Below are positions 1 to 64,000 of a DNA stretch of 64,000 nucleotides, piece by piece (the stretch's first letter is position 1; every line of letters begins with the position of its first letter). The DNA is taken from contig JAJEHL010000041.1 of NCBI GenBank assembly GCA_022823725.1, forward strand, positions 124,001 through 188,000. Direction: 5' to 3'. The DNA comes from Candidatus Latescibacterota bacterium. GTDB taxonomy: Bacteria; Latescibacterota; UBA2968. Both the position numbers and the translations under genes were made by a program. Below the pieces are notes generated by a model, which was not told where the DNA came from, did not search any database, and worked only from the letters and a program-made list of their open reading frames with translations.

Positions 1-1180
1 CCAACCAGTACTTTCGCAAATCTTCTTTTAATAGCTGTACATGGCCTTCGTAATGTCTCCCGCTCTGCCCACCTAGTTCTACCACTTCTTCAGATATTCC
101 TCCCAGTGCGCGGTTCAAGACCCGGGGCATGTGGTCCAGTTGCCGAAGCATGGTTTCCGGTTGTCGGAGTACGCACCGCGCTGGCAGGGGTTCTGTTTCC
201 GCCCGCCGTTTTTTTTGTCGCTGTGCGATTTGTTCACATGCGCGCCAGGCGTTATCCGCGGCAGTGGCGATGCCCTCCGGGTCATCGAGGACGAGATAGG
301 ATCCTTCGGGCACGTAATCCAGCAATCCCGTTCTCTCGCCGTATAACACACTCAGGTAATGTTCCTGTCCTTCAAAAATGCCTTCGCGCTCCAATAAGTT
401 TCGCACCTCGGGCAACTCAATGCATAGCTCTCGTTCTGCTATTTCCAGATTTTCCAAATAAATATCTGCCATTGTCAGCGGGAGTACGCTTTCCCGACAG
501 GGCAAAATGCGCGTTTCTTCCAATTGCGCGATAGACCGCTGGGTGCTCAAATCAAATGCCCGGATGGACGAGATTTCATCGCCCCAAAATTCCAGTCTGA
601 CCGGGTGTGCATGGCCAAATGAACAAATATCCAGGATGCCGCCGCGCATCCCGAATTGCCCCACACCTTCTACAGTTGTTACCCGTTCATATCCGATTTC
701 CACCAGATGGTCCGCGAGATATAGAGGGGAAACTTCTTGATCCAGACGAAGTGTTTTTACACTCAAGTCAAAGAGGTCTGGAGGTAAGGTGTGTCCCATC
801 AAGGCTTCGATGGGTGTGACCACAATGCCACCGGCTTTCCGGTACAACTGGTCCAGTGCCTCCATCCGCAATCCCACGACATCGAGGTGCGGCGAACGCC
901 CGTCAAAATGCGCGACATCCCAACCCGGAAAGTAGCCCACATGTTCTTCGTCTAACAGCCGCTCCAAATCATTGCGCAATGCCTCGGCGCGGTCCTCATC
1001 TGCACTTATGACGACTACCGGGCCAGGTACGGTTTCTTCAATCCACGCGATGGCAAATGCCGATAGCGACCCGGTGCCGCCGCGCATGGTTACGACCCGC
1101 TCTCCCGATTCCAGTTTTTGCGATAGGTCTTTAAATGGCGTCGAGTTTTTAATTCTGTTGTACAATCTATCAACGGACAT
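1..1180 (-). CDS. mfd: Transcription-repair coupling factor Mfd, N-terminal part (cut by window edge)
   Basis: Reading the minus strand from an ATG at 1178-1180 gives an open frame of about 393 residues that runs off the left edge. Mfd removes RNA polymerase stalled at DNA lesions and recruits UvrA. What is visible is the N-terminal UvrB-homology module: the stretch GQFGMRGGILDI followed by an LEFWGDEISSIRAFD-type segment near residues 180-215, and a FEGQEHYL segment further on, which is where Mfd proteins have the conserved E-H-Y-L motif. The RNA-polymerase-binding, RecG-like helicase and C-terminal domains would lie outside the window. The gene is transcribed away from the tRNA-Asp gene, with only a short gap between. 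The family is clear from these motifs; completeness cannot be judged. Confidence 0.88.
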   Translation of the reverse strand, partial: MSVDRLYNRIKNSTPFKDLSQKLESGERVVTMRGGTGSLSAFAIAWIEETVPGPVVVISADEDRAEALRNDLERLLDEEHVGYFPGWDVAHFDGRSPHLDVVGLRMEALDQLYRKAGGIVVTPIEALMGHTLPPDLFDLSVKTLRLDQEVSPLYLADHLVEIGYERVTTVEGVGQFGMRGGILDICSFGHAHPVRLEFWGDEISSIRAFDLSTQRSIAQLEETRILPCRESVLPLTMADIYLENLEIAERELCIELPEVRNLLEREGIFEGQEHYLSVLYGERTGLLDYVPEGSYLVLDDPEGIATAADNAWRACEQIAQRQKKRRAETEPLPARCVLRQPETMLRQLDHMPRVLNRALGGISEEVVELGGQSGRHYEGHVQLLKEDLRKYWL

Positions 1181-1216
1181 AAATTTTTAACTTTTCCTCC
1201 CAAACAGTACACGCCA

Positions 1217-1249
1217 AAAAGCTCGACACATTGTATGCGTCGAGCTTTT
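1217..1249 (-). terminator. Rho-independent terminator downstream of tRNA-Asp
   Basis: An inverted repeat (AAAGCTCGAC ... GTCGAGCTTT) with an 11-nt loop is followed on the minus strand by a short T run. It sits just past the CCA end of the tRNA-Asp gene and before the mfd start, so it probably ends the tRNA transcript. Confidence 0.75.
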
Positions 1250-1257
1250 CAGCAAGA

Positions 1258-1335
1258 TGGCGGGGTAGACGGGGCTCGAACCCGCGACCACCGGCGTGAC
1301 AGGCCGGTACTCTAACCAGACTGAGCTACTACCCC
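1258..1335 (-). tRNA. tRNA-Asp (anticodon GTC), CCA encoded
   Basis: The minus strand folds into a standard cloverleaf. The acceptor stem GGGGTAG pairs with CTACCCC, the D arm contains AGCTCAG, the anticodon loop CTGTCAC carries GTC, and the T arm contains GGTTCGAGCC. The 3' CCA is encoded (1258-1260). Confidence 0.95.
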
Positions 1336-1484
1336 AATGTGTAAAACAATCTCCAAATTCCATGAAGGACAGAAAATTTAACAAGGTGTCTTTTCAGTGT
1401 CAAGCAATTTTAACAAATCATGCCCCTTGTTTTTGGCATCTCATCTCATTATGTTAAGGCGAAAACTTTCACAAGGAGAATTTT

Positions 1485-4400
1485 ATGACTCGACGCGATG
1501 CTGTATGGGTTGTTTGCTTCCTGGTCGCAGGAGCGCTCGGTCTCACCTGTTATATACAGTTTTTCGATCGCGCGCTTCCCGTTGCTTCGCTCAATTTTCG
1601 CGTTGATCGCGAACAGGCATATCAATCTGCCGAAGCGTATCTCGACCGCCTGGGTTACGATCTCACAGATTACGAAAGTGCTCAGGTCTTTTCGTACTCC
1701 AGTCTGCCTCAAGTCTTTCTCGAACGCACCCTGGGCCTTGAGGAAACCAACCAGCTCGTGCGCGAATGGGTCTCTGTATGGTACTGGAATATCCGCTGGT
1801 TTAAGCCGCTTCAAAAAGAAGAACTCCGCGTGCGTATTGATCCCGGCGGGCGCATCGTAGGGTTTACACACAGTATTCTCGAGTCTGACGAGGGTGCAAG
1901 TCTTTCAGAAGAAGATGCCCGCGTTATTGCGGAAACCTTTCTGACCGATGTGCAGGGCTTTCATCTGGGTGATTACGAACCTATCGAAGCGTCGAGTACT
2001 GAGCGTCCCAATCGGATGGATCACACTTTTACGTATCGCAAAAAAGATTTTGTCTTGGGCGATGATGGGCACTACCGTTTGCGCGTTACGGTTAAAGGAG
2101 ACAAAGCGGGGTATTTTGCCGAAGGCCTCAAAGTGCCCGAAACTTTCTCGCGCAACTATCGAGAAATTCGTTCGCGTGCAGGGCTACTCACCAATATCGC
2201 TTCGGTTTTCTTTTTTGCGCTGGGCATCGCGATGGTTGTCGTGCTGGTGCTTAAATACCGCCAGCAGACATTGATATGGCGCGCTGCTCTCGGCGTGGGC
2301 ATTCTCGTGGCTGCTACCAGTTTTCTCGGTACTGTCAATGGGTATCCGCTCACGCGCTTTGGTTACGATACCACGCAGTCATTTGTTTCCTTTATTCTCA
2401 CCTTTATCTTTGGCGGTCTATTAGGGGCTGTACTGAGTGGGGTTATTATCGCGTTGTCCGGTACAGCCGGGGGGGCTGCTGCTCAGGATGTGGAAGGCTG
2501 GAAAAATCCACTCGCGCGACTGTCTTTGCGCGGCTGGCGCTCCGCGAATTTTGCGCGTGTCACGTTGGTGGGTTACGGCCTTGCATTTGCCCATCTGGGA
2601 TATGTCACCATCTTTTATATTTTGGGCAATGATTATCTGGGGGTCTGGTCTCCCGCGGCGATGACGCAGTACAGCAATACGTATAGTACGTACTTGCCGT
2701 GGATCTATCCTCTGCTTATCGGTCTTCTCGCTGCGACGATGGAAGAATTTTTTTTCCGCCTGCTCGCCATTTCACTGCTCATCCGGTACTTGAAAAGTAC
2801 CTGGTTGGCTGTTCTTATTCCCGCGATTGTGTGGGCCTTTTTGCATGCGAATTATCCGCAGGAGCCTATTTATATTCGCGGTCTCGAGCTCACGGTAGTC
2901 GGCGTTATTTTTGGTATTGTATTTTTGCGCTACGGCGTTTGGGCAACTATTATTTCGCATTATGTGTACAATTGTTTTCTCGGCGTTTACCCAATGGTGC
3001 AGTCCGATAGTCTCTACTTCAAGGTCTCGGGCATTCTGGCGGTTGCGATTATTTTTATTCCAGCCATCCCCGCTATTTTTGGTGTGATTACAGGGCGCTA
3101 TAAAGAGATTGAGGAGCCTGAGGAGGTGCCGCCTCCCGAAGCACCAGATGAGCCAGTGTCCGAAACACCGATTGCCGAACCCGAACCGCCCCCTGAACCC
3201 GAGGTTGAACGCAAAACACCTTCGGATTATCTCATTCCCAAAAGTGGGCTTGTCGTTTTTGGCGTTCTGGGCTTGATCGGTTGGTCCGTCTATTTCATAT
3301 CCGATCTCCCGGGGTTTGCCAAATACGCACGCGAGTCCATGATTACGCGGTCTGGGGCGATTGAGAAGGCAGAGGGCATCCGGAGTCAACTCGGGCTCGA
3401 TCTCGAAGGCTATCAACGCACCACGTCATTTTCCAGCGGTTTTAGATCCGGCCATTTTACACATCTCATCCGAAATGTCGAGCTGGCGCGTGCAGATACG
3501 CTCGCTGCCGAGCATACAGCCTCGTGGCGCTGGCGGGTGCGATGGTTTAAGCCACTTGAAAAAGAAGAACTCACGATCAGTATTGATGGCAATGGCGATT
3601 TTTGCCGCATATCGCATTATGTTCCCGAAAATCGGGAGGGTGCAGAACTCAGTACGGAAGAAGCGCAAAAGATCGCCGAGGTTTTTCTGTCCGAATATTT
3701 ACACCGCGATGTGACAGATACCGCCCTTTACAAACGTCTTGAAGCTCGTTCGCAAAAGCGCGAAAACAGAATGGATCACAGTTTTGTGTGGGAGCGTACA
3801 GATATAAAAGTTGGGGAAGGAGAGTTTCGCATTACCGCCTCTGTTCAGGGCGATCAAATCGGCCAGACAAACGCATACTATAAAGCACCCGAAGAGTTTT
3901 TGCGCAAATTGCGAGAACGTACGGCAAAAAGTACGATTGTTTCTACAGTCTCGACTATCGCTGTCATCGCAACGGCAGTGCTCGCCATTATTTTCTTTTT
4001 GCGCGCTTATCGCGATGGACATGTCAATTGGCGATTGCCCATTTGGGTCGGTATTCTGGCCAGTGTATGTTATTTGCTCACAACACTCAATAATCTGCCC
4101 GCGTTCTACGCAGGTTATAACACCAGTGTAGCTATGAGTACTTTTCTCGGGGATAAAATCATTGGCTTCGTCATAGGGCTTGTTACTGCCGCGATTATGG
4201 TTTTTCTTCTTTGTGCGTTTGGCGACACGATGTATCGCCGCGAACGCCCCCAGGAGATGCAATTCTCCGATTGGATCGATGTGCTTCGTTTAAAAATAAA
4301 TAGTGCGGCACTCTGGTGGCAGGTTGTCTTTCTGGTTGTGTGCTATTTGGGTATTTCCAGAGGGAATGGTATTTTTTCGTCTTATATCACTTTCACCTAT

Positions 4401-4883
4401 CTCGGCGATTACCTCGTCGCAGGCGGTGGTGTACCCCCCGAAATCAACAGCTATCTCCCTGCATTTGGAAAACTCGTTGACGAAGTCAATGGTATGCTCA
4501 TAGCTCCCTTTGCCATTCTCGGCGTTCTGTTTGTCTTTTGGCGCGTAATAGGCAAGATAAATCTGGTGGTTCTCGTCGCATTGCTCGTGCTTATCTTGCA
4601 ATCTGTGGTCTCGCCAGCAAAAGACTTTTATCACGCAGGTATTCTTCTGGCCATAAGCATTCCATATTGGCTGATTATGGCTTTCCTCATTTTGAAGTAT
4701 ATCCGCTTCAATCTGCTCTTTTATGCCGTGATGGCCTGGTGTTCAATTATTTTTGTTGGCGTTCGCTATCTCAAATACGATCCCGGTATTTGCCAGGTCA
4801 ATGGGAGTCTCATGATTCTTTTTGGACTTGTTCCTCTCATTCTCGCCATTTTTGCCTGGTACAAAGCGCGGTCTGCGGCGTAA
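1485..4883 (+). CDS. Internally duplicated CPBP-type intramembrane protease, second half degenerate
   Basis: 1,132 residues; the ATG is preceded by AAGGAGAA. The first half has an N-terminal membrane anchor, an extracytoplasmic region (about 30-225), several membrane segments and then the CPBP/Abi protease signature: E420-E421-x3-R425 (EEFFFR), an FLH motif and HYVYN. CPBP proteins are membrane glutamyl-type proteases of the Rce1 superfamily. A proline/glutamate-rich linker (about 545-580) leads into a second copy of the whole arrangement: the soluble modules share WFKPL-KEEL, LS-E-A--IAE-FL and NRMDH. In the second membrane part the catalytic motif position reads D999-E1000-V-N-G-M1004, so the arginine is gone and the His motifs are not apparent. 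I infer one active and one pseudo-protease half. The aminotransferase gene starts 13 bp downstream, so the two are probably cotranscribed. The substrate is unknown. Confidence 0.82.
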   Translation: MTRRDAVWVVCFLVAGALGLTCYIQFFDRALPVASLNFRVDREQAYQSAEAYLDRLGYDLTDYESAQVFSYSSLPQVFLERTLGLEETNQLVREWVSVWYWNIRWFKPLQKEELRVRIDPGGRIVGFTHSILESDEGASLSEEDARVIAETFLTDVQGFHLGDYEPIEASSTERPNRMDHTFTYRKKDFVLGDDGHYRLRVTVKGDKAGYFAEGLKVPETFSRNYREIRSRAGLLTNIASVFFFALGIAMVVVLVLKYRQQTLIWRAALGVGILVAATSFLGTVNGYPLTRFGYDTTQSFVSFILTFIFGGLLGAVLSGVIIALSGTAGGAAAQDVEGWKNPLARLSLRGWRSANFARVTLVGYGLAFAHLGYVTIFYILGNDYLGVWSPAAMTQYSNTYSTYLPWIYPLLIGLLAATMEEFFFRLLAISLLIRYLKSTWLAVLIPAIVWAFLHANYPQEPIYIRGLELTVVGVIFGIVFLRYGVWATIISHYVYNCFLGVYPMVQSDSLYFKVSGILAVAIIFIPAIPAIFGVITGRYKEIEEPEEVPPPEAPDEPVSETPIAEPEPPPEPEVERKTPSDYLIPKSGLVVFGVLGLIGWSVYFISDLPGFAKYARESMITRSGAIEKAEGIRSQLGLDLEGYQRTTSFSSGFRSGHFTHLIRNVELARADTLAAEHTASWRWRVRWFKPLEKEELTISIDGNGDFCRISHYVPENREGAELSTEEAQKIAEVFLSEYLHRDVTDTALYKRLEARSQKRENRMDHSFVWERTDIKVGEGEFRITASVQGDQIGQTNAYYKAPEEFLRKLRERTAKSTIVSTVSTIAVIATAVLAIIFFLRAYRDGHVNWRLPIWVGILASVCYLLTTLNNLPAFYAGYNTSVAMSTFLGDKIIGFVIGLVTAAIMVFLLCAFGDTMYRRERPQEMQFSDWIDVLRLKINSAALWWQVVFLVVCYLGISRGNGIFSSYITFTYLGDYLVAGGGVPPEINSYLPAFGKLVDEVNGMLIAPFAILGVLFVFWRVIGKINLVVLVALLVLILQSVVSPAKDFYHAGILLAISIPYWLIMAFLILKYIRFNLLFYAVMAWCSIIFVGVRYLKYDPGICQVNGSLMILFGLVPLILAIFAWYKARSAA

Positions 4884-4896
4884 ATTGGAGGTATCT

Positions 4897-6111
4897 ATGC
4901 CCCATCTTCACACGGCCTGGCAGACTTCAGTAGAGGAAGAAACCTACTGGCAGTCGATTCGCGAGCAGTACATGATCGCGCCGGATGAAATTTATCTCAA
5001 TACAGGCTCTTTTGGCTCACAGCCCAGGCCCGTGTACGAGAAGATGCTGGAAATATTGGAGGATGTTGAACGCAATCCTACGCGACATCGGGCGAAATAT
5101 AACAGCGTTGTGGATGACTCTCGCGCTCGTCTGGCTGCGTTTATCAATGCGCCGGCAGAGGATATTGCTTTTGCCACCAATGTCACTATGGCTATCAACA
5201 TGGTTGTGCATGGTCTGGATTGGCGGCCAGGCGATGAAATCCTGGCTTCAAATCAGGAGTACGGCGCGATTGACAACTGCCTGCATCTGGCTGAACGCCG
5301 CTATGGCGTGGTGGTCAAGCGCGCCGAAATTCCCATTCCTTCCGAACAACCTGAAGATATTCTGAAAGTTTTTGAAGATGAATTTACAGATCGTACAAGG
5401 CTGGTTTTTTGCAGCCATATTACCACTCGTACTGGTTTGATCACTCCGATCAAAGCTATTGCCCAACTGGCGCACGACCGCGGTGCGCTGATTGCAGTAG
5501 ATGGCGCGCATGCCCCGGGGATGATCCCGCTGGATCTGCAGGACCTCGGTTGCGATTTTTACGGCGGCAACTGTCACAAATGGCTCTGTGCACCCAAAGG
5601 CACTGGTTTGCTTTATGCATCATCTTCAATGCAAGAGCGACTCAATCACGTTGTTGTGAGTTGGGGATACAGTCGGGAAGGCGCGAAGAGGGGGGCAGAC
5701 GACATTCTGCGGATCAATGACCGTCCGTTTATGTGGGGGATTGAGAACTGGGGCACCCGGGATCAGGCGTGTTTTGCAGCTGTAGGGGCAGCGGTTGAAT
5801 TTCAAGAGGCGGTTGGCAAAGATCGGATTCGAGAACGAGGGCAACAACTGGCGGCGTACCTGCGGGATCGTTTGGCTGCAACCGGCTGGGCAAAACAACT
5901 CACGCCTTCCGTGCCGGTTCTATCCGGATCGATCTCGGCTTTCCATCTTTCCGGATTCGACGATCTGGATCTTTATGAGCGATACCGGATTACTGTGCCG
6001 ACTGCAAAGAGCGATGGTGTTTACTGGATGCGCGTTTCCACCCATATCTGCAATGGTTTTGACCAGGTAGATCGTCTGGTGGATGCTTTATACGAACATA
6101 AAAATAAGTGA
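4897..6111 (+). CDS. Class V aminotransferase, isopenicillin-N-epimerase-like
   Basis: 404 residues from the ATG at 4897, chosen because it has GGAGG just upstream. A longer frame exists but would overlap the previous gene. The fold-type I PLP enzyme pattern is clear: a phosphate-binding region (TNVTMAIN), the aspartate segment AVDGAHAPG that contacts the pyridine nitrogen, and the lysine context GGNCHKW, where K should form the Schiff base with PLP. The order and spacing match cysteine-desulfurase/isopenicillin-N-epimerase-like proteins, a family with diverse substrates (desulfuration, epimerisation, lyase reactions), so the reaction cannot be named. The 13-bp gap suggests an operon with the CPBP gene upstream. 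Confidence 0.85.
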   Translation: MPHLHTAWQTSVEEETYWQSIREQYMIAPDEIYLNTGSFGSQPRPVYEKMLEILEDVERNPTRHRAKYNSVVDDSRARLAAFINAPAEDIAFATNVTMAINMVVHGLDWRPGDEILASNQEYGAIDNCLHLAERRYGVVVKRAEIPIPSEQPEDILKVFEDEFTDRTRLVFCSHITTRTGLITPIKAIAQLAHDRGALIAVDGAHAPGMIPLDLQDLGCDFYGGNCHKWLCAPKGTGLLYASSSMQERLNHVVVSWGYSREGAKRGADDILRINDRPFMWGIENWGTRDQACFAAVGAAVEFQEAVGKDRIRERGQQLAAYLRDRLAATGWAKQLTPSVPVLSGSISAFHLSGFDDLDLYERYRITVPTAKSDGVYWMRVSTHICNGFDQVDRLVDALYEHKNK

Positions 6112-6186
6112 ATTTAGTTGCTTTTATGATAACTCTTTTCTTTTTTAAATATAGTTTATACTTTGCGTTTTGCAATCTGCAAATAA

Positions 6187-7677
<1,491 letters not shown>

Positions 7678-7705
7678 TAGGACGAGGGTAACATGTGTAC
7701 ATGAC

Positions 7706-7742
7706 AAAGCGCTGTGCAGGTTATTCTGCACAGCGCTTTTTT
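7706..7742. terminator. Bidirectional terminator between ilvC and the RND gene
   Basis: A perfect stem (AAGCGCTGTGCAG with CTGCACAGCGCTT) around a 6-nt loop has a T run on the plus strand and an A run on the other side. It lies between the convergent ends of ilvC and the RND transporter. Confidence 0.85.
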
Positions 7743-7758
7743 CAGGTGTTGATGCGAT

Positions 7759-10700
7759 TCAGGCTCTCTTTGCAACGGCTACAATCCGCTTTGCATATCC
7801 CGACATGTCATCCATGAGCGAGTAGATAGTGGGCAAGATGACGAGGGTGAGGATGGTAGAGATCGAGAGGCCAGAGATAATGACCAGACCAATGGGACCC
7901 CAACGCCTGGCATTGCCTTCGGCGTTACCGTAAATCATCGGAATAACCAGCGGCGTAAGCCCCAAGATGGTCGTGGTTGCGGTCATCAAAATGGGGCGCA
8001 GGCGATCCTGTCCGCCACGCAATATCGCATCTCTTCGATATAGTCCTTGCTTGCGATAGCGATTGATGTGGTCGATTAGTACAATGCCGTTATTGACCAC
8101 AATGCCAAATAAAATGAGTAGCCCATAAGTCGCATTGCTGTCCAGCGCAATGCCGAATGTGTAAAGTCCCAATGCGACGCCTATAAAGGCAAAACTGATC
8201 GAAAACATGATCGTAAATGGATGGACATAAGATTCAAATAGCGATGCCATGATCAGATAAATGAGCAGGGCAGCGAAGATCATGGTGAAATTGGTTTCGC
8301 CCTCTTCTGAGGCCATATAGCGGAAGCGCCGATCCATCTGCCAGCTATACCCCTGGGGCAATGGGATGGCATCCATGCGGTCGCGCATTTCATAACCGAC
8401 CGTTTGGACTTCCGAGGCTTCCGTATTTGCAAATACGGTTACGGTTGACATCCGATCCTGACGTTCAATGGATTGGGGACCCTGGGTCAATTCAAAATCG
8501 GCCAGGCTGGCAAATGAAATCATAGTGCCGCGGTTGTTTTCAAAGGAGAGGGTTTTGAGCTGGTCCAGCGTGGCGCGATCCTCTTCTCGCAGTTGCAGCG
8601 CAATATCGATTTCTCCATCCGGTGTTTTGAATTTGCTATTTCCGCGTGCTCCCAATGCCGTGGCAACAGTTGTGGCTATTTGCTGCGGTGAGAGGCCGTA
8701 TTGTTGCGCGCGGTCTCTCCTGACCGATACCCTGATTTCTTCTGTGCCACTTTCCAGGCTGGTTTCCACGTCGTGAATGCCCTCAATATCGTTCATTCGC
8801 AGCCGAATGTCTTCAGCCAAAATTGCCAGAACTTCGGGATTTCGTCCTTTGATTTCTACCCCGACGCCCGTAGCACTGCTGCCACCCCTCCTGAAGCCAG
8901 CTTTAAAACGCACGCCCGGGATGTCTTTGGGCAGCAACTCACTTACCCGTTTTTTCACATCGTCTGTGCTAAGCGGGCTTTCGTCGACGGGTTTTAAGTA
9001 TAAATAAATCGTATTGCCGCGTCGGGTGCTATATCGCGTTTTCATGGCTTCGATATCCAGTTCTTCCTTATGTGGGATGATAATAGCTTCAACCTGTTTG
9101 AAAAGCTCGAGTGCGTCGTCGATATCGTAGGTCCGCGGCATTTCTACCATATAGCCCACCATGCGGTCGGGTTGATAGCGATAGCGCTGTACTTCAATTT
9201 TGGTAAAAATGTATATACCGCCAAAGAGGATAAATGTGGCGACGACAACGGTGGTCCAGCGGTAGTGTAGCGTCGTGCTAATTACGCGCGTGTAAACACC
9301 TTTGAGGCCAAGATGCCGAAACCGAAAATAGAGGAAGGCCACCGTGGCGATAAACGCACCCAGCGCGATCCAGGCCAATATTGGTACGGTCGAAAGCCCA
9401 CCCAAAATCCACAGCGTATTGTCTTTGAGCCAGGTGGCCGATTCAACAATGCCTTCCTGGTAAATGAGATACGCTGCACCTGTGGCAAACAAAGTGCCCA
9501 ATCCAATTTTTAAAAAGAGATCAACCCGGGTACCCGCATTTGAAAATGCCCGAGAGCAGGCCAGCGGTATGAGTGTTAAAGCCACGCATAGTGCCGCTAC
9601 GACTGCAATACACACGGTGATGGCAAAATCGCGCATCCACATTGTGTTGTACGAGCCAGAAATGAAGATGAGGGGCACAAATACACATATTGTCGTCAGT
9701 GCCGCCGCCAGTACGGGTGTTCCGATTTCGCGGCTGCCCTCAATTGCGGCGGTTCGCGTGCCATCGCCTACGTCAAAGCGTCTGCGATAAATATTTTCCA
9801 GAGCCACGACCGCCGGATCGACCAGCATTCCAATGGCGACCATTAAACCCATCATCGAGATCATGTTCAGCGTGATAGTCGATCCAAAGACTTGCCGCAT
9901 CAGATACATGATCATGAAAACACACAGTACCGAAATGGGAATGGCCGACCCCACAATGAGCGTGCTGCGGAAGTTGCGCAAAAATACAAAAATGATGCCA
10001 ATAGCCAGCATGCCTCCCAAAATGGCGGATTGCCCCAGACTGGCGATGCCCTTTACTACTGCTTCTGATTGGTCTCGGCGCAAGTGCAATCGCAATTTGT
10101 CGCGCCCAATTTCATCTTGAAGGGCGTCTAACTCTGCCCGGACCAGGCGGCAGGTTTCTACCAGATTGGCTGTCGAGGTTTTGCGAATTTCCATAGAGAC
10201 CACATCGCGCCCGTCCATGCGTTCAAAATATCGCTTTTCCGGATAGTCGTAACTCACCTGCGCCACATCTTGCACATCCAGGCCATTGGGAAGTGTGAGA
10301 TCCCGAATTTGATCTACATTTTCAAATTCGCCCACTGCCCGCACCGCGAGGCGTTTATCGCCCTCTGTGACATAACCGCCAGAAATGTTGATGTTGTTGG
10401 AGCGTATTGTTCTGTTGAGGGTGCGAATGTCCAGACCATAGGCGTGCATGCGATTTTTATCGACATCCACTCTGAGTATTCTTTCATCGGCGCCTTCCAT
10501 TTCGACATTGCCCACTCCGGGGATGCGTTGCAAGCGCGGCAAGATTGTGTTTTTATACACTGTGGCGAGTTCGGATTGATTATCGCCCAGCCAGACCATA
10601 TTGTAGTCCAAAATTTCCCAATCTGACGAGTCCCATCTGCGCATCTCAATGCGTTCGAGGTCTTCGGGCAGCTGGTTCCGAACTTGATCGACGCGGTCTC

Positions 10701-11025
10701 GCACCTGAATAGATTTGAGATCCATGTCGGTACCGTAGTCAAATTCCATGAACACATAACCCCGACTGTCATAGGATCGCGCGCGAAGTGATTCAACGCC
10801 GGGAATTGTGCCCAGCATCTCTTCTATTGGTTTGGTAATTTTCTTTTCGATTTCTTCGGGCGATGATGAGGGATATGTAAAACTCACATACATTCTGGGA
10901 TACTGCAAGTCGGGCGCGTATTCGAGGGGCAGTCTGAATAGAGAAATAAAACCCATGACTATGAGACTGAGCGCTACCATTACAGCAGTAATGGGTTTTT
11001 TAATCGCGTATTCCGAGAGTTTCAT
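7759..11025 (-). CDS. RND-family (AcrB/HAE-like) efflux pump inner-membrane subunit
   Basis: 1,088 residues. It begins with the usual RND start (short cytoplasmic tail, KPITAVMVA membrane helix), then a large periplasmic porter domain (SFTYPSSSPEEIE, PGVE motifs), a helix cluster with GMLVDPAVVALENI, a second periplasmic loop and a second helix cluster ending in VVNNGIVLIDHINRYR. In the proton-relay helix the usual D-D pair is D403-P404, and the distal helix has N-N where AcrB has its essential lysine region, as in other divergent HAE members. No membrane-fusion protein or outer-membrane factor gene adjoins it, so those partners must be encoded elsewhere. The upstream gap holds a short perfect inverted repeat that may be an operator. 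Confidence 0.9.
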   Translation of the reverse strand: MKLSEYAIKKPITAVMVALSLIVMGFISLFRLPLEYAPDLQYPRMYVSFTYPSSSPEEIEKKITKPIEEMLGTIPGVESLRARSYDSRGYVFMEFDYGTDMDLKSIQVRDRVDQVRNQLPEDLERIEMRRWDSSDWEILDYNMVWLGDNQSELATVYKNTILPRLQRIPGVGNVEMEGADERILRVDVDKNRMHAYGLDIRTLNRTIRSNNINISGGYVTEGDKRLAVRAVGEFENVDQIRDLTLPNGLDVQDVAQVSYDYPEKRYFERMDGRDVVSMEIRKTSTANLVETCRLVRAELDALQDEIGRDKLRLHLRRDQSEAVVKGIASLGQSAILGGMLAIGIIFVFLRNFRSTLIVGSAIPISVLCVFMIMYLMRQVFGSTITLNMISMMGLMVAIGMLVDPAVVALENIYRRRFDVGDGTRTAAIEGSREIGTPVLAAALTTICVFVPLIFISGSYNTMWMRDFAITVCIAVVAALCVALTLIPLACSRAFSNAGTRVDLFLKIGLGTLFATGAAYLIYQEGIVESATWLKDNTLWILGGLSTVPILAWIALGAFIATVAFLYFRFRHLGLKGVYTRVISTTLHYRWTTVVVATFILFGGIYIFTKIEVQRYRYQPDRMVGYMVEMPRTYDIDDALELFKQVEAIIIPHKEELDIEAMKTRYSTRRGNTIYLYLKPVDESPLSTDDVKKRVSELLPKDIPGVRFKAGFRRGGSSATGVGVEIKGRNPEVLAILAEDIRLRMNDIEGIHDVETSLESGTEEIRVSVRRDRAQQYGLSPQQIATTVATALGARGNSKFKTPDGEIDIALQLREEDRATLDQLKTLSFENNRGTMISFASLADFELTQGPQSIERQDRMSTVTVFANTEASEVQTVGYEMRDRMDAIPLPQGYSWQMDRRFRYMASEEGETNFTMIFAALLIYLIMASLFESYVHPFTIMFSISFAFIGVALGLYTFGIALDSNATYGLLILFGIVVNNGIVLIDHINRYRKQGLYRRDAILRGGQDRLRPILMTATTTILGLTPLVIPMIYGNAEGNARRWGPIGLVIISGLSISTILTLVILPTIYSLMDDMSGYAKRIVAVAKRA

Positions 11026-11112
11026 AAATGGACCTCAAAAGGGCGAAAATTGAATGTTGAAGTGAGATGCGAATCTCAGGGTGCGTTCATCTGCGGCTGA
11101 GACGAATTTTGA

Positions 11113-11130
11113 TAAGTAATCATTTACTTA
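11113..11130. promoter_or_regulatory. Inverted repeat, possible operator for the RND gene
   Basis: TAAGTAA-TCAT-TTACTTA is a perfect 7-bp inverted repeat, extended by a further CTTAC direct copy on the right. It lies about 90 bp upstream of the RND start, beside an AT-rich box. TetR-type repressors often control such pumps from sites of this kind, but no regulator gene is nearby, so the role is inferred. Confidence 0.35.
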
Positions 11131-11283
11131 CTTACGTATAATATACCACATTTCATCACAAAAGCAACCACAGTTTTTTAAAAATTTCACCGTTACAGAA
11201 AAGACTTGCAATTTTGTTTTAATAGATATTTCATGCTGAAGTCTGGAGCATAATCACACAGTCACTTTCCAAAGGAGACTTAC

Positions 11284-12165
11284 ATGGGCAATCGCGTCAA
11301 TCGCGCAGTTGAGTTGCTTTCAGAAGATCAACCGATCTATTATACAGGGGCACATACAGGGCATGTGCTTACGTTTGAACAGGGACAGAATGACGCCAGT
11401 ACCTGGGCGGATTATATCAATGTGGGTATGGAACACGGGGCTTTTAATCTGGGGGGTCTCGACGATTATATGCGCGGCCTGGTCAGCGGGGGACCTGCAA
11501 ATAGTGGGCACAGGACGCCCGCTGTTATTGTTGAAGCTCCTGTGGAGGGTGCGTCGGAAAATATTGTGCGCTACAATGCCTGGCAATTTCGGCAGCTTCT
11601 CGCGCGCGGTGTACACGGCATTTTGCTCTGTCAGGCGGAATCGCCCGATGCGATACGCGCTTTTGTCGAATCGTGTCGCTATCCCATTAACAAAATCGGC
11701 GTTGGTCACGGCCTGGGTACAGGTACTCGAGGCGTGGGGTCCGAATCGTCTGCAACAGCGATATGGGGTGTTAGCCGCGATGAGTATATTCAGAAGGCAG
11801 ATCCCTATCCGCTGAATCCCGATGGCGAACTATTGCTGGGCATAAAGATTGAGAATGTGCGCGGCGCGTCCAATATTGAGCAGATTCTCAAGGTGCCCGG
11901 TATTGGGTTTGCCGAAATGGGTCCGGGCGATTTGAGTATGTCGATGGGGTATTTGCACCGTCCAACGCCTTTTCCTCCCGAAATGCAAGAGGTGAGAGAC
12001 CGCGTGAAGGCCGCGTGTGCAGAAAATGGCGTTGCTTTTCTCGAAGGCTGTAGTCCCGAGACGGTTGCCGCAAAAATAGATGAGGGTGTGCGCGTGGTTT
12101 CCGGTGGCAGGGAAGAGACCGCGCGTATTGGGCGAGAATATTCAGGCCGTCGCATGCCGGTTTAA
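11284..12165 (+). CDS. HpcH/HpaI aldolase family protein
   Basis: 293 residues; AAAGGAG lies just upstream of the ATG. The protein reads as a TIM-barrel class II aldolase of the HpcH/HpaI group: VEAPVEG near the N-terminus, RGVHGILLCQAESPD, KIENVRG (family metal-ligand Glu), and EMGPGDLSMSMG, which corresponds to the second metal-ligand G-x-x-D region. These enzymes cleave or form 2-keto-3-deoxy acids using a divalent metal. The glycine-rich insertion GHGLGTGTRG is less usual, and the substrate cannot be read from the sequence. It stands alone; its 3' end overlaps the convergent MORN lipoprotein gene by 4 bp. Confidence 0.82.
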   Translation: MGNRVNRAVELLSEDQPIYYTGAHTGHVLTFEQGQNDASTWADYINVGMEHGAFNLGGLDDYMRGLVSGGPANSGHRTPAVIVEAPVEGASENIVRYNAWQFRQLLARGVHGILLCQAESPDAIRAFVESCRYPINKIGVGHGLGTGTRGVGSESSATAIWGVSRDEYIQKADPYPLNPDGELLLGIKIENVRGASNIEQILKVPGIGFAEMGPGDLSMSMGYLHRPTPFPPEMQEVRDRVKAACAENGVAFLEGCSPETVAAKIDEGVRVVSGGREETARIGREYSGRRMPV

Positions 12166-12635
12166 AATGGATTGCCCTGGCGGGCCAGCTCGAATTTGCG
12201 CCAGCCGACTTGTTTGCCATTTTCGAATACTTTTTCCAGTGTGTAAAAGGAGGATGGGTCGTATTCTCGCCAGACGCCCGTTTTTTTATTTTTCAGGTAT
12301 AGACCTTCTTCTTTTTTCACACCGTTTCTAAAATAAGATATCCAGTGTCCGTCTTTTACACCATTTGCCCAACTGCCTTCTGTTTTTTTCTGTCCGTTGC
12401 TGTAAAATGTGATTTCAAGCCCGTCTTGCATGACGCCATTTTTGTACGTGCCCTGCTCGTGTACGTTGCCCTCGGCATCGTAATATGTCCAAACCCCAGT
12501 GCGGTTACCGCTGTCGTATTGCCCTTTTGCCACTACGCGACCGTATTGTTTTATTTCCGTCTGTCCTTCAAATAGCGAGGGCATCTGACATCCGGCTGTG
12601 AGGATTCCCACGAGAAGAATTATAATTTTGTTCAT
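12162..12635 (-). CDS. Small lipoprotein with MORN-like repeats
   Basis: 157 residues. The N-terminus is a lipoprotein signal with lipobox LTAG-C16. The remainder consists of about five MORN-like units of the type NG-KKTEGSWANGVKDGHW (for example GNRTGVWTYY, NGVKDGHWISYF, NKKTGVWREY). YwqK-type MORN proteins look like this and are often called antitoxin-like, though here a membrane-anchored surface or periplasmic protein is the safer reading. The start follows AGGAGT. Function unknown. Confidence 0.8.
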   Translation of the reverse strand: MNKIIILLVGILTAGCQMPSLFEGQTEIKQYGRVVAKGQYDSGNRTGVWTYYDAEGNVHEQGTYKNGVMQDGLEITFYSNGQKKTEGSWANGVKDGHWISYFRNGVKKEEGLYLKNKKTGVWREYDPSSFYTLEKVFENGKQVGWRKFELARQGNPF

Positions 12636-12867
12636 TTTTTACTCCTGTGTTGTTCTTTGGATATTTTATGTGATAAACTAATATACAAAACTGTTTTCAT
12701 AAGGCAAAGACGAAATGACAAATGATCCATTTAATACTTGTGAGTGGGCATAAATTGGACGTGACCTCAACTACAAAGCGATTGCACTCAACGACTCCTT
12801 TATTGTTACCACCGTCCTCTCATAGTATTTTGTAAACAGTTCGCTTATCGTGGACAAAGAGTCCAAT

Positions 12868-13593
12868 ATGTTACTCATTGAACTGGGCCAACGCCTTCGC
12901 GCTCAGCGGGAACGCCTTGGCCTCAAGCAAAACGACGTTGCCAATGCCCTGCAGGTAAGTCCACAGGCCGTTTCCAAGTGGGAAAGGGGTGAAAACGGTC
13001 CCGACATTGCTACTCTGGGACCTCTTGCCAGATTGCTCGGCGTTTCGACGGACTGGCTTTTGGATGCACATGGCGAAAACCAAGATGTTTTTGATGCTAC
13101 TATCTTCACATCCACAGTTGTCGGTGCATATCAAAAATCATTGCAAATGGAGGCGCGGGAGTTTGCGGCCTGGGCAAATGGCATTTTGTTTCAACTGACC
13201 GAAGCTGTTTTGCGCCACGATGGCGTTCCGCTCAGATATATGGGAGACGCATTTTTGTGTTTTTTTTCCGGTGTTCACCATCAGCTTCGCGCGGCTCAAG
13301 CAGCGGCATTTTCCCAGCGGCTCATCAGCGAAGACTTGGTCATTGGCTTGAGCAGTGGTGAGATTTATTTGGGCGCAATGGGGCATCCCGATTACGCTCA
13401 TCCCGATGTGACAGGAGAAGTGGTCAACATCGCATTTATTGTTCGAGAATGGGCAGAAACAAATGTCCGCAAAGGAATTGCAGCAACGACATCTGTGTCG
13501 AACAAGCTCGATGAAGTTTTTGATATTTCCCAACCCACAGAAATCAATTTTCGCGGCATTGAAACGCCCATCTCAATTTGCGAGATCAGATAG
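12868..13593 (+). CDS. XRE-type HTH fused to a class III nucleotidyl-cyclase-like domain
   Basis: 241 residues from the ATG at 12868, which has AAAGAG upstream; a GTG at 12850 would add six residues but has no ribosome site. Residues 3-65 are an XRE/Cro helix-turn-helix (LKQNDVANALQVSPQAVSKWE). The rest resembles a class III adenylate/guanylate cyclase homology domain: FDATIFTS matches the first metal-aspartate strand, LRYMGDAFLCFF matches the conserved K-F-x-G-D-x-x-x-x-F strand with its aspartate kept, and VIGLSSGEIYLGAMG and DVTGEVVNIA match the GI-x-x-G and GDTVN-x-A segments. The arginine after VNIA is displaced compared with canonical enzymes, so activity is uncertain. It could be a one-component regulator that senses or makes a nucleotide. 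The domain pairing is unusual. Confidence 0.75.
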   Translation: MLLIELGQRLRAQRERLGLKQNDVANALQVSPQAVSKWERGENGPDIATLGPLARLLGVSTDWLLDAHGENQDVFDATIFTSTVVGAYQKSLQMEAREFAAWANGILFQLTEAVLRHDGVPLRYMGDAFLCFFSGVHHQLRAAQAAAFSQRLISEDLVIGLSSGEIYLGAMGHPDYAHPDVTGEVVNIAFIVREWAETNVRKGIAATTSVSNKLDEVFDISQPTEINFRGIETPISICEIR

Positions 13594-13638
13594 GGGTGTT
13601 CCCTGTCCGCGCATGCCAACCGAGAGAAAGGATAAAAT

Positions 13639-15090
13639 ATGGCCGATATAGTGTTGCCCGATAGCGCGATTGATATTCAAATTCCCGATTATTCGCAGTT
13701 GTCCCATAAAGTCGCCGATATGTCTCTGGCAGATTTTGGACGAAAAGAGATCACAATTGCCGAGCGTGAAATGCCCGGTTTGATGGCTGTGCGCGAGAAA
13801 TACGCAGGCCAGAAACCTCTGAAGGGGGCTCGTATAATGGGTTCGCTTCACATGACGATTCAGACCGCTGTGTTGATCGAGTCGCTCAAGGTGCTGGGAG
13901 CCGATGTGCGCTGGGCGTCGTGCAATATTTTTTCTACGCAGGACCACGCCGCTGCCGCTATTGCGGAAACAGGTACGCCGGTTTATGCGTGGAAGGGCGA
14001 GTCGCTGGAAGAATACTGGGAATGCACTTTGCAAGCACTCAATTTTGTGGAGGGTGGCCCGACACTTATTGTCGATGATGGAGGGGATGCGACGTTGCTA
14101 ATTCACCGGGGGTATCAGGCTGAAGACGATCCTTCGATTCTCGATGAGCCGACCGATAATCGCGAATTGGAGATTGTCAATGCCGTGTTGAGGCGGCAAC
14201 TCGAGCGCGATCCGCGTTTTTGGCACAATATGGCTGTGGATATTCAGGGCGTGTCAGAGGAGACTACAACGGGTGTCCATCGTCTGTATCAGATGCGGGA
14301 TGACGGCGCGCTTCTCTTTCCCGCGATCAATGTCAATGATTCGGTGACCAAATCGAAATTCGATAATCTCTATGGCTGCCGCGAATCGCTTGCCGACGGT
14401 ATTAAGCGCGCGACGGATGTTATGGTCGCTGGCAAGGTCGTTTGCGTGTGCGGTTACGGCGATGTGGGCAAAGGGTGTGCCCAGTCTATGCGGGGATTTG
14501 GCGCGCGCGTGTTGGTGACAGAGATCGATCCAATATGTGCTTTGCAGGCGGCGATGGAGGGGTTTGAGGTGACGACTGTGGAGGATGCTCTTTCCGAAGC
14601 CAATATTTTTGTTACGACGACGGGCAATACGGATATTATCCGCATTGAGCACATGGAAAATATGCTCGACCAATCCATTGTGTGCAATATCGGGCATTTT
14701 GACAATGAGATTCAGGTCGATAAGCTGGTCAATTATCCGGGTATTGTGCATGAAAATATCAAGCCGCAGGTCGATAAATACGCGTTTCCAGATGGGCATG
14801 CGATTTTTTTGCTCGCGGAAGGCCGTCTGGTCAATCTCGGCTGTGCAACCGGGCATCCTTCTTTTGTGATGTCCAATTCATTTACCAATCAGGTGCTGGC
14901 GCAGATGGATCTGTGGGCACAACAGCGCGAAGTCGGCGTTTATACATTGCCCAAACATCTCGACGAGGAGGTTGCGCGCCTTCATCTTGAAAAACTGGGT
15001 GTAAAGTTGACCCAACTCACGCAGAAGCAGGCCGATTATATTGGCGTGTCTGCCGAAGGTCCGTATAAACCCGGTCATTACCGGTATTAA
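13639..15090 (+). CDS. ahcY: Adenosylhomocysteinase (S-adenosyl-L-homocysteine hydrolase)
   Basis: 483 residues; GAGAAAGGA precedes the ATG. The enzyme hydrolyses S-adenosylhomocysteine to adenosine and homocysteine with tightly bound NAD, regenerating the activated methyl cycle. Visible signatures are [28 protein letters not shown], the long insert after the VDDGGDAT motif that is common in bacterial forms, the NAD-binding [10 protein letters not shown], and the C-terminal YRY. It is followed by metF after a 42-bp gap, which links homocysteine production to the methyl donor for its remethylation. Confidence 0.97.
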
Positions 15091-15096
15091 CGATCA

Positions 15097-15132
15097 GGGA
15101 CTGGGAACTCATCCCCGGTCCCAACCTTTTTT
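15097..15132 (+). terminator. Terminator-like hairpin directly abutting the metF start
   Basis: GGGACTGG pairs with CCGGTCCC (one wobble) and is followed by six T residues that end exactly at the metF ATG. The form is that of an intrinsic terminator or attenuator for ahcY, and it leaves metF without a visible Shine-Dalgarno sequence. Confidence 0.55.
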
Positions 15133-16011
15133 ATGCGATTTTTAGACTATTTTATCGGCAATCAACCGGTTATTTCGTTTGAGATTTATCCGCCGCAGAC
15201 GCCGGGTGGTATGCGCGCGCTCAAAGCGCGGATTGTGCCGAATTTGCTCAAGCTGAATCCCAGTTATATGACGGTTACGTATGGCGCGGGTGGCTCTACT
15301 CGCGCCAAGACGCTGGAGATTGCCTCGCTTATTCAGAATGAATTTGGGCTGACTGCGGCGTGTCATCTCACCTGTGTGGGGTCGTCCCGGACAGATATCG
15401 ATGATATTTTGCAGGCGATTCGCGCAGAGGGCGTCCGCAATATTGTCGCGCTTCGCGGCGATCCCCCGCGTGGCGAAGATACTTTTGTGCCCGCGAAGGA
15501 TGGATTTGCTTATGGCAATGAGCTTGTGGCGCATATTCGCAGTACTGAACCGAAAGACGATGGATTTGGATTGGCTGTTGCGGGGTATCCCGAGAAACAC
15601 CTCGAAGCGCCCGATTTCGATGCGGATATTGCAAATTTGAAGCGGAAGGTTGATTCCGGTGGGGATGTTGTTATTACGCAGCTTTTTTATAATAACGATC
15701 ACTTTTTTCGCTTTGTCGATCGCGTGCGTGCAGCCCATATCACAGCACCTGTTGTTCCGGGTCTGATGCCGATTCTCGCGGCGGGACAGATCCAGCGCAT
15801 CGCATCTCTGTGCGGGGCTGAGATTCCTCAGGATTTACAGGATCAACTCAACGGTGCTGTGGATGATGAAGACAAGGCGATGAAAATCGGTATTGATCAG
15901 TGTATCGCGCAAGCAACCGAATTGCTCGAACAGGGCGTGCCGGGTATTCACTTTTACGTGCTGAACAAATCCACTCACATGCGCCAGATTATCAAAGCGC
16001 TTCCTCTCTAA
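15133..16011 (+). CDS. metF: 5,10-methylenetetrahydrofolate reductase
   Basis: 292 residues. MetF reduces methylene-THF to methyl-THF with FAD and NADH, supplying the methyl group for methionine. The N-terminus has the family SFEIYPPQTP motif, then TVTYGAGGSTR, ALRGDPPRGED, FAYGNELVAHIR, and a C-terminal GIHFYVLNKS. The start is fixed by homology because the expected N-terminal strand follows at once, but the six T before the ATG mean no ribosome-binding site is seen. Its end overlaps the convergent chorismate-lyase-like gene by about 20 bp. Confidence 0.95.
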   Translation: MRFLDYFIGNQPVISFEIYPPQTPGGMRALKARIVPNLLKLNPSYMTVTYGAGGSTRAKTLEIASLIQNEFGLTAACHLTCVGSSRTDIDDILQAIRAEGVRNIVALRGDPPRGEDTFVPAKDGFAYGNELVAHIRSTEPKDDGFGLAVAGYPEKHLEAPDFDADIANLKRKVDSGGDVVITQLFYNNDHFFRFVDRVRAAHITAPVVPGLMPILAAGQIQRIASLCGAEIPQDLQDQLNGAVDDEDKAMKIGIDQCIAQATELLEQGVPGIHFYVLNKSTHMRQIIKALPL

Positions 16012-16609
16012 GTGGAAATTTTTCAGTGATTAACATGATTGGCTTTTTGTTGGCGAATACCCTGTAGGTGCGACTGAGAAGAGGTTTTCCTTCGAGGTGC
16101 GCGATGGCTTCCGGCAAATCCCATGCGGTTTCACAGCAGCACCACAACAATTCACGGCGGGTTTCCAGTCCGCTGTTTTGCAGAATTCCTCCTAATCCCG
16201 CAGGATCTGATTCCAATTCGTCTAAAATGCCTTTTGGCAAGTGTTGCGGTACAATGAGAGACGTAGCATACGCCTGAGTTTTTGGCATGTAGTTGCCTGT
16301 TGAGGGCGTTTGTAGTACTACTTGCCGCGCGATGACTGGTGATCCTGCTGGAAGCTCGAGCCAGGTATGCTCGGTGCAGAGCGTCTGTTTCGCCTGGTGG
16401 AGGATCAATACTTCTACCGGCGCGAGTGTATAGGCTTCGATGAGCCTTGTGACGGTGCCGTCGGTGACGATCAACGCCCGCTGGAATGGCGTTAACTGTG
16501 CGATGTTGATTTCTCTCGACATCGCCGGTTTTGCGGCCTGTGCCATAAATATATTTTTTACGCGCGTGTCAATAAAAGTTGTCGAATTGAAAATTGTATC
16601 TGTCTTCAT
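15992..16609 (-). CDS. Chorismate-lyase-like protein (DUF98 family)
   Basis: 205 residues; GGAGGA lies about 10 nt before the ATG. The pattern LTPFQRALIVTDGTVTRLIEA near residue 40, the strand with PVIARQVVL, and the C-terminal LLSRTYRVF--KKPIMLITEKFP are what DUF98/chorismate-pyruvate-lyase-related proteins show. Chorismate lyase makes 4-hydroxybenzoate from chorismate; UTRA effector domains share the fold. No ubiquinone or menaquinone gene is adjacent, so the actual substrate is open. Confidence 0.7.
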   Translation of the reverse strand: MKTDTIFNSTTFIDTRVKNIFMAQAAKPAMSREINIAQLTPFQRALIVTDGTVTRLIEAYTLAPVEVLILHQAKQTLCTEHTWLELPAGSPVIARQVVLQTPSTGNYMPKTQAYATSLIVPQHLPKGILDELESDPAGLGGILQNSGLETRRELLWCCCETAWDLPEAIAHLEGKPLLSRTYRVFANKKPIMLITEKFPLREEAL

Positions 16610-16744
16610 TGAGCTATCGGTCCTCCATATAACAGTTGTTGCGTAATGTCAATAGAGATTTAGACACATAAAGACAAAAAAAGTTCTCTGATTTGAAACA
16701 TTGCATGTGTGATTCTAATCAGTTATTTTGACGGAAAGGACAGT

Positions 16745-17509
16745 ATGCGTATCATCAGTTGGAATGTAAATGGATTGCGGGCTGCACTTCGCAAGGGGTT
16801 TATCGATCATGTTGAAATGCTAAATCCCGATGTGATCCTTTTGCAAGAGATTCGGGTTTTGCCCGAGCAACTACCCAAAAGCCAGCGCAATCCCGAGGGA
16901 TGGTATGTTAGCTGGCATCCAGCCGAGCGCAAGGGCTATGCGGGTACAGCGGTATGGTCTCGTACGCCTTTAGGAGAAGAAGAACGCGGTGTGGGCGGGG
17001 CCGATTCTGAAGGTCGGATTTTGCGGGTGAACACCCGGGGTATTCAATTCGTCAGTGTGTACCTGCCTTCGGGATCATCGGGTGAGGAGCGCCAGGCGAT
17101 CAAGGAGTGCTGGATGGATCGCTTTCGTCCCTGGGCCGATGGTCTGGTCAAAAAACGGGTTCCCATAATTATGGGGGGTGATTTTAATATCGCGCATACC
17201 GAACGCGATATTTTTTACGCTAAAAGCAACGAAAAGAATTCGGGTTTTTTGCCGCATGAACGCGCGTGGATGGGCGATCTCATCGCTTCTGGCTGGCGCG
17301 ATTTTACGCGAGAACACTACGGCGATATTCAGGGTCCGTATTCCTGGTGGTCCAATCGGGGAAGAGCCAGAGAATTGGACCGCGGCTGGCGCATTGACTA
17401 TTTGTTGGGCAATGCGCCAGTTGCAAAGCGCGTTCAATCTGCCCGCGTTGACCGCGAAGGCGGTTTGAGCATATCTGATCACGCACCGGTTGTTGTAGAT
17501 TTGAAATAG
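16745..17509 (+). CDS. xthA: Exodeoxyribonuclease III / AP endonuclease
   Basis: 254 residues from the ATG at 16745, which follows GGAAAGGA; a longer frame to 16709 has no such site. All motifs of the Xth-type exonuclease-endonuclease-phosphatase fold are present: SWNVNGLRA, LLQEIR (metal Glu), a GYAGTAVWS segment, GGDFNIAHTE, IDYLL and ISDHAPV (catalytic His). The enzyme incises DNA at abasic sites and trims 3' ends in base-excision repair. The next gene, tldD, starts 20 bp on. Confidence 0.95.
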   Translation: MRIISWNVNGLRAALRKGFIDHVEMLNPDVILLQEIRVLPEQLPKSQRNPEGWYVSWHPAERKGYAGTAVWSRTPLGEEERGVGGADSEGRILRVNTRGIQFVSVYLPSGSSGEERQAIKECWMDRFRPWADGLVKKRVPIIMGGDFNIAHTERDIFYAKSNEKNSGFLPHERAWMGDLIASGWRDFTREHYGDIQGPYSWWSNRGRARELDRGWRIDYLLGNAPVAKRVQSARVDREGGLSISDHAPVVVDLK

Positions 17510-17529
17510 CTAATACACAGGAGATTTCC

Positions 17530-18960
17530 ATGCACACTCTTGAAACACATCCTTTTGCAGCGTTATTTGGCATTGATGAAAGTGTGGCCGCGCAGGCATT
17601 GTCCGAAGCGATGTGCCGAGGTGCCGAATTTGTCGATCTGTATTTTCAGTATGTGCGTACGGCGTCTCTCAGTTTAGAAGATGGCATTATTTCCAGTGCC
17701 AATACAGGTATTGATCAAGGCGTGGGGATTCGTGCAGTGATTGGAGATCAGGTTGGCTATGCTTTTTCCGAGAGTTTAGAAGCAGATGCGATTTATAAGG
17801 CTGCCCGGACAGCGGCTGCGATAGCAGAGGGTACAAAAAATATGCCGCCACAAAACCTGCAGGGTAGAGAGACTGATAATTACTACGCGATTGATCGCGA
17901 TTGGGATGAGGTCAATATTACCGAACGTCTGCCATTGGTGCAAAGTGCAGAGGCTATGACTCGCGCCATGGATCCCTCAATAGAAAAGGCGTCTGTGGGG
18001 TGGATGGACAGGGATGAGCGCGTGCTCATTGTGACCAGCGACGGTGTTTTCAGTATGGACCGGCGGCCTATGGCGACGCTGTATTGCTCGGTGACTGCGA
18101 ACAAGAATGGCGTGCGACAGAGCAATGGGGCTTCGGTTTCCCGGCGCGAAGGTATTGATTATTTCACTGAGGAAAACATTAGAGAGGTCTGCCAAAAGGC
18201 AGTTGATCGCACGATGATTCTCTTTGAGGCGCAGCGCCCGCCTGCCGGGGAAATGCCGGTGGTGCTTGCATCTGGTGCTTCGGGTATTTTGCTCCACGAG
18301 GCGATTGGTCACGGTCTGGAAGCGGATTTCAACCGCAAGGGTACTTCTATTTATGCGACGATGATGAACGAGAAAGTTGCCCCGGATTTTGTAACGATTG
18401 TCGATGATGGTTTGCAGGAAAATGATCGCGGGGCACTCAATGTAGATGACGAGGGGCAGGCTACTGCGTGTACGACGCTTATTGAAAACGGCGTCTTAAA
18501 AAGCTATTTGCACGACCGCATTTCGGCAAAGCACTACGGGGTTTCGCCCACGGGATCGGGCCGCCGCGAGAGTTTTCGGCATGTTCCTATGCCGCGTATG
18601 CGATCTACGTATATGCTCGACGGACCCCACTCCCGAGACGAGATTATTCGCGCTGTCGATTACGGCATTATTGCCGATACGTTTACCAATGGACAGGTGC
18701 AAATTGGCGCGGGAGATTTTACTTTTTATATCAAGAATGGATGGCTTATCGAAGGCGGCAAAATCACTGCGCCGATCAAGGATGTCAATATTATTGGCAA
18801 TGGTCCCGAGGCTTTGAAAAATGTGGTTATGGCAGCAGGCGATGCCGTGTTGGACGATGGCAGCTGGACATGTGGAAAAAACGGACAGGGCGTGCCCGTT
18901 TCGATGGGTGTTCCGACGATGCTGGTGGAAAAGAGTATGACTGTGGGTGGGGTGAATTAA
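17530..18960 (+). CDS. tldD: TldD metalloprotease subunit
   Basis: 476 residues; CAGGAGAT precedes the ATG. TldD and TldE form a heterodimeric zinc protease; in E. coli it acts in microcin B17 maturation and CcdA degradation. The metal site HEAIGH (HExxxH) is in LLHEAIGHGLEADF, and the C-terminus carries the nucleotide-free barrel region with ICMG-like glycine-rich strands. TldE follows with no gap (TAA then ATG), so the two subunits are translated together. Confidence 0.95.
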   Translation: MHTLETHPFAALFGIDESVAAQALSEAMCRGAEFVDLYFQYVRTASLSLEDGIISSANTGIDQGVGIRAVIGDQVGYAFSESLEADAIYKAARTAAAIAEGTKNMPPQNLQGRETDNYYAIDRDWDEVNITERLPLVQSAEAMTRAMDPSIEKASVGWMDRDERVLIVTSDGVFSMDRRPMATLYCSVTANKNGVRQSNGASVSRREGIDYFTEENIREVCQKAVDRTMILFEAQRPPAGEMPVVLASGASGILLHEAIGHGLEADFNRKGTSIYATMMNEKVAPDFVTIVDDGLQENDRGALNVDDEGQATACTTLIENGVLKSYLHDRISAKHYGVSPTGSGRRESFRHVPMPRMRSTYMLDGPHSRDEIIRAVDYGIIADTFTNGQVQIGAGDFTFYIKNGWLIEGGKITAPIKDVNIIGNGPEALKNVVMAAGDAVLDDGSWTCGKNGQGVPVSMGVPTMLVEKSMTVGGVN

Positions 18961-20277
18961 ATGGAACGAGAACTTCTCCAACAGGCAGAACAGGCGATTG
19001 AGCAGGCGCGAAGAGCAGGGGCGAATGATGCGATAGCGCGGGTGCGAGATGAAAACAGCACGGAGTACACGTATCGCGATGGAAATATCGAGCAGGTTCA
19101 ACAAAGTGCTACCCGCGGCTTGAGCATTCAATTATATGTCAATGGGCGGTATTCAACACACCAGACCTCGGATTTGCGCGCGGCGTCTGTTGCCCGGTTT
19201 GTCGAAGATGCGGTTGCGCTGACGCAACATCTGTCAGAAGATCCGCATCGCGTTATTCCCGATGCTGCGTTGTATGAAGATCGTCCGGATACCGATCTCC
19301 AATCCGATGATGCTGTGGTGCGCGATTTGCCCCGCGAAGCGTGTATTGATTGGCTAAAAAAGATGGATGCTATCACCCATATAGATGACCGTGTGGTGAG
19401 TGCTACCTCTGGTGCCTACTATGGTTGGAATACGTCGGCTCGGGTGAGTTCAAATGGATTTTCGGGGATACAGAGTGGGACTTCGATAGGATATGGTGCA
19501 AGTGTGACGCTCAAAGAGGGCGAGCATGGGCGTCCCGAAGATCATCGCTATGTGCGGGCGCATCATTTATCGGATTTGCCCGATCCTGAGACAGTTGCGC
19601 GCGAGGGCCTCGACCGCGCGATTTCCCGATTGGGCAGCGAAAAAGCACCGAGCGAACGGGCGACTATGGTGGTTGATCCCGAAGCGGGCGGGCGTTTGAT
19701 TGGCGCGATATGGGGGGCATTACAAGCGCGTAGCATTCAGCAGAACCGGTCTTTTCTCGCTGATAAAAAGGACGCGCAAATTGCCAGTTCGCTCCTGACG
19801 GTGACAGATGATCCTCTGATGGTACGCGGTCTCGCATCTCGACATTACGATGGCGAGGGCATTTCGACAAAGCACAGGTGTGTCGTCGATCAGGGCGTTT
19901 TGCAAATGTATTACGTGGATACGTATTACGGACGCAAACTCGGCTGGGAGCCGACAACTGGCATGTCGTCCAATCTCGTTTTTGCGCCGGGCGAGAAAGA
20001 TCTCAATGGTCTGGTTTCAGGGATTAAAGACGGCTTTCACGTCACGTCGTGGCTCGGCGGCAACGCCGATACGACGACTGGGGATTTTTCTTATGGTTTT
20101 CGCGGCTTTCGCATTGCCAATGGACAGAAAACGGGTGCGGTATCGGAAATGAATATTGCCGGGAACTTTCTCGATCTGTTGCAAAATCTCGTCGCCGTGG
20201 GCAATGATCCCAATGTCTATTCCAGCATGCAAACGCCCACGTTGGTTTTTGACAATGTGGCGTTTAGCGGGAAGTGA
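18961..20277 (+). CDS. pmbA: TldE/PmbA protease subunit
   Basis: 438 residues. The start codon directly follows the tldD stop. The N-terminal alpha/beta region and the C-terminal region with SGIKDGFHVTSWLGGNADTTTG and FSYGFRGFRI match PmbA/TldE. Like its family it lacks the HExxxH metal site, which is contributed by TldD. Together they form the TldD/E heterodimer. Confidence 0.93.
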   Translation: MERELLQQAEQAIEQARRAGANDAIARVRDENSTEYTYRDGNIEQVQQSATRGLSIQLYVNGRYSTHQTSDLRAASVARFVEDAVALTQHLSEDPHRVIPDAALYEDRPDTDLQSDDAVVRDLPREACIDWLKKMDAITHIDDRVVSATSGAYYGWNTSARVSSNGFSGIQSGTSIGYGASVTLKEGEHGRPEDHRYVRAHHLSDLPDPETVAREGLDRAISRLGSEKAPSERATMVVDPEAGGRLIGAIWGALQARSIQQNRSFLADKKDAQIASSLLTVTDDPLMVRGLASRHYDGEGISTKHRCVVDQGVLQMYYVDTYYGRKLGWEPTTGMSSNLVFAPGEKDLNGLVSGIKDGFHVTSWLGGNADTTTGDFSYGFRGFRIANGQKTGAVSEMNIAGNFLDLLQNLVAVGNDPNVYSSMQTPTLVFDNVAFSGK

Positions 20278-20305
20278 TAAAGAGTGGCATTAGAGAGGGA
20301 AAATA

Positions 20306-21598
20306 ATGTCTGCCTCAAAAACGCCGCGCCATATTGCGCTGGATATTCTCTGCCGCGTTGAACGGGGCGCTTATCTCGACCGCTTGCTCGACGCGCAGCG
20401 CGGGAATATCCGCGGACCCGATGGCGATTTGCTTCAACATCTCGTGCGGGGTACACTGACCTATCGGGCGCGTCTCGATCATATTTTGACGCCCTATCTC
20501 AAAAAATCCCTGTCCAGACAACACGCCAAACTCCGCAATCTCCTGCGTCTCGGTGTTTACCAACTCCAGTATCTCGACCGCGTGCCATCTTATGCGGTTG
20601 TTTCTGAAGCTGTTATTCTCGCCCGTCACATTCTCGGCAATCCGGTTGCCAAACTGGTGAATGCTGTGTTGCGCGGTGTGGCTGAGGACCGCAAGCCCGT
20701 TGTTTTTCCCGATTTTGATCGTGATCCCGTCGAATATCTCGCCATTGCGACATCACATCCCCGGTGGCTTGTCGCGCGATGGATCAAACGCTATGGTATA
20801 GATGAGACACGCGCTCTGTGCGAATTTGACAATGCCCAACCCACCCTGACTATTCGTCCCAATGCGTTGCGAACGACGTCCGATGCCTTGCGCGAGCAAC
20901 TCGCTATTGAAGGGATTGAGGCCGAATTTTTAACGTCCGATCTTTTCACAGTATCTCAGGCGGACCACCTTTTTCAGAGCAGGGCTTATTGCGATGGCCT
21001 CTTTAGCGTTCAGGGCGCGGGGGCTGCAATGGTTGTTCCTCTGCTCGATCCCCAACCCGGCGAGGCTGTTCTCGATTTGTGCAGTGCGCCCGGTGGTAAA
21101 GCCATTGCTATGGCGGAGCGTATGAAGAATCGGGGTTTTATTCTCGCTACAGATCTCTATCCTCGCCGTCTCGAAATGCTAAAAAAAAACACGCACCGGC
21201 TCGGAGTTTCATGTGTTTATCCACTCGCTGCCGATGCGCGTTATCTGGCTGTGAATCGCTTATTTGATCGGGTTCTGGTCGATGCGCCCTGTTCCTCGCT
21301 GGGCATTCTGAATCACCATCCCGACCTGCGCTGGCGGGAATGTGATATTTATGGCCTTGCGCGTTTGCAACGCGCCCTTATCGAACGCGCTGCCGATTAT
21401 GTCTGTCCGGGCGGTGTTCTCGTTTACAGCACTTGCACACTTGAACCGGAGGAAAATGAGCGCGTTGTCGAAGCTTTTTTAAGCGATCATCCGGGCTTTC
21501 GAGTTACCCATCCCTATCTGCAATTGCTACCCCATCAAACTGGTAATGACGGTGTTTTTGCTGCGCGGTTGAAGCGCTCCGTTCAGGCCAACTCGTAG
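20306..21598 (+). CDS. rsmB: 16S rRNA (cytosine-967-C5) methyltransferase RsmB
   Basis: 430 residues. The N-terminal 140 residues look like a NusB-type RNA-binding domain (PRHIALDILCRVERGAYLD). The C-terminal domain is an m5C RNA methyltransferase: SAM-binding LDLCSAPGGKAIAMAE, the DAPCSSLG motif with the releasing cysteine, and YSTCTLEPEENE with the catalytic cysteine. The ATG has an AGAGGG-type site upstream. Its last 16 bp overlap the convergent sulfatase gene. Confidence 0.95.
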   Translation: MSASKTPRHIALDILCRVERGAYLDRLLDAQRGNIRGPDGDLLQHLVRGTLTYRARLDHILTPYLKKSLSRQHAKLRNLLRLGVYQLQYLDRVPSYAVVSEAVILARHILGNPVAKLVNAVLRGVAEDRKPVVFPDFDRDPVEYLAIATSHPRWLVARWIKRYGIDETRALCEFDNAQPTLTIRPNALRTTSDALREQLAIEGIEAEFLTSDLFTVSQADHLFQSRAYCDGLFSVQGAGAAMVVPLLDPQPGEAVLDLCSAPGGKAIAMAERMKNRGFILATDLYPRRLEMLKKNTHRLGVSCVYPLAADARYLAVNRLFDRVLVDAPCSSLGILNHHPDLRWRECDIYGLARLQRALIERAADYVCPGGVLVYSTCTLEPEENERVVEAFLSDHPGFRVTHPYLQLLPHQTGNDGVFAARLKRSVQANS

Positions 21599-23067
21599 TG
21601 TCTGCGGTCAGGCTGAGGCACTGGCCGGGCATCTTCGGTGTTGATGCTCCAGTCGGCTAACCTCAAGCGCATGGCGGCGAGGGCGTCGCGATGTCGATCT
21701 TCGTCGATTACATTGACCAACTCGCCTGGGTCGGTGACGAGGTCGTAGAGTTCGTCGCGGTCTCCCATGGGATCGTGGACGTACTTCCACTCGCGGGTGC
21801 GGACCATCTTGCACCGACCGGCTGCCTCGCGCCACTGCAAGGTGTCAATCAGGGTCTTGCGGCCCCAGGGTTGCGGTAGCTTTTCCAGGTCGGACATGGT
21901 AAAGAGCGGTCCTCCACTTCCGTATTCGGAAAAAGTCGCGTCCCGGGGGGAGGCTTCGGTTACGGTGGGCAGTGGTATTCCGTGCATAGAATGCGGCTGT
22001 GCCAGCCCTTGCAATTGCAACAATGTCGGCACCACGTCAATCAGATTGGCCATGCTCTGATCGCGCACCCCGGCGGCGACCTGCCCGGGCCAGGAGACGA
22101 TCAGCGGTACCCGCGTCAGGCTGTCGTAGAAGACCCCGCCCTTGCACTGCATGGCGTGTTCTCCCATAAAGTCGCCGTGGTCCGAACAAAAGACTACGAT
22201 TGTCTGCTCTCGTAGCCCCAGTGCTTCGAGTCTGTCGAGTATTTGACCGAGCGCGTCGTCGATAAAGCGCACCATGCCAAAATACGAGGCCATAACACCG
22301 TAGAGATCTTCAATCGGATCGCGGCGCACCCCCAGCATCTGGTAGAGTGCTCGGTTGCGTTCGGGGGCACGTTCGTCGTCGAATTCGTCGTCGCGCCAGG
22401 GGGGAAGGTCAATGTTTTCGGGCGGAAACAAGGCCGCGTACTCGGCCGGGCACAGCCACGGTTCGTGTGGATCGGGAAAAGAAACCCACAGGGCGAAGGG
22501 CTGGTCCTGGTGTTTTTCGATAAAGCGCGTCGCTTGTCCGGCGATCAGGCCAGTCGAGTGATCCTCTAACGGCAACTCGGAGGTGCCGTAGCTGAAGCGG
22601 GGGTTCTGATGGGCGAGTTGGCGATGTTCAGCGGCGACCTTGCGGCGACCTTCTGCCGGACGGAACCAGTCCATGCCATGCACATCCTCGCCGCGACCGC
22701 CGTGGGTAAAGGGGTTCCACACGTCGAAGAGTGCCAAATCCTCCTCCCGCTGGAAGCAGTGGTTTTTGCCGATCAGGCCCGTGGCGTAGCCTTCCGCTTT
22801 CCAGAGTTGCCAGGCGTGTTCGGCACTGGCTGGCATCCAGGTCTGATTGCGTCGGCCCCCGTGCGAGTGGGGAAACTGCGAGGTCCAGAATGAGATGCGT
22901 GCCGGCACGCAGAGCGGGTGCGGGGTGATGGCGTTTTCAAAGAGGACTCCGCTGGCGGCCAGGCGTTCCATCGACGGCGTTTGGCAAAAGGTGTTGCCGT
23001 AGAGGTGGCTGGCCGTGGCGCGCTGCTGGTCGGTCATGATTACGAGGATGTTGGGGCGGTCGGTCAT
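21583..23067 (-). CDS. Sulfatase (formylglycine type)
   Basis: 494 residues, no signal peptide visible. The N-terminal metal-binding strand NILVIMTDQQR and the signature C53-V-P-A-R57 (C-x-P-x-R) mark a type I sulfatase, in which the cysteine is converted to formylglycine. Further metal-site elements are CSDHGDFMGEH and a lysine/histidine region near FPDPHEP. The C-terminus has the usual RTREWKYVHDPMGDRDELYDL segment. It is immediately upstream of the tail of rsmB and downstream of sat, so organic sulfate release and sulfate activation are encoded side by side. The codon usage looks more G+C-rich than that of its neighbours. Confidence 0.92.
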   Translation of the reverse strand: MTDRPNILVIMTDQQRATASHLYGNTFCQTPSMERLAASGVLFENAITPHPLCVPARISFWTSQFPHSHGGRRNQTWMPASAEHAWQLWKAEGYATGLIGKNHCFQREEDLALFDVWNPFTHGGRGEDVHGMDWFRPAEGRRKVAAEHRQLAHQNPRFSYGTSELPLEDHSTGLIAGQATRFIEKHQDQPFALWVSFPDPHEPWLCPAEYAALFPPENIDLPPWRDDEFDDERAPERNRALYQMLGVRRDPIEDLYGVMASYFGMVRFIDDALGQILDRLEALGLREQTIVVFCSDHGDFMGEHAMQCKGGVFYDSLTRVPLIVSWPGQVAAGVRDQSMANLIDVVPTLLQLQGLAQPHSMHGIPLPTVTEASPRDATFSEYGSGGPLFTMSDLEKLPQPWGRKTLIDTLQWREAAGRCKMVRTREWKYVHDPMGDRDELYDLVTDPGELVNVIDEDRHRDALAAMRLRLADWSINTEDARPVPQPDRRHYELA

Positions 23068-23086
23068 GGTGTTCTGTCTCGTTTTT

Positions 23087-24352
23087 TTATGTGGTTGCCG
23101 ATGACATGGCTTTGCTCAATATTTCCGATGTGCTCGGACGCATGATTCGGGGATCGACTTGTTCGCCATTGCTGAGTGTGTCGCGCACTTGAGAGCCTGA
23201 GATAAAGACGGGTTGTTCATCGGGGTGATGTTCCATCAAATCTACGCGTCCAAGTGATTCGTAATAGGCTGCAAACCCAACGTTCACGGGTTGAATTTGA
23301 AGTTCGCCATTCAGTTGCTCAAAAATTTCCTGTGCATCGAAGTCCCCCCAGATCGCGCTGCCGTCGTGATAGGGGGCATCGGCGTGTTTGCGGCCGATAA
23401 TGATGTCGGTAAATCCAAAGTTCTGGCGATAAATGGCGTGCATGACGGCTTCTTTGGGACCGGCGTAAAACATTTTGATATCCAGTCCGAGCAAAGTGAC
23501 CCTGTCCGGTACGGATTCCCCGCGTTTTTGCCATAGATCCACGTCGCTATCCCCTTCGCCCAGTCCTCGAGATGCGATGAGTGCTTCGTAAGTTTGCATG
23601 CGAATTTCTGCGCGTACGTCGTCTGATTTGGTTTCGCCAACGAGGGGATTTAAGCACGCGCCTGCGTTGTGTCCCTGGCGCAGGAGGGTTTCCAGGCCAT
23701 ATACCAGTGCGTATTCGTGTGCCCGGTGCAGGGCATTGCGCGTTTGAAATGCCACAACGCGGTTCCAGCCTTTTTGGACCAGGAGGGGCCTGACTTCTCG
23801 CGGGCTGAGTACGTATTGTCCAAAATGTGGATTTTTGGGCTGGGGAATTACATGAATTTCACCGCCTATGAGATGGGTTTTATCTGCATCGCCATTCAGG
23901 ACCATATCGGCACCGGGATGGTCTGTGCGGTCCGTTAAATATACGCGCTGGAGATATTTGGTTTTGTCCCATTCAAAGATGTCGCTGATGTCCAGCATTG
24001 CCACGATTTCGCCAGATGTGTTTTCCAATGCGACTTTTTGTCCAATTGAAAGGGTGTTGGCAACATCTGAACTCACGGGTAGTGATATTGGGATCGTCCA
24101 GGCATAGCGCTTGCCGCCTGCTTCGATGACGGATTCGTCGAGTACCCGATGATAGGTTTGCGCATCCATCGGTCCTGTGAGCGGACTCAGGCCGCCGTCG
24201 CCAAAACGATAGACCGAGGATAGATCTGCATCGCTGACCGGGACGCGCGTCAGTTCGTTTGCTTTGGACAAAAATGTTTCAACATCTGCTACCATGCGAT
24301 TGACCGGTTCGGATAGACCTCCGTGGGGTGCAATCAAGGGTGTATCGGACAT
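23087..24352 (-). CDS. sat: Sulfate adenylyltransferase (ATP sulfurylase)
   Basis: 421 residues; the start is preceded by AGGAGG. The enzyme makes APS from sulfate and ATP. It shows the single-chain Sat type: [13 protein letters not shown] with the HxxH nucleotide motif, [12 protein letters not shown], and GRKHADAP. The usual QTRNPMH has N-A-L here. No APS kinase or APS reductase is adjacent. A 29-bp imperfect palindrome lies just upstream of the start, and the sulfatase gene follows at 20 bp on the same strand, suggesting one operon. Confidence 0.95.
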
Positions 24353-24377
24353 TTGGATAAACCTCCTATTATTATGA

Positions 24378-24406
24378 TATTCTTGATTTACTAAGTCAGG
24401 AATATA
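24378..24406. promoter_or_regulatory. Rrf2/IscR-like palindromic operator in front of sat
   Basis: ATATTCTTGATT-TACTA-AGTCAGGAATAT is an imperfect palindrome (10 of 12 positions in each arm match), 26 bp upstream of the sat start. Its form, A/T flanks with TGACT/AGTCA cores, resembles sites of Rrf2-family regulators such as IscR and CymR, which govern sulfur and Fe-S genes. No regulator gene is in the window. Confidence 0.5.
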
Positions 24407-24472
24407 TTAGTGGCCTGATTTCTGTCAAGAAATAAAGCGGTTTTGAGCCTCTGCTGCTTCAACACAACTCAT

Positions 24473-24519
24473 TAAAAAAAAGAAAACAGGCACTTGCGAA
24501 AAGTACGTAAGTGCCTGTT
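24473..24519 (-). terminator. Rho-independent terminator downstream of tRNA-Lys
   Basis: An 11-bp stem (AACAGGCACTT with AAGTGCCTGTT) with a 13-nt loop is followed on the minus strand by a long T-rich run. It lies directly past the tRNA-Lys 3' end. Confidence 0.85.
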
Positions 24520-24525
24520 AGATTA

Positions 24526-24601
<76 letters not shown>

Positions 24602-24667
24602 GTTTTTTTGCGTGTTTGGGAATGTAAAGAAGCCACTATGCCTTGTCAAGGGTCTTGCGCTACGACG

Positions 24668-24952
24668 TCAACCGATCAGTTTGTTGAGGGCGGTGATCAG
24701 GCCGATGGTGGCTGCGAGAAATCCACCCATCTTGATGGTCATGCGCTGTTCGAGTTCTCTGATCTCAGCGCGGACCTCTTGAATCTCGGTGCGAATCTCC
24801 TGGATTTCAATACGCAACTCCGCCACATCCGTTTTTGTTGCAACGGTGTCATCAAAAGCATTGCCGACGGTTGTGACCACTGCCTCGGCCTGGGGTTCGT
24901 CGAAGCCAGCTTCTTTGAGCATCTTTACCGCTTTGTACGTGTCCAGAGCCAT
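24668..24952 (-). CDS. Small coiled-coil membrane protein (DUF1640-like)
   Basis: 94 residues; an AGGAAA-type site precedes the start. After a short helix (KAVKMLKEAGFDEPQAEAVV) there is a heptad-rich coiled coil of I/E/L repeats at about 45-72, and one hydrophobic C-terminal segment (GGFLAATIGLITALN). This arrangement is that of DUF1640/CCDC90-like proteins, for which no firm bacterial function is known. It is transcribed from between moaC and tRNA-Lys. Confidence 0.7.
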   Translation of the reverse strand: MALDTYKAVKMLKEAGFDEPQAEAVVTTVGNAFDDTVATKTDVAELRIEIQEIRTEIQEVRAEIRELEQRMTIKMGGFLAATIGLITALNKLIG

Positions 24953-25020
24953 AAATTTCCTCCAAAATGAGATAAAGGAAAGGTAAAGAAGCCGCTATGC
25001 TTTGGCAAGTCTCATTGTGA

Positions 25021-25497
25021 TCATTGATCTTTGCGAACATAAGTCCCGCTGCGTCCACCGCTTTTTTTCAGGAGACAGATTTCACTGATGACCATGTTGC
25101 GATCCACTGCTTTGCACATGTCGTATATGGTCAACAGGGCAATGCTTACCGCGGTGAGGGCTTCCATTTCGACACCTGTGCGGTTGGGGACGCGCACGGT
25201 TGCACGCGCTGTAATGCTCGTGTTTTCGATCTCAAAGTTGAGTTCAACGCCCGTAATGCCCAGTGGATGACACATTGGGATGAGGTCAGAGGTGCGTTTG
25301 GCGGCCATGATGCCCGCAATGCGCGCTGTTTCCAGCACGTTGCCTTTGGGTATATTTTCCCCGGTAATGAGTTGCTGGGTTTCGGGCTGCATTTCAATTT
25401 TGCCCGATGCAATCGCCTCGCGGTCTGTCACATCTTTATCTGTGACATCCACCATTTTTACGGATCCCTGTTCGTCAATATGTGTCAATTTTGCCAT
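25021..25497 (-). CDS. moaC: Cyclic pyranopterin monophosphate synthase MoaC
   Basis: 158 residues. MoaC completes the second half of cyclic pyranopterin formation in molybdenum-cofactor synthesis. The signatures are KRTSDLIPMCHPL and RTGVEMEALTAVSIALLTIYDMCKAVD, ending with KSGGRSG. The start lies 6 bp after the moeA stop, so the two are one operon. Other Mo-cofactor genes are not in the window. Confidence 0.96.
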   Translation of the reverse strand: MAKLTHIDEQGSVKMVDVTDKDVTDREAIASGKIEMQPETQQLITGENIPKGNVLETARIAGIMAAKRTSDLIPMCHPLGITGVELNFEIENTSITARATVRVPNRTGVEMEALTAVSIALLTIYDMCKAVDRNMVISEICLLKKSGGRSGTYVRKDQ

Positions 25498-25503
25498 GAT
25501 CTG

Positions 25504-26727
25504 TTACCAGCTGTTTAGTAAAATGAGGTCTAATTCGGCACCTGCAGACACATGGGCATCTTCGGCATTGACTACGAATAAGCTGTTTGCGCGGGCCATT
25601 GAAAACAGGTCTGCCGAGCCGTGATGCCCGACCCAGGTGCTTTCCCAAACGCCGTTTTTGCCCGGAACACTGTGCGCGGGTACAAATTGTTTTCGCCCGG
25701 GCGTTTGTCGGAAGTCTGCACTGAGTACTGTGCGGACGGTGGGGAGGTGTACATCTGTCATGCACTGCATTTTTCTGATCGCAGGGCGCATGAGCAATTC
25801 CAGGCCGACTACGGAAGATACCGGATTGCCGGGCAACCCGAAGACCTGTCGCGCACCTTTTACGCCAAATGTCAGGGGTTTGCCGGGTTTCATGCGGATG
25901 CGGTCAAATAGTACCTCGACGCCCAGGTCCCGCATGCCGTCTTGTACCAGATCGTATTCGCCAGCGGAGACACCGCCTGATAGGGCGACGATATCACAGG
26001 TCTCCAGACCTTCGCCGATGGTTTGTATCAACGCATGGATATCGTCTTCTACAATGCCGAGATAACGCGCCTGCGCCCCTGATCGCAAGACTTGCGCGAC
26101 CATCGAGTACCCATTGCTGTTTCGAATTTGCCCGGGTTTGGGTTTGTGGTGTGGTTCCACCACTTCGCTGCCGGTTGCCACAATGCCGACCACTGGCTGG
26201 CGATAGATCTCGACATTGACGTGTCCCACAGCGGCGAGAATGCCAACTTCGGGAGGGCGTATGACTGTGTTGGCTTGTAAGACGACCTGATTGACGCGCA
26301 CATCTTCGCCGAGGCGGGCGATATTTCTACCTGTTTCCGTGGCGTCGAGCACGCGTACCTTTTTGGTATCTGTGTGTGGTTCTGTGTCTTCTACCATAAT
26401 TACCGTGTCTGCGCCATCGGGTACGGGTGCGCCCGTCATAATTTGAGATGCTTGCCCACATTCTACGCGCTTTTGCGGCACGGTGCCCGCTGGGATCTCT
26501 TCGATCACATCGAGTATGACAGGTGTATCTCCAGATGCGGATGCGATATCTGCGCCTTGAAGGGCATAACCATCCATGAGGGCTTTGTCAAAGGGTGGCA
26601 TGTCGATATCTGAACGCACGTCTTCGGATAAAATACGCCCGAGCACATCGTCCAATCCAACGCGGGTTTTGTCAATTATCTGTGTGTTTTCCATTACTAT
26701 GCGAATGGCATCATCCATTTCAATCAT
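25504..26727 (-). CDS. moeA: Molybdopterin molybdenumtransferase MoeA
   Basis: 407 residues; AAGGAGT is just before the ATG. MoeA inserts molybdenum into adenylylated molybdopterin. The domains are in family order: an N-terminal part with DMPPFDKALMDGYA, the GTGSEV-like segment VGIVATGSEVVEPH, SGGVSAGEYDLV (catalytic region) and FGLPGNPVSS, then a C-terminal beta domain. It is the first gene of the moeA-moaC pair. Confidence 0.95.
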   Translation of the reverse strand: MIEMDDAIRIVMENTQIIDKTRVGLDDVLGRILSEDVRSDIDMPPFDKALMDGYALQGADIASASGDTPVILDVIEEIPAGTVPQKRVECGQASQIMTGAPVPDGADTVIMVEDTEPHTDTKKVRVLDATETGRNIARLGEDVRVNQVVLQANTVIRPPEVGILAAVGHVNVEIYRQPVVGIVATGSEVVEPHHKPKPGQIRNSNGYSMVAQVLRSGAQARYLGIVEDDIHALIQTIGEGLETCDIVALSGGVSAGEYDLVQDGMRDLGVEVLFDRIRMKPGKPLTFGVKGARQVFGLPGNPVSSVVGLELLMRPAIRKMQCMTDVHLPTVRTVLSADFRQTPGRKQFVPAHSVPGKNGVWESTWVGHHGSADLFSMARANSLFVVNAEDAHVSAGAELDLILLNSW

Positions 26728-26858
26728 AACTTTACTCCTTGTTTTATTTTCATTAATCGCGCATAATATACGTAAACTTGCCAGAAGTATCTGAGATTTT
26801 TTTGTGTTTTTTATGGGAAAATCGCGATAGAGTATATCTTATAACTATGAGGAGCAAT

Positions 26859-27578
26859 ATGTCCAGGACAGCAATTATTACTGGCGCAGGCACCGGAATT
26901 GGCGCGAGCATTGCCATTGCATTTGCCGAAGCGGGCTATAATCTCGCGCTCGCGGGGCGGCGCATAGAACCGCTTGAAGAGACAGCGCGGCAATGCGGCT
27001 CTGCCAATATTGAGATTTGCGCTGCCGATGTTGGCGACCGGCAGGCGGTTCAAGTGCTTGCCAAACAAACGGTCGCGGCATTCGGTCGCATCGATATTCT
27101 GGTGAATAACGCGGGCATCAATACCAAAAAACGCCACTTAATCGATATTGCGGATGAAGATTGGGACCGCGTTATGGAGATCAATCTCACGGGGGCTTTT
27201 AATGCGTTTCGCGCTGTTTTGCCGCAAATGAAAGTGCAAAATGACGGTCTGGTTATCAATATCTCATCTATGGCTGGCAAAAGAGCGGGTATGATCAGTG
27301 GTGTGGCTTATAGCGCGTCCAAATTTGGCATGGCCGCGTTGAATCAATCGATCAATGTTGAGTTTCGAGAGGAGGGCATTCGCGCCTGCTGTATTTATCC
27401 CGGTGAAGTCGATACACCTATCTTAGACCACCGTCCCAATCCCGTCTCTGATGAAAAACGCGCCGCCGCTCTTTTGCCCGAAGACATTGCTGCCGCCGCA
27501 CTTATGGTCGCTCAGATGCCAGATCGCGTCATTGTTGAAGAAATTACCATTTTTCCACGTCGGGTGGTTGGGAGATAG
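26859..27578 (+). CDS. Short-chain dehydrogenase/reductase
   Basis: 240 residues from the ATG at 26859, chosen because GAGGAG lies just upstream; two earlier in-frame starts lack this. A classical SDR: the cofactor motif TGAGTGIG at the N-terminus, NNAGINT, NISSMAG, and the active site Y-S-A-S-K with its preceding serine. It is 25 bp upstream of rng. The substrate cannot be inferred. Confidence 0.92.
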   Translation: MSRTAIITGAGTGIGASIAIAFAEAGYNLALAGRRIEPLEETARQCGSANIEICAADVGDRQAVQVLAKQTVAAFGRIDILVNNAGINTKKRHLIDIADEDWDRVMEINLTGAFNAFRAVLPQMKVQNDGLVINISSMAGKRAGMISGVAYSASKFGMAALNQSINVEFREEGIRACCIYPGEVDTPILDHRPNPVSDEKRAAALLPEDIAAAALMVAQMPDRVIVEEITIFPRRVVGR

Positions 27579-27603
27579 ACGAATATCAGTAAGGACAAAT
27601 AAA

Positions 27604-29145
27604 ATGAAAACTGAAATCATTATCAATGTCGCTTCACACGAGTCGAGAATTGCCATTCTCGAAGATGGTCGGCTCGCGGAGATTCTCGTTGAACGCGCTG
27701 AAAAAGAACGCATGGTTGGCGATATTTACCAGGGTGTTGTAACCGCTGTTCTGCCTGGCTTACAGGCAGGTTTTGTCGATATTGGACAGGAAAAAGCCGC
27801 CTTTCTGCACGTCTCGGACATGCCTGGCTCGCCCGGATCAATGGTCGAACTCGACTCGGAAATTCTCGAGGATATCCGGGATCAGAGCAATGGGCAGGGC
27901 AAGTTCCAGATTAATGAGCTTTTGCGCAAAGGCCAGGAGATCATTGTGCAGATTAAAAAAGAGTCTATCAGTACAAAAGGACCTCGCATTACTGCTGTGC
28001 CATCACTCGCCGGTCGATTTATGGTGCTTGTACCCGATGGCGATAAAGTGGGTGTGTCGCGCAAAATTACCAATTGGCGTGAAAAGCGGCGTCTTCGGGA
28101 TATCGGGGGCAATATCAAGCCCGAGGGCTTTGGGCTTATTGTGCGTACCGAAGCCCGCAGCAAGGGCGAGCGAGAACTCAGGCGGGACCTCAAGCAACTT
28201 TTGACAACGTGGAGAAGAATTCAGAAACAAGGGATGAAAAACAACGGTCCCAAATTGCTGCACAAAGAAGTGGGCATGACGTCTGGCCTTATCCGCGATT
28301 TGTTCACGGAGGATGTTCACCGCCTGATCATCGATTCAAAACGCGAATACAAACAAATCCAGGCATATCTCAAAGGGGTTTCGCCAGAGTTGCGCCAGAC
28401 CGTCGAATACTACGGTGATTCGCGACCGATTTTCGACGCTTTTGGCATTGAAGCCGAAATAGAAAAACTCACCGAACGCAAAGTCTGGTTCAGGGGTGGT
28501 GGTTATCTGGTTATTGATCCGACCGAAGCGCTGGTTGCCATCGATGTCAACAGCGGGCGCAGCGTGGGTAAAGGGCGTGCCAAGCAGAGTGAAACTGTGT
28601 TGAAGACCAATTTGGAGGCTGCCCGAGAAGTTGCCCGCCAACTTCGTCTGCGCGATATGGGCGGGCTTGTGGTTGTCGATTTTATCGATATGGACCATGC
28701 GCGAGATCGCAAGCGCGTCGAAGATGAAATGCGTCAGGCTATTCGCCGCGATCGGTCCAGGATCCGGTATTCGCGCATTACGGAGTTTGGTCTCATGGAG
28801 ATGACCCGCCAGCGGGTGCGTCCCAGTTTGATGTCCACTTATTCCGCGCCCTGTCCGCAATGCGATGGTACGGGTCACATTCCGAGCCAGGAAACCGTGC
28901 TGTCGCGCATCGAACGCTGGCTCAAACGATCTCGCGCAGCCTCGCTCGAACGACGTCTCACCGTGCAGGTTCACCCCACGCTCGGGTTTTATTTGCTCGA
29001 GAATCGCAGAGAGCGTCTCAAAGCCATTCGCAAATCCACCCGGGTTTGGCTCGATGTTGAATCGGCTCCGGATTTGCGCGAAGAAGATTATCGCGTTTTT
29101 TCTCGGAAGCGAAAGATCGATGTGACAAATGAAGTTCAAACTTGA
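27604..29145 (+). CDS. rng: Ribonuclease G/E family
   Basis: 513 residues from the ATG at 27604 (GTAAGGA upstream); a longer frame would overlap the SDR. Length and architecture fit RNase G rather than RNase E, as there is no long C-terminal scaffold. An S1 RNA-binding domain (GDIYQGVVTAVLPGLQAGFVDIG) is followed by the RNase-H-like and DNase-I-like catalytic parts with VAIDVNSGRSVGKG and VVVDFIDM, and the Zn-link CPQCDGTG. It is directly upstream of rplU-rpmA, an order found in many bacteria, and would process rRNA and mRNA. Confidence 0.95.
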   Translation: MKTEIIINVASHESRIAILEDGRLAEILVERAEKERMVGDIYQGVVTAVLPGLQAGFVDIGQEKAAFLHVSDMPGSPGSMVELDSEILEDIRDQSNGQGKFQINELLRKGQEIIVQIKKESISTKGPRITAVPSLAGRFMVLVPDGDKVGVSRKITNWREKRRLRDIGGNIKPEGFGLIVRTEARSKGERELRRDLKQLLTTWRRIQKQGMKNNGPKLLHKEVGMTSGLIRDLFTEDVHRLIIDSKREYKQIQAYLKGVSPELRQTVEYYGDSRPIFDAFGIEAEIEKLTERKVWFRGGGYLVIDPTEALVAIDVNSGRSVGKGRAKQSETVLKTNLEAAREVARQLRLRDMGGLVVVDFIDMDHARDRKRVEDEMRQAIRRDRSRIRYSRITEFGLMEMTRQRVRPSLMSTYSAPCPQCDGTGHIPSQETVLSRIERWLKRSRAASLERRLTVQVHPTLGFYLLENRRERLKAIRKSTRVWLDVESAPDLREEDYRVFSRKRKIDVTNEVQT

Positions 29146-29170
29146 CATAAAGTGATACTTCGGATACATT
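29142..29170 (+). promoter_or_regulatory. Sigma70-type promoter of rplU-rpmA
   Basis: TTGACA and TACATT are separated by exactly 17 bp; the -35 box overlaps the rng stop codon. Transcription would begin a leader of about 100 nt before rplU. Confidence 0.6.
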
Positions 29171-29184
29171 CTGTGTTCTTTGAT

Positions 29185-29208
29185 TTCCCGACCACACCGG
29201 GGCGGGAA
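29185..29208 (+). other. Hairpin in the rplU leader
   Basis: TTCCCG pairs with CGGGAA around a 12-nt loop within the untranslated leader of the L21 operon. Ribosomal protein leaders are often regulatory, but no specific match to a known L21 leader was recognised. Confidence 0.35.
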
Positions 29209-29282
29209 GTCTGTTTGTAAATGGCAAATGTGGGGCTGGGGACTGGAGGTTGAGGACTGGGACAGTTTCTGGAGGTTTAAAT

Positions 29283-29594
29283 ATGTATGCAGTAGTCGAT
29301 ATCGCTGGTAGCCAATATAAGGTGGAAGCGGGCGATAATATTCGCGTTGCTCGGCTCGATGCCGAGGAGGGGGATTCACTTACTTTGCCCGATGTGTTGC
29401 TCGTAGGTGGCAACGATGAAATCAAAGTAGGCACGCCCCAGGTTGAAGGGGCTGCTGTCGAAGCTCTTGTCAAAGGACATGGTCGCGCAGATAAAATTAT
29501 AGTTTTTAAGATGAAGCGCCGAAAAAATTATCGCCGAAAAAATGGGCATCGGCAATCTTATACCGAACTTCAGATTGAAAAAATTGTAGCGTGA
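29283..29594 (+). CDS. rplU: 50S ribosomal protein L21
   Basis: 103 residues from the ATG at 29283, preceded by GGAGGT. Signature segments are MYAVVDIAGSQYKVE, GDSLTLPDVLLVGG and the basic KMKRRKNYRRKNGHRQ region ahead of a short C-terminal tail. It is the first gene of the L21-L27 pair. Confidence 0.98.
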   Translation: MYAVVDIAGSQYKVEAGDNIRVARLDAEEGDSLTLPDVLLVGGNDEIKVGTPQVEGAAVEALVKGHGRADKIIVFKMKRRKNYRRKNGHRQSYTELQIEKIVA

Positions 29595-29618
29595 GAGCTA
29601 AAATCAAGGAGGCTTTTC

Positions 29619-29870
29619 ATGGCTCATAAAAAAGGTGTTGGCAGTTCGAGAAATGGCAGAGATAGTGCTGGAAGACGTCTGGGGGTCAAGTCCCCTGGGG
29701 GCCAGGTTGTTTCTGCGGGTACAATTATTATGCGCCAGCGCGGCACAAAAATTCATCCCGGCAATAATGTCAAGAGGGGTAAAGACGATACGTTGTATTC
29801 GCTCATCGATGGGCGCGTCAAATTTGAGCACCTGGGTAAGAAGCGCAAGAAGGTGAGTGTTTACGCGTAG
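29619..29870 (+). CDS. rpmA: 50S ribosomal protein L27
   Basis: 83 residues; AAGGAGG is upstream. [16 protein letters not shown] and RLGVK at the N-terminus and [15 protein letters not shown] are typical. The N-terminus begins directly with the mature MAHKKG form, without the cleavable leader seen in Firmicutes. Confidence 0.98.
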
Positions 29871-29892
29871 GTGCGGGTTTGAAACCCGCACC
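29871..29892. repeat. Perfect palindrome after rpmA
   Basis: GTGCGGGTTT-G-AAACCCGCAC is a perfect 10-bp-arm inverted repeat immediately after the rpmA stop, with no T run. It may stabilise the 3' end or be a REP-like element. Confidence 0.6.
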
Positions 29893-29934
29893 CACAGGTT
29901 TCAAATTCGTCTGTTATCTATGTCAAGAGAATAA

Positions 29935-30993
<1,059 letters not shown>

Positions 30994-31029
30994 TTTGATC
31001 CGCCACGCGCGTGTAGAGGTTCCTGAGTC

Positions 31030-31074
31030 AGCCCGTTCAATCTCCCCAATAGAAGGGTAGTTGGACGGGCTTTT
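31030..31074 (+). terminator. Terminator hairpin at the left edge of the island
   Basis: AGCCCGTTCAA and TTGGACGGGCT pair (one wobble) around a 20-nt loop, with a TTTT run after. It lies 30 bp before the hsdM start and would end transcription coming from mdh. Confidence 0.6.
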
Positions 31075-31105
31075 ATCTTATGTAAGAAAATGGGAGGGCA
31101 GTCAT

Positions 31106-33241
31106 ATGCAAGATAGCCAGGTTAATCGCATCCCCAACTTTATCTGGGGCATTGCCGACGATGTGTTGCGCGACCTGTACGTGCGGGGCAAGTACCGGGA
31201 TATTATTCTGCCCATGACGGTGATCCGGCGGCTGGATGCGGCGCTTGAGCCGACCAAGCAGGCTGTTCTCACTATGCGAGATAGGCTCGATGCTGATGGC
31301 GTTGTCGAACAGGAAGCTGCGCTAAAGCAGGCTTCTGGGCACGCTTTTTACAATGCTTCGTCATTCACTTTGCGCGATCTTCGCGCCCGCGCCAGTCGGC
31401 AGCAGCTTCGCGCTGATTTTGAGGCGTACCTGGATGGGTTTTCGGCCAATGTGCAGGATATTTTGAAGAATTTCGAGTTTCGCAATCAGATTCCGCGTTT
31501 GTCCGATGCCGATGCGCTCGGCGCGCTGATTGAGAAATTTTTGTCGCCGGATATCAATCTAAGTCCCTATCCGGTGGAGAACAGCGATGGTTCTGTGCGG
31601 TTTTCAGGTCTGGACAATCATGCGATGGGTACGATTTTCGAGGAATTGGTTCGGCGGTTTAATGAGGAGAATAACGAGGAGGCTGGCGAACACTGGACGC
31701 CGCGCGATGCTGTTAAGCTGATGGCGAATCTCATTTTTCTCCCGGTGGCTGATGAGATTAAGTCGAGTACCTATTTGCTTTACGATGGTGCTTGCGGTAC
31801 GGGTGGTATGCTGACTGTTGCAGAGGAGACACTTCGGGAACTCGCCTATGAGCGCGGGAAGCAGGTTTCCACACATCTTTATGGACAGGAGATCAATGCC
31901 GAGACCTATGCGATTTGCAAGGCGGACTTGCTGCTGAAGGGCGAGGGGAGTGCGGCGGATAATATTGTCGGGGGTCCGGAGTATTCGACGCTTTCCAATG
32001 ATGCTTTTCCATCCCACAGGTTTGATTTTATGCTCAGCAATCCGCCCTATGGCAAGAGTTGGAAGAACGATCTGGCCCGGATGGGAGGCAAGAGCGGCTT
32101 ATCTGATCCGCGATTTCTTATCGCACATGACGGCGACGCGGAGTATTCCCTTCTTACGCGGTCCAGCGATGGGCAGATGCTGTTTCTCGCCAATCTGCTT
32201 TCCAAGATGAAGCGCGATACCAGTCTGGGTAGCCGCATTGCCGAGGTCCACAATGGGAGTTCCCTATTCACGGGTGATGCCGGGCAGGGTGAGAGCAATA
32301 TCCGCCGCTGGATTATAGAGAATGACTATCTGGAGGCAATAGTCGCGTTGCCGCTCAATATGTTCTACAACACGGGCATTGCCACGTACATCTGGGTGCT
32401 GACCAATCGCAAGCCAGCGCACCGACGCGGCAAGGTGCAACTTATTGACGCGAGTGAGTGGCACAGTCCGTTGCGTAAGAATCTGGGCGCAAAGAACTGC
32501 GAGTTGTCCGATGGCGACATCCGCCGCATCTGTGACGCTTTTCTCGCGTTTAAGGAGACCGACCAGTCGAAGATTTTTCCCAATAAGGCGTTCGGCTACT
32601 ATAAGGTGACGGTTGAACGACCGCTAAGGCTCGCTGTCGATTTGTCGCCTGAACATCGCGTGCGTTTCTGGGACACTTGCCGCGAAGCAAAGGAAGAACC
32701 GCTTGCCGAGGTGGTTGATGGGGTGGCGGAGTCTATCGGCAACGGTCCCCATCTTGACTTCAACGGTTTCATGGATGCGGTTGCTGCAGAGGCTTCTGAG
32801 CAAGGCGTCAAGCTGATCGCCAAACGGAAGAAGCTGTTGCAAACGTCACTGGCATTCCGGGATGAAGCGGCCGAACCGGTTATTAAGAGGGTTCACAAAT
32901 TGAGCAATAGGGAGCCAGACCCGATTCGCGGTCTGGTAGAGGCGACTGTGAATGACCAGTGCGTTGTTGTTGAATATGAGTCAGACAGCGAGTTGCGCGA
33001 TACCGAACAGGTGCCTCTGCTTGAGGAGGGCGGTGTTGAGGGATTTTTGAGCCGCGAGGTGCTGCCCTATGCTCCTGATGCATGGTATGTCCCGACGAGT
33101 GTCAAAATCGGCTACGAGATCAGCTTTACCCGCCATTTCTACAAGCCACAACCCATGCGTTCACGAGAAGAAATCCGCGCTGATATAATGGCGTTGGAGC
33201 GAGAGAGCGAAGGCGTGTTGGCGGAGATTATGGGAGAGTAA
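31106..33241 (+). CDS. hsdM: Type I restriction-modification DNA methyltransferase (M subunit)
   Basis: 711 residues from the ATG at 31106, which follows GGGAGGG; an earlier frame start has no such site. HsdM methylates adenine in the target defined by HsdS and is also needed for restriction. The N-terminal helical HsdM_N domain is followed by the N6-adenine methyltransferase domain with the SAM motif D227-GACGTGG and the catalytic motif N312-P-P-Y. The C-terminal 170 residues are an extra region seen in some large HsdM proteins. The cognate hsdS and hsdR are 3.7 kb and 13.8 kb downstream, separated by other genes. Confidence 0.93.
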   Translation: MQDSQVNRIPNFIWGIADDVLRDLYVRGKYRDIILPMTVIRRLDAALEPTKQAVLTMRDRLDADGVVEQEAALKQASGHAFYNASSFTLRDLRARASRQQLRADFEAYLDGFSANVQDILKNFEFRNQIPRLSDADALGALIEKFLSPDINLSPYPVENSDGSVRFSGLDNHAMGTIFEELVRRFNEENNEEAGEHWTPRDAVKLMANLIFLPVADEIKSSTYLLYDGACGTGGMLTVAEETLRELAYERGKQVSTHLYGQEINAETYAICKADLLLKGEGSAADNIVGGPEYSTLSNDAFPSHRFDFMLSNPPYGKSWKNDLARMGGKSGLSDPRFLIAHDGDAEYSLLTRSSDGQMLFLANLLSKMKRDTSLGSRIAEVHNGSSLFTGDAGQGESNIRRWIIENDYLEAIVALPLNMFYNTGIATYIWVLTNRKPAHRRGKVQLIDASEWHSPLRKNLGAKNCELSDGDIRRICDAFLAFKETDQSKIFPNKAFGYYKVTVERPLRLAVDLSPEHRVRFWDTCREAKEEPLAEVVDGVAESIGNGPHLDFNGFMDAVAAEASEQGVKLIAKRKKLLQTSLAFRDEAAEPVIKRVHKLSNREPDPIRGLVEATVNDQCVVVEYESDSELRDTEQVPLLEEGGVEGFLSREVLPYAPDAWYVPTSVKIGYEISFTRHFYKPQPMRSREEIRADIMALERESEGVLAEIMGE

Positions 33242-33260
33242 AAACCGTGACGACCTTGAA

Positions 33261-33289
33261 TATGCGGATAAAGTTGGCTATACTAAATG
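33261..33289 (+). promoter_or_regulatory. Repeated promoter-like segment, copy upstream of the truncated ATPase gene
   Basis: ATGCGGATAAAGTTGGCTATACT at this place matches 50,259-50,286 closely. Both lie upstream of homologous genes. TATACT could be a -10 box, and the same TTGG(C/A)TATACT core recurs at 42,545 and 44,922. Confidence 0.35.
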
Positions 33290-33334
33290 CAGGTGTGTAA
33301 ATTCCCACTTCTCACTTCCCACTTCTCAGGTCAG

Positions 33335-34387
33335 ATGCGAATGAGTGATCAGACCGTGCAATCCAGCGAGAGCCAAATCAATACGCTTAAGTTTGAAGGT
33401 ATGGCGGAGAGTTGGGAGAGCCGACGGTCGTTGATGACTTTGGCTGATTTGGATACGCGATTGTTAGAACGCGCAAGACAGGGGGCGGGCTTATCCGCTT
33501 TGAGTGATGAAGAGTACTTACTCAAGCGCAAATTGGCTGACCGCCGAGGGCGAGGGATCGTGCTTAGAAATGCCGCGGCGTTGCTTTTTGCCCGTTATGG
33601 CCCGGACCATCCCAATGCCGGTGTCCGTCTGTTTCGCGTCATTGGCACTAAGCGCTATACCGGTATCGAGCACAATGTTGAAGAACGCCCGCGTTGCGAA
33701 GGTAACTTGCCTGCGGTTATATCGGAAATTCGCACGGTTATCAGCAGTCTGCTGCGGCGCCCGATGCGGCTCGTGGGGAGTCGCTTTCAGGAATCTGCCG
33801 AATATCCGGATTTCGCATGGCTGGAGGCGTTGCTCAATGCCATCGCGCACCGCGATTACAGGATTGAAGGCACCTGCATAGAGGTCTGGCTATTTGATGA
33901 CCGCATGGAGGTGGTCAGTCCCGGCGGTCTGGTCGGCAATTTGACCACAGAAGCGTTGCTCACGCTCAAGCGCGTTCATCACAGCCGCAATCCTCGGATT
34001 ATTCGGGTGCTTGTAGATCTCGGTCTCGCACGCGATCAGGGCGAGGGCATTCCGCGTATGTTCGCAGAGATGGAAGACGCTTTTTTGCCGAGGCCAGACA
34101 TAGATGCGACCAACCGCAATGTCACGGTCACACTTCGGAATACGCTTACCTTAAATGCGATGGATCGAGAATTTATCTCGGCTATCGGCGATCTTGAGCT
34201 TTCCCGCAATGAGTTTCGGACCTTGCTTTATACGTATCGCCACGGTCAGATAGACAATGCCAGGCTACGTGCTTTATCCGGCCTGGATACCTTAAATGCC
34301 AGTTATCTTTTGCGCGGCCTCCGTGACCGAGATTTGTTGGTGCTTCATTCCCAGGGGCCTAAAAGCTACTATACAATGGGTTGGTAG
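33335..34387 (+). pseudogene. Truncated paralogue of the AlbA_2/ATPase gene at 50392 (N-terminal domain deleted)
   Basis: The open frame (350 residues from 33335) has a helix-rich start and then the HATPase_c_4-like region with VEVWLFDDRMEVVSPGGL and GEGIPRMFAEM. Over 1,040 bp it aligns without gaps to the C-terminal two thirds of the gene at 50,392. What is missing is the N-terminal Schlafen-AlbA domain and about 490 bp of 5' sequence, replaced by about 46 bp, although the upstream promoter-like segment is kept. It also lacks the C-terminal tandem repeats and last domain. No frameshift is visible, so a short protein may be made; I treat it as a decaying or regulatory truncated copy. Confidence 0.7.
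33336..34375 (+). repeat. 1,040-bp direct repeat, copy 1
   Basis: This copy is nearly identical to 50,777-51,816, with no insertion or deletion. It begins at TGCGAATG and ends at CTACTATACA. Confidence 0.9.
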
Positions 34388-34426
34388 GATGCTCATAAGG
34401 CCGTCACAAGGAGAATAACACTGGCA

Positions 34427-34768
34427 ATGCAATCTTTAGATGACCATATTGAGATTACTCCCGGTATATGCAGCGGAAAGCCGCGTATTGCCGGCCATCG
34501 CATTACCGTGGCGCACATCGCCATCTGGCATGAACGCATGGGCAAATGTGCAGATGAAATCGCCACAGAATACGATTTGACACTGGCCGATGTGTATGCA
34601 GCATTGGCCTACTATTTTGATCACCGCGAGGAAATTGACCAATTGATTCAAGAGAGTGAAGAATTTGTGAAGGCTTTACGCCAGAAAACGCCGTCTCGCC
34701 TGGGTTTTATGGCTGGACAGATTGAAGTCCCCGACGACTTCGACAGCATGGGCGGCCCTGAGGCATGA
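34427..34768 (+). CDS. DUF433 family antitoxin-like protein
   Basis: 113 residues; AGGAGA precedes the start. The segment ITPGICSGKPRIAGHRITVAHI is the DUF433 signature, followed by a winged-helix-like region (EYDLTLADVYAALAYYFDH). DUF433 proteins are usually the antitoxin partner of a PIN-like DUF5615 toxin. No such toxin follows, as the next 120 bp are non-coding, so this is an orphan antitoxin gene or its toxin has been lost. Confidence 0.85.
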   Translation: MQSLDDHIEITPGICSGKPRIAGHRITVAHIAIWHERMGKCADEIATEYDLTLADVYAALAYYFDHREEIDQLIQESEEFVKALRQKTPSRLGFMAGQIEVPDDFDSMGGPEA

Positions 34769-34811
34769 GAGGACGATGGTCGGTGCGGTATGTTCGCAGT
34801 CTGAACAAAAT

Positions 34812-34873
34812 ACGGATTGATATAATGGTATTGGAGACGGAAGGGTTGAAGGTGGAGATTCTTGCCGGATAAA
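34812..34873 (+). pseudogene. Possible remnant of an hsdM 3' end
   Basis: GATATAATGGTATTGGAG followed by a VLETEGLKVEILAG-stop reading resembles the last 20 residues of the hsdM at 31,106 (DIMALERESEGVLAEIMGE). The match is short, so this is a tentative sign that an hsdM copy was here. Confidence 0.3.
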
Positions 34874-34889
34874 TCTATGGGAGTAGGAG

Positions 34890-36851
34890 ATGAAACTTAC
34901 CAAAGTACGTATTACAGAATTTCAGAGTATCCAGGACTCAACTGAGTTTGAGATTGGTGATATCACTTGTTTGATAGGAAAAAATGAATCTGGCAAGACT
35001 GCGCTACTAAAGGCACTCTACCGCTTGAATCCTATCAACGAGTCGGATGGCAATTTTGACGTTACAGAAGACTACCCGCGTCAAACAGTGACTGACTACG
35101 AGGACGATGTCGAATCTGGACACCAAGAGCCTGCACAGGTTGTCCAAGCGACGTATGAGCTAGAAGACATAGATATCGATGCTGTCAAACGAGAATTTGG
35201 TCCCAAATGTCTCAAGGACGAGAAGCCCATCTTAATCCTTAGCAAAGGATATTCGAATGAACTCACATTTAATAGTTTGAATGTGGATACTGATGCTGCT
35301 CTGAAATACCTCATTAAGGATGCAGGTCTTCCCACACCACTTACAGAACAATTGCTCAAGGAGAAGGATGTCGAGGCTATGATGGAGGCTCTAAACAATG
35401 CTGAGCAGACGGAAGCTTTACTGAACCTTACACCCACGCTCCAGAATATCTCTGAATATAGTGTCTCTTACGTTATCTACGATAAAATTCTCGGTGATCG
35501 TATCCCCAAGTTCCTTTATTTTGACGAGTACTATCAGTTAAAAGGAGAGGACAATCTCGATACTTTCAAGGAGCGTGTTGATAATGATTCACTTGAGAAT
35601 CCAGACTATCCGCTTCTCGGGTTGATCAATCTCGCAAGGATCAACCTGGACCAACTCATCAATCCGCGCCGAACACAAACTCTGCGTTCAAAGCTTGAAG
35701 GTGCAGGAAATACTCTTACACGAGATATGCTTAAGCATTGGTCCCAAAACCGGCATCTTCGCCTGCAGTTTGACATCCGCCCTGGGCAATCCGAAGACCC
35801 GCCGGGCATGACGAGTGGAACGAATATATGGGGACTTGTGGAAGATACAAAACACTATGTGACTACATCTCTCGGAAGCCGTTCCCGCGGCTTTATATGG
35901 TTCTTTTCTTTTTTGGCATGGTACAACTATATCCAAAAAGAGAACAAAAATCTTATTCTGCTTTTGGATGAACCGGGTCTGTCCCTCCATGCAAAAGCCC
36001 AAGAGGACCTTCTTCGCTACTTTGAAACAGAACTCAAGCCTCATCACCAGCTTATCTATTCTACTCATTCGCCGTTTATGGTTGATCCTACTCGACTTGA
36101 CCGTGTGCGTATTGTACAGGACCTGAGCATTGAGAGAGACTTAGAGGATCTACCAGAGGAGAAGCAAGGAACGCGGGTTATTACTGAGGTTCTCGAAGCA
36201 ACGCCGGATAGTTTATTTCCACTCCAGGGCGCGCTTGGTTACGAAATTTATCAGAACCTATTTATTGGCCCGAACAGCCTTGTTGTCGAAGGATCGTCAG
36301 ATATTATGTACATCCAAGCCATGTCTTCTATTCTCCAAAAGAAGGGTAAAGCGGGTTTGAGCAAGGACTGGACTCTTACCCCTGTCGGAGGTTCCGGCAA
36401 CGTGACTACCTTCGTTGCCCTGATTGGAGCGCAGACGAAACTAAACGTCGCGGTTCTCATTGATTCTCAGAAAAGAGACCGGCAGAGTATTGAGAATCTT
36501 TACAAAACGAAGCTGATGAAAAAAAAGAAGATTCATACCTACGCTGACTTTGTCGAAGCCGACGAAGCTGACATAGAAGATCTGTTCGGCGATGAGTTTT
36601 ACTTGCAGTTGGTCAATGGAGAATTTGAGACGAATTTGACTGTGGATGATCTGCCTATAGGCTCTCCTCGTATCTTAAAACGCCTCGAAAAATACTTTAA
36701 GCAGACTCCTTTGCCCAATAACGTAAATTTCAATCATTACCGGCCGGCACGCTATTTTAGCGAGAAAATTGAAAAACTTGAAAGTCAACTGACTGATCTA
36801 CAACTCGAACGCTTCCAAAAAGTTTTCGATAGATTGAATGACTTATTGTAA
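34890..36851 (+). CDS. OLD-family ATP-dependent nuclease (AAA plus TOPRIM)
   Basis: 653 residues; GGAG precedes the ATG. The N-terminus is a RecF/SMC-like ABC ATPase: Walker A G30-KNESGK-T37, and Walker B LLLDEPG (D360, E361) followed by a YSTHSPF switch. The C-terminal part has TOPRIM features: E467 in VVEGSSDIMY and D525 in VLIDSQ. OLD proteins cut DNA; class 2 (GajA) needs a UvrD-like GajB, which is absent here, so this is a stand-alone or class 1-like member. It sits between the DUF433 gene and hsdS inside the scattered type I system, and its base composition looks more A+T-rich than the flanking hsd genes. Confidence 0.85.
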   Translation: MKLTKVRITEFQSIQDSTEFEIGDITCLIGKNESGKTALLKALYRLNPINESDGNFDVTEDYPRQTVTDYEDDVESGHQEPAQVVQATYELEDIDIDAVKREFGPKCLKDEKPILILSKGYSNELTFNSLNVDTDAALKYLIKDAGLPTPLTEQLLKEKDVEAMMEALNNAEQTEALLNLTPTLQNISEYSVSYVIYDKILGDRIPKFLYFDEYYQLKGEDNLDTFKERVDNDSLENPDYPLLGLINLARINLDQLINPRRTQTLRSKLEGAGNTLTRDMLKHWSQNRHLRLQFDIRPGQSEDPPGMTSGTNIWGLVEDTKHYVTTSLGSRSRGFIWFFSFLAWYNYIQKENKNLILLLDEPGLSLHAKAQEDLLRYFETELKPHHQLIYSTHSPFMVDPTRLDRVRIVQDLSIERDLEDLPEEKQGTRVITEVLEATPDSLFPLQGALGYEIYQNLFIGPNSLVVEGSSDIMYIQAMSSILQKKGKAGLSKDWTLTPVGGSGNVTTFVALIGAQTKLNVAVLIDSQKRDRQSIENLYKTKLMKKKKIHTYADFVEADEADIEDLFGDEFYLQLVNGEFETNLTVDDLPIGSPRILKRLEKYFKQTPLPNNVNFNHYRPARYFSEKIEKLESQLTDLQLERFQKVFDRLNDLL

Positions 36852-36881
36852 ATTCGGCAGTGGCTTCTAAAACAAGAGCAA

Positions 36882-38255
36882 ATGCAGAAACAGAAGCAGA
36901 CACGCCGCGATAAACACAGACAACAGGTCGAGGATATTTCACAACGTATCAAGTTCGACCGAAAACCTAAAAAATATATGACTAGCGAACGCACTGGCTT
37001 TAGACCTTATCCCCAATACAAACCCTCCGGCATTGAATGGCTGGGAGATGTCCCAGCACATTGGAAGATACAACGAGGGAAAACGTTATTCCAGGCCGTT
37101 GATGTTCGTTCTCAAACCGGGAACGAAGAATTGCTAACAGTTTCAGCCGAGCGAGGTATTGTTCCAAGAAAATCTGCTAATGTAACGATGTTCAAAGCAG
37201 AATCGTATGTGGGATACAAGCTCTGCTGGCCTGGGGATTTAGTTATCAATAGCCTATGGGCCTGGGCACACGCATTGGGGATCTCTCAGTATCACGGTAT
37301 CGTGAGTTCGGTTTATGGCGTCTATCGTCTGTTACCCCAGTTTAAAAACTACGCATCGTTTATCCACCAGTTGGTTCGGTCTATCCCTTTTCAATGGGAG
37401 CTACAAGTACGCTCAAAGGGCATTTGGGTTTCACGCCTTCTATTGACCGATGAGGCGTTTCTCGGAGCACCCTTCCCCCTCCCACCCCTCTCCGAACAAA
37501 CCGCCATCGTCCGCTATCTTGACCACACCGACGAACTCATCCGCCGCTACGTCAGCAGCAGGGAGCGGCTCATTGAACAGTTGGAGGAGTATCGGCAGGC
37601 TGTCATCCACCACGCAGTCACGCGCGGTCTTGACCCCGATGTGCGTCTCAAGCCCTCGGGTGTGGAGTGGCTTGGCGATGTGCCAGCGCATTGGGAGATG
37701 AGGCGGCTTAAGACACTTTGTAGCATGAAGAGTGGGGATGGTATTACCGCAATGTCGATTGAGCCTACGGGTGAATACCCCGTCTATGGTGGCAATGGGC
37801 TGAGAGGCTACACATCGAATTACACCCACGATGGCAACTATGTGTTGATTGGCAGACAAGGTGCTTTATGTGGAAATATTCATATTGCTCGCGGTCAATT
37901 CTGGGCATCTGAGCACGCTGTAGTTGCTTCCCTATCTGCCGGTTATGTTCTTGAATGGTTCGCTGCTATCTTGGATGTGATGGACTTGAATCAGTATTCA
38001 ATTGCCGCTGCCCAACCTGGACTGGCCGTTGAACGAGTGCTGAATCTAAGTTTACCTGTGCCATCACTACGAGAGCAAGCACACATCGCACGCTATATAG
38101 AACGTGAAACCGCTGACATTGACATCGCTATTGACCGCGCTCGGCGAGAGATTGAGTTGCTGGGTGAATACCGCACGCGGTTGATTGCTGATGTGGTTAC
38201 GGGAAAAGTAGATGTGCGCGAGGTAGCGGCAGAGTCACCTGATGAGATTAAGTAG
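36882..38255 (+). CDS. hsdS: Type I restriction-modification specificity subunit
   Basis: 457 residues from 36882; an alternative ATG at 36978 gives 425 residues and begins closer to the usual HsdS N-terminus, but neither has a strong ribosome site. The protein has the two-fold HsdS plan: YKPSGIEWLGDVPAHWKI starts target-recognition domain 1, LPPLSEQ and a helix (DELIRRYVSSRERLIEQLEEYR) follow, then LKPSGVEWLGDVPAHWEMR starts target-recognition domain 2 with a closing conserved helix (RETADIDIAIDRARREIELL). It confers the bipartite recognition sequence for the HsdM and HsdR in this island. Confidence 0.93.
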   Translation: MQKQKQTRRDKHRQQVEDISQRIKFDRKPKKYMTSERTGFRPYPQYKPSGIEWLGDVPAHWKIQRGKTLFQAVDVRSQTGNEELLTVSAERGIVPRKSANVTMFKAESYVGYKLCWPGDLVINSLWAWAHALGISQYHGIVSSVYGVYRLLPQFKNYASFIHQLVRSIPFQWELQVRSKGIWVSRLLLTDEAFLGAPFPLPPLSEQTAIVRYLDHTDELIRRYVSSRERLIEQLEEYRQAVIHHAVTRGLDPDVRLKPSGVEWLGDVPAHWEMRRLKTLCSMKSGDGITAMSIEPTGEYPVYGGNGLRGYTSNYTHDGNYVLIGRQGALCGNIHIARGQFWASEHAVVASLSAGYVLEWFAAILDVMDLNQYSIAAAQPGLAVERVLNLSLPVPSLREQAHIARYIERETADIDIAIDRARREIELLGEYRTRLIADVVTGKVDVREVAAESPDEIK

Positions 38256-38331
38256 AGAGAACGCGCGGTGAGGCTAGTGTTAAAATAGAGTGTATAAAGA
38301 GGAAACAGCCCAACAAGGAAATCATAAAAAA

Positions 38332-40911
38332 ATGCGACGATTTGACGAATCTCTCAATAACAATTTTTCGGAAGACATGAAACGTGGTGAAGACAATGCT
38401 GAGTGCCTACGCCAAATGCAGCGTTGGTGTAAGCATGTTGAAGTCGAACGAACAACAGAAGGGCTTTACGCGCAAATGACGGGGCTTCCCATAGGAATGC
38501 ATAGTGTGGCTTGCCCCAAAGTAGGGGACAAACCGGAATCCATGAATCTCCGCTGGATTTCCTCCGATTTTCTTGTGGAAAACTGTGCCGCTTGTCCGCA
38601 TCATACCCCAAACGGAGATCCTTCGTGGGGCCATGAAATCATTGATAAACACCGAGAAGATGTCTATAAGCGCGAGCAATCAAAAAAAAAGGAAACGGAT
38701 CGAATATCCAAACTTCGTTCTGAACTGCGTTCAAAATCGAGGGACATTAGTGCGGAAGCCGCCCCCGAATCTTACCTCATACTCAAATATCTTGAGGCGA
38801 TTTTCTCTGAAGATGAAACCGAATGTAAGGAAGCTGCCGAACGATTGGAGCAATCTGCACGCATAGGAGCAGACCTTTTTCCAGACGCGGCAATTGAACT
38901 GGTCTTGCTGCTTGCAGGCTCCAATGAGTTTTCCGAATTACTGCTTCCGGTCTGTAAGGAACTCGCTAATAGACGGTCCGATTTAGTGACTCGTCTAAGT
39001 CAGGTTTCTCTTGACAACATTGAAAAAGGGCTACACTTGGAGCAATCTGCTTCAGTGCTGGCCGCGCTCGGCGATGGCGTTACCTATCCGCTTGGTGAAG
39101 TATATATCAAACAGCTACTCCTCTCACAGGACCATGACTTGCTTGGGTTATCCGATGAACCTGACTATTCTCACAGTACCGCGATTATCGTACGCAGTTT
39201 TGACGTTGATCCAGAGAGCGTTCAAAATATTATTCGCTGCGAACTCCAGCATGAGAGCGACCGTGTGCGCGTGTATTTGTGTAGGGCAATCAAACTCATT
39301 CAAGAGGTAAGACCGCAGATAACTATTAATCTTTTCGATGCCCTCGTTCAATCTCTTGAACTCCACGAAAATACACTGTCAGGTGGAGAGCAACCATCAA
39401 AACAAATTATCCAAATTTTGCAATCGGCGTTTCGACACTCTACCGATATGGTTGATCACTTCCTTGTTGAGTCAATGACTCGTGTTCGTTCAGCCGTACA
39501 AGAAGATATTGTTGACATATATCGAGATCAGTTCTTTGACCGTACGATAAGTTGGGAAAAACGGGATGAACGGCGAAATCGAACAGAAGTGTCAGAACCG
39601 GAAAAGGTGGCAATTCGGCGATTACTTACATGGGCTAAGGATGACCAGCTCGAAATCGACATTCGTGTCCAGGTGGTTGAAGCATTGGGAACTGCCTGCA
39701 CATATGCATCGGCAGAGATGATACATCACTTTGACTCTATTCTTGGCTACTTTGCCATAATTAGTGGTCAGGAACACCCTCCCAATGCGCCTCCCAGGAT
39801 TCTACTTCCCGGTCAGTCCCAAAGTACTCAGCTTGAGCAACCGGATGAATTTAGTCGAACTCAGCATTGGAGTACATTCAAAGATCGATTGCAAAAATGT
39901 TTGGCAGAACTCAGCAAGGCCAAACCATTAGAGACATTTGATTCCATCTGCAGCTGTTTGAACCAATCATCGGCACACCTTGAGGATGGTTTCAAAGCGT
40001 GCTGTGTGTCATTACTCGGAGAACTTGGCAAAGATTATACTCTTCGCCCACAGATACTGGCTCTGCTCTGGCGTGGATTAATGGATTACGATTCGGATTG
40101 GGTAAGGTCTCAGGCGATAGAAGCGACAATAGAGATGTTCTCATCTTCAGCCTCTTCACCACCCGCGAATATGGTGGATACAATTATTGTCCATTTACAA
40201 GATCCCAAAATCGTTGTTCATAAAGCTGCTTTGCAAGCTGTGTCACGGCGCCCAAGATGGTTTGATGAGAAGCAATCGTTTGAAGCTCTGACGTGCCTTG
40301 AGCGGCATCTTCATGCGTACCGCAATGACAAGTACCAACTTGATGATATTTGTAGAGGAATCTTGTCGGTCAGTCGTCGATATGAGCACCTTAAGCCGTT
40401 TGCATTACGTCTGATTGAGCCAATCTTTCCGACTCAAGAAAGTCTTGTCGATGGAAAAATCGCCGAGGCACTGATCGGGTTTTGTGAGCCAAATGACGAA
40501 AATGCCGCACTTGTCGCGAAAGATATTGGTGCCCATTTGGCAAATCATGATAGAGATCGTTACAACTATTACGGGTATTCTGAACGCTTACGTATGTTTG
40601 AATGGTTGCATCAATTGCCAGAGAAGACGTACCAGCGTGTGGCAGACGACCTTTTGGCATCTGCCAGAAGAATAGCTGAACACGATATTTGGGAGTCATG
40701 CCACTTCGCAAGTCTGTTTTCACACTTTCAAGCATTTCGGTATGAGCAAGCTGTTTTAGAAACCGCAGCTAACGCTCTGCCTGAAGAACCAAGGCACGAG
40801 ACGTCTCGTGCTAACTTACATCAACTCGCGATGATTGCAGCCGGGAATGCAGCTTTACAGAAAGGTGACGCAGAAAAGGCCGAAGCATATTTTGCAAAAG
40901 GGAAAGGTTGA
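38332..40911 (+). CDS. Unknown cysteine-motif helical-repeat (HEAT-like) protein
   Basis: 859 residues from the ATG at 38332 (AAGGAA upstream); a GTG at 38290 would add 14 residues. Not recognised as a known family. The first 100 residues carry C25, C33, C61 and a C85-A-A-C88-P-H-H cluster, suggesting a zinc or Fe-S site. Residues 100-140 are charged and helical (KREQSKKKETDRISKLRS). The rest is almost wholly alpha-helical with HEAT/ARM-like units such as LRPQILALLWRGLMDYDSDWVRSQAIEATIEM and VDTIIVHLQDPKIVVHKAALQAVS. The last 40 residues look TPR-like (AALQKGDAEKAEAYFAKG). It is 35-75 bp after hsdS, and its stop overlaps the next start (TGATG), so the two are translationally coupled. I infer that this protein is the sensor or scaffold and the next one the nuclease. 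Confidence 0.55.
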   Translation: MRRFDESLNNNFSEDMKRGEDNAECLRQMQRWCKHVEVERTTEGLYAQMTGLPIGMHSVACPKVGDKPESMNLRWISSDFLVENCAACPHHTPNGDPSWGHEIIDKHREDVYKREQSKKKETDRISKLRSELRSKSRDISAEAAPESYLILKYLEAIFSEDETECKEAAERLEQSARIGADLFPDAAIELVLLLAGSNEFSELLLPVCKELANRRSDLVTRLSQVSLDNIEKGLHLEQSASVLAALGDGVTYPLGEVYIKQLLLSQDHDLLGLSDEPDYSHSTAIIVRSFDVDPESVQNIIRCELQHESDRVRVYLCRAIKLIQEVRPQITINLFDALVQSLELHENTLSGGEQPSKQIIQILQSAFRHSTDMVDHFLVESMTRVRSAVQEDIVDIYRDQFFDRTISWEKRDERRNRTEVSEPEKVAIRRLLTWAKDDQLEIDIRVQVVEALGTACTYASAEMIHHFDSILGYFAIISGQEHPPNAPPRILLPGQSQSTQLEQPDEFSRTQHWSTFKDRLQKCLAELSKAKPLETFDSICSCLNQSSAHLEDGFKACCVSLLGELGKDYTLRPQILALLWRGLMDYDSDWVRSQAIEATIEMFSSSASSPPANMVDTIIVHLQDPKIVVHKAALQAVSRRPRWFDEKQSFEALTCLERHLHAYRNDKYQLDDICRGILSVSRRYEHLKPFALRLIEPIFPTQESLVDGKIAEALIGFCEPNDENAALVAKDIGAHLANHDRDRYNYYGYSERLRMFEWLHQLPEKTYQRVADDLLASARRIAEHDIWESCHFASLFSHFQAFRYEQAVLETAANALPEEPRHETSRANLHQLAMIAAGNAALQKGDAEKAEAYFAKGKG

Positions 40912-42404
40912 TGCAACGAGCAGAATTACAACTTAAGCATGCTTTTAATTCAGCGTCACTCATTCATGACACACAGGCAATTCTGAACTCGGCAACAGAA
41001 GGGCAGACAGAGTGGACTCAGGCGGTTAGTTCTGTCATCAATCGTATTGACGATATCCTTACACATACGCCTGAATCTCATGTACCGATAGAGTGGCGCG
41101 TTATGGTTACTGGGCTTCGTGTCTTGGCTAGTCAGGTTGCTTGTGTGACAATAGCTCAGGAAGGGAAAGGTGACTTGGTTGCAGAACGCGCAAGATGTGA
41201 TGTCTTAGTGGGTGAACTGCACCGTCTGGTATCGAAGGATTCTTTAGCATTGCCGGAAAGTACGGATTCAATTCGCCAATCATTGCTCCAAACAGGGCAA
41301 TGTAATACCGATGAGTTGCGGGCATTCCTTTTGATGGTCCCACTGCCCACCTTGTATTGGAATGCGAGAGAATTGGAATTTCCGTATCCAGTTGCAGATC
41401 GAGAATCCAATACTTCACCGAGTCCGATGTTGCGAGTGATTGTATTTCTGGACCATGTCCCAATCGCAAGTCCACAATTCTTAAAGTCCAATATTTTGTA
41501 TCCATTGGTATTTCAAGTCCGTGGTCTCACATGGCCCAGTGATGCGGTTCGCCTTCGCCTTGATTTACTCACGACGTGTCCGCAGGGTGAGTTCTCGGTT
41601 TCGGATTTCACTTTGGATAAACCTCATTGTATTAAGGACGGTGAATATCAAGGAAAATTGGTAGGGCAAATCAAGTTCAACTCGGGACAAAGTAGCGTTC
41701 TGGATGATCTCATATTTACAGTTCGTAGCGCATTTGAGACCTCTGATGGTGATTTCACAGAAATTCCAGTAATAGGACATAATGAGTTGCGATTAAGAGT
41801 CGTCAATGAAGATCGACAGCCTCTAATGACGGGCAACCGACGGCTGGATCAACATATTGCAGATCTTGTTACAAAATTGCTTTCAGACCATCCAAGGGTT
41901 CAAGATGAGTTGCCGGACTTACTGGACATGCTCGAAGCTCTTGCGGGTCTCCTCGCCACATATGCTCAAGAGGCTATTTTCAAGGAGAGGAGTGATGTAC
42001 CAGAGTCTGAGTTTCAAAAAACAGTGCTTCGAGACCTTCGAAGCCAGCTTGGACAGGATGTACAAGAACACCCAAACCAAGCCGGGGGCATCGCAGATAT
42101 CAGGTATCGAGGTGTTATTGTTGAACTAAAGGTTGAAAGAGAAAACGGTGATCGTGAGTATATTTCGAAGAAATACACGGCCCAGGCCGCTCAATATGCC
42201 GGTGTAGAGGCCAGGCAGGTCAGCATTCTTCTGGTGCTTGACCTTACGACCAAAGATAAGCCTCCCGGTGACATTAGGAATGATATTATTCTCACTGATG
42301 TCGAGACCCATGGAGGAGACGATGGAGCCAAAGAGTTTCCATCCAAAACATTTGTCTTTGCGATCAATGGGAATATGAAAAGTCCATCAACCTATTCCCG
42401 ATGA
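40911..42404 (+). CDS. Unknown protein with C-terminal PD-(D/E)XK nuclease domain
   Basis: 497 residues; the ATG shares one base with the previous stop, and GGGAAAGG is its ribosome site. Residues 1-340 are not recognised: a helical start, then a beta-rich part with RLRLDLLTTCPQGEF and FNSGQSSVLDDL. Residues 360-470 show the core of a PD-(D/E)XK nuclease: a helix with E367, then D396 in IADIRYRG and E405-L-K407 (VELKVE), followed by a helix with QAAQYAG that fits a motif-IV position. This is a plausible DNA-cutting effector. It is the last gene of the hsdS-side cluster; the intergenic region to darT is 300 bp. Confidence 0.65.
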   Translation: MQRAELQLKHAFNSASLIHDTQAILNSATEGQTEWTQAVSSVINRIDDILTHTPESHVPIEWRVMVTGLRVLASQVACVTIAQEGKGDLVAERARCDVLVGELHRLVSKDSLALPESTDSIRQSLLQTGQCNTDELRAFLLMVPLPTLYWNARELEFPYPVADRESNTSPSPMLRVIVFLDHVPIASPQFLKSNILYPLVFQVRGLTWPSDAVRLRLDLLTTCPQGEFSVSDFTLDKPHCIKDGEYQGKLVGQIKFNSGQSSVLDDLIFTVRSAFETSDGDFTEIPVIGHNELRLRVVNEDRQPLMTGNRRLDQHIADLVTKLLSDHPRVQDELPDLLDMLEALAGLLATYAQEAIFKERSDVPESEFQKTVLRDLRSQLGQDVQEHPNQAGGIADIRYRGVIVELKVERENGDREYISKKYTAQAAQYAGVEARQVSILLVLDLTTKDKPPGDIRNDIILTDVETHGGDDGAKEFPSKTFVFAINGNMKSPSTYSR

Positions 42405-42706
42405 TAGCCCATTTCGGGACGGAGAAATTCGGCTCACTGATGATACCTGTTCCAACCTTCGTGTTGCAGGACGAATACTGTCCGAAGAACCTGATTTTGA
42501 CAATAATAAGCGCGTTTGACACCGATTGCACTGCGTCCTGATATTGGCTATACTCTTCACAGACTGGAAGAGGCCGTGGCAGGGTGAAAGACGCCATCCT
42601 ATGCCACTTGGATGATGACTATGTCTCTAAAGTAATCTGGCTGCATCTCGTCAAGGCCAAAGTTGTCGCCGGATGAAACTGTCTGTGATTTTCCAGTTGA
42701 TTAGCT
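42405..42706 (+). other. Intergenic region between the nuclease gene and darT
   Basis: No gene is recognised in these 302 bp. It contains one copy of an approximately 80-bp repeated promoter-like cassette (42,510-42,590), and an open run before 42,676 that reads as a short tail KAKVVAG-stop but has no start or ribosome site. Confidence 0.5.
42510..42590 (+). repeat. Promoter-like cassette, copy upstream of darTG
   Basis: GCGCGTTTGA, GATATTGG(C/A)TATACTC and GGCCGTG occur in the same order and spacing here and at 44,888-44,970; the TATACT is 39 bp from the cassette start in both. Both copies precede toxin-antitoxin-type operons. Confidence 0.65.
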
Positions 42707-43345
42707 ATGCCTGTACCTCCTAACCCAAAAATTTATCATATCGTCCATGTGGATCGTTTGTCCTCAATCATTGAAGATGATGGTCTGTTATGTGATGCGA
42801 AGATTGTGCAGCGCCCATCAAATGGTACCACGATTGGCATGAACCATATCAAGGAGCGACGATTAAAATTACCCTTGGGAAGCCATCCCGATCTCTTCGT
42901 CGGTGGCTGTGTGCCGTTTTACTTCTGTCCCCGTTCTGTCATGCTTTACGTGATCCACAGAGCGAATGCCTTAGAGTTACCTTATCGCGGTGGGCAAGGA
43001 CCTATTGTTCATCTGGAGGCAGATTTGCAGCAGACCGTTGCTTGGGCGGAGGAACACGGTCTTCGTTGGGCATTTACACTTTCAAATGCCAGTTCTGGTT
43101 ACTTTGAGGATCGGTGCAACTTGGCACAATTGAATGAGATCAATTGGAGGGCTGTACAAGCCGAGATTTGGCGGCAAGATAAGGAGGCGAAACAAGCGGA
43201 GTTTCTGATTGAACAGCGGTTCCCCTGGAAACTGGTCTCGCGTATCGGGGTACAGTCGAAACAGATCTATTATCAAGCCAGCGTGGCTCGTAAAGCTGGT
43301 ATACACAAACCACTTGTCGAAATCAAGCCAGAGTGGTATTACTGA
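42707..43345 (+). CDS. darT: DarT-like DNA ADP-ribosyltransferase toxin
   Basis: 212 residues. DarT (DUF4433) ADP-ribosylates thymidine in single-stranded DNA using NAD. Visible features: KIYHIVHVDRLSSII at the N-terminus, PFYFCPRSVMLYVI-like strand, and the catalytic region KQAEFLIEQRFPWKLV with E165 as the likely catalytic glutamate. The DarG antitoxin gene follows 18 bp downstream. It probably acts as an abortive-infection or stress toxin held in check by DarG. Confidence 0.93.
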   Translation: MPVPPNPKIYHIVHVDRLSSIIEDDGLLCDAKIVQRPSNGTTIGMNHIKERRLKLPLGSHPDLFVGGCVPFYFCPRSVMLYVIHRANALELPYRGGQGPIVHLEADLQQTVAWAEEHGLRWAFTLSNASSGYFEDRCNLAQLNEINWRAVQAEIWRQDKEAKQAEFLIEQRFPWKLVSRIGVQSKQIYYQASVARKAGIHKPLVEIKPEWYY

Positions 43346-43363
43346 CGACAAAGGAGAACGGCC

Positions 43364-44452
43364 ATGATCGAATATAAAACCGGTGATATCCTCTCGGAAG
43401 AAGCCGAAGCCTTGGTCAATACCGTCAACTGCGTCGGAGTTATGGGGCGTGGTATCGCGCTTCAGTTCAAACGCGCTTTTCCCGAAAACTTTAAGGCATA
43501 TGAAGCCCTATGCAAGCGCAATGAAATGCAACCGGGTTGTGTGTTTGTCTTTGAGACGGGTGAGCTATTTTCTCCTCGCTACATTATCAACTTCCCGACC
43601 AAACGGCACTGGCGAGGCAAAAGCCGCATTGAGGACATTGAATCTGGGTTAGTGTCGCTTAAAAAGGAAATTCAGTCTCGGGGTATCCGCTCAATCGCCA
43701 TTCCCCCGCTCGGTAGTGGGCTGGGTGGGCTAGATTGGGCTGAGGTGCGTGTCCGTATGCAAGCGGCCTTGGAAGAATTGGAAGATGTGAAAATCGTCAT
43801 ATTCGAGCCGGGTGGTGGGCCGGTGGATGAGCGGGCCAATCGTTCGCGTGAAATTCCGAAAATGACGCCAGGGCGCGCTGCACTGGTAGGACTGATGGGC
43901 TGCTATCTCCGCGGCTTGCTGGATCCATTTGTGACGCTACTGGAAGTGCATAAGCTCATGTATTTTATGCAGGCCGCAGGCGAGCCATTGAAACTGCAAT
44001 TCGCCAAAGGGACGTATGGCCCTTATGCTGAGAACCTTCGGCATGTGTTGAACGCCGTTGAAGGGCATCTGGTGTCTGGTTATGCCGATGGTGGCGATGC
44101 GCCTGATAAGGAGTTGGAATTGGTGCCCAGTGCGCTTGATGATGCTCAGGCGTTTCTTGAGAACGAAACTGACACACGATCTCGTTTTGAAAGAGTTTCT
44201 GATCTTGTGGAAGGCTTCGAGTCGTCGTTTGGCCTGGAATTGCTCTCTACGGTGCATTGGATCGCCAGCGAGGAGAAGATATTGGACTTTGACGATATCG
44301 TGAATCACACTTACGCCTGGAGCGAGAGAAAGAAACAGTTTTCGCTGCGTCAGATTAAGATCGCATTTGATATTTTGTCAGAGAAGGGCTGGATTGAGTA
44401 TTCCGGTGTGGGTGATACAGCGCATCCGGGAAGGACATCTCATAAAAAATAA
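43364..44452 (+). CDS. darG: DarG-like macrodomain antitoxin
   Basis: 362 residues; AAGGAGA precedes the start. The N-terminal macrodomain (about 1-150; GDILSEEAEALVNTVNCVGVMGRGIALQFKRAFP, and PPLGSGLGGLDW) removes the ADP-ribose that DarT adds to DNA. The C-terminal 200 residues (GCYLRGLLDPFVTLLEVHKLMYFMQ, FAKGTYGPYAENLRH) form the helical domain that binds and sequesters DarT. It is the second gene of the darT-darG operon. Confidence 0.94.
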   Translation: MIEYKTGDILSEEAEALVNTVNCVGVMGRGIALQFKRAFPENFKAYEALCKRNEMQPGCVFVFETGELFSPRYIINFPTKRHWRGKSRIEDIESGLVSLKKEIQSRGIRSIAIPPLGSGLGGLDWAEVRVRMQAALEELEDVKIVIFEPGGGPVDERANRSREIPKMTPGRAALVGLMGCYLRGLLDPFVTLLEVHKLMYFMQAAGEPLKLQFAKGTYGPYAENLRHVLNAVEGHLVSGYADGGDAPDKELELVPSALDDAQAFLENETDTRSRFERVSDLVEGFESSFGLELLSTVHWIASEEKILDFDDIVNHTYAWSERKKQFSLRQIKIAFDILSEKGWIEYSGVGDTAHPGRTSHKK

Positions 44453-44602
44453 GTAAAGAAAACGAGTCTGAAAAAGGATATTATAAAAAAGAAAAATATA
44501 TAAATACTTGTTTTGCAAAGACTTGTTATTTACTAAATTTTAGAATTTTTTGAGAGTTTAGTAAAGGATTTAGTAAAGAAGCGTTGTTTTTCAAACTCTC
44601 GG
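44453..44602. other. A+T-rich non-coding stretch after darG
   Basis: No gene is seen between the darG stop and the first TTGA motif. The stretch is strongly A+T-rich and free of long open frames with a ribosome site. Confidence 0.5.
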
Positions 44603-44860
44603 TTGACTGTGAGCCTGAATCTTTTAACTTTGTTTGACGGTTGCTTGATGGTTGTTTGATAGAAAATCTGAAAAATGATTCAGCAAAGCAGATTCGATTT
44701 TGTAACTTATTGTTATACAAATATTTACTGTTTTGAACTTTGTTTGATGGTTGTTTGATAGAAAACCTGAAAAATGACTCGGTGGAGCAGGTATGGTTTT
44801 GTAACTCATTGTTATAAAACCACTTACCGTTTTGAACTTTGTTTGATGGTTGTTTGATGG
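44603..44860 (+). repeat. Phased TTGA(C/T)GG array 1, upstream of the ImmA/IrrE operon
   Basis: Seven heptamers TTGA(C/T)GG or TTGATAG start at 44634, 44645, 44656, 44744, 44755, 44843 and 44854. Neighbours within a cluster are exactly 11 bp apart, and cluster starts are 110 and 99 bp apart, so all seven are in the same 11-bp phase. The clusters are embedded in two full tandem units (from 44626 and 44736) and a partial third (from 44835), with shared text GAACTTTGTTTGA, CTGAAAAATGA and TGTAACT-ATTGTTATA. A related TTGACTG is at 44603. The array is 200-430 bp upstream of the gene at 45062. Confidence 0.8.
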
Positions 44861-44887
44861 AAACCAAATGACCACCGACGTCACCGA

Positions 44888-44970
44888 GCGCGTTTGATGT
44901 CTATTGCAGAGCGGCCCGATATTGGATATACTCTCACAAACTGATAGGGGCCATAGTGAGGCCGTGCGAA
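44888..44970 (+). repeat. Promoter-like cassette, copy upstream of the ImmA/IrrE operon
   Basis: Same order and spacing as 42,510-42,590 (GCGCGTTTGA, GATATTGGATATACTC, GGCCGTG). It lies about 90 bp upstream of the ImmA/IrrE start, on its downstream side of array 1, and includes a TATACT that could serve as -10 box. Confidence 0.65.
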
Positions 44971-45061
44971 ATAATTCTGGAGTGAGGACCATTGAAGGGG
45001 CTATGGAAGAATTGGGTGATGTGACGACTGCGGTGGAGGACAATAATAAAGGTTGTAACCC

Positions 45062-46228
45062 ATGAGTAGCCGACGCTTACAAATAACATTGCAGCCGGAT
45101 GTGTTGAGATGGGCGCGGGAGCGGGCGCGCATTGATGCTGAGCAATTGGCGGACAAGATGCAGGTGAAGCCGGAGCGCGTGTTGGATTGGGAGCGCGATG
45201 GTAAGATCAGTATTGCCCAGGCAGACAGACTTGCCCAGCGTACCTATACCGCTCTGGGTTTGCTATACTTGACGGAGCCGCCCAAGGACCTTTTGCCAAT
45301 ACCCGATTTTCGTGCCCAAAGCAATGATTTGCAACCGAGTGTGAATCTCCTCGATACTATTTATCTAATGCAGCGTCGTCAAACGTGGATGCGCGAGGAG
45401 TTGATCGGGGAAGGTGCAACGCCGCTGAACTTTATTGAGAGCTATGAGATAGATGGCGATCCCTTGCAAGTCGCCCGTGCGATGCGCGATGCGCTCCAAC
45501 TTGCTGACGATTGGGCAGCATCTGTATCTACCTGGTCTAATGCACTCGGACATTTGCGGAGTAGAGCCGAGGATGCCGGTGTGATGGTGGTTTTCAATGG
45601 CGTTGTGGGAAATAATCCAAGACGCAAACTCGATCCAGATGAATTTCAGGGCTTTGCTCTCGTAGATGAGTATGCCCCATTGGTCTTTGTGAACAATGCC
45701 GATTTCAAAGCAGCGCAGATGTTCACCCTGGCCCATGAACTCGCACATCTTTTTGTTGGAGAGACTGGGGTATCCAGTTTTGAACATCTGACGTTTGATT
45801 CTAATACCACAGAGAGATTTTGTGACCAGGTAGCGGCGGAGTTTTTAGTGCCAGTAGCAGAGTTGCGAGCCTTCTGGCCTATAGCTGAACAGGCAAGCGA
45901 TCCTTATCAATCTGTTGCACGCCAGTTCAAGGTAAGTTCTGTTGTAGCCGCACGGCGAGCACGCGACCTCGGCTTGATTGATCCGATTGCCTTTTTCAAA
46001 TTCTATGACGAATATACGGACAGGGAGTGGCACAGCAGTCAGCAAAATCAAGCAAGTGGTGGAAATTTCTGGAACAATCAGAACTGGCGTATCGGCACCC
46101 GCTTTGGCACGGCAATCTTCCGTGCAGTGAAGGAAGGCCGCCTGCTTTATCGCGAGGCGTACAATCTCACTGGTCTAAAGGGGAAAACTTTTGAAAATAT
46201 GCGAGAAAAGATGGGGATATCGGTGTGA
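45062..46228 (+). CDS. XRE-type HTH plus ImmA/IrrE metallopeptidase
   Basis: 388 residues. An N-terminal HTH (RARIDAEQLADKMQVKPERVLDWERDG, about 18-65) is joined to an ImmA/IrrE protease domain with the zinc site H225-E-L-A-H229 in FTLAHELAHLFVG, and a downstream CDQVAAEFLVP helix where the third ligand lies. Such proteins cleave repressors or antitoxins. The next gene overlaps it by 4 bp (GTGA), an arrangement seen for ImmA/IrrE with DUF4411 PIN-like partners. The HTH may bind the phased heptamers upstream. Confidence 0.9.
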   Translation: MSSRRLQITLQPDVLRWARERARIDAEQLADKMQVKPERVLDWERDGKISIAQADRLAQRTYTALGLLYLTEPPKDLLPIPDFRAQSNDLQPSVNLLDTIYLMQRRQTWMREELIGEGATPLNFIESYEIDGDPLQVARAMRDALQLADDWAASVSTWSNALGHLRSRAEDAGVMVVFNGVVGNNPRRKLDPDEFQGFALVDEYAPLVFVNNADFKAAQMFTLAHELAHLFVGETGVSSFEHLTFDSNTTERFCDQVAAEFLVPVAELRAFWPIAEQASDPYQSVARQFKVSSVVAARRARDLGLIDPIAFFKFYDEYTDREWHSSQQNQASGGNFWNNQNWRIGTRFGTAIFRAVKEGRLLYREAYNLTGLKGKTFENMREKMGISV

Positions 46229-46746
46229 TAAATCAGGTGCGCTCCTTGTTTGTGCTGGATACAAATGTTTTTGTAGAGGCGCATCGCCGCTATTACGCGC
46301 AAGATCTATGCCCGGGATTCTGGGATTGTCTGACGCATTATTGCAGCGAGGGGCGAGTGTTAAGCATTGATCGGGTTCGCGATGAGATACTCAGCAATCA
46401 AGATCAACTATCTGATTGGGTGAATCAAGTACCGGACGATTTATTTATATCATCAGCGGAACCAGAAGTTGTAAATGCTTTTACGGACATGATGGATTGG
46501 GTACAAAGGAATGAGCAGTTTCTGCCTGAAGCAAAAGTGGAGTTCGCAAGTGTAGCTGATGGGTGGCTCTCAGCCTACGCGAGGGTCCACAACGCGGTTG
46601 TGGTTACTCAAGAGATATTTAACCAAGATGCGAGGAAAAGAGTACCCCTGCCAAATGTATGCAGGCAGTTTGATGTTGATTACCGAGATACCTTTGGGAT
46701 GTTGCGCGAGCTTGAGGTCAGTTTTGACTGGAGACGTTCTTCATGA
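46225..46746 (+). CDS. PIN-like (DUF4411-type) protein, likely toxin/RNase
   Basis: 173 residues, GTG start overlapping the previous stop. The PIN-like signature LFVLDTNVFVEAHRRYY has the first acidic metal residue, RVRDEIL supplies the next, and VADGWLSAYARV and TQEIFNQDARKRVPLPNVCRQFDV complete the fold. DUF4411 proteins occur beside ImmA/IrrE proteases as toxin-antitoxin-like pairs. RNase activity is inferred from the fold, not shown. Confidence 0.8.
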   Translation: MINQVRSLFVLDTNVFVEAHRRYYAQDLCPGFWDCLTHYCSEGRVLSIDRVRDEILSNQDQLSDWVNQVPDDLFISSAEPEVVNAFTDMMDWVQRNEQFLPEAKVEFASVADGWLSAYARVHNAVVVTQEIFNQDARKRVPLPNVCRQFDVDYRDTFGMLRELEVSFDWRRSS

Positions 46747-46775
46747 CCACTTTGACCTGAGTTCCCATTCAGTAA

Positions 46776-46974
46776 TTGACGGGTAATTGATGGGTAATTG
46801 ACGCAAAGCGGGCCGAGAAGCTGTAAATTTCACTTAACTTATTTATTTTACTTAAATTATGTTAATTGATGGGTAATTGACAGTTACTTGACTGGCAACC
46901 GGCGATATGAGGTCGTATTTTACATAAATTATTGAATATACGACGGTTATTTTACTTGACTGGTACTTGACTGG
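46776..46974 (+). repeat. Phased TTGA(C/T)GG array 2, upstream of hsdR
   Basis: Eight related heptamers start at 46776, 46787, 46798, 46866, 46877, 46888, 46956 and 46967: TTGACGG, TTGATGG, TTGACGC; TTGATGG, TTGACAG, TTGACTG; TTGACTG, TTGACTG. Within each cluster the spacing is exactly 11 bp. The three clusters begin 90 bp apart. The hsdR start is 29 bp past the last heptamer. The motif is the same as in array 1. Confidence 0.8.
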
Positions 46975-47002
46975 AACCCATTCCGAAGCGAGAAAGTAAG
47001 GT

Positions 47003-50000
47003 ATGAAGAGTCCGGATACTGAACCAACACAATCTCAGAGAGAAGAGCTGGATGCGCTTGCGGCGCTGCCCGATGAGCAGATAGATACCTCTGATATTCC
47101 CGAGAGTCTCGAGGGGTCTAATTCTGTGCGCGGGCTGTTTCAGAAGTCCGCGAGTGAGCGGAGTAAGGCGATGGATGAGTTGAGAGGCAGACGTCCGTCG
47201 GTTACGGATACTTCTGAACGTGGTTTGGAAGATCGCATTTGCGAGGTGTTGGCTGGCGGGGCGGATAAATCGAGTGCGGGTGATGTAGGGGAACGTCCGG
47301 CTGTTTATGGTGTTGGCTGGCGTTATGGAGATCGCGAGGATTATGACCGCGAGTATTGTGTGGATCTGGCGCAGTTGTCGGCTTTTTTGGTGGCGACGCA
47401 GCCGAAGGTTGCCGATGCGCTGTCTCTGGGGAGCGATAATCCGACGCGGCGCAGGTTTCTCACCCGGTTGAAGGGCGAGGTTGGCAAGCGCGGGATTGTG
47501 GATGTGCTTCGCAATGGTGTTAAGCACGGGCCGCATGATGTTGCGCTTTTTTACGGTGCGCCATCGCCGGGCAACAGACGGGCGGTGAAGCTTTATGAGC
47601 AGAATCGCTTTTCGGTTACGCGCCAGTTGTCGTATAGCAATGCCAATAAGCGGCTCGCGCTCGATCTCGCGCTGTTTATCAATGGGTTGCCGGTGGCGAC
47701 TTTTGAGTTGAAGAATAGTTTGACCAAGCAGACGGTGGCAGATGCGGTTGAGCAGTACAAACGTGACCGGGATCCAAAGGAGGATCTTTTTCGCATTGGT
47801 CGTTGTCTGGCTCATTTTGCTGTGGATGAGCACGAGGTGATGTTTTGTACGCATCTCAGGGGGAAGTCGTCCTGGTTCCTGCCTTTCAATAAGGGGTTGG
47901 ATGACGGTGCGGGTAATCCGGTCAATCCCAATGGGCTTAAAACCGATTATCTGTGGCAGGAGGTTCTGACCCGGCAGAGTTTGACGGATATTATCGAGAA
48001 TTATGCTCTGCTGGTGGAATCTGCCGATACAAAGACCGGGCGCAAGACGCAGTCGCAAATTTGGCCGCGCTATCACCAGTTGGATGTGGTGCGGAAGTTA
48101 CTGGCGGATGCTGGAGAAAATGGTGCGGGACAACGCTATCTGATTCAGCATTCGGCGGGGAGTGGGAAGTCCAATTCTATTGCCTGGTTGGCGCACCGTC
48201 TCATTGGGTTGGAAAAGGATGGTGAGACGGTTTTTGATTCTATTATTGTTGTGACTGATCGGATTATTCTGGATAGGCAGATCAATGATACGATCCGGCA
48301 GTTTGCGCAAGTGAGCGCGACGGTTGGACATGCCGAAAAGTCTGGTGATTTGCGTCGTTTTATCGGCGCGGAGAAGAAGATCATTATTTCTACTGTGCAG
48401 AAGTTTCCGTTTATCCTGGATGAGATTGGTACAGATCATCGGGGGAATCGCTTTGCGATTATCATTGATGAAGCCCATTCCAGCCAGGGTGGGCGTACGT
48501 CTTCGGCGATGGCGCAGGCACTGGGCGATCATGAAGACGGGGATGATGACGATACGTTTGAGGATCAGATTAACCGCATTATTGAGCAGAAGCGGTTGTT
48601 GACCAATGCGAGCTATTTTGCTTTTACTGCGACGCCAAAGAATAAGACGCTGGAGTTGTTTGGCACACCATCGTCGCAGTCCGATGGTACGACAAAGCAT
48701 CTGCCTTTCCATAGCTATGCGATGAAACAGGCGATTGAGGAGGGGTTTATTCTGGATGTGCTGGGCAATTATACGCCGGTGAAGAGCTATTATCATCTTG
48801 CCAAGACGGTAGCAGACGATCCAGAGTTTGATACGATAAAGGCGAAGAAGAAGCTTGTCCAATATGTGGAAACGCATAGCCATGCTATCCGGCTCAAAGC
48901 GGAGATTATGGTTGATCACTTTCACGAGCAGGTGCTGGCTCCGCGCAAAATTGGGGGACAGGCGCGGGCGATGGTTGTAACGGGTGGTATCCAGATGGCG
49001 CTTACCTACTATCACGCCATCCGCAATTATCTGAAGGAGCGAAATAGTCCGCATAAAGCTATTGTCGCTTTTTCAGGTGAGACGGATTACGGTGGTGAGA
49101 GAGTGAGTGAAGCGTCGTTGAATGGTTTTCCGTCGTCGCAGATTGCCAGTAAGATTCAGGAAGATCCCTATCGGTTTCTGGTCTGTGCGGATAAGTTTCA
49201 GACGGGTTACGACGAGCCTTTGCTGCATGTGATGTACGTGGATAAGGTACTTTCTGGTATTAAGGCTGTGCAGACCCTTTCGCGTCTCAATCGCGCCCAT
49301 CCGGAAAAGCGCGATACGTTTGTGCTGGATTTTTACAATGATGCCGATGGGATCAGAGATGCTTTTGCCGATTACTATCGCACGACTATTTTGGCGGATG
49401 AAACCGATCCCAATAAGTTACACGATCTCAAAGCTGATCTGGATGGCCGGCAAGTTTATTCGGATGAGCAAGTCCACGAGTTGGTGGCGTCGTATTTGAA
49501 GGGCGATGACCGCGGGACTTTTGATCCGATTCTGGATGAGTGTGTGGCGGTCTATCGAAGTGAGTTGGATGAGGACGGGCAGGTTGAATTTAAGGGCAAT
49601 GCCAAGGCTTTTGTTCGCGCATACAACTTTTTGTCTCAGGTGCTTCCCTACGCGAATGTGGCGTGGGAGAAGCTTTCCATTTTTCTGAATTTTCTCGTTC
49701 CCAAGCTGCCGACGCCGGTTACTGAAGATTTGTCGCTGGGTATTGAGGGTGCTATTGATATGGATAGCTATCGCGCCGAGAAGCAGGCGACGATGCAAAT
49801 TATGCTGTCCGATGAGGATGCCGAGATCGAGCCGGTGCCCACAGGTGGTGGCGGCTTTAAGCCAGAGCCGGAGATGGACCGGCTTTCCAATATTCTCAGG
49901 GCGTTTAACGATCTTTTTGGCGATATTCCGTGGACCAATGAGGACCGCATACGCAAGATGATTACCGAGGATGTTCCGAGGATGGTCGATGAGGATAGTG

Positions 50001-50182
50001 CCTATCGCAATGCGCGGGAACATTCAGATGAGCAGAATACGCGCATTGAACACGATAAGGCGTTGGAGAAGGCGATTATGACGCTGCTTTCGGATGATAC
50101 CGAACTCTACAAGCAATACTCTCAGAATGAAGCGTTTAAGCGTTGGTTGGAGAATAGTGTGTTCGAATTGACCAATCGCTGA
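47003..50182 (+). CDS. hsdR: Type I restriction endonuclease, R subunit
   Basis: 1,059 residues. HsdR translocates DNA and cuts it when the target is unmethylated. The N-terminal nuclease domain has the PD-(D/E)XK residues ending in E235-L-K237 (TFELKN). The superfamily 2 motor has Walker A in H383-SAGSGKS and the D489-E-A-H box, then FAFTATPK, and a second RecA domain with VCADKFQTGYDEPLL and QTLSRLNRAHP. It works with HsdM (31106) and HsdS (36882), which are unusually distant. Array 2 lies immediately upstream, and a strong hairpin follows. Confidence 0.95.
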   Translation: MKSPDTEPTQSQREELDALAALPDEQIDTSDIPESLEGSNSVRGLFQKSASERSKAMDELRGRRPSVTDTSERGLEDRICEVLAGGADKSSAGDVGERPAVYGVGWRYGDREDYDREYCVDLAQLSAFLVATQPKVADALSLGSDNPTRRRFLTRLKGEVGKRGIVDVLRNGVKHGPHDVALFYGAPSPGNRRAVKLYEQNRFSVTRQLSYSNANKRLALDLALFINGLPVATFELKNSLTKQTVADAVEQYKRDRDPKEDLFRIGRCLAHFAVDEHEVMFCTHLRGKSSWFLPFNKGLDDGAGNPVNPNGLKTDYLWQEVLTRQSLTDIIENYALLVESADTKTGRKTQSQIWPRYHQLDVVRKLLADAGENGAGQRYLIQHSAGSGKSNSIAWLAHRLIGLEKDGETVFDSIIVVTDRIILDRQINDTIRQFAQVSATVGHAEKSGDLRRFIGAEKKIIISTVQKFPFILDEIGTDHRGNRFAIIIDEAHSSQGGRTSSAMAQALGDHEDGDDDDTFEDQINRIIEQKRLLTNASYFAFTATPKNKTLELFGTPSSQSDGTTKHLPFHSYAMKQAIEEGFILDVLGNYTPVKSYYHLAKTVADDPEFDTIKAKKKLVQYVETHSHAIRLKAEIMVDHFHEQVLAPRKIGGQARAMVVTGGIQMALTYYHAIRNYLKERNSPHKAIVAFSGETDYGGERVSEASLNGFPSSQIASKIQEDPYRFLVCADKFQTGYDEPLLHVMYVDKVLSGIKAVQTLSRLNRAHPEKRDTFVLDFYNDADGIRDAFADYYRTTILADETDPNKLHDLKADLDGRQVYSDEQVHELVASYLKGDDRGTFDPILDECVAVYRSELDEDGQVEFKGNAKAFVRAYNFLSQVLPYANVAWEKLSIFLNFLVPKLPTPVTEDLSLGIEGAIDMDSYRAEKQATMQIMLSDEDAEIEPVPTGGGGFKPEPEMDRLSNILRAFNDLFGDIPWTNEDRIRKMITEDVPRMVDEDSAYRNAREHSDEQNTRIEHDKALEKAIMTLLSDDTELYKQYSQNEAFKRWLENSVFELTNR

Positions 50183-50203
50183 TTCAAAGATTCCGCGCTA
50201 AAC

Positions 50204-50239
50204 AAAATAGCCCGTCCAAAAGATTGGATGGGCTATTTT
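50204..50239 (+). terminator. Terminator after hsdR
   Basis: AAAATAGCCCGTCC pairs with GGATGGGCTATTTT (one wobble) around an 8-nt loop, ending in T residues. It lies 22 bp after the hsdR stop. The stem core AGCCCGTCC/GGATGGGCT recurs at 31,030 and 52,434. Confidence 0.8.
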
Positions 50240-50258
50240 GTTATTTGCAGTCTTGAAG

Positions 50259-50286
50259 ATGCGGGCAAAGTTGACTATACTAAATG
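50259..50286 (+). promoter_or_regulatory. Repeated promoter-like segment, copy upstream of the AlbA_2/ATPase gene
   Basis: ATGCGGGCAAAGTTGACTATACT lies about 105 bp upstream of the start at 50,392 and matches 33,261-33,289. TATACT (50,276-50,281) could be a -10 box. Confidence 0.4.
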
Positions 50287-50391
50287 GAGTCTTAAATATG
50301 CATTTGCCGAGTGCTTGAGCGAGAGCGGTGTTTCCCGCTTCTATAAGCCCAAGCCAATGCACGGTCACAAAATCATCGCAGGCGATTTCTT

Positions 50392-52269
50392 ATGGCAGAA
50401 CTACGATTCGACATTACGCCATTTTTGGATCAAGACGAAGGTCAGCATTTTGATCGCAAGTCGTTGTATGAAGGGGCTGAGGGTACTAAACGGTCACGTA
50501 ACCGTCGCGCTGTGCGGGATCAGGTTGCGGAATACATCGCTGCCTTCGCTAATGCCGAAGGTGGCGTGCTTATCCTGGGCATAGAGGATGACCGCACCAT
50601 TACAGGACACCAGCTACCACAGGATGCTTTGAACAGTATCTTGAAGACCCCGAGTACGCGCTTGCGGCCCGTACAACCCGATGGTTTTGTTATGCAGGTT
50701 GAAGGGCGCGAAGTGATTGTTTTTGATGTACCGGCTTCAGATGTTCCCGTTCAAGTAATCGGGGATGGCTTCCCGTTGCGAATGGGTGATCAGACCGTGC
50801 AATCCAGCGAGAGCCAAATCAATACGCTCAAGTTTGAAGGTATGGCGGAGAGTTGGGAAAGCCGACGATCATCAATTACTTTGGCTGATTTAGACGAACA
50901 ACTGTTAGAACGCGCGCGACAAGGGGCGGGTTTATCCGCTTTGAGTGATGAAGAGTATTTGCTCAAGCGCAAATTGGCCGACCGTCGTGGCCGAGGGATC
51001 GTGCTTCGAAATGCTGCGGAGTTGCTTTTTGCCCGTTATGGTCCGGACCATCCCAATGCTGGCGTCCGTCTATTTCGCGTCATTGGTACAGAGCGATATA
51101 CCGGACCCGAGCACAATGTCGAAGAACGCCCGCGTTGCGAAGGCAACTTGCCTGAGGTCATATCGGAAATCCGCACTGTTATCAGCAGTCTGCTGCGGCG
51201 CCCGATGCGGCTCGTGGGTAGTCGCTTTCAGGAGTCCACCGAATACCCGGACTTCGCATGGCTGGAGGCGTTGCTAAATGCCGTCGCGCATCGCGATTAC
51301 AGGGTTGAAGGTGCTGGCATAGAGGTCTGGCTATTTGATGACCGCATGGAAGTGGCCAGCCCAGGTGGTCTGGTCGGCAACTTGACCACGGAAGCGTTGC
51401 TCACGCTCAGGCGCGTCCATCATAGTCGCAATCCCCGCATTATCCGGGTGCTCGTAGATCTCGGGCTCGCACGCGATCAGGGCGAGGGTATTCCGCGTAT
51501 GTTCGCAGAGATGGAAGACGCTTTTTTGCCGAGGCCAGATATAGATGCGACCAACCGCAGCGTTACGGTCACACTTCGGAACACGCTTACTCTGAACGCC
51601 AGTGATAGAGAATTTATCTCGGCGCTCGGTGATATTGAGCTTTCTCGCAATGAGTTTCGGGCATTGCTTTACACTTATCGTCATGATCAGATAGACAATG
51701 CCAGACTGCGTGCTTTATCCGGTTTGGATACCTTGAGTGCCAGTTACCTTTTACGCGGTCTCCGTGACCGAGATTTGCTGGCTCTTCATTCTCATGGTCC
51801 TAATAGCTACTATACATTGACTTCTGTTCTGACATCGCAAGTTAGAGAATATAGAGCCAAAGGTGAGGAGAAAGGCCCGGATAGGAGGGAGTTCGCCCCG
51901 GATACAGGTAAGCTAGGCTCAGATGCAGGTAAGCTAGACTCGGATACAGGTAAGCTAGGCTCGGATACAGGTAAGCTAGGCTCGGATACAGATAAGCTTA
52001 CTGATGATATCCAGGCAGCTATTGACCAACTTGGCCAGCGACCGCGTCGGGAAAACCTACGCCCCGTTATTCGCGCAATATGCGATCAAGGGAGATGGGT
52101 AACTGCCGCTACACTTGCCGATTACCTGGGTTTTCACAAAAAAAATCTATTAGGACACCTCGGAGAAATGGTGCAAAGTAAAGAACTCGAGCGACGCTTT
52201 CCGGACAAGCCTAAACATCCTGGTCAGGCTTACCGAGCCGTTGTATCCCAACGCCCTGAAACAAGTTAG
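50392..52269 (+). CDS. Schlafen-AlbA_2 domain plus HATPase-like protein (full-length copy)
   Basis: 625 residues. The N-terminal AlbA_2/Schlafen-type domain is visible in FLDQDEGQHFDRKS, AFANAEGGVLILGIEDD and VIVFDVPASDVPVQ. The middle has the HATPase_c_4-like region with HRDYRVEGAGIEVWLFDDRMEV and SPGGLVGNLT, then GEGIPRMF. COG2865-type proteins of this build are predicted nucleic-acid-binding regulators and occur in defence islands. A heptapeptide repeat region (about 504-536) precedes a short C-terminal winged-helix-like part (LRPVIRAICDQGRWVTAATLADYLGF). The stop codon lies inside the left inverted repeat of the element at 52,266, so the C-terminus may have been truncated by its insertion. 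Confidence 0.8.
   Translation: MAELRFDITPFLDQDEGQHFDRKSLYEGAEGTKRSRNRRAVRDQVAEYIAAFANAEGGVLILGIEDDRTITGHQLPQDALNSILKTPSTRLRPVQPDGFVMQVEGREVIVFDVPASDVPVQVIGDGFPLRMGDQTVQSSESQINTLKFEGMAESWESRRSSITLADLDEQLLERARQGAGLSALSDEEYLLKRKLADRRGRGIVLRNAAELLFARYGPDHPNAGVRLFRVIGTERYTGPEHNVEERPRCEGNLPEVISEIRTVISSLLRRPMRLVGSRFQESTEYPDFAWLEALLNAVAHRDYRVEGAGIEVWLFDDRMEVASPGGLVGNLTTEALLTLRRVHHSRNPRIIRVLVDLGLARDQGEGIPRMFAEMEDAFLPRPDIDATNRSVTVTLRNTLTLNASDREFISALGDIELSRNEFRALLYTYRHDQIDNARLRALSGLDTLSASYLLRGLRDRDLLALHSHGPNSYYTLTSVLTSQVREYRAKGEEKGPDRREFAPDTGKLGSDAGKLDSDTGKLGSDTGKLGSDTDKLTDDIQAAIDQLGQRPRRENLRPVIRAICDQGRWVTAATLADYLGFHKKNLLGHLGEMVQSKELERRFPDKPKHPGQAYRAVVSQRPETS
50777..51816 (+). repeat. 1,040-bp direct repeat, copy 2
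   Basis: Nearly identical, without gaps, to 33,336-34,375. It lies within the intact AlbA_2/ATPase gene. Confidence 0.9.
51901..52000 (+). repeat. 21-bp minisatellite encoding heptapeptides
   Basis: About five 21-bp units of the type GATACAGGTAAGCTAGGCTCG follow in frame and encode DTGKLGS, DAGKLDS, DTGKLGS, DTGKLGS, DTDKLTD. Copy-number changes would keep the frame. Confidence 0.85.
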
Positions 52270-52412
52270 TGGTCTGTCAAAAAAATTTAATAACATTTAT
52301 TGTGTTATCTGATAGACTGGATTGCGGCTAACACCATGCCGCAATGACACCTCTCTGAGGAATGTCGGAGTTCAGTGAATTAAGGCTAGAAACTTATTTG
52401 ACGGACCACTAA
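52266..52412. mobile_element. 147-bp MITE-like element with 16-bp terminal inverted repeats
   Basis: TTAGTGGTCTGTCAAA at the left and TTTGACGGACCACTAA at the right are inverted with one mismatch, enclosing a sequence with ATTGCGGC ... GCCGCAAT that is also found, inverted, at 30,957-30,993. It encodes no protein. Its left end supplies the stop codon (TAG, 52,267) of the AlbA_2/ATPase gene. Confidence 0.7.
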
Positions 52413-52433
52413 CACCATGTAATTCACGAAAAA

Positions 52434-52468
52434 AACAGCCTGTCCTGAAATTGGATGGGCTGTTTTTA
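52434..52468. terminator. Bidirectional terminator right of the island
   Basis: AACAGCCTGTCC pairs with GGATGGGCTGTT (two wobbles) with A/T runs on both sides. It would end the minus-strand operon at 52,490-53,214 and any transcript leaving the island. Confidence 0.7.
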
Positions 52469-52489
52469 TTGGAATATGATGACGTTGGG

Positions 52490-52813
52490 TTACTTTATGA
52501 CGAGTTCTTTGTCCTCTTCTTCCAATGATAAAGTTTCCCCAAAGGGTTCGCGGTCGAGGCGGTCACCCAGGATAACGGTTAGCACGGCACCGCCTACAAA
52601 TGCGGTTATGAATCGCGCACCTGAAAAGAGGGCGATGGCCGCAGCTATGAGGCTGTTGCTGATTACAGCGGTGATTATGAGGTCATCTGTATCAGGTGTT
52701 CTGTGGCGTTTGCGATAGGGTTTATCGAATAGCATGCGGAGGGCACTGCCAGTTGCTGTGCCGATCAGGGCGAAGGCTATGAGCAAAATGATGGAAAATA
52801 GTCGAAAGATCAT
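52490..52813 (-). CDS. Small integral membrane protein, unknown
   Basis: 107 residues with two or three hydrophobic segments (FRLFSIILLIAFALIGTATG, ISNSLIAAAIALFSG, FVGGAVLTVILG) and an acidic tail (ETLSLEEEDKELV). Family not recognised. Its start overlaps the end of the MazG-like gene by 4 bp, so the two form an operon. Confidence 0.7.
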   Translation of the reverse strand: MIFRLFSIILLIAFALIGTATGSALRMLFDKPYRKRHRTPDTDDLIITAVISNSLIAAAIALFSGARFITAFVGGAVLTVILGDRLDREPFGETLSLEEEDKELVIK

Positions 52814-53214
52814 GGGATGTCCTTATCAAACCCGCCTTCACGCGCCTGGCGGGTCATTTCATTTATGAGTTTGGGCGCGGGGTCTTCCCATCCTTCGGGT
52901 TTGAGTATTTTGCCGTCTTCCCGGCGAATGACTTTTCCGTTTACGACTTTTTGCATGTTTGCATTGTGGACGATGTCGAAGAGCGGGTCGAGGTTGATGC
53001 CGTTGCGTACGGCAAAATCGCAGATGTAGTAAATCGCATCGACGAGCGCGTCGGCCTGTTCTGTGACGTTCTGCGCGGCCATTAATTCGTCCATTTCATC
53101 GTTGACCATTTCTCGTATAAATGCGATGCCTTCTGGTGTCATGTTTTGCGGATGCGCTGGCAGATCGTCGTTACAGGCCATTGTGAATTCGCGCACTTGG
53201 GCTGTGTATCCCAT
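52810..53214 (-). CDS. MazG/HisE-like NTP pyrophosphohydrolase
   Basis: 134 residues. Helical protein with the metal-binding EMVNDEMDEL (ExxxExxE-like) and EQADALVDAIYYICD (ExxD-like) pairs of the all-alpha NTP-PPase superfamily, then a conserved NANMQKVVNGKVIRREDGKILKPEGWEDP. The tail resembles phage-type and Cof-type MazG-like proteins. It probably hydrolyses (deoxy)nucleoside triphosphates; the substrate is not known. The first gene of the operon with the membrane protein. Confidence 0.8.
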   Translation of the reverse strand: MGYTAQVREFTMACNDDLPAHPQNMTPEGIAFIREMVNDEMDELMAAQNVTEQADALVDAIYYICDFAVRNGINLDPLFDIVHNANMQKVVNGKVIRREDGKILKPEGWEDPAPKLINEMTRQAREGGFDKDIP

Positions 53215-53413
53215 GCGTACTCCTGGTGAAAGGTAAAATACAAGATGTGAACATTAGAAATTACTAAAGTTCACGATCAAAAACAAATGCAATGGTTCTA
53301 CTGCATAAAGCGTCTATGCATTTTTGGTCTTTGACTTTTGGGCGTTGCGTCTATATTTTTTGGCGCGATATGTTGTTGGTTGGTGAACTATGACGCGAAA
53401 GGATTTAGATTAC

Positions 53414-54640
53414 ATGGCGAGTATTAACGCAAATTATGACAAATTGGCTGCGGGATATTTGTTTCCCGAGATTGCGCGGCGGACACAGGTTTTTCTCGAC
53501 GCCCACCCAGAGGTGTCCGTGATGCGGTTGGGTATTGGCAATACGACCGAGCCGCTGACGAGGCGCGTGATTGCCGGTTTGCACGATGCGGTGGATCAGA
53601 TGGCGAATGTGGAGACGTATCGCGGCTATGCCGATGGCGGAGAGGGTGAGCCTGAGATGCGGGAGGCTCTGGCGAAACGCTATGCAAAGTACGGGGTTGA
53701 TCTCGATGCATCTGAGGTGTTTGTGAGCGATGGAGCCAAGTCGGATTCGGCGAATATTCAGTCGATTTTTGGTATGGATAATGTGATTGCTGTGCAGGAT
53801 CCGGCATATCCGGTATATGTCGATAGCAATGTGATTTCCGGACGGACGGGCGAGGCGGTGAACGATCAGTATGCAGGACTGGTTTATATGCCGTGTAAGG
53901 AAGAGAATGGTTTTATGCCCGAGGTGCCAGATGAAAAGGTGGATTTGATCTATATTTGCAGCCCGAATAATCCGACGGGTGCTGTGGCAACCCGGGCGCA
54001 GCTTCAGGCGTTTGTGGATTATGCGAAGGAATACAAGGCGGTGATTATTTACGATGCGGCTTATGCCGGGTATATCTCCGATGCGGCTTTGCCGCGGAGT
54101 ATTTACGAGGTTGAGGGGGCAAAGTCCTGCGCGATTGAGATCAATAGTTTTTCCAAAGATACCGGGTTTACGGGTGTGCGCCTGGGGTGGACGATTGTGC
54201 CGATGGATCTGGTGGTAGAAGACGCAGAGGCGGGCAAGTTGAATACGCTGTGGGGGAGGCGTCAAAATACGTTTTTTAATGGTGCTTCGAATATTGTGCA
54301 ATTGGGTGCTTTGTCCGTGTTTACCGAAGAAGGCGAGCGAGAATGCCAGGAGATGATTGCGTATTATATGGAGAATGCGCGTATTATTCGGGCGGGCTTG
54401 AGAAATATTGGGCTGACGGTTTTTGGCGGTGTACACGCACCGTATTTGTGGCTCAAGACACCGAACGGTCTGTCGTCGTGGGACTTTTTTGACAAATTGT
54501 TGTCAGAGACCCATGTCGTGGGTACGCCCGGGTCGGGTTTTGGCCCTGCTGGCGAAGGTTATTTTCGTTTGAGTTCGTTTGGCCATCGGGAAGATGTCGA
54601 GCGGGCAGTGGCGAGTATTCAGGCGAATTTGAAGATTTGA
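53414..54640 (+). CDS. dapL: LL-diaminopimelate aminotransferase
   Basis: 408 residues from the ATG at 53414, with AAAGGA upstream; an alternative ATG at 53390 adds eight residues. DapL converts tetrahydrodipicolinate directly to LL-diaminopimelate for lysine and peptidoglycan. Signatures: INANYDKLAAGYLFPEIARR at the N-terminus, GNTTEPLTRRV, YRGYADGGEGE, CSPNNPTGA, and the PLP lysine in INSFSKDTGF followed by GVRLGW. The sulfatase gene starts 8 bp after its stop, so the two are cotranscribed. Confidence 0.95.
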   Translation: MASINANYDKLAAGYLFPEIARRTQVFLDAHPEVSVMRLGIGNTTEPLTRRVIAGLHDAVDQMANVETYRGYADGGEGEPEMREALAKRYAKYGVDLDASEVFVSDGAKSDSANIQSIFGMDNVIAVQDPAYPVYVDSNVISGRTGEAVNDQYAGLVYMPCKEENGFMPEVPDEKVDLIYICSPNNPTGAVATRAQLQAFVDYAKEYKAVIIYDAAYAGYISDAALPRSIYEVEGAKSCAIEINSFSKDTGFTGVRLGWTIVPMDLVVEDAEAGKLNTLWGRRQNTFFNGASNIVQLGALSVFTEEGERECQEMIAYYMENARIIRAGLRNIGLTVFGGVHAPYLWLKTPNGLSSWDFFDKLLSETHVVGTPGSGFGPAGEGYFRLSSFGHREDVERAVASIQANLKI

Positions 54641-54648
54641 GGGAAAGG

Positions 54649-56094
54649 ATGACGCGATCTAATCCGAATATTATTTTTATTTTGGCCGATGATATGGGCT
54701 ATGGGGATCTGGCGTGCCAGAATATAGAGTCTAAAATTCCAACGCCCAATCTGGACCGGTTGGCGTCACAGGGGGTTCGTTTTACCGATGCCCACGCGCC
54801 GTCCAGCGTTTGTACGCCGTCGCGCTATGCGATTCTTACGGGGCGGTATTCGTGGCGAACCCGGTTGCAAGGTGGTGTGTTGTGGCCCTGGGATCCGCCT
54901 TTGATTGAGCCGGGGCGAAGGACGGTGGCGACATTGCTGCGAGATCAGGGGTATCGCACGGCCTGTATTGGGAAGTGGCATTTGGGATGGCACTGGGAGA
55001 CAAAGGATGGACGTGCGGCCTATGAGGGCGCGGAATACGGGGTGCTGGGTAGGGATCAGCGGTATGAATTGGGTAAGAATATCGATTTTAGTAAGCCGGT
55101 CACTGGCGGTCCTGTAGAATGCGGATTTGATTATTATTTTGGCGATGATGTGCCCAATTTTCCGCCCTATACCTGGTTTGAAAACGATCGTTTGTTGGAT
55201 GAGCCAGTTGACGAGAAGCCCGAGGATATGTTTGGGACACCCGGGGCTATGGCGCCGGGGTGGTCTCTCGAAGCTGTGATGCCCGAGTTGACCCAGCGCG
55301 CGGTTCAATATATTGAGGCTGCGGATGAGCAACCGTTTTTTTTATATTTTCCGCTGACTGCTCCGCATACGCCGATTGTGCCAATAGATGAGTTTAAGGG
55401 TATGAGCGAGGCGGGTGAGTACGGAGATTTTGTGTGTGAAGTGGATTGGACTGTGGGCGAGGTGATGGCGGCTCTCGATCGAAAAGGGATTGCCGAGAAT
55501 ACGCTGATTATTTTTACCAGCGATAATGGGCCGGAAAATTTCGCGTATAGACGGATCCAGGAATACGGTCATTACAGTATGGATGGCTTGCGAGGATTGA
55601 AACGCGATGTGTGGGAAGGCGGGCACCGGGTTCCGTTTGTTGCCAGGTGGCCCGGCCAGATTGAGGGGGACAGGGTTTGTGATGAGGTGATTTGTATGTC
55701 CGATTTTATGGCTACGGTGGCGGCGATAACGGGTGTGTCTTTGTCGGAAGATATGGGTGAAGATAGTTATAATATATTGCCCGCACTTTTGGATGAGTCT
55801 TTTGATACACCTATCCGGGAGGCAACTGTGCATCACAGCATTCGAGGGAAGTTCGCCATTCGGAAGGGGCGCTGGGTGTTGATCGATGCACCCAATGGGG
55901 ATGATAATAAAGAACCGGATTGGTTTGTGGAAGAACGCGGGTATGTACCCCACGATCATCCGGGCGAACTTTTTGATCTCGAACGCGATCGGATTGAGCG
56001 ATTTAATTGTTATGGAGAATATCCCGAGGTCGTTGAAGAACTCAAGACTTTGCTCGAAAAGTATAAGCGAGAGGGGCGAAGTGTTTCGCGCTGA
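54649..56094 (+). CDS. Sulfatase (arylsulfatase A-like)
   Basis: 481 residues from the ATG at 54649 (GAGGGAAAGG upstream). NIIFILADDMGYGDL supplies the first metal aspartates, C55-T-P-S-R59 is the classic formylglycine signature in APSSVCTPSRYAILTGRY, GKWHLG carries the conserved lysine and histidine, and TSDNGPE the further metal residues. The CTPSR context and the KRDVWEGGHRVPF segment fit arylsulfatase-type enzymes. No signal peptide is visible, so the substrate would be met in the cytoplasm unless another route exists. It follows dapL at 8 bp. Confidence 0.94.
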   Translation: MTRSNPNIIFILADDMGYGDLACQNIESKIPTPNLDRLASQGVRFTDAHAPSSVCTPSRYAILTGRYSWRTRLQGGVLWPWDPPLIEPGRRTVATLLRDQGYRTACIGKWHLGWHWETKDGRAAYEGAEYGVLGRDQRYELGKNIDFSKPVTGGPVECGFDYYFGDDVPNFPPYTWFENDRLLDEPVDEKPEDMFGTPGAMAPGWSLEAVMPELTQRAVQYIEAADEQPFFLYFPLTAPHTPIVPIDEFKGMSEAGEYGDFVCEVDWTVGEVMAALDRKGIAENTLIIFTSDNGPENFAYRRIQEYGHYSMDGLRGLKRDVWEGGHRVPFVARWPGQIEGDRVCDEVICMSDFMATVAAITGVSLSEDMGEDSYNILPALLDESFDTPIREATVHHSIRGKFAIRKGRWVLIDAPNGDDNKEPDWFVEERGYVPHDHPGELFDLERDRIERFNCYGEYPEVVEELKTLLEKYKREGRSVSR

Positions 56095-56114
56095 GCGGTA
56101 GAGGAATGAATTTT

Positions 56115-57065
56115 ATGAGATGTATTTTTTGCATCCTGCTTGTATTTGCTTGTATTGGTACGGCCAGAGCAGAGGTACAGGTCGCGTTTCGCTTTGAGGC
56201 TGTTTTTGGCGAAATAGGGGGTGGCGATGGGCAGTTTCTCGATCCCGAGGGATTGACTCTGGATACGTCGGGCAATGTGTTTGTAGTGGATACGGGAAAT
56301 GATCGCGTCCAAAAATTATCTCCAACCGGAACTTTTTTGAGGGCAGTGGGGGGACCGGGCTGGGAAGATGGGCAATTTAATAAACCGGGTGGTATTGCCG
56401 CGAGCAAAGGGCTGGAGATTTATGTAGCCGATGGCCGAAATCGCCGCATTCAGGTGTTTAATCTCAATTTGCGTCTTCTCGCGGTGATTGGTGGGGCGGA
56501 TGCAGGTGGTTCTATGGATCTGGGTACGCTCAGTGGTATTGCCGTGTCGGATGCAGATGAGATTTTGGTGGGCGATATCGATGCGGATCAACTGGTGCAG
56601 ATCGATACGTATAGCCGCGTTGATCGCAGTTTTGGCGGGTTTGGGTATGGGGCTGGCAATTTGCGGCGGCCTTTGGGGATCGCAATAGAGGGTCGCGAGG
56701 CGGTTTATGTTTGCGATAGCGAGAATGATAGAATCGCGGTGTTCGACAGATTTGGCAATTTTCAAAAGACAATGGGCGAAGATATTTTGTTGCAGCCTTC
56801 GGCGCTTTGCGTGGGGCCTGAGCGGACGTTGATTGTAGCGGATACAGGCCATCATCGCATTGTGGTTTTTGATCTCGATTCTGGCGGTGTTGTTGGCTCT
56901 TTGGGTGGTCCCGATCCGGGAAGGGGTGCGATGGCGTTCCAATTTCCCCGGGGTGTTGCGCTTGGACGCGCTGGCAGGTTGTTCGTTCTGGATTCGGGCA
57001 ATGGGCGCATTCAGAAGTTGCATATACAAGTTTCAAGGGGGAAGAGTGAGAAGGGTGACGAGTGA
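56115..57065 (+). CDS. Secreted NHL-repeat (beta-propeller) protein
   Basis: 316 residues from the ATG at 56115; the ATG at 56106 lies too close to the GAGG site to be preferred, though it is possible. A signal peptide (MRCIFCILLVFACIGTARA) is followed by about six NHL units: each has a D-x-x-G-N-V-F-V-x-D-T-x-N-D-R-V-Q-K-like core (DTSGNVFVVDTGNDRVQK, EIYVADGRNRRIQVF, LIVADTGHHRIVVF, LFVLDSGNGRIQKL). It would form a periplasmic or surface propeller that binds a partner. It opens the envelope cluster with the barrel and Omp85 genes that follow. Confidence 0.85.
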   Translation: MRCIFCILLVFACIGTARAEVQVAFRFEAVFGEIGGGDGQFLDPEGLTLDTSGNVFVVDTGNDRVQKLSPTGTFLRAVGGPGWEDGQFNKPGGIAASKGLEIYVADGRNRRIQVFNLNLRLLAVIGGADAGGSMDLGTLSGIAVSDADEILVGDIDADQLVQIDTYSRVDRSFGGFGYGAGNLRRPLGIAIEGREAVYVCDSENDRIAVFDRFGNFQKTMGEDILLQPSALCVGPERTLIVADTGHHRIVVFDLDSGGVVGSLGGPDPGRGAMAFQFPRGVALGRAGRLFVLDSGNGRIQKLHIQVSRGKSEKGDE

Positions 57066-57170
57066 AGTGCAAAGGATGAAGTGAGGAAAGGCCGGGATGT
57101 TCCGCGGGGGCGGGATGTCCTATTTTTTTTTAGTCGCGAGGGGTAAAAGGTGAGACGCGAGACGCGAGAG

Positions 57171-60100
57171 ATGAGTGTTGACACCCTTTGTATCGCTCAG
57201 GGCATTGTATTTTTTTTCTTTTGTGTTGCGGCGGCACAGGCACAGATTCCTGTGCCTGAGCAGTTTACGCTATTTGATGGAGAACGGGTGTTTCAAGCGG
57301 ATGGGAGCCGCGGGCCTTTTTCGATTTCCAATCGCGCCATTGAGGCAGCGAGCGAACGGGTTTGGGTGGATGGGGTGTTGCTCATTCGGGATCGAGATTA
57401 TGTGATAGATGCCGATCGTGCGTTGTTGACGCTTTTGCGGGATGTTGCGCGAGGTGTGGAGATTGTGGTGCGTTTTAGACAGCGTCCTCTGGTAACCGCA
57501 CCTGTGGTTCAGCGTCGTCAGTTCCAACCGGGGGAAGGTGGTGGAGATCCGCCGATTGTGCGTATGTTTGCTCCACCTGTTGTGCGCAATAAGGATGAAG
57601 AGCAGAAGTTGACGATTGGTGGTCACAAGAGTATTTCCGTAACTGCGGGGTCCCAACACGCGGTTCATCAGGCTTTGCAGTTGCGTATTTCGGGCGAGGT
57701 CGCCGAGGGAGTCAATTTATTGACCGTACTGTCCGATCGCAATTTGCCAATTGGAGAACAGGGCGGGTCGAAGCGGTTGCAGGAATTGGATCGCGTGTTT
57801 TTTCAGGTTAATGCCGATCAGATATCGGCCACGCTTGGCGATCTCGATGTGGCGTTTGATGGGACTGTGTTTGGGCGCTATCGGCGGCAGTTGCAGGGTG
57901 CGCGCGTGTTGGCCCATCGGCAGAATGGGCAAGTTGCGGCTTTTGGGGCAGTGTCGCGGGGGCGTTGGGAAACGCGGCGGCTGGTGACGGTTGAGGGGTT
58001 TCAGGGACCTTATTCATTGTCGGGTGGTGGCTTGAGGGGGCAGATAGTGCCAGAGTCTGAGCGCGTGTATCTCAACGGGCGGCTGCTCAGACGCGGGGAT
58101 GGGGCAGATTATACGATTGATTACGAGCGCGGGCATGTGGCGTTTACGCCTGAAATACCGATTGGGATAGAGAGCCGCGTTACAGTGGAATATCAGGTGA
58201 TTGATGCCGGTATGAGGAGCCGGCTGATGGGTATAGAGTCCCGCGTGTCCCTCGCTGAGGGGATGTCTGTGGGAACAACGCTGATTCGAGAGTCCGATCG
58301 TTCTGCATTGTCGCCTGGGATAGCTTCAGTGCATCGACAGTTGGGGGTGGTGTACGCGACGTACACGCCGTGGCCAAATGCGCGTATTTCTGGAGAGTTC
58401 GCCTTGAGTGATCGGGATTTGGGACGTGGACGCGGGTTTCGCATGGATGGCGCGTGGAATGCGCGCAATTTTGAAGTCACGGGTCGGTTTCGTCAGGTTG
58501 GGGCCAATTTTGAAGCATTTGAGAGATTGGATAGAGGGCGGGCTGCCGGGCGATGGGGGTGGCAAGCCGATACTGCGCGAACCGCCCAACGCGAGGGCGA
58601 GATGGCTGTGCGTTGGGATTTGGGCAAGGCGTTTTTTGTTACTGGGGAATACGGACAGCATTTGGGTGCTGTGCTAACGGATCGGAAAAGTGTGGGAATT
58701 CACGCGCCTGTAGGGATGTACCGCTACGAGTCACTCGGGCGCGGTAGCGGCGAGATGCGCCGGCACGAGGGGCAAGTTGAAGTGCCGGTGGGGGGTGTTG
58801 TGCCGGGGTTTCGTTTTTCGCTGGAAAATGGGGTGGGTGATGGGGTGGGGAGCAGTTCGCTTTTTTATGCCACACGTCCGCGCGTTTTGCCCCAGGGCGT
58901 TGACAAACAGGAGTTGGTGTGGCACATAGGTGTTGGCGAAGGGCGAAATTGGTCGTGGGTATCGGAGTTGAAATATCGAAAGTTCAGACAGCGAGAAGCG
59001 GTGTGGCAGGATAGTTTGCGCGGGTGGTTGCACACCCACAGGGCGCAGATGACAAATTGGAGGGGTTGGATTTTTTCTGGTTCTTATACACATGGGAACA
59101 TTCATATTGGGCGCGAACGCCAGCAGACGACGACACATCTGGGACGCGTGCGGTTGGGGCATACGCGTCCTGGCTCGTCGCATCAGATAACGTATCGCGT
59201 TTCGAGCACGCGGGTCAGTCAGCCCATTTTTGTCGAGGTGGCATCCGGGCTGGGGGAATATATCTGGGAGGATGCCAATGGCGATGGTTTGCGCGATGTG
59301 GAAGAGTTTGTACCCGATGTCGATGGCAATTATGTGCGGGTTTATGACTACGGACAGTTTGCCCCGGCACGCGATGGCGCGCTGGGCATGCGCGTGGAAA
59401 TTGATTTTCGGCGTTTGATAGGAGATAAGCACATTTTGTCCGCTATTGCGCTGGATGCGTCGTTTCGTGCGGAACGGCAGATTGCGACTGGGGCGAAGCA
59501 GGCAACTCCCTGGGATCTGTTGGGTTTTGATGCGGATGCCGGGATTTTGGGCGCTCGCAGGGATGGGCTGATGCGTCTTTATTTGTTTCGGTATCACAGG
59601 CGAGGATCGCTGCGTTTGACTGCGCGCGTGCGCGATCTGGTTAATCGGGCGTTTTACGGGGGGGCTGCCGAATTTTTTGTGCAGGGTGGCGTGTTGGGGA
59701 AATTGAGACCTGTCAATCGTCTTGAACTGGAGACGGAATTTGATCTGGGGCATAGAGCGCGCGAGGGTGCAGGTGCTTTTGCCTATCGCATTGATGGGGC
59801 GAGTGGTGCGCTGCGTTGCGCGTTCAGGTCTGCACATAAATGGTATTTGCGGTTGGGCATTTTGGGGGGGCGAGATTGGGAAGGTATCCGGGCGTTGCGC
59901 GCGTGGCATATCGGTGTCCAGCCAGAGGTGATTTACGCTTTGCCCGGTCGCGGGCGATTGCGCGGGCGGTTGGATTGGACGCGGGTTTGGGCGACGGATA
60001 CAGCACCCTTATTTTTGGGGTTGGCAAGGGGTAATCGTCAGGGGCAGAACTGGGGGTGGCGATTGGGGATGGATTACCGTTTTGGCAAATATGTATCAGC

Positions 60101-60182
60101 GCGGGTGATGTACGATGGTCGCGTAAGGCCTGCTCGTCAGGCGATACATCTTGGGCGTGTGGAGATGCGGGCGGTGTTTTGA
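57171..60182 (+). CDS. Large outer-membrane beta-barrel protein, family not recognised
   Basis: 1,003 residues from the ATG at 57171, chosen because it gives a good signal peptide (hydrophobic FFFFCVAAAQA). The first part has repeated strands of the form VWVDGVLLIRDRDYVID and VYLNGRLLRRGDGADYTIDYERGHVAF, which recur in surface proteins of FCB-type bacteria. The remainder is a series of alternating beta strands with aromatic girdles, and the chain ends in a phenylalanine (MRAVF), the usual C-terminal outer-membrane insertion signal. No TonB box or plug was recognised. It is flanked by the NHL protein and an Omp85 protein. Confidence 0.6.
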   Translation: MSVDTLCIAQGIVFFFFCVAAAQAQIPVPEQFTLFDGERVFQADGSRGPFSISNRAIEAASERVWVDGVLLIRDRDYVIDADRALLTLLRDVARGVEIVVRFRQRPLVTAPVVQRRQFQPGEGGGDPPIVRMFAPPVVRNKDEEQKLTIGGHKSISVTAGSQHAVHQALQLRISGEVAEGVNLLTVLSDRNLPIGEQGGSKRLQELDRVFFQVNADQISATLGDLDVAFDGTVFGRYRRQLQGARVLAHRQNGQVAAFGAVSRGRWETRRLVTVEGFQGPYSLSGGGLRGQIVPESERVYLNGRLLRRGDGADYTIDYERGHVAFTPEIPIGIESRVTVEYQVIDAGMRSRLMGIESRVSLAEGMSVGTTLIRESDRSALSPGIASVHRQLGVVYATYTPWPNARISGEFALSDRDLGRGRGFRMDGAWNARNFEVTGRFRQVGANFEAFERLDRGRAAGRWGWQADTARTAQREGEMAVRWDLGKAFFVTGEYGQHLGAVLTDRKSVGIHAPVGMYRYESLGRGSGEMRRHEGQVEVPVGGVVPGFRFSLENGVGDGVGSSSLFYATRPRVLPQGVDKQELVWHIGVGEGRNWSWVSELKYRKFRQREAVWQDSLRGWLHTHRAQMTNWRGWIFSGSYTHGNIHIGRERQQTTTHLGRVRLGHTRPGSSHQITYRVSSTRVSQPIFVEVASGLGEYIWEDANGDGLRDVEEFVPDVDGNYVRVYDYGQFAPARDGALGMRVEIDFRRLIGDKHILSAIALDASFRAERQIATGAKQATPWDLLGFDADAGILGARRDGLMRLYLFRYHRRGSLRLTARVRDLVNRAFYGGAAEFFVQGGVLGKLRPVNRLELETEFDLGHRAREGAGAFAYRIDGASGALRCAFRSAHKWYLRLGILGGRDWEGIRALRAWHIGVQPEVIYALPGRGRLRGRLDWTRVWATDTAPLFLGLARGNRQGQNWGWRLGMDYRFGKYVSARVMYDGRVRPARQAIHLGRVEMRAVF

Positions 60183-60196
60183 TCCGCAGGCATGTC

Positions 60197-60246
60197 CCCC
60201 GTATAAGCATGTGCCGTAATGATTCTATACGGCAAACACTACGGGG
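60197..60246. repeat. Nested inverted repeat between the barrel and Omp85 genes
   Basis: CCCCGTA and TACGGGG form an outer stem and TGCCGTA and TACGGCA an inner stem. There is no T run. A further short palindrome AGGGGC-GGT-GCCCCT follows at 60,297-60,311. The nested folding suggests a structured transcript or a REP-like element. Confidence 0.5.
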
Positions 60247-60338
60247 CAGGCTCTGCGGGTGTAAGCAGGGATGGACGCAGATGGAAAATCAAATGTAGGG
60301 GCGGTGCCCCTGCCGCGATTGAGGCTGAGAATAGGTAG

Positions 60339-62000
60339 ATGAATACAGATAAATACATAAAAGTATGGCGATGCTTTCTGCTTGCGCTGTGGATGATCTG
60401 CATTGTGTCCAGTGCGGGGGGAGAGATGCGTGCGATTGTGAAGCGCGTGCAGGTTGAAGGTGCGCGGTCTGTAAGTGTGCGCGATGTGCGGGGGTGGCTG
60501 GTTACGCGGGCGGGCGTTGCAGTGGATTCGGCGTTGTTGCGAAAGGATGTTCACCGCATTTTGAAGGGGTATCAGGCGCGTGGATTCTGGCATGTGGCGG
60601 TGGCTTTTCCCAGGGTTGCAATGCGCGGGGGCGACGCGACGGTGGCTTTTGCGATTGTTGAGGGGGTGCGAACGCGGGTTGCGTCTGTGGATGTAAGCGG
60701 TGATTTGATTTTTGAGCCATCGGAGGCTTTTGGTCTGGCGCGGGGTATGGTGTTGATCGAAAGCGATTTAAACCAGCAGTTAGATCGTTTGTTGCGTTTT
60801 TATGAAGACCGGGGCTATCCGTTTTGTGCACTGCGTCCAGATGTGCAATTTGATAGGGATAGCGCGCGCGTACAGGTGGTGGTGTCGCCCGGTCCTCTGG
60901 TGCATGTCGATGCGGTGCGTTTTGAGGGCAATCAAACGACTCGGGAGGATGTTTTGTTGCGGCATATATCGTTTGTTGTGGGCGAGATGTATGACCAGCG
61001 TCGCGTGGATGCTTTTGTGCGGCAGTTGCAGATTTTGCCGTTTATCGACCGGGTTTATACGCCTGAACTCGTATCTACCGGGGATGAGATGGCTCTTGTG
61101 ATCGAGTTGGAAGAGTCGCGTCACACGCGCATTGAAGGGGTGCTCGGTTTGGGATCTGGACAGGGTTTGACCGGAGAGATCGCGCTCGATGTTCTGAATT
61201 TTTCCGGCGGGGGACGAGAGGGGTACGCCTTGTGGTCTCGGCAGGGGGTGGGGTTGTCGAATTTGCGCGTTTCGTATCGCGAACCCTATATTTTAAGTAG
61301 TCCAATTTCCGGTTGGGGTGCGGTGGAAATGGTTGCGCGCACGGGGTATGTGACGCATAAGTTTGGGGGGGGCGCAGATGTGTCTGTGGGCGAGGGCGCG
61401 CGCTTTTTTGGCGGTGTTGCACACAGGCGCGTTTTACCCGATTCTGCGGGGTTGGGATTTTTTGAAGGCGAGAGGATGTGGTCTCTCGCGTCGGGTGTTC
61501 GGTTTGATCGCCGAAGGCGTGATATGAGTGGCTGGCAGGCGGAGGTCAGGGGAGAGGTCGGCGAGGTTTCCGATGGGATCAGGCGCGTGCAGTGGGAGGT
61601 TGATGGGCAGGTGTTTTTGCCTGTGGGCAGGCAGTCTGTTGTTGCGGGACGGGCGCGCGCTTTTTGGGTGGGACAAAAGGGGGATGTGCCACAGACTGCC
61701 GGAATCTGGCTGGGGGGGGCACAATCGCTGCGCGGCTATCGGGAAGAGATGTTCTGGGGGACAAATGCGGGGTGGGTCAATGTGGAATGGCGGTGGTTGC
61801 TGGGACCGAAAGCGCGGCTTTTTGCATTTGTGGATGCGGGAAGGATTGAGGGGGCAGGGATGCGTTCGTGGCCCGTGTCCTATGGCATTGGTCTTTTGGC
61901 AGATGGACGGATGGGCGCGGTTGGGATAGATTATGGTTTGCCGCGGGGCGAGAGCCTGGGGCAAGGTATGGTGCATGTGCGGATGGTTAGCGCGTTTTAA
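60339..62000 (+). CDS. Omp85/BamA-TamA family outer-membrane assembly protein
   Basis: 553 residues. After a signal segment there are about three POTRA domains (27-105, 106-190, 191-270; pattern V--V-V-G----S---VR at each start). The remaining 280 residues form the Omp85 barrel: SLRGYREEMFWG has the conserved L6-loop RGY motif, VEWRWLLGPKARLFAFVDAG is the next hairpin, and the chain ends in F (VRMVSAF). Three POTRAs and this length resemble TamA more than BamA, which usually has five. It could insert the preceding barrel or export a product with it. Confidence 0.88.
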   Translation: MNTDKYIKVWRCFLLALWMICIVSSAGGEMRAIVKRVQVEGARSVSVRDVRGWLVTRAGVAVDSALLRKDVHRILKGYQARGFWHVAVAFPRVAMRGGDATVAFAIVEGVRTRVASVDVSGDLIFEPSEAFGLARGMVLIESDLNQQLDRLLRFYEDRGYPFCALRPDVQFDRDSARVQVVVSPGPLVHVDAVRFEGNQTTREDVLLRHISFVVGEMYDQRRVDAFVRQLQILPFIDRVYTPELVSTGDEMALVIELEESRHTRIEGVLGLGSGQGLTGEIALDVLNFSGGGREGYALWSRQGVGLSNLRVSYREPYILSSPISGWGAVEMVARTGYVTHKFGGGADVSVGEGARFFGGVAHRRVLPDSAGLGFFEGERMWSLASGVRFDRRRRDMSGWQAEVRGEVGEVSDGIRRVQWEVDGQVFLPVGRQSVVAGRARAFWVGQKGDVPQTAGIWLGGAQSLRGYREEMFWGTNAGWVNVEWRWLLGPKARLFAFVDAGRIEGAGMRSWPVSYGIGLLADGRMGAVGIDYGLPRGESLGQGMVHVRMVSAF

Positions 62001-62081
62001 GTTTGTGTGATACCTGTGCAGGGCGTATATTCTGAGGTGCACAAAATTCGTATGCAATTATTCATTTAAAGGGAGATTTTT

Positions 62082-64000
62082 ATGTTGAACAGGATTCGCA
62101 GTGTGATGGTGGTCGTTCTTGCCGCTGGTCTTATGTGGGGCTGCGGTGGTGAGCGCGGGATGGAGCCTTCCGAGGTAGAGGATCAGGTTGGACGCCCGCT
62201 GAGTAAAATGGCTGTAGCGGGTGGTGGTATATCTCAAGCGACGGTAGTGGCGACTGTGTCGCAAGATGATGCGCCTGTGGCAGGTGCGATGGTTGAGTTT
62301 GCGCGTTCTATTGCCGGGCAGGTGCCCGATTATCAGTGGTCGGGTATGACTGATGATATGGGGCGCGTCACGGTGGAGATATCCGGTCAGGCGAGTGGAT
62401 ATTATCAGGCGCGTGCGTCTTGGGATGGCTCTGTGATGGGGCGCTGGTCGAGTATCCCGATCAATGGAGGCTACAGGACAATGGTTGCGTTGCCCATTGG
62501 TGGGAGGGCGCAGGTGACGGGTACATCTGAGCGCGTTACCATTGGGATTGTCCTACCGGTAACGGGAAGCCTTCATGATTCATTTGGCATACCGATACAG
62601 CAAGGTCTTGATTTAGCACGTCAGGGAATTGGCAATGTGGAACTTAAGTTTGTCATTGAGGACGATCAGAGCACCGTAGAGGGCGCAGTCGCGGCCTATA
62701 ATAAACTGATCCAAGCAGGCGTGCCTGTTATTATCGGCCCTTCTACCTCAAGCCAGACGAGGATGGCTTTTCCGATTGCACAAGAAAATCAGGTGGTGGC
62801 GATTAGTCCGACTTCAGCCGCCACTGGTCTCAGCGCGCTTGGAGATTTTGTTTTTCGTGCTGCCCTGACCACAGATGTTCTTATTCCGAGTGGCATTGAA
62901 GCCACGCACGAAAAACTCGGTTATCAAACCGCCGCTACGCTATATGACGAGCTAGATTTTTTTTCCATCGATTCGGACAAAGTCATAAGAGAAGTGCTCG
63001 CTGCGAAGGGCGTTGAGGTGCTATCTACTGAAACCTTCCAGAGCAATGATACCGACTTTTCTGAACAATTAACCCGAATACAGGCATTGAACCCTGACGT
63101 CATTTTTGTTTCGTCCTTATCACCAGAAAAATCTGAAATTCTAAAGCAAGGACATCAACTCGGTATATCTGCTACCTTTATCGTGCGTACCCTGACTGTT
63201 GAAAATGTCCAAAAAGCAGGTGCAGCCGCTGAGGGTGCGATCACTTTCATAGGATGGGGTGCAGCGTTCGACACACCGGGAAATCACGCCTTCGTGCAGA
63301 ATTACAGGGCTGAATACGGTGGGGAACCGAACAACTATGTTGCGCGTGCCTATACCACACTTCGCATTTTGGCAGAGGCGATTGCAAATGCACAATCCAC
63401 CGAGGCTACCTCAATTCGAGATGCACTCGCCAATATCAGGGATTTTGACACAGTTTTCGGCAACTTCTCCTTTGATGCCAATGGAGACGCGGTTTACGAT
63501 GCAAAGGTTCTGATTGTCAAAGACGGCAATCTCGAAATTTTCGATGCACAACCCGTTTCACAGGCGACTGCGACAATTGGCGAGACGAATGAAAGCGGCT
63601 TAACCGGAAAAGCGGTTTTCACACAGAACGGCGATAATATCAAGTTCGTCATCTCGCTCGCTAATGTGTCTCCAGGCGAACACGCTGTTCATATCCACGA
63701 AACTGGCGATTGCAGTGCTCCAGACGGGAAATCGGCTGGCGGGCATTGGAATCCCACTGGCGTTGCACACGGAAAATGGGGAGAAGGTGAATTTCACCTC
63801 GGCGACATTGGCAATATGACTGTCGATGATCAAGGCATGGGAAAACTTGAACTGACGACAAATCTTTGGGAGATGAACACTGGCTCAGACATAGATGTCG
63901 TTGGAAAAGCGATCATCGTCCATGCAGGTGCTGATGATTTTGTCTCACAACCTTCGGGCAATGCTGGCCCGCGAATTGGTTGCGGCGTGATTAAAATGGA
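62082..64000 (+). CDS. Lipoprotein fusing a type I periplasmic substrate-binding domain to a Cu/Zn superoxide dismutase domain (cut by window edge)
   Basis: The frame is open from the ATG at 62082 (AAAGGGAG upstream) to the right edge: 639 codons, no stop. A lipobox LMWG-C21 ends the signal. Residues 45-145 look like an Ig-like domain (VVATVSQDDAPVAGAMVEF). Residues 150-500 are a LivK-like Peripla_BP_6 domain (VTIGIVLPVTGS, IIGPSTSSQT, ATSIRDALANI). From 506 there is a complete Cu/Zn-SOD domain: H537, H539, H555 and H614 match the Cu ligands, H555, H563, H572 and D575 the Zn ligands; GDC and GCGVI give the disulfide, and GPRIG the active-site arginine. The frame ends just before the SOD C-terminus is due. 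Why a ligand binder would carry SOD is unknown. Confidence 0.85.
   Translation, partial: MLNRIRSVMVVVLAAGLMWGCGGERGMEPSEVEDQVGRPLSKMAVAGGGISQATVVATVSQDDAPVAGAMVEFARSIAGQVPDYQWSGMTDDMGRVTVEISGQASGYYQARASWDGSVMGRWSSIPINGGYRTMVALPIGGRAQVTGTSERVTIGIVLPVTGSLHDSFGIPIQQGLDLARQGIGNVELKFVIEDDQSTVEGAVAAYNKLIQAGVPVIIGPSTSSQTRMAFPIAQENQVVAISPTSAATGLSALGDFVFRAALTTDVLIPSGIEATHEKLGYQTAATLYDELDFFSIDSDKVIREVLAAKGVEVLSTETFQSNDTDFSEQLTRIQALNPDVIFVSSLSPEKSEILKQGHQLGISATFIVRTLTVENVQKAGAAAEGAITFIGWGAAFDTPGNHAFVQNYRAEYGGEPNNYVARAYTTLRILAEAIANAQSTEATSIRDALANIRDFDTVFGNFSFDANGDAVYDAKVLIVKDGNLEIFDAQPVSQATATIGETNESGLTGKAVFTQNGDNIKFVISLANVSPGEHAVHIHETGDCSAPDGKSAGGHWNPTGVAHGKWGEGEFHLGDIGNMTVDDQGMGKLELTTNLWEMNTGSDIDVVGKAIIVHAGADDFVSQPSGNAGPRIGCGVIKM

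Follow-up and report, generated by a model that had tools for sequence, protein, structure and literature searches.

Phased heptamer arrays in a Latescibacterota restriction locus belong to a repeat element found behind a clade of AlbA_2 (Schlafen) genes

Why do two arrays of evenly phased direct repeats lie within a type I restriction locus, one of them directly in front of hsdR, and what would read them? In the window, by which we mean the whole 64,000-nucleotide stretch of Latescibacterota DNA analyzed here, the + strand gene order begins with hsdM (31061), an AAA/OLD-like gene, hsdS (36882), and two long open reading frames (ORFs), continues with darT (42707), darG (43364), array 1, an XRE-ImmA gene (45062), and a DUF4411 gene (46225), and ends with array 2, hsdR (47003), and an AlbA_2-HATPase gene (50392). 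The flanks are common to the loci of the genus and resemble core genes; judging by eye, we take them to be a ribosomal protein L21 gene upstream and a MazG-like gene with an aminotransferase gene downstream. At 40908-42404, the C-terminal part of an ORF matches the PADLOC LmuA model (1e-21).

Array 2 (46776-46973) consists of eight TTGAY heptamers in three clusters of 3, 3, and 2 units, all on the + strand. In cluster 1 (46776-46804), which belongs to what we call kind B, the units TTGACGG, TTGATGG, and TTGACGC start at 46776, 46787, and 46798. A kind-B spacer (46805-46865) with the AT-rich core TTAACTTATTTATTTTAC leads to cluster 2 (46866-46894; TTGATGG, TTGACAG, TTGACTG), and a kind-C spacer (46895-46955) with the core CATAAATTATTGAATATACG leads to cluster 3 (46956-46973), where two TTGACTG units start at 46956 and 46967 and which ends about 30 bp upstream of the start codon of the hsdR fusion; across either spacer, 68 bp separate the last unit from the next first unit. 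The array is composite, its clusters flanking two different spacers, and its middle cluster is a hybrid that starts as kind B (GTAATTGAYGG) and finishes as kind C (TTACTTGACTGG). Between 46740 and 47003 there are five TTGAY pairs at lag 11 and none at lags 6 to 10 or 12 to 21, and 20,000 Markov shuffles of the same interval never contained more than one lag-11 pair. The pattern TTGAY-N6-TTGAY-N6-TTGAY occurs three times in the 5.34-Mb genome, always at this locus, and its reversed form does not occur in that genome. A first-pass annotation had described three clusters at 46776, 46866, and 46956, in exact 90-bp steps and with an 11-bp unit pitch; both the letters and the shuffles bear this out.

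The same annotation presented array 2 as repeating the structure of array 1 (44634-44860, + strand), which holds for the phased TTGAY clusters present in both but not for the super-period: array 1, of kind A, has clusters of 3, 2, and 2 units at 44634, 44744, and 44843 with a super-period of 99 bp, not 90. Upstream of array 1 lies an inverted repeat that we call block D (44526-44580, + strand; arms 44526-44538 and 44568-44580), whose right arm (TTTAGTAAAG) is repeated 12 bp further on; it is possibly a second operator. By eye, a block D-like block is also seen upstream of hsdR in two other loci, L037 and L132, and the L132 counterpart (near 7530-7600) differs in sequence yet is self-complementary.

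The strict three-unit pattern is found in 10 of the 11 genomes of the genus and in none of the 36 other genomes of the class (G011-G046), a count that is blind to two-unit clusters and to other words. Within the genus, nearly all arrays lie in the interval from hsdS/darTG to hsdR and set exchangeable cassettes apart from one another. These cassettes include XRE-ImmA with DUF4411 (G000, G003, G006), XRE-ImmA alone (G004, G005), HigB with a small partner (G005), BrnT (G004), and AlbA_2 proteins (G001, G002, G005, G007, G009), and arrays also stand before or behind the HigB, AlbA_2, and BrnT/BrnA-like cassettes. Measured from the last unit to the next first unit, spacers of kind A span 87 to 88 bp, those of kind B 66 to 68 bp (83 bp where B runs into A), and those of kind C 68 bp. 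Hybrid clusters form where one kind passes into another: from B to C in the window, from B to A in G004, and from A to C in G007, the last with ten units in one row. Across G000, G003, and G006, variable columns number 0 of 52 in the TTGA core, 12 of 91 in the rest of the unit, and 81 of 264 in the spacers. Comparison of homologous loci had been proposed as a check on the arrays, and in it the 11-bp phase was retained while the flanks varied.

Because array 2 precedes hsdR and array 1 precedes the XRE-ImmA operon, the first-pass annotation had suggested that one regulator, the ImmA/IrrE protein, governs both. The XRE-ImmA cassette gene (45062-46228, + strand) encodes a Peptidase_M78 protein that is RmrA-like by PADLOC (best 4e-16 against the RmrA models), a match that we take to indicate a RosmerTA-like pair. 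Its neighbor (46225-46746, + strand) is assigned to DUF4411 by Pfam and is presumably PIN-like. In comparison with a RosmerTA-like pair, XRE-ImmA is here just a cassette, and a PADLOC search gave no match for the DUF4411 partner. The arrays do flank the XRE-ImmA operon in the window, G003, and G006, yet G001, G002, G007, and G009 carry arrays and yield no match to that protein, the sole match in G008 (63%) lies away from the array locus, and arrays occur in other genera and on plasmids as well (plasmid genomes being outside the gene search). Arrays in genomes without the gene led us to reject XRE-ImmA as regulator of the arrays, and we consider it highly improbable that the ImmA/IrrE protein controls both arrays here. 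A DNA-binding regulator is still the best reading of the shared motif; what falls away is the proposed identity of that regulator.

The array goes with a different gene. It is one copy of a repeat element whose usual place is behind genes of one AlbA_2 clade, beginning a few to about 100 bp past the stop codon; these genes encode an AlbA_2 (Schlafen)-GHKL-winged-helix architecture with a C-terminal P(F/Y)WA. In the element, 11-bp phased heptamers form two or three clusters arranged about an AT-rich core. Our sample of 24 usable clade loci came from a search with the AlbA_2 protein and was not chosen by arrays. It comprised 11 whole-genome loci, 12 plasmid loci (12 read among 69 plasmid records), and 1 viral contig, spanning Latescibacterota, other phyla, and named plasmids. 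In 20 of these 24 loci, the first 220 bp past the stop contain a 6-mer that is repeated exactly at lag 11, against 1.24 expected, although several are close relatives and n = 24 therefore overstates their independence. The same test at lags 7 to 10 and 12 to 16 scored 0 to 3 of the 24. Pooling all 31 loci gives 26 with a lag-11 6-mer behind the AlbA_2 stop. Among 20 other AlbA_2 genes of the genus, in contrast, only 1 has an 11-bp phased repeat (Fisher 1e-7 versus the clade). The four clade loci without a lag-11 match after the stop were L324, L343, L350, and L351; in L324 the element is further downstream, and in L351 clusters lie upstream.

The repeat word differs among lineages (TTGATCGGG, TTGATTGGG, GTGACTGG, TTGATCGTT, TTCACCG, TTGACTGG, TTGATGG) while the 11-bp pitch stays constant. 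Word distance tracks protein distance (Mantel r 0.43; 0/2000; n = 27), a correlation that is equal for all domains and so is explained by common descent as well as by recognition. The genes behind the element vary as well. In four loci of other phyla that were found by their arrays (L132, L139, L136, L189), an AlbA_2 gene or its end is followed by the array and then by hsdR or its start, an order read partly by eye. An Aliarcobacter operon runs hsdM-AlbA_2-array-hsdS, a Desulfosarcina operon DUF1156-AlbA_2-array-phospholipase D-like antiphage gene, and Pseudosulfitobacter and Actibacterium operons methylase-(hypothetical)-AlbA_2-array-(repeat protein)-nuclease. In L174, the next gene after the array reads, by eye, as a thiolase gene in convergent orientation; since the array is present there all the same, the element belongs to the AlbA_2 gene and not to the neighbor. 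Such a phased-repeat element behind AlbA_2/Schlafen genes has apparently gone undescribed so far: we found no account of one in the literature searched, which included few subscription papers.

Arrays without any clade member at E 1e-20 occur in the window genome and in G003, G004, and G006. The AlbA_2-HATPase_c_4 gene downstream of hsdR in the window (50392-52269, + strand) belongs to another clade, 25% identical to the array-linked one, and G003 has no close copy of its product. Within this gene, a 21-bp unit is repeated in tandem at 51899-51998, and the linker that it encodes, D-(T/A)-G-K-L-(G/D)-S, is repeated accordingly.

Sequence beside the window arrays suggests what became of the cognate gene. 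Directly before array 2, positions 46746-46772 (+ strand) match the 3' end of the G001 AlbA_2 gene, of the P(F/Y)WA clade, and its flank at 17 of 27 positions, which none of 441 control sites equaled. Eight genus arrays tested in this way gave matches of 15 to 21 of 27; one of them, the G005 array at 10235, had a match equaled by 1 of 165 control sites. After array 1, and 7 bp beyond its last heptamer, positions 44868-44897 (+ strand) encode M-T-T-D-V-T-E-R-V-stop, which resembles the start of hsdR (score 8 of 11; 39 of 3000 control windows reach at least 7). A peptide scoring at least 7 stands behind 15 of the 24 genus arrays, as a remnant at +7 or +8 in 13 cases and at +18 in one, and as the genuine hsdR at +10 in G003. 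The other nine arrays score 4 to 6, and most of them lead to a BrnA-like ORF. Genuine hsdR genes start 10 to 12 bp behind arrays in G003, L112, and, by eye, L132. Judged from these sequence traces, the window has lost its cognate AlbA_2 gene, whose 3' end is left before array 2 while an hsdR-start remnant is left after array 1. The remnants beside the two arrays imply that both were parts of an AlbA_2-array-hsdR unit, with cassettes exchanged into or across it; the arrays look like left-over parts of that unit and not like operators made for the protease pair.

In the window, the first 66 or so codons of hsdR (47003-50182, + strand) correspond to a 75-aa ORF, fused in frame, which we take to be BrnA-like; a Pfam search with it gave no match. 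This ORF (47003-47200 in the window) stands alone in G001, G002, and G007 and follows a BrnT gene in G004, and the G002 copy terminates in an hsdR-start remnant. We also considered whether the array is a general leader of hsdR. An hsdR start or remnant lies 7 to 10 bp after 14 of the 24 genus arrays, but the link to AlbA_2 is far stronger, and we rejected this candidate. A three-unit chain is absent upstream of 17 of 19 hsdR relatives (two of the stretches were short, and two-unit clusters would escape), and the 4 kb upstream of six plasmid hsdR relatives contain neither a three-unit lag-11 chain nor a TTGAY pair.

The spacing of the clusters bears on whether the element works as DNA or as RNA. 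Distances between clusters fall at 54, 67 to 68, 77 to 79, 88 to 90, and 99 bp and are quantized near 11 bp (R 0.86 for 22 hand-curated values; R 0.67 with five left-out values restored; R 0.83 with one value per lineage; each 0/5000 random sets). That clusters are placed in increments of about 11 bp speaks for double-stranded DNA and against a transcript that would act as a repeat-bearing leader or as the RNA antitoxin of a Schlafen-type RNase. Such an RNA would recall type III toxin-antitoxin systems (ToxIN-like), in which tandem repeats likewise sit beside an RNase-type defense gene; unlike those repeats, the element lies behind the gene, is built of 11-bp, helix-phased units, and has no Rfam match (none at E up to 5 in 44400-47100). 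The fixed sense orientation behind the AlbA_2 gene would suit an RNA, as would the folding of the array 1 leader with block D, which is better than that of shuffles (z -2.96), and a weak covariation in the kind-A spacer stem, where five pairs are changed on both sides. Array 2, on the other hand, does not stand out in folding (z -1.39; equaled by 15 of 200 shuffles), and kinds B and C have no stem in common. We regard an RNA role as improbable.

If the element is read as DNA, the AlbA_2 protein itself offers a candidate reader. The C-terminal 84 residues of the L132 protein were modeled as a winged helix (pLDDT 79.8), which superimposes on the DtxR DNA-binding domain with Z 8.1 and an rmsd of 2.0 over 65 aligned residues; the model of the whole protein is poor (pLDDT 51.6). 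The nearest solved folds are the DNA-binding domains of DtxR, IdeR, and MntR, together with LexA and MarR (Z 7 to 8). Winged helices are common, so a Z of 8 shows fold and not function. Operators of the OmpR-PhoB and SARP types are heptameric direct repeats at an 11-bp pitch that are read by tandem winged helices, and heptameric direct repeats are reportedly named in one study of SARP-LAL regulators. The array has this design, its heptamers being direct repeats every 11 bp, and a regulator of the OmpR/PhoB or SARP type encoded elsewhere could conceivably bind it. The array differs from such operators in having several clusters 54 to 99 bp apart, a link to a Schlafen-type gene, and one locus per genome. 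Three-unit sites confined to one locus per genome do not fit an unlinked regulator, nor does a word that varies with the locus-encoded protein, and the association with AlbA_2 genes would be left without a cause; we find such a regulator decidedly improbable. No OmpR-type protein was among the best 50 fold matches listed for the winged helix, which excludes nothing.

Our preferred reading, to which we give roughly even odds (a probability of about 0.5), is that the array is a DNA site of the AlbA_2 winged helix that would act beside hsdR and would also be a recombination joint. In outline, the winged helix, or a surviving relative such as the 50392-52269 protein, would occupy adjacent heptamers along a single face of the DNA, and clusters several helical turns apart would come together in one complex beside the effector gene. 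Lying between the AlbA_2 gene and an effector, whether hsdR or another, the array could be an operator or a roadblock that delays or switches this effector. Since a shared direct repeat bounds each module, the copies could also be joints for exchanging toxin-antitoxin and defense cassettes, which would explain why these collect between hsdS and hsdR. Pointing to such joints are the hybrid clusters, the cassette mosaics, the repeats and gene remnants of L328, L332, and L338 described below, and the ends of alignments between genus loci: 34 of 193 lie no more than 50 bp from a cluster, versus 11.8 expected, the ends not being independent.

The recombination part of this reading can also be taken by itself: the array may be a mere end repeat of a mobile AlbA_2 unit that loops out and reinserts via direct repeats, so that arrays elsewhere would be scars devoid of a regulatory role. 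AlbA_2 genes of other genera have the element on both sides, and in L328 repeats of about 175 bp either side of the gene are, by eye, near-identical; AlbA_2 3'-end remnants precede not only genus arrays but, by eye, the upstream arrays of L332 and L338. Added to these are hsdR-start remnants after 14 of 24 genus arrays, the mosaics of cassettes, and the retention of the element where a target gene is absent behind it. Where AlbA_2 genes have no co-directional target behind the array (L174, L342), an end repeat explains the array better than an operator for the following gene would. Nevertheless, no recombinase was noticed among the annotated locus proteins, and although scars should decay, no TTGA-core position varies across three genomes that lack the gene, an invariance that gene conversion could also produce. 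We consider a role purely as an end repeat to be rather unlikely.

Beyond the window, we suggest tentatively, at rather less than even odds, that a Schlafen-type clade travels with its own helix-phased landing array and that the pair is a self-contained control-and-exchange module spreading through the defense operons of several phyla, gating the downstream effector and supplying joints for cassettes. How restriction subunits and embedded toxins stay restrained while a defense island arrives or rests is poorly known. If the suggestion is true, the array would be a first cis-element dedicated to the timing of hsdR in such type I systems, and a protein-plus-array module in many phyla and various defense operons would be a general control device.

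A close described counterpart is the RptR operator, in which short direct repeats control a type I restriction-modification island with darTG between hsdS and hsdR; the available part of that report also names the hsdS-hsdR gap as a potential recombination hotspot for defense systems (PMC12255303). As far as that part describes them, both are short direct repeats in type I restriction-modification/darTG islands, but RptR repeats are 9 bp long, contain the palindrome TAGCTA, and lie in the promoter upstream of rptR and hsdM (PMC12255303), whereas those described here are asymmetric heptamers, spaced at 11 bp and located behind an AlbA_2 gene. The window arrays lie between darG and hsdR and not at that promoter position, and TAGCTA, counted as the exact palindrome only, occurs 6 times in the window (5.07 expected) and not at all in 44600-44900 or 46740-47003. 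Schlafen-family proteins with a C-terminal histidine kinase and wHTH have been described from at least 1017 taxa, in BREX-type loci, and proposed as backup RNases (PMC12839542). Their domain order, as given in the accessible portion of that account, is that of the array-linked protein; the same portion mentions no repeats or DNA site, and "direct repeats" occurs in it zero times. Another report, to judge from its available part, deals with repeats of another kind (PMC12458937).

Similar repeats also turned up outside the clade. A genome-wide scan returned at least 115 stretches, and of the 114 that were re-read, 33 lie inside long ORFs and 81 outside; most look like chance or unrelated minisatellites. 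A scan of viral contigs gave at least 120 stretches with similar words in mixed orientation. Ten phage contigs (L201, L207, L211, L238, L242, L246, L279, L283, L285, L292) share a near-identical three-unit array (TTGATGGGTAC, TTGACGG, TTGAT) between genes of related contigs, with no AlbA_2 gene noticed nearby. In a Prevotellaceae locus without recognized restriction genes (L122, 1210-1510), five TTGACGGTTAT clusters follow one another in steps of 65, 76, 76, and 65 bp. In Calothrix (L144, 4463-4491), three TTGATGGGTAA units fill, by eye, the gap between apparent methylase and restriction genes.

Follow-up and report, generated by a model that had tools for sequence, protein, structure and literature searches.

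How does a single bacterial gene come to encode both a solute-binding domain and a complete Cu/Zn superoxide dismutase (SOD), and do the two domains depend on each other? This question is raised by the last gene of the window, i.e. the stretch of 64,000 nucleotides that was analysed here, which belongs to a Latescibacterota genome of 5.3 Mb that is 98% complete (G000). As the original prediction had it, the gene is one uninterrupted frame on the forward strand; it leads from the ATG at 62082 to a TGA at 64002-64004 and thus occupies the window up to position 64000 with its true end at 64004, so that the stop codon, sought by extending the sequence to the right, falls just past the last base of the window. 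The frame encodes a product of 640 amino acids (aa). An export signal ending in Cys21 (62082-62144 (+)) opens a header module (aa 1-148; 62082-62525 (+)), which further comprises an Ig-like, Big_1-like region and is followed by a type I substrate-binding domain (SBP; Peripla_BP_6, LivK-like, designated type A below; aa 152-486; 62535-63539 (+)), a short linker of ~13 aa (aa 487-499; 63540-63578 (+)), and the Cu/Zn-SOD domain (aa 496-638; 63567-63995 (+)). The order of lipobox, Ig-like region, LivK-type domain, and SOD that had been read from the gene is therefore supported as regards the domains and the presence of an export/anchor signal. The Ig-like part scores 26.4 bits against Big_1 (PF02369), i.e. 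below the curated Pfam cutoff of 34.9; the corresponding parts of the relatives also stay under this cutoff, and the predicted structure of the header is of low confidence (pLDDT <50).

The fusion is real and constitutes one gene. The original prediction suggested looking for the same domain order elsewhere, and proteins related over the full length are indeed encoded by 10 genomes from two Latescibacterota families (61-96% full-length identity): seven of the 11 that represent the genus, counting the window's own, and three from another family in the order. A chimeric join is ruled out because the same junctions recur in all 10 genomes, on contigs named in two assembler styles (MEGAHIT and SPAdes); the ten relatives likewise exclude misassembly and a stop codon between the domains, both of which had been regarded as fatal to the idea of a fusion. 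Within the genus the locus has the syntenic order sulfatase, NHL-repeat protein (56106-57065 (+)), large conserved protein without a convincing Pfam match (57150-60182 (+)), Omp85/POTRA outer-membrane protein (60339-62000 (+)), fusion gene, PIG-L deacetylase, and MFS protein. The same slot holds a header-SBP gene without SOD in the closed genome of one congener (G007), and in another closed genome (G008) the gene is absent beside Omp85. For the remaining two genomes the locus is not covered, as the contig ends inside Omp85 (G010) or in the same area (G009).

The product is probably an envelope-anchored export protein with a lipidated Cys21, as argued by the conserved Cys in combination with the hydrophobic signal. 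The lipobox originally proposed stands only in part: measured against the pattern [LVI][ASTVI][GAS]C, the sequence LMWGC offers the hydrophobic segment and the Cys, but is non-canonical with its Trp at position -2. Among the relatives, position -1 is N, H or R in 14 of 53, and the Cys is present in every relative row in which the lipobox motif was found. In E. coli a Gly at position +2 favours the outer membrane, and, as position +2 is a Gly here, the outer membrane is by this rule more likely than the inner membrane as the predicted site.

Both following domains are well defined. Peripla_BP_6 matches aa 152-482 with 173.5 bits (Pfam cutoff 31.7) and the best Foldseek match of the SBP model is LivK (3td9, E 5e-19); the curated NCBIfam threshold for LivJ/LivK is missed (107 bits vs 477 for PRK15404.1). 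In the alignment, TPAST of 3td9 corresponds to SPTSA, placing an Ala at the position of the Thr of 3td9, so that a branched-chain amino acid should not be assumed as the ligand. Sod_Cu (PF00080) matches aa 508-637 with 131.8 bits (Pfam cutoff 28.9). The copper ligands (H537, H539, H555, H614), the zinc ligands (H555, H563, H572, D575), the cysteines of the disulfide pair (C544/C634), and the active-site residue R631 are invariant in 10/10 fusions, which confirms the earlier statement that all metal ligands and the disulfide pair are present. These residues align with the solved Cu/Zn-SOD 7b4o, and the predicted fold matches CuZnSOD 7b4p with a TM score of 0.88. As the ligand set is complete and the dN/dS of about 0.08-0.23 indicates purifying selection, the SOD is probably enzymatically active. 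No other Cu/Zn-SOD was found in the window's genome, which further encodes an Fe/Mn SOD (about 208 aa) as a separate protein, nor was any besides the fusion's own found in the other genomes with the fusion.

The modules differ in ancestry. All ten SODs from the fusions fall into one clade (95/100), which groups with about 40 stand-alone SodC proteins from Poribacteria; an origin from other Latescibacterota SodCs can be rejected, these being only 34-46% identical and distant in the tree. Nesting of the fused SODs inside the Poribacteria SODs is not significant, and since a sister arrangement is allowed (p 0.56), the direction of transfer does not follow from the SOD by itself. A single ancestor for all fused SBPs is rejected (one-clade constraint, p 8e-72). 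Instead, three types can be distinguished: type A (G000, G002, G005) is nested among Poribacteria SBPs (p 0.035), the nearest being 76% identical, type B (G001, G003, G004, G006) groups with Latescibacterota SBPs including that of the unfused G007, and type C, found in the three members of the second family, stands apart. Thus, SBP type A and the SOD both have Poribacteria affinity. In Poribacteria themselves, every full-match SodC from 85 genomes of the phylum is unfused (frames of 188-266 aa), and we therefore reject the idea that the fusion already existed there. In two Poribacteria (L113:3881-8269, L114:3785-7774) an SBP gene lies directly downstream of sodC with a second SBP close behind, i.e. 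in the order SOD to SBP, the reverse of that in the fusion.

The SBP has been replaced at a fixed locus. Types A and B are only about 54% identical, even though they reside at one syntenic locus, and for the pair G000 (A)/G004 (B) dS amounts to 0.27 for the header, 1.85 for the SBP, and 0.19 for the SOD, with 0.21-0.35 for seven flanking genes. Rapid diversifying selection on the SBP is rejected, as the synonymous divergence, too, is ~7x that of the flanks. Around aa 140-155, nucleotide identity between A and B drops from >95% to 44%; it rises again toward aa 500-540. The header shares the strong G skew of the neighbouring genes on its strand; the type A SBP lacks the GC/strand skew of the neighbouring genes. 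Pairs of type A SBPs have dS values of 0.025 and 0.064, lower than the 0.10-0.25 of the flanking genes in these pairs, which suggests a recent spread of type A. Other module borders recombine as well, since G002 combines the type A SBP with a B-like linker and SOD, G000 carrying type A with its own SOD and the linker (aa 487-499) being the zone where the two part, and since members of the second family diverge in the SOD (dS 0.32) but not in the header (dS 0.01).

The header is not confined to the fusion. Its first ~148 aa recur in other proteins of the window's genome with about 56-65% identity and different C-termini, and across the order they precede type I SBPs (single or in tandem), Cache domains, cytochrome c, a PHB-type esterase, and an SMP-30-like propeller; further candidate payloads, seen only as sub-threshold matches, are type II SBPs, lipocalin-like domains, and an S55 peptidase. 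In 18 genomes of other phyla (17 Poribacteria, 1 Dadabacteria) the header was not detected by a search that yields 13 matches to header or SBP in the window's genome. The headers of the fusions and of the unfused G007 protein form one clade (100/98), which sits within the radiation of the window's family. As the headers of the second family are included therein, the fusion gene may have moved between the families. We tentatively regard the header as a domain-capture platform, i.e. as a Latescibacterota anchor module that may repeatedly gain exported payload domains by recombination at conserved module ends, also from a second phylum that inhabits sponge hosts of the same kind, such that binding and enzyme functions at the surface would be exchanged at a fixed locus; this idea is possible, but somewhat less than even in probability. 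The header family suggests a route by which uncultured Latescibacterota diversify their cell-envelope proteins. Several further arrangements were observed: a header-SBP protein of G005 (L128:424-2499) ends in a C-terminal tail of ~180 aa with a weak, sub-threshold match to S55 (SpoIVB) peptidase; in longer exported proteins on two contigs of the window's genome (C49 and C42; L030, L031, L032, L033) the Ig-like part of the header is internal and precedes a FlgD/T9SS-like C-terminal sorting domain; in one protein (L027:1492-3189) the header is joined to two copies of an unassigned domain of about 150-200 aa; and in the second family header-SBP genes stand in tandem arrays (L071:5532-14546, L127, L130), which are possible recombination donors.

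Natural joining of an exported bacterial Cu/Zn-SOD to an unrelated domain is known from DrSOD of Deinococcus radiodurans, a Cu/Zn-SOD:lactonase fusion with both parts active, and 276 InterPro domain architectures with Cu/Zn-SOD are reported (PMC12362111). The original claim that no such fusion is known was thus too strong for the class: multi-domain Cu/Zn-SODs are already established, and it is the mosaic origin that is the unusual side of the present gene. DrSOD differs in that its SOD is N-terminal and its partner is a lactonase beta-propeller instead of an SBP (PMC12362111). An SBP-SOD fusion was not found in the open-access literature; our contig scan relied on SOD peptide patterns and is not exhaustive for other SBP-SOD fusions. 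The individual parts have close counterparts. Lipoprotein SodC of Candidatus Poribacteria (~190 aa) shares the metal sites and 67-76% identity with the SOD, but stands alone, without SBP or header and with its own canonical N-terminal lipobox. Stand-alone LivK-type SBP lipoproteins of Poribacteria (~398 aa) are up to 76% identical to type A, but likewise have their own canonical lipobox and neither header nor SOD. Latescibacterota header-SBP proteins (G007, same locus; G000:C35:282278) share header and SBP fold, but lack the SOD, and some carry a second SBP or, in one case from G005, the tail with the sub-threshold peptidase match. The nearest folds, 3td9/4gnr (LivK/LivJ) for the SBP and 7b4o/7b4p (Bacteroidetes CuZnSOD) for the SOD, are, unlike the fusion, each single-domain.

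Taken together, we consider it probable that the gene was made by recombination and that its product is an exported, envelope-anchored protein in which a Latescibacterota anchor/spacer displays a LivK-type SBP and a complete Cu/Zn-SOD as independent modules. A SOD related to the Poribacteria lipoprotein SodC would have been appended to a header-SBP protein in a single event, with a later exchange of the SBP via the conserved header and the conserved end of the SBP. The SOD may then remove extracytoplasmic superoxide, for which the separate, presumably cytoplasmic Fe/Mn SOD would not serve, and the SBP may bind a small solute on its own account, both being co-displayed and working independently. 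That ligand binding by the SBP changes the activity or position of the SOD, which would tie the capture of nutrients or host signals to superoxide removal, is close to what the original prediction envisaged, and the single chain with its linker of ~13 aa as well as the adjoining SBP and SodC genes in two Poribacteria, which hint at a functional link, are in line with it. Nevertheless, such a coupling is improbable and unsupported, as the SBP was swapped for a type only ~54% identical under an unchanged SOD, G007 keeps header and SBP without a SOD, and the Poribacteria SodCs stand alone. Hence neither domain needs the other, and with an SBP that can be exchanged and a SOD that can be dispensed with, we prefer independent co-display.

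It is also rather unlikely that the SBP feeds a LivHM permease with the SOD guarding transporter or substrate. By its fold the SBP is a member of the LivK family, and LivH/M-type permeases are encoded elsewhere in the genome, but ABC permease and ATPase genes are absent among the neighbours of the fusion gene, only four permease-domain matches face many SBP paralogs, and the Gly at +2 would place the protein at the outer membrane, away from any permease. The sharp composition break at the header/SBP joint might finally be taken for an assembly artefact or a recent, neutral read-through fusion; this is very improbable indeed in view of identical junctions in ten genomes of two families, conserved flanks, and purifying selection on the SOD. 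The fusion makes the independence of its domains directly testable, and, with a foreign, probably detoxifying enzyme on a native envelope anchor and a middle domain replaced at an orthologous locus, the gene represents a clear natural case of cross-phylum domain shuffling within one gene.

The fusion-carrying bacteria dwell in marine sponges, where host and microbes alike encounter reactive oxygen, which would be a plausible reason for displaying a SOD; the fusion suggests that sponge symbionts are under selection from superoxide outside the cytoplasm. In a survey of Latescibacterota genomes from sponges, katG and sodA are named as the reactive-oxygen enzymes (PMC12993501). Many Poribacteria also encode a second, divergent Cu/Zn-SOD-like lipoprotein (L215:1629-2855 (+), L216:1532-2899 (+), and, with a shorter insert, L217:936-1712 (-)), which is matched by PF00080 only and in which a long insertion with a His-rich stretch, extended by ~150 aa in the longer forms, precedes the terminal GARI(A/G)CGVI.
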